This document shows positions 1 to 33,510 of a stretch of 33,510 nt of DNA, in pieces. Position 1 is the first letter of the stretch; every line of letters starts with the position of its first letter. The notes beneath the pieces were generated by a model. The model worked only from the letters and a program-made list of their open reading frames with translations. It was not told the origin of the DNA and did not search any database. Source of the DNA: a virus; IMG/VR virus record IMGVR_UViG_3300046543_000364, positions 1-33,510 of that record; one strand, 5' to 3'. The position numbers and the translations under genes were made by a program.

Positions 1-25
1 CACAGACTAGCAAGGAGAAAGGATC

Positions 26-1051
26 ATGCATAACGCTACGCCCGCCCACACCTCGTTCCGCTCCTACTACTCCGGTGGCTCGCGCTCGGTAATCCACGAG
101 GCCGACGACTCCAAATTCATGCAGGATATGAAGGGCAATTTCATGAAGGGCGAGTCGCGGGGCGGTGTCGAGAGTCCACAAAACTATGGTTTCACTTCCG
201 TGGTTCATGACGCCGACAAGGGCCAGGACGGGTCTGTCAGTGATGGCGCCGAGGGCCTCGTGCAGTTCATGGGCGGCAATCGCTCGTTTCCGGTGTGCCC
301 CGTGATGGATGACCGGCGGCATCGCCTGTGGGGAATGGAGAAGGGCGACACCGCGATGTATCGCGGCAAGGACGACGGCCAACAGTTTCACATGACGACA
401 GACGGCGGCTTTTGGAGTGCGCAGACCGAAAAGACGGTGCGCATGCAGCTTGTCGATAAGCAGCAGAATCAACAGCAGGGTGGCGGCTCTGGCGGTTCTA
501 GCGGCGGTGGCGCATCTGCGCTCGCTGGAGAGGGCGGCGGTGGCGGCACTGATCCAAGCGGCGGCGGTGGCAGCGGTAGCTCGACCGGCAAGGGCGACGG
601 CACCAGCCAAAGCGGCAAGCAGCAGAAAGGACAGAAGCCGATCTACAAACAAGGCGTGGACAAATCCTACCGCTACGTTGACGTGACCAAGGACGCCACG
701 CGCTTGTCCGGCAAGGAATCCCATCTGATGCTTGAGGACAAGGACAGCTACGTTCATTGCAAGGAAAAGAAAACGTATCTCGGCGGCAATGCCGACAAGC
801 ACAAGTTTGCGCGCGTACTCACCGAGGCTGGTGTAGCGCAAAACGTCTACGGCAAAATCGACGGCAGCATGGTGGCGCTCGAACTCGAAACGGAAATGTC
901 GAATGTACTTGAGCGATTCAGGCCACGCTCAAGGCTGATACCGCCCCTCGTGCCTGCGCTCATGCTGCTGCTCGGCATTTCGCTCGGCGCGAACTACGCG
1001 CTGATCACAGAGCGCGGGCCGACGATGATCGCGAGCCTTGTGAGCCGCTGA
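26..1051 (+). CDS. Mu gp45-like baseplate spike/assembly protein with C-terminal hydrophobic helix
   Basis: This is probably the central spike or baseplate assembly protein of a contractile tail. Residues about 70-145 resemble the Mu gp45 family (oligomer-binding fold, with the motif MEKGDTAMYRGKDDG). A Gly/Ser-rich linker spans about 148-205. Residues 210-285 (VTKDATRLSGKESHLMLEDK onward) look like the repetitive beta-strand part of such spikes. The order gp45, gp46, gp47 downstream supports the call. The start has an AGGAG site 10 bases upstream. The odd feature is a hydrophobic stretch at about residues 304-328 (LIPPLVPALMLLLGISLGAN) at the C-terminus, which could be a membrane helix and is not usual for gp45. 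The stop codon is immediately followed by the next start. Confidence 0.75.
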   Translation: MHNATPAHTSFRSYYSGGSRSVIHEADDSKFMQDMKGNFMKGESRGGVESPQNYGFTSVVHDADKGQDGSVSDGAEGLVQFMGGNRSFPVCPVMDDRRHRLWGMEKGDTAMYRGKDDGQQFHMTTDGGFWSAQTEKTVRMQLVDKQQNQQQGGGSGGSSGGGASALAGEGGGGGTDPSGGGGSGSSTGKGDGTSQSGKQQKGQKPIYKQGVDKSYRYVDVTKDATRLSGKESHLMLEDKDSYVHCKEKKTYLGGNADKHKFARVLTEAGVAQNVYGKIDGSMVALELETEMSNVLERFRPRSRLIPPLVPALMLLLGISLGANYALITERGPTMIASLVSR

Positions 1052-1561
1052 GTGGCCGATGTCCGTCTCGTCCAACAGGGCGAGTTTCCATACCAGACCG
1101 AAGTCTCGGTCGATTGGCTTCTTCTGGGCGACGGCACGCTTGACGATTCCGAGGCGCTTGCGACAGCGGTAATCGTCGCGCTCGGAACGGATCGCCTTGC
1201 CAGCACCGACGATATCTTGCCCGATCCGGATTCGACGGATCGCCGGGGCTGGTGGGGCGATCTCGACGCGCGGCTTATTTGGCGCGGTGCGTGGCCCATC
1301 GGATCGCATCTCTGGCTGCTCTCGCGCGAGAAGATCACCGGCGTCGAAGCGGCGCGCGGTTCGACCCTCGTGCGCATCCAGTTCTACATCCGCGAGGCTC
1401 TCCAACCGTTCATCGATCTGCGCATTGCGTCGGGAATGGAAGTCATCGTCCAGCGTGTCGATACGCAGCGCATCACTGCGCTTATACGGCTCTATCGCGG
1501 GCCGCTGACCGCAGTCGAACTCGCTTATCAAATCCTCTGGGACGACATCATCGAGGAATAA
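1052..1561 (+). CDS. Phage GP46-family baseplate protein
   Basis: This 169-residue protein matches the Mu gp46 family, a small baseplate component. The family signature is visible as DRRGWWGD at about residues 63-70 and again in the DARLIW segment after it, followed by the IDLRIASGMEV region. The start is GTG directly abutting the previous TGA, so translation is probably coupled. The position between the gp45-like and gp47-like genes is the conserved Mu order. It should join the wedge and hub proteins in the virion. Confidence 0.82.
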   Translation: MADVRLVQQGEFPYQTEVSVDWLLLGDGTLDDSEALATAVIVALGTDRLASTDDILPDPDSTDRRGWWGDLDARLIWRGAWPIGSHLWLLSREKITGVEAARGSTLVRIQFYIREALQPFIDLRIASGMEVIVQRVDTQRITALIRLYRGPLTAVELAYQILWDDIIEE

Positions 1562-1564
1562 GGG

Positions 1565-2647
1565 ATGCCATGGCAGACGCCAACGCTCAGCGCAGTACGT
1601 AGTCAGGTTCGCGATCTTATACGCGGCTCGTTGCCGGGCGCGGACGCGAACGTTCCGAACAGCGTGCTGCGGGTTCTAAGCGATAATCAAGGCGCGCTTT
1701 GTCATTTAGTTTTGCAGTACATCGACTGGCTTGCGCTGCAACTGATGCCAGATACCAGCGAGACAGTGTGGCTCGACCGTCATGCCTTTATCTGGCTCGT
1801 CAATGCGGACGGCTCGACCGGTCGCAAACTTGCCACGCCTTCGGTCGGCACCGCCATATTCACCGGGCCGCTAGGTGGCGCGGTCGTGCCGGTGGCGACG
1901 CAACTATCCTACGGCGCGACGCTATTCGAGACGCTGACCGATACCATCGTCACCGACCAACCGACGCCAATACCAATCCGCGCGCTTGATCCTGGCGTGG
2001 TCGGCAATCTCGATCCCGGCACCTCGCTCACGTTCGTAGCAGCGCCGCCGCCACAGATCGATTCCACCGCTGCCGTCGAGCTTCTGCAAGGTGGCACCGA
2101 TCAGGAAACCGACGAAGAGCTACGCGCCCGCGTGCTTGAGCGAATTCAGGCCCCTCCGATGGGCGGCGATGCCGAGGACTACGTCCACTGGTCGCTGATG
2201 CTGCCGGGCGTCACCCGCGCATGGTGCTACCCGCTCGAAATGGGCATCGGCACCGTGACGGTGCGCTTCATGTGTGACGACCTTCGCGCCGTCGAGAATG
2301 ACGGCTTCCCGCTGGATGAGGATGTGCAGGCGCTCACCACACATCTCGACCGCATGCGACCTGTCACCGTGAAGGATTTCTTCGTCGTCGCGCCGCTGCG
2401 GTTCCCGATCAACTTCAAGATCATCAACCTCGCCACCGACGACGAGGCAACACGCGCGAACATCGAGCAGGCAGTCGAAGCGATGTTCATGGAGCGCGCT
2501 TCGCCCGGCCAGGAAATCTATCGGTCGTGGATTTCCGAAGCGATCTCGCAAGCCGGGGGCGTCGATCACTTCGACCTCGAATACGAAAACACCGTGATGC
2601 CTTCCAACGGCTACATGCCGATTGTCGGCACAATCTCCTACGGCTGA
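1565..2647 (+). CDS. Baseplate J/gp47-family wedge protein
   Basis: This 360-residue protein is a BaseJ (Mu gp47, P2 gpJ) family member, which forms the baseplate wedge. Evidence is the total length, the N-terminal RDLIRGSLPGADANVPNS region, the beta-rich middle, and the family segment GGTDQETDEELRARVLERIQ (about 179-198) followed by GGDAEDYVHW and PGVTRAWCYP. A GAGGA site lies about 7 bases before the ATG. The gene follows gp46 with a 3-base gap and precedes the fibre genes. Confidence 0.85.
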   Translation: MPWQTPTLSAVRSQVRDLIRGSLPGADANVPNSVLRVLSDNQGALCHLVLQYIDWLALQLMPDTSETVWLDRHAFIWLVNADGSTGRKLATPSVGTAIFTGPLGGAVVPVATQLSYGATLFETLTDTIVTDQPTPIPIRALDPGVVGNLDPGTSLTFVAAPPPQIDSTAAVELLQGGTDQETDEELRARVLERIQAPPMGGDAEDYVHWSLMLPGVTRAWCYPLEMGIGTVTVRFMCDDLRAVENDGFPLDEDVQALTTHLDRMRPVTVKDFFVVAPLRFPINFKIINLATDDEATRANIEQAVEAMFMERASPGQEIYRSWISEAISQAGGVDHFDLEYENTVMPSNGYMPIVGTISYG

Positions 2648-2661
2648 CGGGATAGAGATCA

Positions 2662-4098
2662 ATGAAGTATCAACAGCCATACGGCGTCCTCGACGCAAAC
2701 GCGCCATACATCAACGGCGACCCTAGCGTCGGTCGCGCTGGCTCAATCCCACCGGCCGCCGCGTTCGAGCAGCCGATGCGCGAACTCGTACAGTGCATCA
2801 CCGGTTGCGGGTTGACGCCGACCGATACTGACCTCACGCAGCTTTGGCAGGCGTTGCAGATCGCGCCGTGGATTCAGGAATACGGCGTCGATACCGGTTC
2901 GGCGAATGTCTATTCCGCTTCAATCACGCCGGTCCCGACCCAGCTTTATGTCGGCATGACAGTTGCAATCAAGATCGGCAACGCCAACACCGGGGCATCG
3001 ACCCTCAATATCTGTGGGCTTGGCGCGCACGCGATTAAGCGCGCGACCGGTGCTGACATCAACTCTGGCGACCTTCGGTCTGGCCAAATCGCCGCTTTCG
3101 TATTCGACGGCGCGTATTGGCAGATGATCAACTTCCTCGGATTCCAATCCGACACGACCGTCAACAATTTCACGCTGAAGATTCCATTTTCGACCGACAC
3201 CGGAGCGGCCAACGCCATTGTCGGAATTTTCAATCCGCACATCACGCTGCAATCGGCAGGCGATCCATACCTCATCAAGGTGATGAACACGAACACCGGC
3301 CCGGTGTCGGTGAAAATGGATGCGCTCCCCGCCGTCCAACTTATCTGGCCTGATCAGAGCCAGCTTGCGGCTGGCGATATCATCACCGGCGGCCTGATCT
3401 TCTGCGTGTTCGACGGCACGAAGCTTCAACTTCTCTGCCGCATCAACGGCGGGGGTGGTGGCGGCCCGCCGCCGCCGACGACCGGCGTGCCGGGGACAAT
3501 CGACCTCTGGCCAACCGATACGCCGCCAGCCGGTGCATACGAGTGCAACGGACAGGCGCTGTCGCGCGTGAATGATGCGCGACTGTTCGGCATCATCGGG
3601 ACGCGTTACGGATCGCCCGATCCAAACACCTTCAACGTGCCCGATTTCCGGGGACAGTTCATTCGCGGCTGGTCACACGGCAGCGGTGTCGATCCTGACG
3701 CGAACACGCGCACGGATCGCGGCGATGGGACGGCGGGCGATCATGTCGGCACCAAGCAGACTGATGCCGTAAGAAGTCACTCCCACGCGGCCATAAGCGG
3801 CGGAATGCTCGATCTTGATTTTGGCGGACCAATGGTGGCCGGGCGTCCGACGAATCCAGCGCAGGGCTGGGACACGACGAGCGGGCACGATGTTTCGATG
3901 GGGCCGTTCCCCGGCCTTCACGGCCCGCCGTGGGGCGGTGGGGTAGGCACCCAGTTGCAGGTTGGTCAGGGTCAATTCGACTACGTCAACAAGATCACGA
4001 ACATCAAGGTGAGCGGCAGCGCGCTGGGAACGCAGTCTACCGGCGGAAACGAGACGCGGCCGACCAACATCAACATGATGGCCATCATCTGGCGGTGA
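2662..4098 (+). CDS. Tail fibre protein with phage tail collar domain
   Basis: This 478-residue fibre protein has a C-terminal tail collar domain (PF07484 type) beginning at about residue 274. Its diagnostic run is PGTIDLWP, then CNGQALSR, GIIGTRYGSPDPNTFNVPDF (about 313-332) and RGQFIRGW. A Gly/Pro-rich linker (about 263-273) joins it to an N-terminal shaft of beta-rich repeats (TGSANVYSASITPVP and TPVPTQLYVGMT). Histidines in VRSHSHAA and the glycine-rich end are typical of fibre tips. It probably contributes to host recognition. Confidence 0.75.
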   Translation: MKYQQPYGVLDANAPYINGDPSVGRAGSIPPAAAFEQPMRELVQCITGCGLTPTDTDLTQLWQALQIAPWIQEYGVDTGSANVYSASITPVPTQLYVGMTVAIKIGNANTGASTLNICGLGAHAIKRATGADINSGDLRSGQIAAFVFDGAYWQMINFLGFQSDTTVNNFTLKIPFSTDTGAANAIVGIFNPHITLQSAGDPYLIKVMNTNTGPVSVKMDALPAVQLIWPDQSQLAAGDIITGGLIFCVFDGTKLQLLCRINGGGGGGPPPPTTGVPGTIDLWPTDTPPAGAYECNGQALSRVNDARLFGIIGTRYGSPDPNTFNVPDFRGQFIRGWSHGSGVDPDANTRTDRGDGTAGDHVGTKQTDAVRSHSHAAISGGMLDLDFGGPMVAGRPTNPAQGWDTTSGHDVSMGPFPGLHGPPWGGGVGTQLQVGQGQFDYVNKITNIKVSGSALGTQSTGGNETRPTNINMMAIIWR

Positions 4099-4102
4099 CG
4101 CG

Positions 4103-4483
4103 ATGACGACCCAGCTTCTTTCGATCCCTCGCGTCGATCTGACCATCGAGGTGTTCACCAACGAGGACTGGCTGGACGCGCTCGCGTACTACGATCTCGC
4201 CAACAATCCGATTTTGCTCGACGGCATCCATTTTGCGCTCGAAATGCGCCATGCCGTCGAGGAGGTGACCGCGCTCATCAGCATCACCAATAATCCCGAC
4301 GACGATCAGACCGGCGGCAAGATCGTCATCACCGGCAATCAATTCGCGATCAACGTTCCGCTCTCGAAAATGTCGCGCGTGCCAAAGGGCGATTACGTGT
4401 TCGATGCCATAGGCAATGCAGACGGAATGCAGCGCGTCATCATGACGGGGACAATCGCGGTGGTCGAAGGAATCACACGATGA
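4103..4483 (+). CDS. Small tail-tip protein, unassigned
   Basis: This 126-residue, beta-rich acidic protein sits between fibre genes. It has no family I can name with certainty. The layout (DLTIEVFTNEDWLDAL, then FALEMRHAVEEVTALI, then FAINVPLSKMSRVPKGDYVF and a final MTGTIAVVEG) resembles the small Ig-like upper-baseplate or fibre-adaptor proteins of phage tails. Its stop overlaps the next start by ATGA, so the two are translated together. The structural role is inferred from context only. Confidence 0.6.
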   Translation: MTTQLLSIPRVDLTIEVFTNEDWLDALAYYDLANNPILLDGIHFALEMRHAVEEVTALISITNNPDDDQTGGKIVITGNQFAINVPLSKMSRVPKGDYVFDAIGNADGMQRVIMTGTIAVVEGITR

Positions 4484-4950
4484 CGATCACCCAAATTACA
4501 GTCGTCCAGGGCATCGCGCTCCAGCCGGGGCCGCCGGGTCAAGATGGCGCGCAAGGACCGCCGGGCCAGATCGTCGCGCTCGACGTCATGCGCGGCTGGA
4601 CGACGCTGCAATACTTCGTCCCGAACGATCTCGCCTATGCGGTGAGCGGCACGACCGTGTGGGATACGAAACAGACTCCGAGCGCGCGGTTGACGATGCT
4701 GGGCGGCAACTCGGCAATGGGATCGCCGATGAACGTAGTCGAGGGCGCTTACTACGCGCTTCGCATCGTCCAAGACCCCACCACGCCCCGCGTGCTGACA
4801 TGGCAAACGGGTCCGTATCATTGGCCGGGCGGCGCTGCGAGCGCGGTCGCGCCGTCGAATATTGCTGGCGCAATCGACGTTTTCCATTTCCGTGGCGCTC
4901 CGGGGAACGTGCTCGAATTTGTCGGCGCGCAGTTGAACATCAAGGCGTGA
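4480..4950 (+). CDS. Short collagen-like tail-tip protein
   Basis: This 156-residue protein has a short collagen-like Gly-X-Y run near the N-terminus (PGPPGQDGAQGPPGQ, about residues 18-32), a trimerising motif common in phage fibres. About 115 residues of beta-rich sequence of unknown fold follow. It overlaps the preceding gene by four bases and is followed by a GTG-started fibre gene after four bases. It is most likely a virion component at the tail tip, but the exact partner is not visible. Confidence 0.65.
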   Translation: MTITQITVVQGIALQPGPPGQDGAQGPPGQIVALDVMRGWTTLQYFVPNDLAYAVSGTTVWDTKQTPSARLTMLGGNSAMGSPMNVVEGAYYALRIVQDPTTPRVLTWQTGPYHWPGGAASAVAPSNIAGAIDVFHFRGAPGNVLEFVGAQLNIKA

Positions 4951-4954
4951 TCCG

Positions 4955-5995
4955 GTGTTCCACATTAAGACCGTTATTGGTCCGTTTCCGCGTGGGTGGA
5001 CAATCCCCAACGCGCTGACACTTGTCGGCGGCTCGCCTGTATTTGGAATGCCGGTGCTGCAGTCGGTCAAGCCCGGATCGTATTCGCAGGCCGTGCCCGG
5101 CAACGTCAATTTCCCCTGCCCAAACTACACCACGCTCACGATCACCATTGAGGGCGGGGGCGGCGGCGGCTCGTCGGACGTTGTTGCGACGCCAGCGGGC
5201 GCAGGACAGAACTCGTCGTTCGGCACCACGATGGTCGCGACCGGTGGTCTTGCTGGCGTTGGGCCGGTCCCTCCGAATCAAGGTGGCAGCGGCGGCACCG
5301 TCACGGCGGGGGGCGGCGGCCTGGGCGGCAACGGCATCATCGGCGGTGCTGGCGGCTCGGCCTCGTTTGCTTCCGGCACCTACAGCTTCGTGGTGCCGAC
5401 CTATACGACGCTCACAGTCGTTGTGGCCGCAGGCGGCGGTGGCGCGACTGATGGGGCTTTTGTCGGACAGGACGGCGGCCAAAGCACATTCGCATCGGTC
5501 GTCGCGAATGGCGGTGGCGGCTGCGATCCTGCGCACCTTCCGTCAGTGCCCGGTGGTGGCAGCGGCGGAACAGTGACGACTGGCGGTGGCGGGGCCGGAA
5601 GCCTTACTGGCTCGGCCAACGGCGTTCCCCAGTACAACGGCGCTGCCGGTGGTCGCGTCTCCGCGACGTTTGCAGTGGGCGCTCTGGCTGTCGGAAGTCA
5701 ACAAGCGGGTGTCGTCGGCTCTGGCGGGTTGGATGGCGGCCGTCCCGTTAAAAATTCCGGCGATGGCTCAGTCGGCATCTCTTGGACGTACACCCCCGCG
5801 CAGCCAGCGGCCTATTACTCGGGAAGCGCAGGCGGTCGCGTCACCAAGACTTGGTTGGTAACCGACGTCGGTGCCCCGGTGCCTGGAACGTCCATCATGC
5901 TCAATGTTGGCGGCGGCGGCGTAGGTGCCACGACTCCGCTCGGCGGTGTCGCACAATCAGGTGGAAACGGCAGCGCCAATATTTCGTGGTCGTAA
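4955..5995 (+). CDS. Glycine-rich tail fibre / receptor-binding protein
   Basis: This 346-residue protein consists of repeated Gly-rich beta modules. The segments PNYTTLTITIEGGGGGG and PTYTTLTVVVAAGGGGA are two copies of one motif, and long Gly-rich runs occur throughout (about 65-340). Such Gly-rich sheets resemble the polyglycine tips of some phage adhesins. The same motif recurs at the start of the large LamG protein (YTTLSVDVSAPGGG), so the module has been copied within the operon. The chosen GTG is four bases after the previous stop, without a strong ribosome site. Confidence 0.65.
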   Translation: MFHIKTVIGPFPRGWTIPNALTLVGGSPVFGMPVLQSVKPGSYSQAVPGNVNFPCPNYTTLTITIEGGGGGGSSDVVATPAGAGQNSSFGTTMVATGGLAGVGPVPPNQGGSGGTVTAGGGGLGGNGIIGGAGGSASFASGTYSFVVPTYTTLTVVVAAGGGGATDGAFVGQDGGQSTFASVVANGGGGCDPAHLPSVPGGGSGGTVTTGGGGAGSLTGSANGVPQYNGAAGGRVSATFAVGALAVGSQQAGVVGSGGLDGGRPVKNSGDGSVGISWTYTPAQPAAYYSGSAGGRVTKTWLVTDVGAPVPGTSIMLNVGGGGVGATTPLGGVAQSGGNGSANISWS

Positions 5996-6007
5996 GGGAG
6001 AAAAGAC

Positions 6008-6301
6008 ATGGCAGAAGCAACACCGTTTCCGGCCAAGCCGCCGCCAAATGTCGTGACCGAGAACCCGGATGGCACGCTCATCCACTACGGTGATCATGTG
6101 CGCATGAACCGCATGACAATGCCAAAGAACAACGGTCAATTCGCCTGGGTTGTCTACGCGCTGACGCCTGTAACGGACGGCAGTCATCCGACCGAGGGCA
6201 TCGAAGGGACGACCGAGGAGGCTGTCTGGGTGGCACAGGGAACGGGCGAAGAAGCCGAAGCCCGTGCGCTGTGCAGCCAGCTTTCAGGCATCAAAGAATA
6301 A
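6008..6301 (+). CDS. Small conserved-looking phage protein, unassigned
   Basis: This 97-residue soluble protein has no named domain that I recognise. Notable segments are NPDGTLIHYGDHVRMNRMTM and GQFAWVVYALTPVT, and the C-terminus is acidic. It has a good ribosome site (GGGAG, about 8 bases before ATG). It is the last gene before an internal terminator in the tail operon. A tail-tip chaperone or minor structural role is possible from position, but nothing in the sequence proves it. Confidence 0.6.
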   Translation: MAEATPFPAKPPPNVVTENPDGTLIHYGDHVRMNRMTMPKNNGQFAWVVYALTPVTDGSHPTEGIEGTTEEAVWVAQGTGEEAEARALCSQLSGIKE

Positions 6302-6327
6302 GTCGGCCAAAACCTTCACCACCTTCA

Positions 6328-6354
6328 AGAAAGCCCCCTCGCGGGGCTTTTTTT
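6328..6354 (+). terminator. Rho-independent terminator inside the tail operon
   Basis: The stem AAGCCCC / GGGGCTT (6331-6337 with 6343-6349) has a 5-nt loop and is followed by a run of seven T (6348-6354). It lies 27 bases after the stop of the 97-residue gene and 17 bases before the next ATG. It would reduce or stop transcription into the LamG-containing part of the operon unless antitermination or a second promoter operates. Confidence 0.8.
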
Positions 6355-6370
6355 ATTTGGAGCACTCGCA

Positions 6371-6751
6371 ATGGCAAACGTCGTCGGCGACTATGCGTTG
6401 GACAATGGCCTCAACGCGATCAAGACCTACGCGACCCACATCTACCTCTGCACGCAAGACCCGCTGACCTATACCGACGCGACCTCGACCTACGCGCTCG
6501 GCAACAAGAATTTCGGAGCGGGCGGGTGCTTCGGCGCACCGGGTGCTGGCTCGCCAAACGGTCGGCAGATCGCCTCGACACCGATCACGGACGGTAGCGT
6601 AACCGGAACGGCGACGGCGTCGAAGTGGGCTGCGGTCGATGCCGTCAACTCGCGCCTGCTGGCGAACGGGTCGCTCTCGGCTTCGCAAGCGGTGACGGCG
6701 GGCAACACATTCACGCTGGCGAGCTTCCTGATCCGACTGCCGAACCAGTAA
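6371..6751 (+). CDS. Small putative structural protein, unassigned
   Basis: This 126-residue protein is rich in Ala, Thr, Ser and Gly and lacks charged clusters, as is common for minor virion proteins. Segments such as DYALDNGLNAIKTYATHIYL at the N-terminus and a Thr/Ala-rich C-terminus are visible. It is preceded by GGAG eight bases from ATG and lies just after the internal terminator. It is the immediate neighbour of the giant LamG protein. I do not recognise the family. Confidence 0.6.
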   Translation: MANVVGDYALDNGLNAIKTYATHIYLCTQDPLTYTDATSTYALGNKNFGAGGCFGAPGAGSPNGRQIASTPITDGSVTGTATASKWAAVDAVNSRLLANGSLSASQAVTAGNTFTLASFLIRLPNQ

Positions 6752-6766
6752 AACTCTAGGCGCCAG

Positions 6767-9700
6767 ATGCCGACTGTCAACTACACAACGCCGGGCACCT
6801 ATACTTTTACCGTCGTAGCTTACACGACGTTAAGTGTCGATGTGAGTGCTCCCGGCGGAGGGTCAAGCTATGACCGCGTTACCAATGGTTCGAGTGGCGG
6901 CAATAGCTCGTTTGGCTCAAGCTCCGCAGTCGTTGCCTACGGTGGCACTGGCAATACGAGGACTGGTCAACCAGCCGCTCAAGGTGGCTTTGGAGGTGCA
7001 GTCACTGTAGGCGGTGGCGGCGCTGGCAGTAGTAGCGTTTCATCAGGAGGTGGCAGCTTCTATTGGGGCAGTGCAGGAGGTAGGGTCACTCAGACATGGG
7101 CGCCAAGCGACGGCGGCGCTCCTGCCGCCTCGGCAAACATCACCGTCGTCGTCGGACAGGCAGGAACCGACGCTGGCGACGGTGTCACGGCTGGCACTGG
7201 CTATGTTTCGATCACCTACACGGCGTCTCTCGTCGCCACTCCGCTCTCGACCTCTCTGCTGCTGCACTTCGATGGCCCATATGCACCGGACAGCGCCGGT
7301 CGCCACGCGGTCAATCTGCAAAGCGGCGCGACACTCACGTCGGCTCGGTCTAAGATCGGTTCTGGCTCGCTATCGTGCGACGGAACGGCCGCATCTTATG
7401 TCGTAACTGACGGTAATGCACCCCACTCTGACTTTGGTTTTGCGCTTGATGACTTCACGATTGAGACGTGGATATGGGTCAACTCGTTTAGGAACGTCGG
7501 TTACGACGGCGGCATCTATGATGGCCGCAATGCTGGCGACGCGAACAATCCATATCTCGGCTTCTACTGGAATGGGTCGGCAGAGGTCGTTCAGTATTAT
7601 ACGCAGCAGGGCGCGCACACCATTACCACGACGACTCCAATCCCGGTCAATCAGTGGGTCCACGTCGCGCTCGTCCGCTATCTGCAAGTCTCTCGGGTCT
7701 ACGTCAACGGCGTGTCGGAGGGCGGCACCTTCTCTGACACCTATTCGTATACCAACACATATGCAACGATCAACTACGGCCCCTGCGCAAACTGCTACAT
7801 TGACGAGTATCGCATCTCAAGAGGCGCACGCTACACCGCGAACTTCACGCCGTCAGTCGCACCGTTCCCGCCGTACTATTTCGTTCCGCTGGCGCTCGCG
7901 CCGTCTGCGGACGGAACGGTTCTCTTGCTTCATCTCGATGGGGCAAATGGATCGACAGCCTATCCCGACGCGACGGCCCGCCATGTAGTTAATCCTGGCG
8001 GCTCAGGCGGTGCGCTATCGACCGCACTGTCGAAATTCGGCCCTTCGTCTTTCCATTCCGCAACTCAAAGCGGAATGCTTGTCAACGACGCCAGTGCCGA
8101 CTTCCTTTTCGATACCAATAATTTCACCATCGACCTTTGGTTCTACCTGACCGCCCTGCCGTCTGTCGTAGGTGGCGATTTCGTATTGTACTGGCCTTAT
8201 TTGACTGGGTCGGAGGCGAATGTTTCCATCGCAGTCACTGCTGGTGGCAATTTCCTTTACAGCACGAATAGGATTGTGGGAGCGACTGCCGTTACAACGA
8301 ATGTATGGCACCATGCTGCGCTGGTGCGCTCGGGAGGTACGTTAACTCTATACCTCGATGGCGTGTCTCAAGGCAGCATTGCCGATACGAGTAACTATGG
8401 TCAGGTCGGTTCAACGAATTACCCACTTTTCTTGACCTACGGCTACCTTGATGAGGTGCGTGTCACCAAGGGTCGCGCGCTGTGGACAGGCAACTTCACT
8501 CCACCCACCGCGCCGTACACCCCAACGCCGATGGTTGGCACGGCGGCGCTCGGCCTGCCGGGACTCACGACGGTGGACGGCAACACGGTCCTGCTGCTGC
8601 ACTGCGAGGGAACGCAGTTCGCAACCACGTTCACCGACTACTCGGGCAAGAACCACGCAGTTACGTCGAACGGCGGCACGCGGGTCAATAATAATACTGG
8701 CGCTGCAAGGTTTGGCGGAGGAGGCGCTGAGTTTGGAGGAACGACAGCCTTTTACCTATCGCTCGATAGCGGAGTAGACTTTGCGTTCGGCCTCGGCGAC
8801 TTCACCATAGAGGCGTGGGTCAATCTGGTGGGATTGCCGTCCACAACGGGCGCGACATTCATCATCTACGATAGCCGCGATGCCGGGGCGACCGTCGCAC
8901 CGTTCGTTGTGATCGACGGCCCGACGAACAAATTCCAGTTCGGCTACGATGGCGCGATCCCGATCACCGGCACGACCGTAGCCACGACTGGCGTGTGGTA
9001 CCACGTCGCCGCCGTTCGCGCGGCAGGTGTCACCAAGCTCTACGTCAACGGCGTGCAGGAAGGCCCAATCTACGCCGACCCAAACAACTACGCGGTCGGC
9101 GCTGGCGGCTATCCACGCATTGGCGCGTCGGGGCCAGCCTATAGCCCAGGTTGCTTTAACGGCTTCATGGATGAAATTCGCGTCTCGCGGGTTGCCCGCT
9201 GGACGACGAACTTCTCGCCACCGACTGCGCCGTACCCGCCGTATCAGTTCTTCGCACAGCCACTCGCACCAGCTTCGCCAGTTCTCGGCAACGCATGGCC
9301 GCTGCAGTCTATCGACGCCGCGACCGTCCTGTTGCTCCATTGCGACGGCTTCAACGGCTCGACCGTGGTGCCCGACACGTCAGGGCGCAATCACCCGGTT
9401 ACGCAAAACGGAAATGCAAAACTTGCAACTGCGCAGGAAAGGTTCGGAAGCTCATCGCTCTCAAATGATGGGACAATAGGCAGCTATCTCACACTTGATG
9501 GGAGCAACGACTTTGCCTTTGGGACCGGGGACTTTACGGTTGATCTATGGTTCTTCCCAAATGCATCGGGCACAAATCAAACGATCTATGACAGCCGTCC
9601 TAATAGTGTGAATGGCTTATACCCGGTGATCTACTTCAGTGGATCGACCATTAACTTTTATCAAAATTCCCTGAATGTAATTGCCGGTGTGACGACCCTA

Positions 9701-11005
9701 ACTATAGGTGCTTGGTATCACGTCGCGCTCGTTCGCGCGGCGGGTGTCACTAAGCTCTACCTCAACGGCGTGCAGGAAGGCCCAAGCTACACCGATACGA
9801 ACAACTATCTCGTTGGTGCGTCTGCTCCGGTGATTTCCGGTAACGCTTTCACTAGCACTGGAAACACTGTCAACGGCTACTTAGACGAAATCCGCGTCAC
9901 CAAGGGCGTGGCGCGGTGGACCAACAACTTCTCGCCGCCGAATGCGCCCTACGGCTACCTGTTCTACGGGACTCCGCTCGCGCCATCGTCGCCTGCCTTT
10001 GGTACGCCCGGCCTCGGCGGCAGCATGGCGGCGCTCGACCTCGTCACGTCCAGCCCGGTGTTCACCGCGCCCGCGCTCACGCACTTCTATGCGATCCCGC
10101 ACGCAATCGATCTCGTCACTGGCTCACCGTACCTCGGCCTCGGCTATTCGATAGGCGTTCTGCGTGCGAACAACCTCGTCACTGGTTCGCCTGTCGTGCC
10201 GGTCGATCCGACGCTGCAACAGCATCCGCAAATCCTCTATGGCGATGATCTGGTGCCGGATAGTCCGGTGCTCGGTAAACCTGGACGCATTCCGTCGCCG
10301 CCGCCGACCTATCCGGCCGACATGGATCGCCATGTGCGGCGATCAGGCGACGACTATGCGCAGGCGCTGATCGACCTATTGCCACGCGGACAAGCATGGC
10401 CGCGCGATCCTGGCTCGACCATGATCCAGGCGTTGACCGGCCTCGCGATGTTCTACGGCTACGTGGACGGCCGCGCCGCCGATCTGCTCGAAACCGAATC
10501 CGATCCGCGCGCCACGCTCGAACTGTTGCCAGACTGGGAGCGCAATTGGGGTCTGCCCGATCCGTGCTTCCAGGAAACGACAACCATCGGCGAGCGGCGC
10601 GACATCCTCGTCATGAAAATGACGATGCTCGGCGGCCAGTCGCGCGACTTCTTTTTCAGCGTCGCCGAGTTCATGGGCTACAGCATCTTCATCGAGGAAT
10701 ATTCGCCGTTCATGGTCGGCATCAGCCAGTGCGGCGACACAAGCGCGCTCAGCCAGGATCGCAAGTCGCCGCGCTGGCAGATCGGTCGGCCCGAGATGCG
10801 ATTCTACTGGACGATCCACGTCACCAACGCATCACTCAATTGGTTCCGCGCGAGCCAGGGCCAAGCGGGCGTCGATCCGCACTTGCGCATCGGCCTGTTC
10901 CTCGATCAGAACTGCCTGTTCAATCGCTGGAAGCCTGCGCACACCGAGATCGTCTACTCGTACTCGAACCTGCAGCCAGGGCATTCGATGGACGGCACGC
11001 CATGA
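6767..11005 (+). CDS. Giant tail protein: Gly-rich module, four LamG-like domains, C-terminal gp48/YmfQ-like (DUF2313) baseplate domain
   Basis: This is one uninterrupted 1412-residue frame. Residues 1-150 are a Gly-rich module shared with the earlier fibre gene. Four concanavalin/LamG-like domains follow, starting near residues 162, 383, 604 and 851. Each opens with a variant of VLLLHCDG, contains FGTGDFTVDLWF-like and WYHVALVR-like strands, and closes with ARWTNNFSPPNAPY-like text. About 1070-1175 holds four DLVTGSP-type repeats. From about 1186 the sequence is of the Mu gp48/YmfQ (DUF2313) type (DDYAQALIDLLPRGQAWPRD, then LELLPDWERNWGLPDPC). Mu encodes gp48 as a separate protein after gp47. 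Here a glycan-binding-like adhesin is fused to it. No ribosome site is visible before the ATG at residue 1186. Confidence 0.8.
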   Translation: MPTVNYTTPGTYTFTVVAYTTLSVDVSAPGGGSSYDRVTNGSSGGNSSFGSSSAVVAYGGTGNTRTGQPAAQGGFGGAVTVGGGGAGSSSVSSGGGSFYWGSAGGRVTQTWAPSDGGAPAASANITVVVGQAGTDAGDGVTAGTGYVSITYTASLVATPLSTSLLLHFDGPYAPDSAGRHAVNLQSGATLTSARSKIGSGSLSCDGTAASYVVTDGNAPHSDFGFALDDFTIETWIWVNSFRNVGYDGGIYDGRNAGDANNPYLGFYWNGSAEVVQYYTQQGAHTITTTTPIPVNQWVHVALVRYLQVSRVYVNGVSEGGTFSDTYSYTNTYATINYGPCANCYIDEYRISRGARYTANFTPSVAPFPPYYFVPLALAPSADGTVLLLHLDGANGSTAYPDATARHVVNPGGSGGALSTALSKFGPSSFHSATQSGMLVNDASADFLFDTNNFTIDLWFYLTALPSVVGGDFVLYWPYLTGSEANVSIAVTAGGNFLYSTNRIVGATAVTTNVWHHAALVRSGGTLTLYLDGVSQGSIADTSNYGQVGSTNYPLFLTYGYLDEVRVTKGRALWTGNFTPPTAPYTPTPMVGTAALGLPGLTTVDGNTVLLLHCEGTQFATTFTDYSGKNHAVTSNGGTRVNNNTGAARFGGGGAEFGGTTAFYLSLDSGVDFAFGLGDFTIEAWVNLVGLPSTTGATFIIYDSRDAGATVAPFVVIDGPTNKFQFGYDGAIPITGTTVATTGVWYHVAAVRAAGVTKLYVNGVQEGPIYADPNNYAVGAGGYPRIGASGPAYSPGCFNGFMDEIRVSRVARWTTNFSPPTAPYPPYQFFAQPLAPASPVLGNAWPLQSIDAATVLLLHCDGFNGSTVVPDTSGRNHPVTQNGNAKLATAQERFGSSSLSNDGTIGSYLTLDGSNDFAFGTGDFTVDLWFFPNASGTNQTIYDSRPNSVNGLYPVIYFSGSTINFYQNSLNVIAGVTTLTIGAWYHVALVRAAGVTKLYLNGVQEGPSYTDTNNYLVGASAPVISGNAFTSTGNTVNGYLDEIRVTKGVARWTNNFSPPNAPYGYLFYGTPLAPSSPAFGTPGLGGSMAALDLVTSSPVFTAPALTHFYAIPHAIDLVTGSPYLGLGYSIGVLRANNLVTGSPVVPVDPTLQQHPQILYGDDLVPDSPVLGKPGRIPSPPPTYPADMDRHVRRSGDDYAQALIDLLPRGQAWPRDPGSTMIQALTGLAMFYGYVDGRAADLLETESDPRATLELLPDWERNWGLPDPCFQETTTIGERRDILVMKMTMLGGQSRDFFFSVAEFMGYSIFIEEYSPFMVGISQCGDTSALSQDRKSPRWQIGRPEMRFYWTIHVTNASLNWFRASQGQAGVDPHLRIGLFLDQNCLFNRWKPAHTEIVYSYSNLQPGHSMDGTP

Positions 11006-11283
11006 TCGACAAGGCAAGAAGCTGGTTCAGTCAGAACCAGACGCTCGTCTATTTCCTGATCGCGCAATTCATCGCAATCGGCGCGGCCGTGCTCAGCGTC
11101 ACGGCGTACATGGTCAGGCTGGAAACACGGGTGAGCACGCTTGAGGTGCGCGGCTCGCCGCATCTCGCCGAGATCAACAACCGTTTGACGGTCACCGAGA
11201 AAGAGACTCAATCGAACAACCTCCGCCTTCAGAAGATCGTAGAAATCATGACGCGCGAGCTTCACATCAACCCGACGAAATGA
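11002..11283 (+). CDS. Small membrane protein with coiled-coil tail, end of tail operon
   Basis: This 93-residue protein overlaps the giant gene by ATGA. A single hydrophobic helix (about residues 13-38, LVYFLIAQFIAIGAAVLSV within it) is followed by a charged heptad-like segment (about 40-88) predicted to be coiled coil. This architecture occurs in phage lysis accessory proteins and in small membrane proteins of unknown role. No endolysin is visible nearby, so a holin or spanin function is not established. It is the last gene before a strong terminator. Confidence 0.65.
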   Translation: MIDKARSWFSQNQTLVYFLIAQFIAIGAAVLSVTAYMVRLETRVSTLEVRGSPHLAEINNRLTVTEKETQSNNLRLQKIVEIMTRELHINPTK

Positions 11284-11343
11284 ATTCCTGAATTCGGCGG
11301 CCCCATCCCAGTCACCGCCGGATAGACGGCCTCAGTACGACTT

Positions 11344-11374
11344 GGCCCCTGGCGAGAGCCAGGGGCCTTTTTTT
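11344..11374 (+). terminator. Strong rho-independent terminator of the late operon
   Basis: A perfect 10-bp stem (GGCCCCTGGC at 11344-11353 with GCCAGGGGCC at 11358-11367) closes a GAGA tetraloop and is followed by seven T. It lies 60 bases after the last tail gene and is the clearest terminator in the window. Confidence 0.93.
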
Positions 11375-11397
11375 GTTGCCGAAAATTTGCTTGAATA

Positions 11398-11430
11398 GTG
11401 GCCCCAGCCACCGGGCCAAGGTGGCACCAC
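11398..11430 (+). promoter_or_regulatory. Mutually exclusive small hairpins upstream of the 11444 gene
   Basis: Three overlapping inverted repeats share the same arms: GTGGC/GCCAC (11398-11402 with 11407-11411), GCCACC/GGTGGC (11407-11412 with 11420-11425) and GTGG/CCAC (11421-11424 with 11427-11430). They end directly before the AGGAG site (11431-11435) of the next gene. Alternative folding could control access to that site. This is inference from sequence symmetry only. Confidence 0.35.
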
Positions 11431-11443
11431 AGGAGTAATCAAC

Positions 11444-11869
11444 ATGAACATGAACGTCACTCCCCCCATTGCGCCGCCAGTCGAAAAGCTGCGCACCATT
11501 ACCCTCACCAACCGTGCTCCGATCCAGATCAAGGAGAGTGAATGGCCGGTCATTGCACAAGGAGTTTGCGGCTGGGACCACCCCTGTATGGACGGAAGCG
11601 GATGGAGTGTCGAATTCCGGGTCCGTCACGGCAAATACAGCTACATCATCCACGCCAACTACGACTACACAAACGAAGACGGAGAAGATGGTCAGACCGT
11701 GCGCGTCGGGCGCATTATCACTTGCTACGAGGCCGCACTTGATCTGTGGAAGCATATGCTTGAAGTCGGCGACGAGTTGCGCGACCGCATCGCAAACGAG
11801 CACCTGAAAAAGCACGTGGTTTATGCGCTCGATGCCTGCTTCGCCAATCTGAAGCCGCTGACGTACTGA
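11444..11869 (+). CDS. Unassigned 141-residue protein
   Basis: This protein is preceded by AGGAG eight bases before ATG and stands alone between the late-operon terminator and a convergent gene. It has a Pro-rich N-terminus (MNMNVTPPIAPPVEK), a beta-rich middle (GWSVEFRVRHGKYSYIIHAN, about 52-71) and a helical C-terminus. It contains several aromatic residues and four Cys. I do not recognise the family. Its isolated position on the + strand between late and early blocks suggests separately controlled cargo or a regulator. Confidence 0.6.
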   Translation: MNMNVTPPIAPPVEKLRTITLTNRAPIQIKESEWPVIAQGVCGWDHPCMDGSGWSVEFRVRHGKYSYIIHANYDYTNEDGEDGQTVRVGRIITCYEAALDLWKHMLEVGDELRDRIANEHLKKHVVYALDACFANLKPLTY

Positions 11870-11897
11870 GAGTTGGCCCAACTCTGGATCAACTCTC
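11868..11897. terminator. Inverted repeat between convergent genes, possible bidirectional terminator
   Basis: GAGAGTTG (11868-11875) pairs with CAACTCTC (11890-11897). A competing inner pair AGTTG/CAACT (11871-11875 with 11879-11883) also exists. The repeat spans the stop codons of two convergent genes. There is no T run, so intrinsic termination is uncertain. Confidence 0.3.
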
Positions 11898-12162
11898 ATT
11901 GCGTGAACCGCCGTTCAATGCTCAGTGCCTCTGCCTTGCTCAACAGCCGATAGGTCATGCCCTCGTTGCGCAGAATTTCGACCCGCTCCTCGAATTCTGC
12001 TGGCACGGCGAAGCCCTGGACCTCACCGCCGGGGTTAAGCTTGAGCAGCCACGAAGTGGCGATGGCTGCGGCGAACGTGTTGGATTCGATCAAGAGCGCA
12101 CCGACAAACTTGTCGCCTTTGGGCCGCTCGGGATCAACGAACGAGAGCCAATACCACGTCAT
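11896..12162 (-). CDS. Small unassigned protein (MTWYWLSF type)
   Basis: This 88-residue protein starts at the ATG at 12162, which has GGAG seven bases upstream; the longer upstream extension lacks such a site. It begins MTWYWLSFVDPERPKGDKF and continues with a helical segment and the run LNPGGEVQGF. I recall similar short proteins with this opening in Rhizobiales genomes and phages but know no function. It converges on the 11444 gene across a shared inverted repeat. Confidence 0.65.
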   Translation of the reverse strand: MTWYWLSFVDPERPKGDKFVGALLIESNTFAAAIATSWLLKLNPGGEVQGFAVPAEFEERVEILRNEGMTYRLLSKAEALSIERRFTQ

Positions 12163-12231
12163 CACCCATCTCCGAATTCTGCCCGAGGTCGAGAGTCGGC
12201 CCAACTATGGATTATCTCTCGATCTCCCCCC

Positions 12232-12265
12232 AAAAAAAAGGCCCGCCGATCTGCACCGGCGGGCC
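12232..12265 (-). terminator. Rho-independent terminator for the leftward gene at 12274
   Basis: Read leftward, the 9-bp stem GGCCCGCCG/CGGCGGGCC (12240-12248 with 12257-12265) is followed by eight T (A at 12232-12239 on the + strand). It sits 8 bases after the stop codon at 12274. Confidence 0.88.
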
Positions 12266-12273
12266 GTCTTTGG

Positions 12274-12729
12274 TTACCCTCTGATCGCTGCGAGCGCCGC
12301 CTTCCCGGTCAGTGGCATCCGCTTGGTGTCGCCAGCCTGGGCGGCCTTGAGCTTCGCAATCCGCCCCCTGGCCTTCGCCGTCTTCCGCTCGGCTTGCTCC
12401 TGGCGGATCGCCTCGGCGGCCTCGGCGTCCTTCGCCTTGGCCTCGGCCGTGCGCCGCAGGAAGTCAGGGATCGTTGGTTCCTCCGTCGCCTGCGGAAGCG
12501 GCAGCGGCTTCACGTCGGGCAGCTTCGGCTTTGGCTTGGGCTGCTCGACGGGCTTGGCCTTCTCGGCGGCGATGGCGCGGGCGAGCCGCTCGACCTGTCT
12601 GCGCAGGCCCTTCAGCTTCGCCTCGTACCGCACGAGGTTCGTCAGACATGCATCGCGCTGGGCGGTGACCCGGCTCAATGCGTTCGTGGCGTCCTGATGA
12701 CGACGCTCACGCAGTGTGGTAGTGCTCAT
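12274..12729 (-). CDS. Coiled-coil, Lys/Ala-rich protein of unknown function
   Basis: This 151-residue protein is dominated by charged helices. Residues about 1-60 (RLARAIAAEK and similar) form a predicted coiled coil. A Pro-rich linker (PKPKPKLPDVKPLPLP) follows, then a second long helix rich in Ala, Glu and Lys to the C-terminus. The ATG at 12729 is chosen because GAGG lies about 9 bases before it; an in-frame ATG 15 bases upstream is possible. GC-rich hairpins flank the gene on both sides. A DNA- or RNA-associated scaffold role is possible but unsupported. Confidence 0.55.
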   Translation of the reverse strand: MSTTTLRERRHQDATNALSRVTAQRDACLTNLVRYEAKLKGLRRQVERLARAIAAEKAKPVEQPKPKPKLPDVKPLPLPQATEEPTIPDFLRRTAEAKAKDAEAAEAIRQEQAERKTAKARGRIAKLKAAQAGDTKRMPLTGKAALAAIRG

Positions 12730-12751
12730 GGTGCTCAACCTCATTTGACTG

Positions 12752-12779
12752 GCCCGCCGATGTGTCTGCATCGGCGGGC
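12752..12779. other. 11-bp GC-rich hairpin, near copy of the 12240 hairpin
   Basis: GCCCGCCGATG (12752-12762) pairs perfectly with CATCGGCGGGC (12769-12779) around a 6-nt loop. The arms share the core CCCGCCGAT with the terminator at 12240-12265. On the + strand it is followed by CGCTTTTCATTTT, so intrinsic termination would face right, against the flanking genes. It may be a processing site or a bidirectional element. Confidence 0.55.
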
Positions 12780-12790
12780 GCTTTTCATTT

Positions 12791-13039
12791 TCAGGGTAGG
12801 CAGACTTCGAACCGACCGTCGTCCAGGGTTTCGATTGACCCAGGACAGCAGTAGCCGAAGTCGTAGCCCAACTCCGCAGCCCGAACCGCGTTGTGCTTTG
12901 CGGCCTCGGCGCAAGCCTCGGCAGCAGCCCGATCCCGGTAGATGCGCCAACTGACTTTGCAGCCAGTCCGCATATCATCCGGGTCCGGGTATGGACGATA
13001 ATCAAATTTGGACGCGGTTCGTCGTTTGGCTTTCGCCAT
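12791..13039 (-). CDS. Small basic protein, unassigned
   Basis: This 82-residue protein is preceded by GAGGAG about 9 bases before ATG. The N-terminus is basic (MAKAKRRTASKFDYRP), the middle is Ala-rich and helical (about 35-60), and the C-terminus contains GYCCPGSIETLDDGRFEVCL with three Cys. I recognise no family. It has its own upstream gap of 304 bases, which could hold its promoter. Confidence 0.6.
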   Translation of the reverse strand: MAKAKRRTASKFDYRPYPDPDDMRTGCKVSWRIYRDRAAAEACAEAAKHNAVRAAELGYDFGYCCPGSIETLDDGRFEVCLP

Positions 13040-13343
13040 CGTCGTAGTCTCCTCACAATGTCAAATAACCCGCGCTGGCCGGTCATCGACCAGCGCGTGC
13101 GTAGTGTAGCAAATCGACTTTTCGGATTTTGCGATTCAGCGTTAGCGCGATTGCGCAAAGCCTATGAAACAAGGGACTCGCCGCCGATTTTCGGAAAGGT
13201 TGACTTCGATGGAATGGGCATAACTATCGCGTCGTCGCATGGCAATGAATGCAAAAAGCAATGACAGTGTAGCGGTCGCCTCGGCGAAAATAATTATTTC
13301 ACCAAGTTTGTGCCCCCGGCCCCACACCGGGGGGTTTTCGTGT
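13040..13343. other. Gene-poor gap with three symmetric elements
   Basis: No convincing gene lies here; + strand frames through it lack ribosome sites. Three structures are visible: an 8-bp inverted repeat CGCGCTGG/CCAGCGCG (13071-13078 with 13090-13097), a perfect 12-bp palindrome AAATAATTATTT (13288-13299), and a GC hairpin CCCCCGG/CCGGGGG (13313-13319 with 13327-13333). The last lies just beyond the stop of the PEP-CTERM-like gene and may end its leftward transcript, although its T run faces right. The AT-rich palindrome could mark a promoter or operator for the 13039 gene. Confidence 0.45.
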
Positions 13344-14105
13344 TCAGACGCGATTACGCCGACGCTTGGCAAGCACCACGAGGCCGATGCATGCCGAGAG
13401 CAATCCCGGTAGTCCGGCGCCGACAACCGGAGCCGGAACGGCCGCAGGCTCCAGGAAGAAGGAATCCGGCCCGTCGTTGAGTCCCGTCATGCGAGCGGCG
13501 AAGATGATCTCGTCGCCTGCAGTGATGCCGTTGAGCGTGAAGCCGGACAAGGTGTAGTCCGGAAAGCCAGTGCCATTATGCTGCGACGGGATGTTGCCCG
13601 TCGTGCCGCCGGTGAATGCGGCAAGCACCGTGTGCGTCGTCAGATCGAGGAAAAAAAACGAGTTCAACGTCTGCGCCGTGTTGTTGTCGTTCACGTCGAA
13701 GCCGAGGCTGAATCCGAGGTTGCCCGGTGTCGCACCGTTAGCGAGCAGGAACGCCAGAAAGAGACTACCGGTCCCGATTTGATAGCCGCCGGTGCTGGTG
13801 TTGTTGAAGGTGTTGTCGGCCAGAGTATTTCTGCCGCCATTGCCTTGGTCTGAGAAGGCGGTGACATTCGTCAGGTTGCCGCCGTTCTGGAAGTCGTTAT
13901 AGCCGAAGCCCGCCGGTTGCTGCGGTTGGTTGTCGCCGCAGATCAAGCACGGAGTGTTCGTCGGTTGGTTGCCGCCCGGCACTGTTGCGGACAGGGTTAG
14001 GGTCGTTCCGGTGCCGGTCCAGGTTTGGCCGCCCAGCACCACATCGGCGGAAGCAGGCGAGGCAAGCGCCGCCAAAAGGACGGTCGTCGCCAGTAAGCGT
14101 CTCAT
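13344..14105 (-). CDS. Secreted protein with PEP-CTERM-like C-terminal sorting signal
   Basis: This 253-residue exported protein has an N-terminal signal peptide (MRRLLATTVLLAALASPASA, cleavage likely after ASA). A Thr/Asn/Gly-rich, beta-type body follows, with a Cys pair in PCLICGD. The C-terminus has the tripartite form of exosortase substrates: VPAPVVGAGLPGL (about 227-239), a hydrophobic helix, and RRRNR at the end. I associate the GAGLPGL variant with Rhizobiales proteins. The expected fate is export, then processing by a host exosortase-type enzyme at the membrane. No exosortase is in the window. A cell-surface conversion role in the lysogen is inference. A weak AAAGGA site precedes ATG. 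Confidence 0.72.
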   Translation of the reverse strand: MRRLLATTVLLAALASPASADVVLGGQTWTGTGTTLTLSATVPGGNQPTNTPCLICGDNQPQQPAGFGYNDFQNGGNLTNVTAFSDQGNGGRNTLADNTFNNTSTGGYQIGTGSLFLAFLLANGATPGNLGFSLGFDVNDNNTAQTLNSFFFLDLTTHTVLAAFTGGTTGNIPSQHNGTGFPDYTLSGFTLNGITAGDEIIFAARMTGLNDGPDSFFLEPAAVPAPVVGAGLPGLLSACIGLVVLAKRRRNRV

Positions 14106-14192
14106 TTTGTTGGTTTCCTTTTGTGAGGGTTGAGAACGTCACCACCACGCGTCGCTCCTTTAGCATGGCTTGTCGTTGCCCTCTCTAACATT

Positions 14193-14339
14193 TCACATCG
14201 CAATCACAGCGCACGCCAATAGCGTCGCGAGCACACCGCAGACGAACGCGACGAACGCGACGAGCCACATGCCGTCGCGTAGCCGGTCGATCTGCTCCAA
14301 CAGCAAGTGCTCGCGCGCGGAGTGCGGCGGCGGGATCAT
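14193..14339 (-). CDS. 48-residue single-pass membrane protein
   Basis: This short gene starts with an ATG overlapping the upstream stop by ATGA. It encodes a Pro-rich N-terminus (MIPPPHSAREHLLLEQIDRL), then a hydrophobic helix from about residue 24 to 47 (WLVAFVAFVCGVLATLLACA). The overlap and the clean membrane segment argue that it is real. The function is unknown; small phage membrane proteins can be holin-like, exclusion or regulatory factors. Confidence 0.5.
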   Translation of the reverse strand: MIPPPHSAREHLLLEQIDRLRDGMWLVAFVAFVCGVLATLLACAVIAM

Positions 14340-14473
14340 CGTGACAACAAGTGCGCCAATGCCAACCCGGCCATCGCCAGTCCCATGAGGATGCCGACGA
14401 TCCGATTGAACATCACCTGACGGCTCAACTCGCGCACCAAGCGATCTTCCCGGTCAATGTCGTCTTTGTTCAT
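14336..14473 (-). CDS. 45-residue membrane protein, paralogue of the 22703 gene
   Basis: The product is a charged N-terminal helix (MNKDDIDREDRLVRELSRQV) followed by a hydrophobic helix (FNRIVGILMGLAMAGLALAH). It overlaps both neighbours by ATGA and has GAGGA eight bases upstream. The same design and many identical positions (MNKD, LVREL/LIREL, RQ, FNRI, MG, MAG, AL) recur in the 42-residue protein at 22703-22831. This makes both very likely real members of one family. The role is unknown. Confidence 0.65.
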   Translation of the reverse strand: MNKDDIDREDRLVRELSRQVMFNRIVGILMGLAMAGLALAHLLSR

Positions 14474-14970
14474 TGCCGCGTTCCTCGCACCGGCAGCAGT
14501 CCGACCATGCGGCCCTCTGTATAGCCGCTGCGGGGCGTATATCGCAGCGGGCCGAGGCGTGGCTTGCCGCTCCCGTTCCTGATGATCTCGCGAAGTGCCA
14601 TGATCTGACCGGCATCGCGATCCTCGCAGGAGAACATCACGACCTCAACGCGATCAGGATGTTTTGAGACACCCTCGCGTTTGAGTCGTTCAAGCTCGCC
14701 CGGTGGGATCGCGTCTGGGCCGCTGTTGATCCGATCAAGTATCCACGCCTCATCGAGATAGACGTAGCGAACGACGTCGCGCAGTTCGAACAGCGCCCGC
14801 ATCATCGCGACGGCTTCGTCTTTGGTTCTGCCGGGAGAGGGTGCGACGATGTTCTGACCGTCCGCCGTGATCATGTGATAGATCGGTGTGACCACGCCGT
14901 ATTTCTTGATCGCATGCTCGGCGAAGCGCGAGGCGTGCTCGATCAAGGCATGGGCGTCTTTCTCGCTCAT
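14470..14970 (-). CDS. Unassigned 166-residue phage accessory protein
   Basis: This soluble alpha/beta protein has visible segments HMITADGQNIVAPSPGRTKD (about 32-51), ELRDVVRYVYLDEAWILD (about 62-79) and VEVVMFSCEDRDAGQIMALR (about 108-127). I recall related unnamed proteins from Rhizobiales phages but no function. It overlaps both neighbours by four bases within the tightly packed leftward operon, so it should be made together with them. Confidence 0.65.
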   Translation of the reverse strand: MSEKDAHALIEHASRFAEHAIKKYGVVTPIYHMITADGQNIVAPSPGRTKDEAVAMMRALFELRDVVRYVYLDEAWILDRINSGPDAIPPGELERLKREGVSKHPDRVEVVMFSCEDRDAGQIMALREIIRNGSGKPRLGPLRYTPRSGYTEGRMVGLLPVRGTRQ

Positions 14971-15179
14971 TTCGGACTCGACAGGTCGAGCAGAATATCT
15001 ACGGCAGGCGGTGGCGCTTGATCGAGCGTGGCCGCCGCCAGATATTTGCTGATGACGCGCAGGCTGTCACCGTTCGCGCCTGGATAGATCGCGGCAATGA
15101 ATTGCTGGTCGCTGTAGACCTCGATCATCTCCGCGCCCGGCAGCACAGAGTGCGGCTTGATTTCAAAGCGCATCGTCAT
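14967..15179 (-). CDS. Small unassigned protein
   Basis: This 70-residue protein starts at the ATG at 15179 that forms an ATGA overlap with the upstream stop, giving MTMRFEIKPHSVLPGAEMIE. A beta-rich core (VYSDQQFIAAIYPGANGDSL) is followed by a helix (RVISKYLAAATL) and a Pro-rich end. The length and composition are typical of the small proteins of phage early operons. I recognise no function. Confidence 0.65.
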   Translation of the reverse strand: MTMRFEIKPHSVLPGAEMIEVYSDQQFIAAIYPGANGDSLRVISKYLAAATLDQAPPPAVDILLDLSSPK

Positions 15180-15667
15180 GACCACACCTTCCGCCAGAAC
15201 ACGAGCGCCACGCCTGCGATGTGCGGCAGCGATTCAGGATCGTCGTCTGGATGCATGTCCAGCCAGTTGGCCCGGTAGATCGCGGTCGCTGCCTCGTTGC
15301 GCGGCAATTCATCGAGCACGCCACATTCGTCCACGAACATGTCGTGCGGCGTGCCGTTGAACAGCACGTTGACGTGCTCAAGGTTTCGCTTCTCGCCGTC
15401 GATCTCAAGGTACGGATCGATGATCGCGTGCAGTTCGTCCAGCGACGGCCGCTTCGCCATGCGGACGTTGACGATCTCCGGTTCGGGTTGGCCCGGCCGA
15501 TAGATCGACAATGCGCAGCCGACCAGCGGGCCGGGATCGATATGGAAGAGATGGCAGTTGCCGCAGTAGCGATTGCGCACGTCGGACGAATTGTGCGACG
15601 TCATTCCGCAGCGCAAGCATGTGATCCACTTGCCGTCAGAACCGATGATGTAGGTGGCGGACGTCAT
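15176..15667 (-). CDS. Zinc-ribbon protein of unknown function
   Basis: This 163-residue protein has an N-terminal zinc ribbon: CLRC at about 17-20 and CGNC at about 35-38, spaced as in treble-clef and ribbon folds, then LFHIDPG. The remainder is a mixed alpha/beta domain, probably independent, ending with IAGVALVFWRKVW. It overlaps both neighbours by ATGA. Several other proteins in this operon carry similar CxxC pairs. The zinc site is inferred from spacing; the target is unknown. Confidence 0.68.
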   Translation of the reverse strand: MTSATYIIGSDGKWITCLRCGMTSHNSSDVRNRYCGNCHLFHIDPGPLVGCALSIYRPGQPEPEIVNVRMAKRPSLDELHAIIDPYLEIDGEKRNLEHVNVLFNGTPHDMFVDECGVLDELPRNEAATAIYRANWLDMHPDDDPESLPHIAGVALVFWRKVWS

Positions 15668-16032
15668 GAGGCTTCTTCATCGCCAGGATTGAATTTGCTG
15701 TTTGCTGGCTGATCCGGGCGGGAGGACGTCAAATCGAATTCGTTCGAGATCGTCATGCCCCCGGCATCGTAGAGCGGCACGTAGGCGTCCGGATTGAAGC
15801 CAAGCCGCTCATAGATCAGATAGCGGAACGTTCCGCCCTCCTGCGCGTGCTCGACAATCGCGCGCATCACCCAGGCGGTCACGGCGAGCTTCATCTCATA
15901 GGGGCACGCCTCGACCAGCGCCGGGTAGCGTGCCTTGATGTCGGCGAACCGCGCCCTCAGCGAGGCCGAAATCTGCTCCATCAGTTCGGGCGTGAGCGGG
16001 ATAAATCCCGGCGGCGTCTTGTCGTTCCTCAT
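15664..16032 (-). CDS. Unassigned 122-residue protein
   Basis: This largely helical soluble protein contains IPLTPELMEQISASLRARFA near the N-terminus and KLAVTAWVMRAIVEHAQEGG (about 48-67). Its C-terminal 30 residues are low in structure. It is linked to both neighbours by 4-base overlaps. No domain is recognised. The context gives only membership of the leftward accessory operon. Confidence 0.62.
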   Translation of the reverse strand: MRNDKTPPGFIPLTPELMEQISASLRARFADIKARYPALVEACPYEMKLAVTAWVMRAIVEHAQEGGTFRYLIYERLGFNPDAYVPLYDAGGMTISNEFDLTSSRPDQPANSKFNPGDEEAS

Positions 16033-16187
16033 CCCAGTTCCTCATCGGCGTATTTGGCCAAGGCGTTGTGCGCAGCAACCAGCCGGTCGAGAGGCTCGCG
16101 GTTTTCCCGACGCTCCTGCACCGTCAGCCGATCAATCGCCTTCTGTGCGTCGCGCCACTCACGAACAAGTTTTTCAAGCCTCGTCAT
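16029..16187 (-). CDS. Short helical protein (52 aa)
   Basis: The gene begins at 16187 with ATG overlapping the upstream stop and ends in an ATGA overlap with the next gene. Its product (MTRLEKLVREWRDAQKAIDR and on) is a highly charged amphipathic helix pair with no Cys. Coupling on both sides and exact filling of the gap between two genes make it a likely real gene. The function is unknown. Confidence 0.6.
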   Translation of the reverse strand: MTRLEKLVREWRDAQKAIDRLTVQERRENREPLDRLVAAHNALAKYADEELG

Positions 16188-16534
16188 CCTTGGCCTTTCG
16201 TCGGCATCCGCTTGAGCAGTTCGTTGTTGCGAAATCGCTCAAGCTCGTCGTGGATCAAATCCATGCGCTTAAGGTCTTTCGCGGTCGGCTCTTCGCCTTC
16301 CTCCAAGAATTTCAGCATCGCGACGAACAGGTGATCCGCGCCAGCGAAGAACGCGAGCCGCATCTCATCGATCTGAATCTGCGCTGCGTCGGCCGGAACG
16401 GCGCTCCTGCGGAAGCCTTCCCAGCCCGCTGCGATCAGCAGACCCTCGTCGGTCAACTTCTTGGTGATCTCGGTGACGAGATGTTCGAACCCCGCCGCGC
16501 CAATCCGTTCGCGTTTCTGCTTTGCTTCACCCAT
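16184..16534 (-). CDS. Unassigned 116-residue helical protein
   Basis: This soluble helical protein begins MGEAKQKRERIGAAGFEHLV. It includes QIQIDEMRLAFFAGADHLFV (about 53-72) and a charged C-terminus. I recall related proteins with the opening GEAKQKR and the segment DEMRLAFFAGA in alphaproteobacterial phages, without a function. A GGAG site about 8 bases before ATG marks the start. The 90 bases upstream separate it from the previous gene and hold nothing convincing. Confidence 0.65.
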   Translation of the reverse strand: MGEAKQKRERIGAAGFEHLVTEITKKLTDEGLLIAAGWEGFRRSAVPADAAQIQIDEMRLAFFAGADHLFVAMLKFLEEGEEPTAKDLKRMDLIHDELERFRNNELLKRMPTKGQG

Positions 16535-16624
16535 GGCTTCTCCTCCATTGCGGCGCGGGCTAAACGTATCGGTGAAGTTGCCGTGCCCACCAAATTATCC
16601 CGCATATCGCTTTCCATAGTCGTT

Positions 16625-16852
16625 TCATCCGCGCCATCTCCATGCACCTTCGTCCCAAACGTACTCGCCCACGACCACCCGATATTCGGACGCCATGTCG
16701 AGCGCAACGCCGTGCGCCTCTGCATGGGCCAGCAGTGCCAAAATCTCGGGCGGAATTGGCTCGCGCACCGCAACCGGATAGCGGCTTGCATCATGCGCAA
16801 GCTGTTGCCCGGCGAGCGGGCCGCCGTCGCACCATCCGGCGTAGATCGTCAT
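16625..16852 (-). CDS. Small unassigned protein (75 aa)
   Basis: The ATG at 16852 overlaps the upstream stop by ATGA, so this start is preferred over a longer frame. The protein opens MTIYAGWCDGGPLAGQQLAH and ends VVVGEYVWDEGAWRWRG, with a helical middle (IPPEILALLAHAEAHGV). The terminal Trp/Gly-rich strand pair suggests a small beta fold. No family is recognised. Confidence 0.6.
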   Translation of the reverse strand: MTIYAGWCDGGPLAGQQLAHDASRYPVAVREPIPPEILALLAHAEAHGVALDMASEYRVVVGEYVWDEGAWRWRG

Positions 16853-17184
16853 GCGCTTTGCTCCTCGGCCATCAGCCGTGCCGCGTGGGCGCGCACCTCG
16901 TCCTCGGTCATCTGCCAGCCACGCTCCTGCGGGAGCTTGGCAACGACGGCCCACTTGAACCGCTGGTGGAGATGCACGGCCGTCTCGTCATCGCTGAGCG
17001 CGTCGGCCAGAAGCGCCAACGCCAGTTGCGCCGGGCCGCTGCCGGGATAGCCCCACTCCAATCCGGTGGGAGAATGGTTGTCCAGATCGCGCCGCATGCG
17101 CAGCGGCGTCGCGCGGCGGCCGTCGCGCTGCACGAGGACGCTGGCACACCGGTCGATGTCTCGCACGCCGCGATAGACCTTCAT
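16849..17184 (-). CDS. DUF6166-family protein
   Basis: This 111-residue protein has the hallmarks I associate with DUF6166: YRGVR at the N-terminus, then LDNHSPTGLEWGYPGSGPAQ (about 34-53), LALALLADALSDD and HQRFKWAVVAKLP. The family is common in phages and mobile elements and has no assigned activity. The length matches the usual size. It overlaps both neighbours by four bases in the operon. Confidence 0.75.
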   Translation of the reverse strand: MKVYRGVRDIDRCASVLVQRDGRRATPLRMRRDLDNHSPTGLEWGYPGSGPAQLALALLADALSDDETAVHLHQRFKWAVVAKLPQERGWQMTEDEVRAHAARLMAEEQSA

Positions 17185-17831
17185 GGCTTCTTCTCCCGCA
17201 CTAGATTGAGCGGCGGCGCGATCACGAATTTCTCAAGCTCGGCAAGCTGCAGCGCCAGCGCCGTGCATTCACCCTTGACGTACTCGACGGTGCGATAGGT
17301 GACCGGATCACCCCACGGCGTCGGCGCACCGAGGCCGACATGCTTGTCGTGTTCGGCGAAGGCGCGTGTCGTGCTGTCCTTGATGTGCATCCGTTTCAGC
17401 AGAGCGTGCAGTCCCGGTGAGAAGTCGCCAGCGTGGCCGCAGTCGAAACCGAACCACCATCGCCCGCTCGTGTCATCGCGCAGCCCACCCGAAAAATTGA
17501 CGCCGCCGTGCGCCTTGAGCGCAATGCCCAGCGGAATGGTCCCGTGCTCGTGCGCGCCGCTCAACGCATAAATGAAAAGATCGACGGCACCGTAGTCGTT
17601 CTTGCCCAACTTCTCGAATTCCGGGCGCACGGGCACGTCGTCGTCATAGCCCCAGCCGTGCAGCGCGTGGCCGGGCGGCACGCCGACGTAGCCGCACAGC
17701 GATCCGGTGATGTCCGTATTACGGCGGATCGCGCAGGCGAGGCCCGTCGCCTCGTCGCGCCAGTCGAGCCTGTTCGGTTCGTCCTGCCACGGACCCGGTC
17801 CCCACTGCGATTTGCGAGGTGCTTCGCTCAT
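17181..17831 (-). CDS. Unassigned 216-residue phage protein (GYVGVPPGH type)
   Basis: This soluble protein has the opening QWGPGPWQDEPNRLDWRDEA, then CAIRRNTDITGSLCGYVGVP and PGHALHGWGYDD. It later has AHGGVNFSGGL and WWFGFDCGHAGDFSPG (about 125-140). This conserved-looking sequence is one I have seen in Rhizobiales and other phage genomes without a function. The His, Asp and Cys residues in FDCGHAGD could form a metal or catalytic site, but that is conjecture. It overlaps the DUF6166 gene. Confidence 0.68.
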   Translation of the reverse strand: MSEAPRKSQWGPGPWQDEPNRLDWRDEATGLACAIRRNTDITGSLCGYVGVPPGHALHGWGYDDDVPVRPEFEKLGKNDYGAVDLFIYALSGAHEHGTIPLGIALKAHGGVNFSGGLRDDTSGRWWFGFDCGHAGDFSPGLHALLKRMHIKDSTTRAFAEHDKHVGLGAPTPWGDPVTYRTVEYVKGECTALALQLAELEKFVIAPPLNLVREKKP

Positions 17832-17834
17832 CGC

Positions 17835-18083
17835 CTAATCCGAATTCACGATGACGTTGTCATCCACGGCACAGTCGAAAAAGTCGCGCACGTCTGGATC
17901 GTTGCCGCAACCAACGAGCACGAGCGCGGTCGCCATCGCGAGCGCGTTGAGCACCTCCATTGCTGTCGCACGCGCCTTCGGTCGTTCGTCGCAGTGCTCG
18001 CGGATAGCCGCGTGGAATTTACCGAACAACCGCTCGGTTGGTTCGCGTTCGACCGGCACCGGTTCTACTTCGTCGTCGCTCAT
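17835..18083 (-). CDS. Small unassigned protein (82 aa)
   Basis: The N-terminus is acidic (MSDDEVEPVPVEREPTERLF), followed by a helix (GKFHAAIREHCDE) and a more hydrophobic segment (AMEVLNALAMATALVLVGCG, about 41-60). An acidic end closes it. The hydrophobic part could be a buried helix or a short membrane segment. It is linked by a 4-base overlap to the upstream gene. No family is recognised. Confidence 0.58.
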   Translation of the reverse strand: MSDDEVEPVPVEREPTERLFGKFHAAIREHCDERPKARATAMEVLNALAMATALVLVGCGNDPDVRDFFDCAVDDNVIVNSD

Positions 18084-18286
18084 TCGTGCTCAGCCTCGAT
18101 GTGCGCGATTACGGCCGCGCGGTCGCGGGGAAGATCAGGCACCTGATCGCCGCGCAATCCCTTCATGGCGATGCAGTACCGGCATGCATAGCGGGCTTCT
18201 TTCGGTCGATCAAACGACGTCACCACGACCGGCTCGCGCCAGGGCAAGTCTGGCCAGAACTTTTCACACTCTCGCGCCGTGATCAC
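18080..18286 (-). CDS. Small putative zinc-binding protein (68 aa, GTG start)
   Basis: The GTG at 18286 is preferred because it forms a GTGA overlap with the upstream stop, as most neighbours do with ATGA. Longer starts exist at 18292 and 18337. The product opens MITARECEKFWPDLPWREPV. It contains CRYC and, near the end, HIEAEH; this CxxC plus HxxxxH spacing suggests a C2H2-like zinc site. No family is recognised. Confidence 0.55.
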   Translation of the reverse strand: MITARECEKFWPDLPWREPVVVTSFDRPKEARYACRYCIAMKGLRGDQVPDLPRDRAAVIAHIEAEHE

Positions 18287-18510
18287 AGCCACGTCTCCAC
18301 GATCTGCGGCTCGTCCTGCGGGCTGCGCGTGATGCACGTTAACCCCAGCCGCATCAGCCGCGCACGCAGCACGTCGAGCGCATCCTCCCGCATGATGTCA
18401 TCGGTCGATACCGACCCATTCGCATCCACCAGGAACCGCCGCGCCACGAAGCTGTCTGGGTAATCCAGCGGGTGCGCGTACACGGTCCACATCGGCAGCG
18501 CGTCGGTCAT
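18283..18510 (-). CDS. Small unassigned protein (75 aa)
   Basis: The protein opens MTDALPMWTVYAHPLDYPDS and contains FVARRFLVDANG, a helical DALDVLRARLMRLGL segment and the ending DEPQIVETWL. I recall short proteins with this MWTVY...ARR...ETWL outline from phages and prophages of many hosts, without a function. It overlaps both neighbours by four bases. Confidence 0.68.
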   Translation of the reverse strand: MTDALPMWTVYAHPLDYPDSFVARRFLVDANGSVSTDDIMREDALDVLRARLMRLGLTCITRSPQDEPQIVETWL

Positions 18511-19382
18511 TCCGGCTTGACTCCCAGCTTGCGGCAGTGGGCCTCGCCTTCCTCGCGTTCTAGCTGCCAGCCGTGCTGCCAGTATTCGACCTTGATGTAG
18601 GGGCGCTTGGGGAAGATGACGCCGCCCGCCAGCGTCCGCTTGAATCGTTGCCCGCGCGCCAGCACTGCGACGAACATTTCTGGCCGCACTTCAGCGGCCG
18701 TCGATGGCGAATCCATCGCCGTCTGGTCGATCACCGGCGTCGGATCATTGGGCCGCAGCGTGCCGCCGTGGATCAGCTTGGCGTAGCTCGGTGCGGCAAG
18801 ATACGGGCAGACGCGCAGCGCGTAATGTGCGCATTCCGTATGCATCGGCGGGTCGATGTAGGCACCACGCGGCTCGACCGAGAACGCCGACTTTTCGCCA
18901 CCGATGAACCACCGGCCACGCAGCAGTCGCTCGCCGCAGATCGAGCAGCGGTCCTGGGCGATCAGGCGTCGGCGCTCCGTTTCGTCGTTGACAGTGAAAT
19001 GCGCGCGACCGTCCATATCGCGATAGGCCATCACGAAGATCGGAAAGCCACGCGGGTCGCGCGGCAGATGCTTCATGCGATCCGGCACCGGCACGTTGCG
19101 CCAGTCGGCGCGGTGCTCGCGATATTCACCGCTGAACTTCTGCGCCAGCAGCATTGTCTTGTCGCCAGCAAGTTGCTCGATCTCTTCGTCGTTCGGCTCG
19201 CGAAACGCCAGATCGTCGCCGAAGATCATCAGGTGTCCGCAGTAGACACAGACGGACGCGTCACCGGGCTGTGGCCCAGATTTGCCCAGCCATGAAGTCG
19301 CGCCGTCGAGTGCGCGCCCGCACGACAAGCACTTGCTGGTCGCGACCCGGTGCGAGTGAATGTGGACAACGGGCTTCGTCAT
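18507..19382 (-). CDS. Large protein with zinc-ribbon motifs, unassigned
   Basis: The ATG at 19382 (ATGA overlap with the upstream stop) gives 291 residues; the longer frame upstream is a shadow. Residues about 18-50 contain CLSC and CVYC, a zinc ribbon with a long insert. A second cluster follows: CSIC at about 151-154, then HTEC and RVCPYLAAPSYAKL. The spacing suggests two metal sites, the second possibly treble-clef. I recall comparable phage proteins (with the CPYL..PSYAKL text) but no activity. The C-terminus is beta-rich (IFPKRPYIKVEYWQHG). Confidence 0.65.
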   Translation of the reverse strand: MTKPVVHIHSHRVATSKCLSCGRALDGATSWLGKSGPQPGDASVCVYCGHLMIFGDDLAFREPNDEEIEQLAGDKTMLLAQKFSGEYREHRADWRNVPVPDRMKHLPRDPRGFPIFVMAYRDMDGRAHFTVNDETERRRLIAQDRCSICGERLLRGRWFIGGEKSAFSVEPRGAYIDPPMHTECAHYALRVCPYLAAPSYAKLIHGGTLRPNDPTPVIDQTAMDSPSTAAEVRPEMFVAVLARGQRFKRTLAGGVIFPKRPYIKVEYWQHGWQLEREEGEAHCRKLGVKPE

Positions 19383-19642
19383 TGTCCTTTCTCGAACAGC
19401 GCACGCGGCGAAAATTTCTCCTTGTAGGCGGTCCAGTCGCTGCCCGTGCCACGATGACCGATGGCCTGGGCGAACAGCAGGCTCTTGCCGACGATGGTCA
19501 CGTTGTAGCGTTCGCCGCAGCCGACGCATTCGACGTTCTGCGCCGAGCCGCCGCGCGGGCCGGGCTGAAACATTTCGCCGTTGCACCTCGGACAACGGCC
19601 GCGTTGCAGCCGGTAAAATCCGTACCCGCTGACTTCACGCAT
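19379..19642 (-). CDS. Zinc-ribbon protein (87 aa)
   Basis: The Cys pairs CPRC (about 17-20) and CVGC (about 39-42) form a classic zinc ribbon, with the second followed by GERYNVTIVG as in rubredoxin-like knuckles. The C-terminal half is helical (LLFAQAIGHRG). A role in nucleic acid or protein binding is possible. Four-base coupling links it to the downstream gene. Confidence 0.68.
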   Translation of the reverse strand: MREVSGYGFYRLQRGRCPRCNGEMFQPGPRGGSAQNVECVGCGERYNVTIVGKSLLFAQAIGHRGTGSDWTAYKEKFSPRALFEKGQ

Positions 19643-20087
19643 GGCCTTCCTTCTTCGGCTCGACCAGCACGATGATGTTCACCGCGTGGCGGCCCGGCTC
19701 GTATTCCTCAAGCCAGACGCTGCCGACGTTCGCGCCTTTCGGGTCGATGCCGAACGCCTCGGCGATCATCTGGAAAGCCGGAACGCTCGGATTCCATTTC
19801 GGATCATCGCGCTCGACTGACACCGACAGGTGCATGAAGATGCCAGCGGGCTGCTCTTCGAAGCTGAGCATGGCGCGATAGCCGACCGGGATCAGCACTT
19901 GCTCTGGTCGATGGCGCGTCGTGTCCCGGTTCGGCGCGCCTGGGCGGCGGTCAGCGAGCTTGACCACCTGCCGATCTTCAACCGCCATCCGGCGGCCGAC
20001 GTCCCACGGAAGCGGGCGCTTGCGGGCACGCTCCATGGCGGCCGTGATGTCCGCCTTCTCCTTCGTGCCGATGATCAGGATCGCCAT
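19635..20087 (-). CDS. Unassigned 150-residue protein
   Basis: This alpha/beta protein begins MAILIIGTKEKADITAAMER with a basic segment after it (RKRPLPWDVGRRM). Its centre, VLIPVGYRAMLSFEEQPAGI (about 64-83), and the ending EEYEPGRHAVNIIVLVEPKK are beta-rich. AGGA lies about eight bases before ATG. It shares eight bases with the downstream zinc-ribbon gene. I recall unnamed homologue-like proteins from phages only. Confidence 0.65.
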   Translation of the reverse strand: MAILIIGTKEKADITAAMERARKRPLPWDVGRRMAVEDRQVVKLADRRPGAPNRDTTRHRPEQVLIPVGYRAMLSFEEQPAGIFMHLSVSVERDDPKWNPSVPAFQMIAEAFGIDPKGANVGSVWLEEYEPGRHAVNIIVLVEPKKEGHA

Positions 20088-20140
20088 CAGTGTATCCTAA
20101 ACGTTCGCCAGCAGCATCGCACGGTTCGCCGCCGTGGCCA

Positions 20141-20524
20141 TCATCGCGCTCGCCCCGATTCCACAACCACGCCCACGAGTCGAAGGACCATCGTTTTGGT
20201 CGCCGCATCGCGGATTTTGCCGAACAGTTCAAGCAAGCGTGTCGCGTCGCGGCTCGGCTCGGTGAACACCTGGGCGCTGATGCCGTTGACGCGGTCCATG
20301 CTCGGCAACAGGACCGTCACCGGCTGACCGAGCGCGGCGGCGATGGCCTCAAGGCGTCCCGACGAAATGCGGTTCGTCCCCTTCTCGTATTTCTGAATCT
20401 GCTGAAACGACACACCGATCTTGGTCGCAAGCTCGGTTTGCGATAGGCCCTTCTGCATGCGAAATGTTCGGACTCTCTTGCCGACTTCTGCATCGGCCTT
20501 GGTCGTGCTCCGCTTCCCAGCCAT
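20141..20524 (-). CDS. XRE/HipB-like helix-turn-helix regulator
   Basis: This 127-residue protein has a well-formed HTH_3 domain at about residues 14-70 (VGKRVRTFRMQKGLSQTELA, then IGVSFQQIQKYEKGTNRISS). The C-terminal tail of about 57 residues probably dimerises. A GAGGAA site lies about eight bases before ATG. It is embedded in the leftward accessory operon rather than next to a divergent promoter, so it may control the operon itself or a host gene. Such single-domain regulators are common in Rhizobiales, where some are antitoxins. Confidence 0.85.
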   Translation of the reverse strand: MAGKRSTTKADAEVGKRVRTFRMQKGLSQTELATKIGVSFQQIQKYEKGTNRISSGRLEAIAAALGQPVTVLLPSMDRVNGISAQVFTEPSRDATRLLELFGKIRDAATKTMVLRLVGVVVESGRAR

Positions 20525-20536
20525 GGTATGTTTCCT

Positions 20537-21637
20537 CTATGTGACTTCGTAGGTGCTTCGTTGAATCTCCCCCTTCTTTGCATCGCCGCGCAGGAACGGT
20601 GACCACCAGTAGACGCCGGTGCGGCGAATCTTGAAGTGGCCGCGCACGAGGTGCGCCCGCGCGGCCTCGCGGCTGATCCCGCGTGCGTCGGCGATGCGGC
20701 CCTGGCTGCGCGACATGGCGAGCCGCGTCTTCGTGTACGACAGGAATTCCGCCTTGCCACTCTTGCGCCGTGACCGGTTGAGCTTGGTCAGATCGACTGG
20801 CTCTTGCTCGACCACCGGATTTTTCGAATTGAGCATCGCCAGGAAGCACTCGATGAACGTGCCCTCGCCCTGGATGTCGGCCTGCCAGTTCTGAATAAAG
20901 TGCTTCAACTCGTCCGGCGTTGCCTTCGCCAGGAAGATCGCCACGAACTCGGCGCCGTGCGGCGACAGGCCCGGCAGCGCGTGGTGATCCAGGTAGCGGA
21001 TCGCCTCGACCTCCTCCGCGTTGTTCGCGAATTTTTTCCAAGTGTTGTGACCGGTGAAGAAGTGTGAGACAGCTTCGTGCGATGAAATCCTACACCACTG
21101 CATTTCCAGCGCCGCGACGTAGATTTCGAGCAGCCGATAGAACGACGCATCGCGATAGATTTTCAAGATGGCGCGGTGCGTGGCCTCGATCACGCGGCGC
21201 ACGTCGCCGTCCTCGCGCCAGTCGAAGTAGACCGAGATCGGCGTGAAGTTCACCGCGTCGGGAAGGTCTTTGTAGTGCGTGTGGACCCAGGCGGCCGTCA
21301 TGAAGCCGACGCGCCCGGCGAACGCCGGATCGGGCGGCGTCTCGATCAACATGCCTTGGCGGGCCGGTGTCGGCGCAGCTTCCTCGCCACGAAAATTCTC
21401 CGGGCCAAGCCCGCCGCGCCATTCGAGCCACATGGTGGGGTACGGCAACCGGCACAGCGGCAGCACGGCGGCAAGCGCAGTCGGCCGCGAGTTGACCAAG
21501 TCACCCGCCGCCCGCGCGACGTCTTCGGCGATCTCGAACCGCTGCGCCTTCGCGATGTGGTGCGACAGCTTGGTGGCGAACCCGCCCATGTCCATGAGCG
21601 AGCCGCGCGCCGCGAGCATGAAGTCAGCCAGTCGCAT
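20537..21637 (-). CDS. Unassigned 366-residue phage protein
   Basis: The ATG at 21637 is chosen because AGGAG lies 10 bases upstream; a longer frame starts at 21661. The protein is mostly helical, with LPLCRLPYPTMWLEWRGG in the first quarter. The C-terminal segment SREAARAHLVRGHFKIRRTG followed by YWWSPFLRG resembles an ending I recall from unnamed alphaproteobacterial phage proteins. No catalytic motif is evident. The stop is 12 bases before the XRE start, so the two are co-transcribed. Confidence 0.68.
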   Translation of the reverse strand: MRLADFMLAARGSLMDMGGFATKLSHHIAKAQRFEIAEDVARAAGDLVNSRPTALAAVLPLCRLPYPTMWLEWRGGLGPENFRGEEAAPTPARQGMLIETPPDPAFAGRVGFMTAAWVHTHYKDLPDAVNFTPISVYFDWREDGDVRRVIEATHRAILKIYRDASFYRLLEIYVAALEMQWCRISSHEAVSHFFTGHNTWKKFANNAEEVEAIRYLDHHALPGLSPHGAEFVAIFLAKATPDELKHFIQNWQADIQGEGTFIECFLAMLNSKNPVVEQEPVDLTKLNRSRRKSGKAEFLSYTKTRLAMSRSQGRIADARGISREAARAHLVRGHFKIRRTGVYWWSPFLRGDAKKGEIQRSTYEVT

Positions 21638-22178
21638 CGGTGCCTGTCTCCTCTGCGACAATCTCCTGCGCGATCTGGCGCAGCCTGCAATCCGGTGGCG
21701 GCGGCGGGCCGCCCGGCGGGTAGCGGCATCCCTCGGTGCCGCAGATGAGGCACGGCATGCTTTCGGCCGTCTTCAGGCAGTTGGGGCAATTCGCATCATC
21801 CCGCTCATAGAAGCCGACCCACAGGTGATTGCGCGGCCAATCGACCGGCGCTTTGTACATGAAGCGGCAGAGCGGCAACCCGTAGTTCAGGATGTGGACG
21901 ACCGGCTTGTCGTCGGGCGCGGCCTTGGTGCGCTCGATGATCTGTGAGAACGTGAGGTCCGGCTCGATCTTCGTCATCTCGATCATCTCGGCGGCCGAGA
22001 GCGTCGGCGATTCCGTCAGCACCTCGAAATGGCAACCGGGATGCGCGACATCGAAGTCGCGCAGATGCTGCAGCCACGCCTGCGCCAAGCCCTGCGGAAC
22101 ATGCGCGACGGTGAACACCTTGACCGGCTCGGCGAGCTTCGCCGCGCGCATCACCTTGTCCTCGATCTCGTCGGCCAT
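21624..22178 (-). CDS. Unassigned protein with HPGCH motif and C-terminal Cys cluster
   Basis: The start at 22178 overlaps the upstream stop by TGATG. The 184-residue product contains LRDFDVAHPGCHFEV (about 36-50), a motif shared with the 22887 gene. A later segment reads LPLCRFMYKAPVDW. The C-terminal region has CPNC, CLIC and GTEGC, probably a zinc site. The last part is Pro-rich (PPGGPPPPPDCRL). It overlaps the downstream gene by 14 bases. Confidence 0.65.
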   Translation of the reverse strand: MADEIEDKVMRAAKLAEPVKVFTVAHVPQGLAQAWLQHLRDFDVAHPGCHFEVLTESPTLSAAEMIEMTKIEPDLTFSQIIERTKAAPDDKPVVHILNYGLPLCRFMYKAPVDWPRNHLWVGFYERDDANCPNCLKTAESMPCLICGTEGCRYPPGGPPPPPDCRLRQIAQEIVAEETGTDATG

Positions 22179-22444
22179 CAGTGCATCGCCTCGTGCTTGC
22201 GCCTGATCTCGACCGGCGCGCTGTTGATGATCGCGACGAACGTGCCGTCGTCGCGCTGGAACACCTGCATCTTGCCCGCGTACCCGTCGAGGATCGCTTC
22301 GAACATGAGCATGAGTGACCGGCCGTTCGGCGACGCGAGCGTCACCATGCCCTCGACCGTGCGGCCATTGCATGTGATCAGGACGAACTCGCCGCGCTTG
22401 AACGGCACGCCAATCGGCGGCAGCATTGGGATGTCGTCGCTCAT
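22178..22444 (-). CDS. Small beta-rich protein (88 aa)
   Basis: This protein starts at the ATG forming an ATGA overlap with the upstream stop. MSDDIPMLPPIGVPFKRGEF is followed by alternating strands (VLITCNGRTVEGMVTLASPN, MQVFQRDDGTFVAIIN), suggesting an SH3-like or small barrel fold. It ends in a basic tail (RRKHEAMH). The function is unknown. It is coupled to both neighbours. Confidence 0.65.
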   Translation of the reverse strand: MSDDIPMLPPIGVPFKRGEFVLITCNGRTVEGMVTLASPNGRSLMLMFEAILDGYAGKMQVFQRDDGTFVAIINSAPVEIRRKHEAMH

Positions 22445-22701
22445 TCCATCCCCCACGGTCGCGCCCCGCGATGGCGATGCCGTACGGCGTGCTGGCACTC
22501 GGCGAGCGTCACGCCGGGCGCGAGCCGATAGTGCCGCACGACCATGCTGCCGGGCGGCAGGTTCATCACCGGCATCGGCACATCCTCGATCACCTCGATC
22601 AGGCCAAGCTTGCGCAGATGCTCGCTGCAGCCGACGCATGTCCCGCGTCCCATGTGCAGGATGGCAAAGCCGACTTCAGGTTTCGGCGAGGCGTCGATCA
22701 T
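22441..22701 (-). CDS. Small Cys-containing protein (86 aa)
   Basis: The protein opens MIDASPKPEVGFAILHMGRG and then has CVGC in GTCVGCSEHLRKLG (about 21-34), one candidate metal-binding or thiol pair. The middle is hydrophobic (VIEDVPMPVMNLPPGSMVV) and the end His/Arg-rich (CQHAVRHRHRGA). The ATG lies one base after the stop of the small membrane protein gene. The function is unknown. Confidence 0.6.
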   Translation of the reverse strand: MIDASPKPEVGFAILHMGRGTCVGCSEHLRKLGLIEVIEDVPMPVMNLPPGSMVVRHYRLAPGVTLAECQHAVRHRHRGARPWGME

Positions 22702-22702
22702 T

Positions 22703-22831
22703 TTATCTGCCCCACCATGTGATCAATGCCGTTCCGGCCATAAACACGCCCATGGCGATGGCCATGATCCTGTTGAATCGAATCTGTCGCCGTAGTTCAC
22801 GGATCAGTTTTTCCTCCTCATCCTTGTTCAT
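22703..22831 (-). CDS. 42-residue membrane protein, paralogue of the 14336 gene
   Basis: The product has a charged helix (MNKDEEEKLIRELRRQI) followed by a hydrophobic helix (FNRIMAIAMGVFMAGTALIT). It shares with the 14336-14473 protein the order MNKD, (L/V)REL, RQ, FNRI, MG, MAG and AL. Its start overlaps the upstream stop by ATGA, with a Gly/Glu-coding GGAGGA-rich stretch upstream as ribosome site. The role is unknown. Two copies in one operon argue for selection. Confidence 0.65.
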   Translation of the reverse strand: MNKDEEEKLIRELRRQIRFNRIMAIAMGVFMAGTALITWWGR

Positions 22832-22890
22832 TCCTCCGCCGTCCTCCACGTCCTCTGGATCAAGGCATTTGCTTCAGGGTTCTCGCTCAT
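22828..22890 (-). CDS. 20-residue mini-gene candidate
   Basis: The frame MSENPEANALIQRTWRTAEE starts with an ATG that overlaps the upstream stop by ATGA and ends in an ATGA overlap with the next gene. Coupling on both sides is the same device used by its neighbours. It could instead be only a translational bridge or leader. Its size alone cannot prove it. Confidence 0.3.
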   Translation of the reverse strand: MSENPEANALIQRTWRTAEE

Positions 22891-23177
22891 TCTTCGACCG
22901 TGTCGAGAAAGACAATTTTTTTCACCTCGATATGGCAACCGGGATGACTGGCCTCGAAATCGCGCAGGCTCCTTCGCCACATGAACAACCACTCGCTCGG
23001 CAGAGACACGAGCGCGCAAAGCCTGCCGCGATTGGCGTGATCGACGCCCTGACCGACCTCACTGATCGGGCATACAACGCGGCGCACCATCTCAAAACAA
23101 TCGATGTAGCCAACGTTGCTCTCAGGCGTGTTTTCCATCAGCATGTGATAGTCGATGTTGTTGCTGTCGTTTCCCAT
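22887..23177 (-). CDS. Unassigned protein with HPGCH motif (96 aa)
   Basis: The C-terminal segment LRDFEASHPGCHIEV (about 71-85) matches LRDFDVAHPGCHFEV of the 21624 gene. The rest (NIDYHMLMENTPESNVGYID, GYIDCFEMVRRVVCP) is not recognised. GGAG lies six bases before ATG. The gene overlaps the YkgJ-like reading frame by 56 bases, an unusually large overlap here. A later in-frame ATG (23144 or 23138) is possible. Confidence 0.6.
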   Translation of the reverse strand: MGNDSNNIDYHMLMENTPESNVGYIDCFEMVRRVVCPISEVGQGVDHANRGRLCALVSLPSEWLFMWRRSLRDFEASHPGCHIEVKKIVFLDTVEE

Positions 23178-23808
23178 GATTGTCTCCTGGCTCCTTCGTC
23201 CACTCTTCGGGTGGTGCGAGGTGGTGCTCGCGATGCATCATCTCACCGCGCGCCTCGATCCAGCCGCCGGTGTCGTTGGCCGATGGCGGCCAGAGAATGA
23301 AGCCATCGGTTTCGCTGTAGCGGATCATTGCGACCACGCCGCCATTTCGCTGGCTTTGCCGTTCCAGGTAGGCACGCAGTGCCGGATCGCGGTGGGCGTC
23401 GGGATAGCCGGGATCGACCCACACCTGGATGGCCGGGACGTTGAACGGCTCGCCACCGCTGTTCGGCACGCAGCGCACGACGTCGGGCATGATGTCGATG
23501 ACGTAGTGGCAGCGATCCGGGCGCGGCAGATCGGCCGTGTCGTCGTTGACCAGCCAGAGGCAATTCCAGACCCGACAGCAAAACGGCCGGTTGGAGTAGA
23601 TCATGCAGCCCTTGTGGACGCGTTGATGCGGACACCGCGCGCCTGCGCGCTTGGGAAATTCCGGGACCATGCCGACAAAATCATCGGCGGTCGCGAGGCC
23701 CGCGCCGATCATCGCCGGGATTGTTTCACCAACCAGCGGACTCTTGCGCTCGCCTTGCATCGGCAGAAGCTTGCAGCACGCGGTACACTCCCCGCACCTA
23801 CGCGACAT
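23122..23808 (-). CDS. YkgJ-family cysteine-cluster protein (putative Zn/Fe-S binding)
   Basis: The ATG at 23808 (GGAG six bases upstream) gives 228 residues beginning MSRRCGECTACCKLLPM. The CxxCxxCC pattern is the hallmark of the YkgJ/Fli-like cluster family (PF03692). Further Cys in CPHQRVHKGC and RPFCCRVWNC complete a probable metal site. Family members are found in many bacteria and phages; the biochemical role is mostly unknown. The C-terminus carries a segment with Trp and Pro (SETDGFILWPPS). Confidence 0.8.
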   Translation of the reverse strand: MSRRCGECTACCKLLPMQGERKSPLVGETIPAMIGAGLATADDFVGMVPEFPKRAGARCPHQRVHKGCMIYSNRPFCCRVWNCLWLVNDDTADLPRPDRCHYVIDIMPDVVRCVPNSGGEPFNVPAIQVWVDPGYPDAHRDPALRAYLERQSQRNGGVVAMIRYSETDGFILWPPSANDTGGWIEARGEMMHREHHLAPPEEWTKEPGDNHGKRQQQHRLSHADGKHA

Positions 23809-24307
23809 ACGCATCTCCGTAAATTTCCTGCGCAGCTTTGACCCACGCCATGCCTGCATCCTTGGCCGTGTCGAAGAGTCCAAGGCCAACGCGCTGGCCG
23901 TGAATGTCCAATGCGGCTCGGAACCGTAGACGGCCCGCTGGCGTCCGATACTGCGACACACCGCGATAGCCTGTGGTGTTGTTCACGCCTTTGCGACGGT
24001 TGAGCACGACCTTCGAATGCGGAAGCTCCCGAAGGTTGCTCCACCGGTTATTCGTCTGATCGCGATCCCGCCTCGAAATCTCGTGACGCGGCCATCGACC
24101 TCTGACGATCACAAATGCAATCACATGAGCGAGATAATGATGGCCATCGATGTAGAGCCGCCAATAATTTCGTACAGATTTGTTCCCGGCGAACCATCTC
24201 TTCGGTTGGCGCACGGTCGGCCGCTTCCACCTGAACTGCCCTGTGGTCCGGTCGTAGTCGAGCAGCGCGCGAATGCGCGTGGGGGGTGGACGTTGCCGCA
24301 TGGTCAT
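23798..24307 (-). CDS. HNH/AP2-type endonuclease-like protein with degenerate HNH site
   Basis: This protein has the layout of phage HNH endonucleases with a C-terminal AP2-type DNA-binding domain. It has LLDYDRTTGQFRWKR at the N-terminus, then HVIAFVIVRGRWPRHEI. The AP2-like part is NTTGYRGVSQYRTPAGRLRF and LFDTAKDAGMAWVKAA (about 102-165). In the family the catalytic region usually reads DHIN..D..DNR..NLR, whereas here it is SRRDRDQTNNRWSNLREL. The Asp-His pair is therefore replaced. The asparagines and the AP2 part persist. It may bind but not cut DNA. Start 24307 is uncertain. Confidence 0.7.
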   Translation of the reverse strand: MTMRQRPPPTRIRALLDYDRTTGQFRWKRPTVRQPKRWFAGNKSVRNYWRLYIDGHHYLAHVIAFVIVRGRWPRHEISRRDRDQTNNRWSNLRELPHSKVVLNRRKGVNNTTGYRGVSQYRTPAGRLRFRAALDIHGQRVGLGLFDTAKDAGMAWVKAAQEIYGDAYVA

Positions 24308-24362
24308 GCGTCGCGTTCTTGTGCGCGTGTTCGCCAGTCGCCCGATGGCTCTTCGCGCGGTC

Positions 24363-25037
24363 CTACTCCAAATCAACGACGATGTGCATGTCTCGGGTGA
24401 TGCGCAGCTTGAGGCCGCTGCGCTTTTCCAACTCGGTCTTGAGCGCGCTGACTTGGCGCAGCATGACTGCGAGCCGAACGCGCAATTGATCGTTGGTGAC
24501 GTCGGCGCCGATCTGCAGGCTCTTGTCGGCCTTGGCGGGTGGCGCGGTCGGACTGCCGTTGCCTGTCTTGGCGACAGCGCCAGTGGTCATATTGGCTGGA
24601 AGCCGATGCACCGTGCTGCTGGGCGGACCATCGACCCATGGCGATTGCGCCTTGATCCATTCTGGCGGCATCCCGCCGACGTGAATCTTGCCATCCTTGA
24701 CGCGCGCCGCCACCGCGACGGTGCGGCGCTCAACCTTGGTGAGCTTGGTCGGCACGAACGCGAGGGTCAGCACGATGCTGCGCGGCGACTGCCGGTAGTT
24801 GATTGCGTATGTCCCCGTCTCTTTGCTCTTGGTCGGCTCGATGATGAACCCCTCGTATGGCGAGCCGCGCACCGCGATGCGTGACGGCTCATCGAGCTTC
24901 ACCAGCAGCGTGCGCGGCACCACCGCACGCAGGGAAAAATATCCGGCGCTGCTCTTCGGCGTCGAGAACTTGATCTCCGACTCGTGCGCAACGCCGTTGA
25001 TGTCCTTGGTGGCCTGAGTGCTCGGCAAGACGGTCAT
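24363..25037 (-). CDS. Unassigned 224-residue protein, first gene of the leftward operon
   Basis: This is a beta-rich N-terminal half (KFSTPKSSAGYFSLRAVVPR, IVLTLAFVPTKLTKVERRTV) followed by a Pro/Thr linker and a C-terminal helix (VRLAVMLRQVSALKTELEKR, about 187-206). AGGGG-type sequence lies 10-13 bases before ATG. Being nearest to the promoter region, it is likely made first. I do not recognise the family. Confidence 0.65.
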   Translation of the reverse strand: MTVLPSTQATKDINGVAHESEIKFSTPKSSAGYFSLRAVVPRTLLVKLDEPSRIAVRGSPYEGFIIEPTKSKETGTYAINYRQSPRSIVLTLAFVPTKLTKVERRTVAVAARVKDGKIHVGGMPPEWIKAQSPWVDGPPSSTVHRLPANMTTGAVAKTGNGSPTAPPAKADKSLQIGADVTNDQLRVRLAVMLRQVSALKTELEKRSGLKLRITRDMHIVVDLE

Positions 25038-25136
25038 TGGTTATTTCCCCTTCTGGACGCAACTTCCCCGCATGACAATCTTACGACAGTGTTGTCTGTG
25101 CGCAATGGTTATATCCATCACACGTTCCACGTTATG

Positions 25137-25169
25137 CGAAATTTTTCGTGACAGGTGGCCAATTTGGCC
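25137..25169. promoter_or_regulatory. Paired palindromes upstream of the leftward operon
   Basis: Two perfect symmetric sites lie about 100-130 bases before the first leftward ATG (25037): CGAAATTTTTCG (25137-25148; arms CGAAA/TTTCG) and GGCCAATTTGGCC (25157-25169; arms of six around one T). Further symmetry occurs nearby at 25085-25096 (GACAGTGTTGTC). These are plausible operators for the leftward promoter. A weak match to a promoter (TTGCGC then TAAGAT, 16-base spacer) is seen on the minus strand. Confidence 0.4.
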
Positions 25170-25186
25170 CGCCGACCGCGAAGTCG

Positions 25187-25573
25187 TTACCATTCCAGCT
25201 TGGACAACGCTGCCGCCGCATCGATGATGATCTTGCAGGCCCGCGCGAGATTCTCCGCGTGCTGTGGCTCTAACAAAATCGTCATGTTGATGCCGAGGCG
25301 TTGCCGCCCGATGTAGCGGACGTATCCCTTTGCTCTGAGACCGGCGAGCCGACGCCGCAACGTCTTGATTGGGATACCGATGTGCTTGGCGAGCGCAGGC
25401 GTGGTGAAGGGCGTCCCATCGGCTTCGGCGATGAAGATCGCGTTGGAGATCGCCGACACTTCGATGGCTTCTGGCAGCGGCAACTCGGGATAGTAGCTGC
25501 TGGCCGCATTCCGCTGCAGGTCCGCCTGCATGCGGAGATAAACGAGTCTCGGCTCGCGGAAGGGAATATCCAT
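25187..25573 (-). CDS. Winged-helix transcriptional regulator
   Basis: The 128-residue product (ATG at 25573; a TTG start at 25606 is an alternative) has an N-terminal helical part and a winged helix at about residues 44-92: ISNAIFIAEADGTPFTTPAL, then IGIPIKTLRRRLAGLRAKGY and VRYIGRQRLGI as the wing. The C-terminal helix (ARACKIIIDAAAALSKLEW) may dimerise. It faces the XRE gene across a 206-base divergent region with a palindromic operator, the arrangement of a phage control switch. Confidence 0.72.
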   Translation of the reverse strand: MDIPFREPRLVYLRMQADLQRNAASSYYPELPLPEAIEVSAISNAIFIAEADGTPFTTPALAKHIGIPIKTLRRRLAGLRAKGYVRYIGRQRLGINMTILLEPQHAENLARACKIIIDAAAALSKLEW

Positions 25574-25644
25574 TGGCCGCCCCAAACAGACGAGCGTCGG
25601 TAACAAATTCCGTGCCGTCGCAATTGCGATAGATCAACATCCTA

Positions 25645-25657
25645 AACATTGTATGTT
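25645..25657. promoter_or_regulatory. Palindromic operator in the divergent regulator region
   Basis: AACAT-TGT-ATGTT is a perfect 5-bp inverted repeat with a 3-base centre. On the minus strand its core includes TACAAT, a good match to a -10 box for the winged-helix gene, so a bound regulator would block that promoter. No second full copy was found by eye. Confidence 0.5.
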
Positions 25658-25779
25658 CATATCGCGAAACGTGTGCTGTGCCAACATCCACGTACCGCGT
25701 GGCGCCTAGCCAGATAATGTCTATTGAATGGATATTTCCTTCCCGAGTACCTTCGATTCCGGCGGGAGGTGCCGAAATT

Positions 25780-25992
25780 GTGGGCAAGACACGGCTATAC
25801 ATCGGGGAGTGGCGCGCCGTGCGCGGCATGACCCAGGCGCGGCTTAGCCAGCTTCTGCGGGTTACTCCGATGACGGTTTCCCGCTGGGAGCGCGGCGCTA
25901 CGCCATTGATCCGGCGACTCGAACAGGTCGCCAAGGCTCTGCATGTCGAGGTCATCGATCTGTTTTCGCTCCCGCGAAAGCGACGGCGGTAA
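25780..25992 (+). CDS. XRE-family regulator, Cro/activator-like (GTG start)
   Basis: The GTG at 25780 has GGGAGGT nine bases upstream and gives 70 residues; longer starts (25678, 25717) lack a ribosome site. The product is almost entirely an HTH domain: YIGEWRAVRGMTQARLSQLL, then RVTPMTVSRWERGATPLIRR and LEQVAKALHVEVIDLF, with a basic tail (RKRRR). Small stand-alone HTH proteins like this act as Cro-type repressors or antirepressors in phages. It is the only rightward gene in this region. Confidence 0.8.
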   Translation: MGKTRLYIGEWRAVRGMTQARLSQLLRVTPMTVSRWERGATPLIRRLEQVAKALHVEVIDLFSLPRKRRR

Positions 25993-26541
25993 TCACCAGC
26001 AGCACTCCGGTGTCCCGTGTGGGTAGTGGCCCACGCGGCGGACCTGCCCGCCGCCGTGGGCCGCGTAGGTGTTCTTGGCCGGGACCGGATCGACATGCAC
26101 CGGCGCGCGTGGCCAGCGCAGCCGCGACTTGTCCACCAATGCCGTGCCGACGTACCAGCAGCGCCGCCCATCGATCTCGCGCCACATCCACCGAACAGTG
26201 CTCTTGTCGGGGCCGCTCGCGCAGATGATCGGGTGACTCTGTGCTGGCGGCTTGAGCTTCGGCATCGGCGGTTGCAGCGGGACCGGCCTGGGCGGCGTCG
26301 GCGGCGGCTCGTCGGCCGCCGCCCAGGCGTTGACGAAGCTCGCCGCGTCGAACGCGCTCGGTGCGGCGAGATCGTGCGGCCAGCGGTCCTCGATTGGACC
26401 GCCGTGCGCAAGCTGCGGGTTGAGCAAGCTGGCCACGATCACGATCACCATGGCGAACGCGATCCAGGCGACCACCTCGGCGGCGATGCTCGCGTAGAAC
26501 AGCGCGAGCACCAACCGCTGATCGGTGCGGGAGCGGGACAT
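25993..26541 (-). CDS. Membrane-anchored protein with RRCWY...DKSRLRW segment
   Basis: Residues about 10-45 form a hydrophobic region (VLALFYASIAAEVVAWIAFA and MVIVIVASLL), probably two short helices or one long. A Pro-rich region (PPPTPPRPVPLQPP, about 78-91) follows, then a compact C-terminal part with WREIDGRRCWYVG and DKSRLRW (about 119-142). I associate that last pair with unnamed Bradyrhizobium-type proteins, supporting the host guess. The gene converges end-to-end with the XRE gene, with no spacer. Confidence 0.62.
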   Translation of the reverse strand: MSRSRTDQRLVLALFYASIAAEVVAWIAFAMVIVIVASLLNPQLAHGGPIEDRWPHDLAAPSAFDAASFVNAWAAADEPPPTPPRPVPLQPPMPKLKPPAQSHPIICASGPDKSTVRWMWREIDGRRCWYVGTALVDKSRLRWPRAPVHVDPVPAKNTYAAHGGGQVRRVGHYPHGTPECCW

Positions 26542-26553
26542 CGCCCCACTCCA

Positions 26554-27105
26554 TCAACTGGCGACACCGTCGCTGTGCGCGGTAGCTCCTTCGCGGCGGG
26601 CGAGCGTTCCGAGTTGCTCGGCGATGGCGTCGAGATCAGGGGTCGCGGCGGGCGTCGGTTCGCCCGTCTCGGCATGGACGTGCGCGGCCGTCTCGACCTC
26701 CTGGGGTGGCGGCGGGGGCTGCGGCTGGTCGCGATGCTCGACCGAACGCTGCATCACCCTGGCGGCCTCGGCGCACGTCGTGACGACCCTGACGTAGTTG
26801 GCCAGCCGTTCGTTGGCGACCACGCCAGAATGGCGCACCCGCCTCGCCGCCTCGCGCAGGACGTCGGCTACCTCGCGCCCGGCCTCTTCGACTTGGTCGG
26901 CGGTGCGCTCGATCTGCTCGGCCGACATCGAGGTGATGTCGTCCACGTTCTGCAGGGTGTGGGTGCCAAGCTCGTGCGGGCCTGCGTGAGGCTTTGGCGC
27001 GTAGTGCTGCACCTCGGGCGGTGGGGCGGGCGGATAGGGCGGCGGCTCGACACGCGCCTGGGCGGCCTTCCCGTTGCCATTGCGGCCTAAGCTGAGCATC
27101 GACAT
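26554..27105 (-). CDS. Pro-rich, coiled-coil protein of unknown function
   Basis: The ATG at 27105 has a very strong AAGGAGGA site seven bases upstream; a longer frame to 27192 is rejected. Of 183 residues, about 15-35 are Pro/Glu-rich (PPPYPPAPPPEVQ). About 45-125 is a long charged helix region (IERTADQVEEAGREVADVLR) likely coiled coil, and the end is again Pro/Glu-rich. Its upstream region is the repeat-rich segment next to integrase. The function is unknown. Confidence 0.62.
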   Translation of the reverse strand: MSMLSLGRNGNGKAAQARVEPPPYPPAPPPEVQHYAPKPHAGPHELGTHTLQNVDDITSMSAEQIERTADQVEEAGREVADVLREAARRVRHSGVVANERLANYVRVVTTCAEAARVMQRSVEHRDQPQPPPPPQEVETAAHVHAETGEPTPAATPDLDAIAEQLGTLARREGATAHSDGVAS

Positions 27106-27163
27106 TGGCAGTCCTCCTTCGCTGGTGTGAACCCGTTGAGCGGGAGAACGAAAGGGGGAAAAA

Positions 27164-27290
27164 CGTTGGAATTCGACTTTCCAACGGGCCAACGGCGGCT
27201 AGATTTTTCAAAGACTTAGTCCAAATTGGCGATTTGGCTGGGCCTTTGATTCATCTAGAGAATCTTGCTCCGTTGGAAATCCGTTGGAAA
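27164..27290. repeat. CGTTGGAA repeats and inverted repeats next to integrase
   Basis: CGTTGGAA occurs at 27164-27171, inverted at 27179-27186 (an 8-bp-arm palindrome), and directly at 27271-27278 and 27282-27289 (the last two inside two CCGTTGGAAA copies). Inverted repeats CCAAAT/ATTTGG (27221-27237) and GATTC/GAATC (27248-27264) lie between them. Repeated short sites beside an integrase gene are typical of arm-type integrase or excisionase sites. This is the best attP candidate in the window. Confidence 0.5.
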
Positions 27291-27324
27291 CCCGTGTTCC
27301 CCCTTCCGTCCTACTCCGACGAGA

Positions 27325-27345
27325 CTCCTAGGAGACTCCTAGGAG
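27325..27345. repeat. Two tandem 10-bp palindromes
   Basis: CTCCTAGGAG is present twice, separated by one A (27325-27334 and 27336-27345), inside an outer GAGAC/GTCTC pair (27321-27325 with 27348-27352). This is a plausible core or protein-binding site within the same gap. Confidence 0.5.
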
Positions 27346-27400
27346 TTGTCTCACTTCGTGTTTCTCCCAATGATCTCAGTGACGTCCGCGTTCTCTCAAC

Positions 27401-27430
27401 TAATCCGGACTAATCCGGACTAATCCGGAC
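27401..27430. repeat. Three tandem copies of TAATCCGGAC at the integrase 3' end
   Basis: The 10-mer repeats exactly three times. Read leftward, each junction supplies a TAG, and because 10 is not a multiple of 3 the three copies put a stop in all three frames. The integrase stop (27420-27422) is one of these. Confidence 0.75.
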
Positions 27431-28751
27431 TCGCCTTTTTGCGCGCCGCAACGCGCTTGGTGAGCACATGCTTGGCGTTCTCCATGTGCTCGCGCTTGTA
27501 GCCACGCGTCTGTTCGGCAGTGCCATGCGTGGCGACCCTTTGGGTGCGCCCGCTCTCGACGCCAGCGTCGTCTGCCTCGGTGATCGCGCCCGCGCGGGCA
27601 TCCCGGTTCTGCACGGCCTTGGGAATGCCAGCCGCGTTGGCCACCCGTCGCCATTTTTCATGGTACGCAGAACGGTCATAGGGACGCCCCGTCATCTCGT
27701 TGATCACCACCGGCCCGATGCGTTGCTCGCGCGGAATCCGTTCCAGCCACGCCTTCGCCAGGGGCGACGCATTCAGGTAGGCCATGGCGGTCTTCTTGCC
27801 CTTGCTCTTCGATGTCGGCTTTTTTAACTCGAACGTCACCGGATCGAGGTGTGTGCCCCAGGTCAGCCCGCGCCATTGGTAGCCGTCGCGCACCAGCGTG
27901 CCGTTCGCAGACTTCTCGACCGGCCACCACTGGCCGATGATGTCGGCCTGCCGCACGCCCGCCTCGAATTGCAGGACCGTGCCGAGCGCCAGCGAAAAAT
28001 ACGGTTTGCCATTCCATCGCATTTTGTCAGCCGCTGCGCAGAACGTTAGCAGTTGCTTGTGTGTGAGTTGCTCGTCGCGGCGCTCCGGGTTGGGGAAGCG
28101 GAACGGACTCCCTAGGCCGCCACCGGTCAGAATCAAAGCTAGCCTGTCGCAGCCTTCGATCCCGACCGTGAGGCCAAACTTCACCAGCCGCGTGAACTGC
28201 CCCATCGCGTTCTTGCCACGCGCGATCCGCTCAGGACCGCCCTCTCGATCCGGCTCGATCAAATGGTCGTACCATTGCCAGATTTGCTCGCCCGTGATGT
28301 TGACGAGCACGCGCGGGCCGACGAAATCGTAAAGTATCTTGTTCTGGTCGAGATACATTTTGCGCGAGTTGAACTTCACGCCAGTCGGCGTCTTCGAGTC
28401 TGGATTGTACGGTCGATTGATCGGCGACGCCGGGCTTGTCTCGTAGGCCCGAATGAGTCCCGCGACCGTCCCGTCGCAACGCGCGGCCACTTTCACGTTC
28501 GCGCGGTCGGCCGATCCCTGCCACTCGCGCATCGTGTTGGTCAGGTGACGGCACAACGCAGCGAGCGCCTCGGGCTTGGCGTCGTCGGCGAGCTTCACCG
28601 ACTTGGGCCGGTAGCCAGCCTTCACGGCTTTCTTGGCGGCGACCCAAATGGGAATACGTTTTCCTCCTGCCCGCTCGCGCCACTCAAGTCCTGGGGCGTC
28701 GAGGGTGTTGGCGTCGGCTTCGGTGGCAGTCTTGGTTTCTGCTTTGGCCAT
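27420..28751 (-). CDS. int: Tyrosine recombinase (phage integrase)
   Basis: This 443-residue integrase has a basic N-terminal arm-type region, a core-binding part at about 95-210 and a catalytic domain from about 225. Active-site residues can be placed: Arg267 (FEAGVRQADI), Arg386 (NRDARAGAI), His409 (ATHGTAEQ) and Tyr418 (TRGY), with the usual spacing of 23 and 9 residues. The family His before the second Arg is Arg383 here, a substitution seen in some members. It mediates attP x attB recombination. The N-terminal part overlaps the preceding small gene by 130 bases. Candidate attachment sequences lie just beyond its 3' end. Confidence 0.9.
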   Translation of the reverse strand: MAKAETKTATEADANTLDAPGLEWRERAGGKRIPIWVAAKKAVKAGYRPKSVKLADDAKPEALAALCRHLTNTMREWQGSADRANVKVAARCDGTVAGLIRAYETSPASPINRPYNPDSKTPTGVKFNSRKMYLDQNKILYDFVGPRVLVNITGEQIWQWYDHLIEPDREGGPERIARGKNAMGQFTRLVKFGLTVGIEGCDRLALILTGGGLGSPFRFPNPERRDEQLTHKQLLTFCAAADKMRWNGKPYFSLALGTVLQFEAGVRQADIIGQWWPVEKSANGTLVRDGYQWRGLTWGTHLDPVTFELKKPTSKSKGKKTAMAYLNASPLAKAWLERIPREQRIGPVVINEMTGRPYDRSAYHEKWRRVANAAGIPKAVQNRDARAGAITEADDAGVESGRTQRVATHGTAEQTRGYKREHMENAKHVLTKRVAARKKASPD

Positions 28752-28993
28752 CTTTCAGGTCCGTCTACCTTGAGTGAAGTGTTGCCCGGCGCGCATCCAT
28801 TGCGCCGGTCGAAGAACATGCGAACCGCCGGGAGATATCGGCCGCCCATGAGCGGGTCGATCTTGGGCAAGCCCTCGCGTTCAAGCAGCACCGCTTTCTC
28901 GCGCCAATCGCGAAGGTGGCCGGGACCAAGGACCATTTCCGAAATCTGGTCTTCGGTCCCGTACAACGCTGGCTCTCGGGCGCGTGCCGCCAT
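28622..28993 (-). CDS. Putative excisionase / HTH recombination-directionality factor
   Basis: This 123-residue protein has ALYGTEDQISEMVLGPGHLR near the N-terminus and WREKAVLLEREGLPKIDPLM, then GGRYLPAVRMFFDRR (about 28-63). This resembles a MerR/AlpA-type winged HTH that I recall directly upstream of integrases in Rhizobiales prophages. A GGGAG site lies about 7 bases before ATG. Its Pro-rich C-terminal half (LPPKPTPTPSTP) is encoded over the int start, a 130-base overlap that may couple their translation. Confidence 0.65.
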   Translation of the reverse strand: MAARAREPALYGTEDQISEMVLGPGHLRDWREKAVLLEREGLPKIDPLMGGRYLPAVRMFFDRRNGCAPGNTSLKVDGPERWPKQKPRLPPKPTPTPSTPQDLSGASGQEENVFPFGSPPRKP

Positions 28994-28997
28994 CGGC

Positions 28998-29225
28998 CTA
29001 CTCCCTCACATTGATACCATGCGAGTCGTTGAGATGGAAATATCCATGCGTTGCCGAACCATGGCTCAACTCTTGGCCGACTTGGCCGTTTGATGGCTTC
29101 CGCGATTTCACCGGATGCATCTTCGAACCTGCTGCCCTCCGGAATCGCGGCTTGTAGCGCCTTGCACGCTCGCCCGTTGCCATCGCGGCTGCGGGTGAAG
29201 TCGGCAGCAGGTAACCTCGCCTCAT
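28998..29225 (-). CDS. Small basic protein (75 aa)
   Basis: The ATG at 29225 overlaps the upstream stop by ATGA; a later start at 29183 (MATGERARRYKPRF) is possible. The protein is rich in Arg and Lys (RARRYKPRFRRAAGSKMHPV) and His near its end. It ends four bases before the excisionase start. It could be a DNA- or RNA-binding factor, but no domain is recognised. Confidence 0.5.
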   Translation of the reverse strand: MRRGYLLPTSPAAAMATGERARRYKPRFRRAAGSKMHPVKSRKPSNGQVGQELSHGSATHGYFHLNDSHGINVRE

Positions 29226-29431
29226 CCCTCGGCACGAAACAGCTTGGCGCGAACCGCGCAGTCTTTCGCTTCCAAGAGCTTGCGCAGCGCGACGGTGCGC
29301 TCGGGATTGCGCGGCAGCGTGTCCACGATCTGCTTGGCAAGCCCGGCGAACGGCGCACTGATCTCGCGCAATTCTGGCTTCAAGTGCTCGAACGTGAAGA
29401 ATTGCAGCATCGGCTCGTGATTGTTCGACAT
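29222..29431 (-). CDS. Small Acb2/Tad1-hairpin-like protein (candidate anti-defence sponge)
   Basis: This 69-residue protein (ATG at 29431) reads MSNNHEPMLQFFTFEHLKPE, then LAKQIVDTLPRNPERTVALR and KLLEAKDCAVRAKLF. The outline, an F-x-(F/Y)-x-H near the N-terminus, helix LAxxI, Pro, E-R-x-x-AL-x-x-L-x-EA, and a final helix, is what I recall of the Acb2/Tad1 hairpin domain. Proteins of that fold include Acb2, which binds cyclic oligonucleotides of CBASS. I recall close relatives as unnamed proteins in actinophages. The assignment rests on pattern memory and needs a profile search. It sits two genes upstream of xis/int. Confidence 0.55.
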   Translation of the reverse strand: MSNNHEPMLQFFTFEHLKPELREISAPFAGLAKQIVDTLPRNPERTVALRKLLEAKDCAVRAKLFRAEG

Positions 29432-29447
29432 GGGTCCGTTCCCCAAT

Positions 29448-30041
29448 CTAGAGCCGCGTCGAGAGTGCCGCGCGCTCGACCTCGGTGAGATTCCACATGG
29501 CGCAGATCACCCACAGATCGCCCTTGCCGATCCGCCGCAGCAGGTACGGGTCACGCGGCGCGATGCGGGTCCACTCGGCTTCCCACAGGATGTGATAGTT
29601 GGCCTGACCGCGCGCCGGGCGCAGATGCACCGGCACGCCCGGCACCAGCGCGGTGGCGCGCCATATCTCGCGCGTGGCGGCGAACGACCCGCGCGGGAAG
29701 CGGAAGTAGGCGCGCTGCGTCAGCCACTCGCGCGTGTCGTCGCCGCCCCTGTAGCCCTTCTCCTTGCGCCCATCGAACACCGCCGCCCCGCTCGCATAGA
29801 CGCGGCAGTCGCACGTCGTCGCGTTCATCGGCGCAATGGCGAGCCTGGGCAAGCCTTCGGCGTTGAGGCCCGCCGCCTTGATGCTCTCCAATGCCTTGAT
29901 GAGCAGCCGCCCCTGCGCCAGCAACTGATAGGCGCGCAGGCACTCGTGATCGATCCGCTCAGAATGGTGGAGGTGCTGCTTGTACTTCCGATAGAGATCG
30001 CGCGCCTCGCTGGGCGGCATCTTCACGCTGACGGTTTCCAT
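29448..30041 (-). CDS. Unassigned 197-residue phage protein
   Basis: The helical N-terminal third (EARDLYRKYKQHLHHSERID) is followed by a mixed region. The C-terminal segment DPYLLRRIGKGDLWVICAMW and NLTEVERAALSTRL resembles text I have seen in unnamed prophage proteins. A Cys pair (CDC, about 77-79) is present. It is located between a small gene of the ATGA series and the Acb2-like gene. The function is unknown. Confidence 0.62.
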   Translation of the reverse strand: METVSVKMPPSEARDLYRKYKQHLHHSERIDHECLRAYQLLAQGRLLIKALESIKAAGLNAEGLPRLAIAPMNATTCDCRVYASGAAVFDGRKEKGYRGGDDTREWLTQRAYFRFPRGSFAATREIWRATALVPGVPVHLRPARGQANYHILWEAEWTRIAPRDPYLLRRIGKGDLWVICAMWNLTEVERAALSTRL

Positions 30042-30142
30042 GTCCTGTCTCCATCATTTTTGGTCCGCTGCCGCTCGCCCCAGCAGCGGGTCGTTTCGGG
30101 GATGGTGATTGGCGGCAAGCCCGATTCGATTTTGATGATCAC
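30023..30142 (-). CDS. Possible 39-residue protein (GTG start)
   Basis: The GTG lies immediately after the upstream TGA, and the frame ends inside the first codons of the next gene. The product opens with (M)IIKIESGLPPITIPETTR; a motif like IKIESGIP occurs at the start of short phage proteins I recall. It fills an otherwise empty 100 bases. Weak evidence overall. Confidence 0.35.
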   Translation of the reverse strand: MIIKIESGLPPITIPETTRCWGERQRTKNDGDRTWKPSA

Positions 30143-30316
30143 TCACTCATGTTTTCTCTCGACCATGATGTTCGCTCGCCTGATCGTCTCGTCCTTGCGC
30201 TTTTCCGTTTGCGCCATCAGGCGGCCCCATACGACCCGACGAACGTGGAAGCCGTTGCGCTGCTGGCGGCCGATGGCCCACGCCCGGTAGTTGGCCGCGA
30301 ATTGCAACGCGCTCAT
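30143..30316 (-). CDS. 57-residue helical protein
   Basis: The ATG at 30316 overlaps the upstream stop by ATGA. The product MSALQFAANYRAWAIGRQQR continues with a basic Trp-containing segment (FHVRRVVWGRLMAQ) and ends in a charged helix. The composition and 4-base coupling suggest a real gene. The function is unknown. Confidence 0.55.
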   Translation of the reverse strand: MSALQFAANYRAWAIGRQQRNGFHVRRVVWGRLMAQTEKRKDETIRRANIMVERKHE

Positions 30317-30882
30317 TCGGCTGCGACCCTCTCATCCTTTCCACCCGGCTTCGGCGGATCGCGCCGTCGCGTGGCATCGATTTCCAGTTGGTCGATCTCG
30401 TCGCGCATCGCGTCGATTGCATCGTTGAGATGGGGAAGCGCGCGGCTCAACGTGAGCACGCTGGCATATTTCTTGAGAAAAGATTCGAGTTCGCGTTTCG
30501 CCCTGGCGATGACTTGCCCACGCAGATCGCGGTCGGACAGGACGCGGCTTCGCGGCACATATCCCTGTCGGTCATCCGGCGTGCGAACCGAATAGAATGC
30601 GCGGCTTGAGATCGTGGGATTGTGCCTGACTTCGACGCGAACGATCTGTAGGCGGCGAACCAAGTGACGCGCTTGCTCGATCCGATAAAGATGCGCCGCT
30701 TCCTTGTCGCGCCAATCAAACGCCAGATGAATCGGGCTGGATCGCGGACGCGCTTTCTCTACGATCAATTCTGGCTGCACCGATCCTGGCGCAGCACCGG
30801 CCGCAAGTTCTTCGACAATTTCGCCAAAGACGTCGGCAGATACTGCCGGTTTTGGGCCTTCCGTCCATGTGTATTTAGCCAT
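30313..30882 (-). CDS. Unassigned 189-residue phage protein downstream of the pentamer array
   Basis: This helical protein opens MAKYTWTEGPKPAVSADVFG. It has SSPIHLAFDWRDKEAAHLYR (about 48-67) and a long C-terminal helix (LPHLNDAIDAMRDEIDQLEI). The outline, with an N-terminal YxW segment, an SPxHxxFxWxDxxAA stretch and a helical end, is one I recall from phage proteins near recombination genes. A clear CAGGAG site lies about eight bases before ATG, and 34 bases upstream begins the 1.49-kb pentamer array, so the array may be its transcript leader. Confidence 0.65.
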   Translation of the reverse strand: MAKYTWTEGPKPAVSADVFGEIVEELAAGAAPGSVQPELIVEKARPRSSPIHLAFDWRDKEAAHLYRIEQARHLVRRLQIVRVEVRHNPTISSRAFYSVRTPDDRQGYVPRSRVLSDRDLRGQVIARAKRELESFLKKYASVLTLSRALPHLNDAIDAMRDEIDQLEIDATRRRDPPKPGGKDERVAAE

Positions 30883-30929
30883 CTAAGTTGCTCCTGTTGT
30901 TTGGTGTAAAAAAGAACCATTCCGCTCCT

Positions 30930-30988
30930 TGCCGCTCCACTCCACGCCTTGCCGATGCGATGCACTCCGCTCCTGCCGCGCCGCGCCA
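30930..30988. repeat. 59-bp exact direct repeat within the array (copy 1)
   Basis: Bases 30930-30988 are identical to 32084-32142, including one CCTG and the flanking pentamers, 1154 bases apart. This shows that the array grew or was rearranged by duplication. Confidence 0.8.
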
Positions 30989-32083
30989 TTCCTCGCCCGT
31001 CCGCTCCTCGCCTTTGCTATGCGTGCCGCTCCTGCCAATGCTCGCCATTCCTCGCCTCTTGCCATCCCTTCCGCACCCCTGCCGTTGCTCTCCGCTCCTG
31101 CCGATCCGCTCCGTTGCTCGCCCGTCCAGTGCTTGGCCGTCCGCGCCTCTGCGGTGCGAGCCGTTCCTGCCCTGCCGGTCCCTCACTTGCCGTTCCATTC
31201 AGATGCACGCCAGTACGCTCCGCTCCTGCCGCGCCGGTGCATTGCCGACCTGTGCCGTCCAGGCCCATGCGTGCCGCTGCTTTCCTTTCCTGCCGCGCCT
31301 ATGCGTTGCGGGCCGATCCTGGCCCATGCACGACCATCCCCGCCGTTCCTGCCAACCCGCGCCGATCCGAGCCATCGCACTCCTTGCCCGTGCATGACGA
31401 GCCGCGCCAAGCCGTTGCATTGCGATCCGCTCCTGCCGTTTCAGTCCTCGCCGCGTCCACTCCTGCCGTTCCTATCCCAGGCTTTCCAAGCCTTTGCCGT
31501 CCATGTCCCGACGAGCCGATGCGTGCCGCTCCTGCCGCGCCGCGCCGATGCAGACCCGTCCAGTGCTTGCCGTTGCCGTCCGCGCCGTTTCGTGCCGCCG
31601 CCATCCGCTCCTGCCACTCCTCGCCTCGCCCTTCCCCGCCTCGCCGATGCATGCCATTGCGGGCCGTTGCGCTCCGGTCCTGCCGCGCCGCTCCGCGCCG
31701 CTCCGTGCCACTCCTATGCTCGCCGATCCCACGCGTGCCGCTGCCATCCGCTCCACTCCTGCCGTTCCAAACCTCGCCGGGCCTAGCCGCACCGCTGCCT
31801 GCCTCTACCGTCCGCGCCGGTCCATGCCTATCCGCTCCTGCCGTTGCCTTCCTCTACGGTCCCAGACTGTCCGAGCCACTGCTTTCCAAGCCACTCCTGC
31901 CGCTCCCCTTCACTGCTGGCCGTTACATTCCTGCGCTCTGCTGTGCGGTGCCGTTCCACTCCTGCCGTTGCCCGCCGTACCTTTGCGTTCCTTCGCCATC
32001 CGATGCGGGCCGCTCCACTCCTGCCGTTCCAGTCCTCGCCGCGCCGCTCCTATGCTCGCCGACCATGCGCGCCGTGCCTCTCC

Positions 32084-32142
32084 TGCCGCTCCACTCCACG
32101 CCTTGCCGATGCGATGCACTCCGCTCCTGCCGCGCCGCGCCA
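32084..32142. repeat. 59-bp exact direct repeat within the array (copy 2)
   Basis: Identical to 30930-30988. Outside these 59 bases the flanking pentamers differ, so the identity is a segmental copy and not a side effect of the degenerate unit. Confidence 0.8.
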
Positions 32143-32447
32143 ATCCACGCCGCGCCCTCGCGATCCCTGCCCCGCCGATCCACGCCCCTCCTGCCGCGCC
32201 GAGCCTATGCGTGGCCGAACCTCTCCATGCCTCGCCCCGCACGCCGAGACGTTGCTCGCCTGTCCGCTCCTGCCGTTCCACTGCTGTGCGTGCCGGGACC
32301 ATCCGCACCGTTTCGATGCCTTGCTTTCCGCTCCTGCCACTGCTTGCCGTGACCATACGAGCCATCCCGGTACCATCCCTGCCTGTGCCAGCCCAGCCGC
32401 TCCGAACGCGGGCCGGTACGCAACCGACCCGCGCCAATCACAATGTT

Positions 32448-33263
32448 TTATTCGGCGGCTTCGCGAAGAGCCTGCTGCACACCACCAAACAAAAGACCTT
32501 TCTCGAAAAGCTCAACCTCCTCGGCGGTCGCGAGCCGCCAAGTGCCATAGGTGCCGCTCTTCGATTCCTTGCTGCCCGGCCGCCATTCGCACAAGCCATC
32601 GATGTGCCCGGCCATCGCGATGCCCTGCAGCAATTGGTTCGCCGAGATCATGCTCGGAAGATATTGAACGGAGATCGCCATCGCCCACGGCCAGTATTCC
32701 GGACGATGACGGATATCCACGACGCCGGTCTGATTTCGCACGACGTCCTCACGCATGCGCGGCCATTGACCCGGCGCATCGACCGGCAACTTCATTTGTT
32801 CGGCGCTCAGCCTTGGCCCGATGATGCGCACCAGATTGATGCGAGGATCGTCGGCGATGACGCGCAAGCCCTTCGCGGATTTTTGCGTGACGCCGCTGCC
32901 CTTCGGGAATCCGTTGGTGATCGCCGCCTTGATGCCGCCTGCCGGGACGCCATCGCTGCCGTCCGAGAGGCGATAGCGCGCCGCCTCGAAATTGGCTTCC
33001 GGGTCTTTCGCCTCGCGACCCTCGCTCGCCTTGCCCATGTGCTTGTCGCGGATTGAGCCGATCACCTTCTGATCGAACTGGTGCGCGATCATTGGCGCTG
33101 TCCCGACAATCAGTGTGGTCAGCGTCATGGTCTTGACGCCGGGAATGATCATGATCCCGGTCTTGCTGGTGATGATCTTTTCCGCAGGCTTCACGATTGC
33201 GGTCGCGATCTTCCTGGCCTCTGGCTTGTCTTCAACCTTTTTCGTCGTCGGTGCTTTGGTCAT
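32448..33263 (-). CDS. Unassigned phage protein, possible recombination-module component
   Basis: This 271-residue protein has a Lys/Ala-rich N-terminal extension (about 1-35), then IPGVKTMTLTTLIVGTAPMI and IAHQFDQKVI. It continues with RDKHMGKASEGREAKDPEAN and GGIKAAITNGFPKG. The C-terminal half contains RMREDVVRNQTGVVDIRHRP and ISANQLLQGIAMAGHIDGLC, then SGTYGTWRL. I recall this outline (a VGTxPxI segment, then the MREDxVR...DIRxRxE segment, then a GTY ending) from phage proteins encoded near RecT-type or other recombination genes, with no settled function. The pentamer array lies directly downstream. Confidence 0.65.
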   Translation of the reverse strand: MTKAPTTKKVEDKPEARKIATAIVKPAEKIITSKTGIMIIPGVKTMTLTTLIVGTAPMIAHQFDQKVIGSIRDKHMGKASEGREAKDPEANFEAARYRLSDGSDGVPAGGIKAAITNGFPKGSGVTQKSAKGLRVIADDPRINLVRIIGPRLSAEQMKLPVDAPGQWPRMREDVVRNQTGVVDIRHRPEYWPWAMAISVQYLPSMISANQLLQGIAMAGHIDGLCEWRPGSKESKSGTYGTWRLATAEEVELFEKGLLFGGVQQALREAAE

Positions 33264-33325
33264 TGTCGGCCTCTCGATGTTTCACTCCATTTTTTTACAA
33301 CCGTCAGCGTGGAGTGGTGTCGCTG

Positions 33326-33510
33326 TTAGTCCTTCTCCAACGTGATCCAGTCCGTTGCTGCTCGCTCCAACTCAACGGCAAGGTCTTCGGCGCGCGGCTG
33401 CAGCGTCGGCTCGTTCTGCAGCATGTGCTCGGCCAGTGTCAGGCAAGCCGGATCGCATACCGGCGCGCGCCAGCCGCGCACGACGTGGCCTTCTTGGCGG
33501 TCGAAGATCG
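33326..33510 (-). CDS. Partial gene at the right edge (C-terminal 61 residues)
   Basis: The frame enters from beyond the window and ends with TAA at 33326-33328. The visible part reads HVVRGWRAPVCDPACLTLAE and ends in a helical, acidic segment (VELERAATDWITLEKD). A CxxxC pair is visible. The start and the rest lie outside, so no product is assigned. Confidence 0.5.
   Translation of the reverse strand, partial: IFDRQEGHVVRGWRAPVCDPACLTLAEHMLQNEPTLQPRAEDLAVELERAATDWITLEKD

Follow-up and report, generated by a model that had tools for sequence, protein, structure and literature searches.

The window (the whole 33,510-nt stretch of viral DNA analysed here, IMG/VR record IMGVR_UViG_3300046543_000364) carries two genes on its minus strand, vipr (32448-33263, 271 aa, phrog_4652) and P2 (30313-30882, 189 aa, phrog_15946), and the gap between them is filled by an array of short degenerate units at 30917-32406. 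The vipr gene, oriented like the array, lies directly upstream of it, P2 is a conserved neighbour, and both genes are intact. A gene for an HNH endonuclease (phrog_99) is found on the minus strand at 23798-24376, and two short tandem repeats with 11-bp and 10-bp units (27313-27345 and 27399-27431) are located at the 3' end of a leftward 443-aa gene (27420-28751). The vipr gene is identical and the array has identical length in a second record, IMGVR_UViG_3300046559_000466 (61,456 nt), which probably represents the same virus, or one almost identical to it, on a longer contig.

The genes flanking the array

Pfam returned nothing for vipr and its neighbours. A profile built from 83 members of the vipr family matched PDB entry 36pp, 'SUSP1 Vipr protein', with E=1.2e-16, and this was the only significant match. 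The AlphaFold2 model of the window Vipr (pLDDT 85.7) was used in a Foldseek search, in which Csm3/Cas7 subunits made up almost the whole list of matches (best E 6.6e-6, probability 1.00). The product of 32448-33263 is a Vipr protein, a member of the RAMP superfamily with the Cas7 fold.

VIPR (Viral Interference Programmable Repeat) is a class first described in a preprint of April 2026, where its RNA-guided code is presented as noncontiguous and perhaps older than CRISPR (PMC13142463). According to the preprint, Vipr is a RAMP and the guide RNAs (vrRNAs) form tracts, each with 9-16 YNNGG units. The NN pairs recognise DNA with one-base skips, which mostly fall at the codon wobble base, and competing phages are thereby repressed; the vrRNAs of Escherichia phage SUSP1 were sequenced and the reading of guides was published for this phage (PMC13142463). 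The class is known to us from this one preprint and from the one PDB entry (36pp).

In case of P2 the model was also of good quality (pLDDT 90), and its fold matches were weak and winged-helix-like only (E ~0.7). No detectable homology was found between P2 and vap1 of SUSP1. P2 is a candidate vipr-accessory protein (vap) of another VIPR type.

Structure of the array

The lag-5 identity of 30917-32406 was 0.470, as compared with 0.320 +/- 0.011 in mononucleotide shuffles and 0.320 +/- 0.012 in 200 dinucleotide shuffles (maximum 0.349). The pentamer-segmentation score of the array was 354, while dinucleotide shuffles gave 21 at most; since no score above 15 was obtained in the rest of the window, the array is the sole region of this kind, with a weaker pentamer tail beyond it, up to about 32437. 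Segmentation yielded about 280 pentamers, in 278 of which the second base of the plus strand is C. On the minus strand these read as M-N-N-G-[G/C] units, interrupted by the tetramer CAGG (CCTG on the plus strand), for example at 32269-32272 between guides 2 and 3 and at 31348-31351 between guides 15 and 16. There are 19-23 such tetramers, according to the parsing chosen at ambiguous junctions; most intervals between them equal 4 plus a multiple of 5 (59, 64, 69, 79 nt). A parse that rewards CAGG divided the array into 302 units, 23 of them four bases long, and 22 guides of 8-19 units with a median of about 12.

An earlier sequence-only reading had reported the array at these positions, with about 280 units, an almost constant C in position 2 and some 22 regularly spaced CCTG tetramers, and had named lag-5 autocorrelation as the check; all of this was confirmed. 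Its unit MNNGG stands as regards the period of five and not as regards a uniform GG, the last base of the minus-strand unit being G in 66% and C in 24%, so that the anchors are a mixture of GGC, GGA and GCA. The share of GG anchors is about 90% in other arrays. Since L023, a close relative, uses mainly a tight GCA anchor of its own (A 0.88, C 0.71), the mixture in the window looks like a lineage rule, and a pyrimidine is not obligatory as the third anchor base. The array is no satellite, as had been stated, although the units do not all differ between guides: the eight units of guide 5 (32086-32125, minus strand) recur without change at the beginning of guide 22 (30917-30971, minus strand), which indicates a partial duplication. 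In size the array is second in the list of arrays compared and among the largest examined. Because the units are degenerate, blastn of the array against phage DNA gave no match.

Linkage of arrays and vipr

A degenerate DNA pattern (six units, CCTG, five units), which holds no protein information, was searched in IMG/VR and found at least 120 viral stretches. Lag-5 arrays were present in all but a few of the 120 stretches listed, and 105 of them gave a Vipr homolog in iterated profile searches with the 271-aa protein. Among the 15 without a homolog many have the array near the end of the sequence, and four keep P2, which is also carried by most of the listed stretches. Each array that was scored against a Vipr homolog lay on the vipr strand (139/139), in one of three positions: just upstream of vipr, just downstream of it, or about 430-900 nt downstream, past P2. 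Thus the arrays occupy intergenic regions flanking vipr in the same operon, as in VIPR. The reverse search agreed with this, since the phages found by the protein alone and checked (Mycobacterium F1, three Gordonia phages and cyanophage Cy-LDV1) all have an abutting array. The enrichment of CAGG in the 120 loci is partly due to selection by the pattern, and the phages found by protein show CAGG independently. The claims that similar arrays would occur in other phages and that the G-bearing strand is the transcribed one found support here, in so far as the operon has this strand as its sense strand in every case.

The same pattern, used in one genome scan, gave 22 stretches, many with Vipr; the carriers include Bradyrhizobium lablabi, Mycobacterium szulgai, uncultured Planctomycetota, Armatimonadia, Spartobacteria, Deltaproteobacteria, Betaproteobacteria and others. 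A few of these stretches, including two from Micromonospora, are probably simple-repeat false positives. Distant Vipr homologs were also seen in two plasmid records (Rhodoplanes, Paracoccus). The profile and fold matches of Vipr, together with the linkage of arrays to vipr, identify the window feature as a VIPR guide array, and its membership in VIPR is well supported.

Several loci showed peculiarities of their own. L068, L025, L038 and L064 have several arrays per operon, and L068 carries a second, distant Vipr homolog at 1035-1676. In the 1.6-kb array of L014 (1958-3549; also L120) guide blocks are separated by several near-identical modules of about 35 nt (CAGGCACGGGAGCAGCAGCATCCGGCGTAAAAGGGATGGA), which may represent another type of separator or processing element. 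In Mycobacterium phage Gorge (gp54) vipr and P2, two genes in relatives, form one open frame of about 405 codons, by either a fusion or a single-base indel. In the Gordonia phages Ecliptus and ODay the vipr module is situated in an unusual place, between the tail-assembly-chaperone and tape-measure genes, where it adjoins a divergent repressor-like pair. Public records annotate guide arrays as protein-coding in the Mycobacterium phages Donkeykong (gp48), DRBy19 (gp51), BobaPhett (gp51) and Florinda (gp59).

CAGG as a boundary between guides

The distance from one CAGG to the next is regular, its SD being 6.4 units against 10.6 after permutation (permutation minimum 9.5), and in most arrays the unit before CAGG is CRHGG. 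Homologous guides could be compared in 12 F1 mycobacteriophages. All nine substitutions were at NN, while anchor differences were found in none of 192 comparisons. Guide lengths change by whole units in these phages, with indels in multiples of 5 and not of 3. Donkeykong has two extra whole guides relative to Brocalys, cut exactly from CAGG to CAGG, and in ByChance, another F1 phage, one whole guide is missing. The spacing and the gain and loss of whole guides show that CAGG is a module boundary. Its molecular role may be that of a processing site or a filament terminator, for example.

The repeat tracts combine a constant anchor with hypervariable NN, as VIPR guides do, though in the window the anchor is G-[G/C]-[A/C]. 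The middle bases, passed over as filler in the sequence-only reading, are the guide information. Their composition fits antisense codon positions 1-2 best among the six frames, although weakly.

Candidate targets of the guides

Nine-unit cores of the window guides, read with a one-base skip, were used in the target searches. Guide 16 (31293-31347, minus strand; NN = AC GG TG GT TG CA TC CC AC TA GC) decodes antisense to AYVG[DE][CW][HQ]T[HQ]PV, the JAMM motif of JAB proteins. Its core had four matches in viral contigs, three of them independent, and all are JAB genes; each match is antisense and in frame, skips the wobble base and reads YVG[D/E]WHTHP. A ThiF-JAB fusion is among them. PADLOC assigns the matches to its JAB and E1-E2 models, which we take to be CBASS components. 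A JAB gene of the anti-phage (CBASS-type) class is a strong lead as the putative target of guide 16.

The lead obtained for guide 7 (31965-32019, minus strand) is weaker. This guide decodes antisense to VPV[FL]V[FL][HQ][DE]GAT, and all nine searched units match, in the wobble frame, a gene for a conserved alphaproteobacterial-type protein of 249-275 aa in L171. When three mismatches were permitted in 150 Bradyrhizobium-family genomes, seven of the ten matches belonged to the same gene family, presumably von Willebrand A-like, which had no match in Pfam. No match to guide 7 was seen at one mismatch or fewer in 347 genomes of the order, nor at two or fewer in 385 genomes of the class. Since two glutathione-transferase-like matches (L183, L189) compete with the main family, an alphaproteobacterial-type gene is proposed as its target provisionally.

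In these nine-unit searches no window guide matched a target over its full length, the flanking units being mismatched. Guides 3 and 10 had no matches, guide 3 had none in 150 Bradyrhizobium-family genomes either, and the one match of guide 2 had no support from flanking units. An exact search of the collected loci with all guides and skips of 0-3 gave five matches at eight units with skip 1 versus four in the reversed control, and none at ten units. No hit was obtained with the decoded peptides by tblastn. Two other candidates were discarded: the two matches of a conserved F1 guide in viral contigs lay in AT-rich contigs and were rejected as chance, and one two-mismatch match of an M. szulgai guide in 198 mycobacteria was at about chance level.

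A model for the array and its alternatives

With a probability of about 0.93, the array serves a phage VIPR system as its guide-RNA locus, with the vipr gene adjacent and with tail-less, CAGG-delimited guides. As judged from the shared strand and position, the array would be transcribed leftward with vipr and P2. By homology, the Vipr subunits, small Cas7-like RAMPs, would coat this RNA, plausibly one per pentamer, each gripping the constant G-G/C-M anchor while the two variable bases are left exposed. Successive dinucleotides would pair with DNA with a one-base skip, usually at the codon wobble, and transcription of the target gene would be blocked. The guides would follow each other head to tail without a 3' tail, the one-base-short CAGG separating guides of 8-19 units. 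The targeted genes would probably belong to competing or host-borne elements, with one guide reading the catalytic motif of a CBASS-type JAB.

The looser anchors of the window and the partly duplicated guide could also be explained by a relic, that is, by neutral expansion of a VIPR array whose former guides decay by slippage. However, the second anchor base is kept in 278 of 280 units, the tight GCA anchor of L023 suggests a lineage rule, and vipr and P2 are intact, which makes a relic very unlikely.

The sequence-only reading had considered a structured leader with stacked two-layer G-quadruplexes. A structural RNA of this or another kind, regulating a downstream gene, would agree with the two-tetrad quadruplex formula, to which GGN3GGN3GGN3GG conforms, and with the G strand being always sense. 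The folding energy, however, was not better than that of shuffles (z=+0.52, in a model which leaves out quadruplexes), and no Rfam family was found in the array. Many anchors in the window are GC and not GG, which would break quadruplexes and yet suits an anchor held by a protein. Neither the hypervariable NN, nor the modularity of whole guides, nor the Cas7-fold neighbour is explained, and we regard a structural RNA as highly improbable.

Binding of a protein to the DNA itself, either as a half-turn-phased site or as a substrate for annealing or packaging, was suggested by the period of five bases. Some single-strand annealing proteins are reported to bind about 5 nt per subunit, which speaks for such an array. 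The proposal that a nearby gene encodes the partner appears to be right, but this neighbour is a Cas7-type RAMP and not an annealase. The four-base CAGG shifts the period off the helical repeat, so that the half-turn-phased site is unsupported, and several separate arrays can flank genes within one operon, always in sense orientation; binding to DNA as the function of the array is hardly credible. That the array encodes a low-complexity protein has next to no probability, in spite of open frames on both strands and the gene called over an F1 array (Donkeykong gp48), since the period of five, already named against coding in the sequence-only reading, rotates the frame and CAGG shifts it again so that no single frame is kept, the F1 guide indels are multiples of 5 and not of 3, and no protein family matches.

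What the guide-array reading adds is fourfold: punctuation by CAGG, a variant anchor, an array of this size and a possible anti-defence target. As the survey shows, tail-less arrays with CAGG delimiters are common (at least 120 viral stretches, with hosts from actinobacteria to planctomycetes). The array supplies a testable rule for where guides start and end, the GCA variant would reveal what Vipr reads, and guide 16 offers a candidate target in anti-phage immunity. It is tentatively proposed, as a possibility to which we give less than even weight, that this is a VIPR type in which CAGG punctuates one continuous RNA of about 20 guides, at least one of them aimed at an anti-phage CBASS-type JAB; it would then serve RNA-guided counter-defence and not only phage-phage warfare.

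Comparison with known systems

The VIPR type II system of SUSP1 is alike in its RAMP-fold Vipr, in the sense-strand pentameric tracts of anchor and NN around the vipr operon and in a small gene downstream of vipr, accessory in SUSP1 and a candidate for this role in the window; with the same segmenter, pentamer tracts of the same kind were found in SUSP1 in the published places. In SUSP1 the vrRNAs number four, lie apart from one another and comprise about 12-16 TNNGG units; each ends in a structured 3' tail, and CAGG is absent. The window has about 22 tail-less guides arranged head to tail, CAGG delimiters, GGC, GGA and GCA anchors and an unrelated candidate accessory protein. Its anchor, G-G/C-A/C, differs from the published GGY. 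Between the window guides no 3' tail, no conserved structure and no hammerhead ribozyme of Rfam was found. Lacking the 3' tail, and with a P2 that is not homologous to the SUSP1 vap, the window array is not a type II VIPR. Among the several architectures named in the preprint are 'staggered arrays with overlapping vrRNAs' (PMC13142463, fig. S18), and going by this one phrase the window, a continuous array in which the register shifts between guides, probably has the same architecture.

There is also a likeness to Mycobacterium cluster F1, the Gordonia phages Ecliptus, ODay and UmaThurman and cyanophage Cy-LDV1, which share the phrog_4652 Vipr, a P2-family gene and arrays without tails, in which CAGG or a tetramer resembling it is the delimiter. 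They differ in having shorter arrays (4-7 blocks in F1) with GGC or GGY anchors, and in F1 the array is upstream of vipr.

With the Cas7/Csm3 backbone of Class 1 CRISPR the window Vipr has in common the RAMP fold, a Gly-rich C-terminal motif and a predicted oligomer on the guide RNA. The array was already held not to be CRISPR by the first reading, and it has indeed no direct-repeat family with spacers, while Cas1/2 and other cas genes are missing among the neighbours scanned. In CRISPR the information is a contiguous spacer; in the window array it is carried by two bases in every five.
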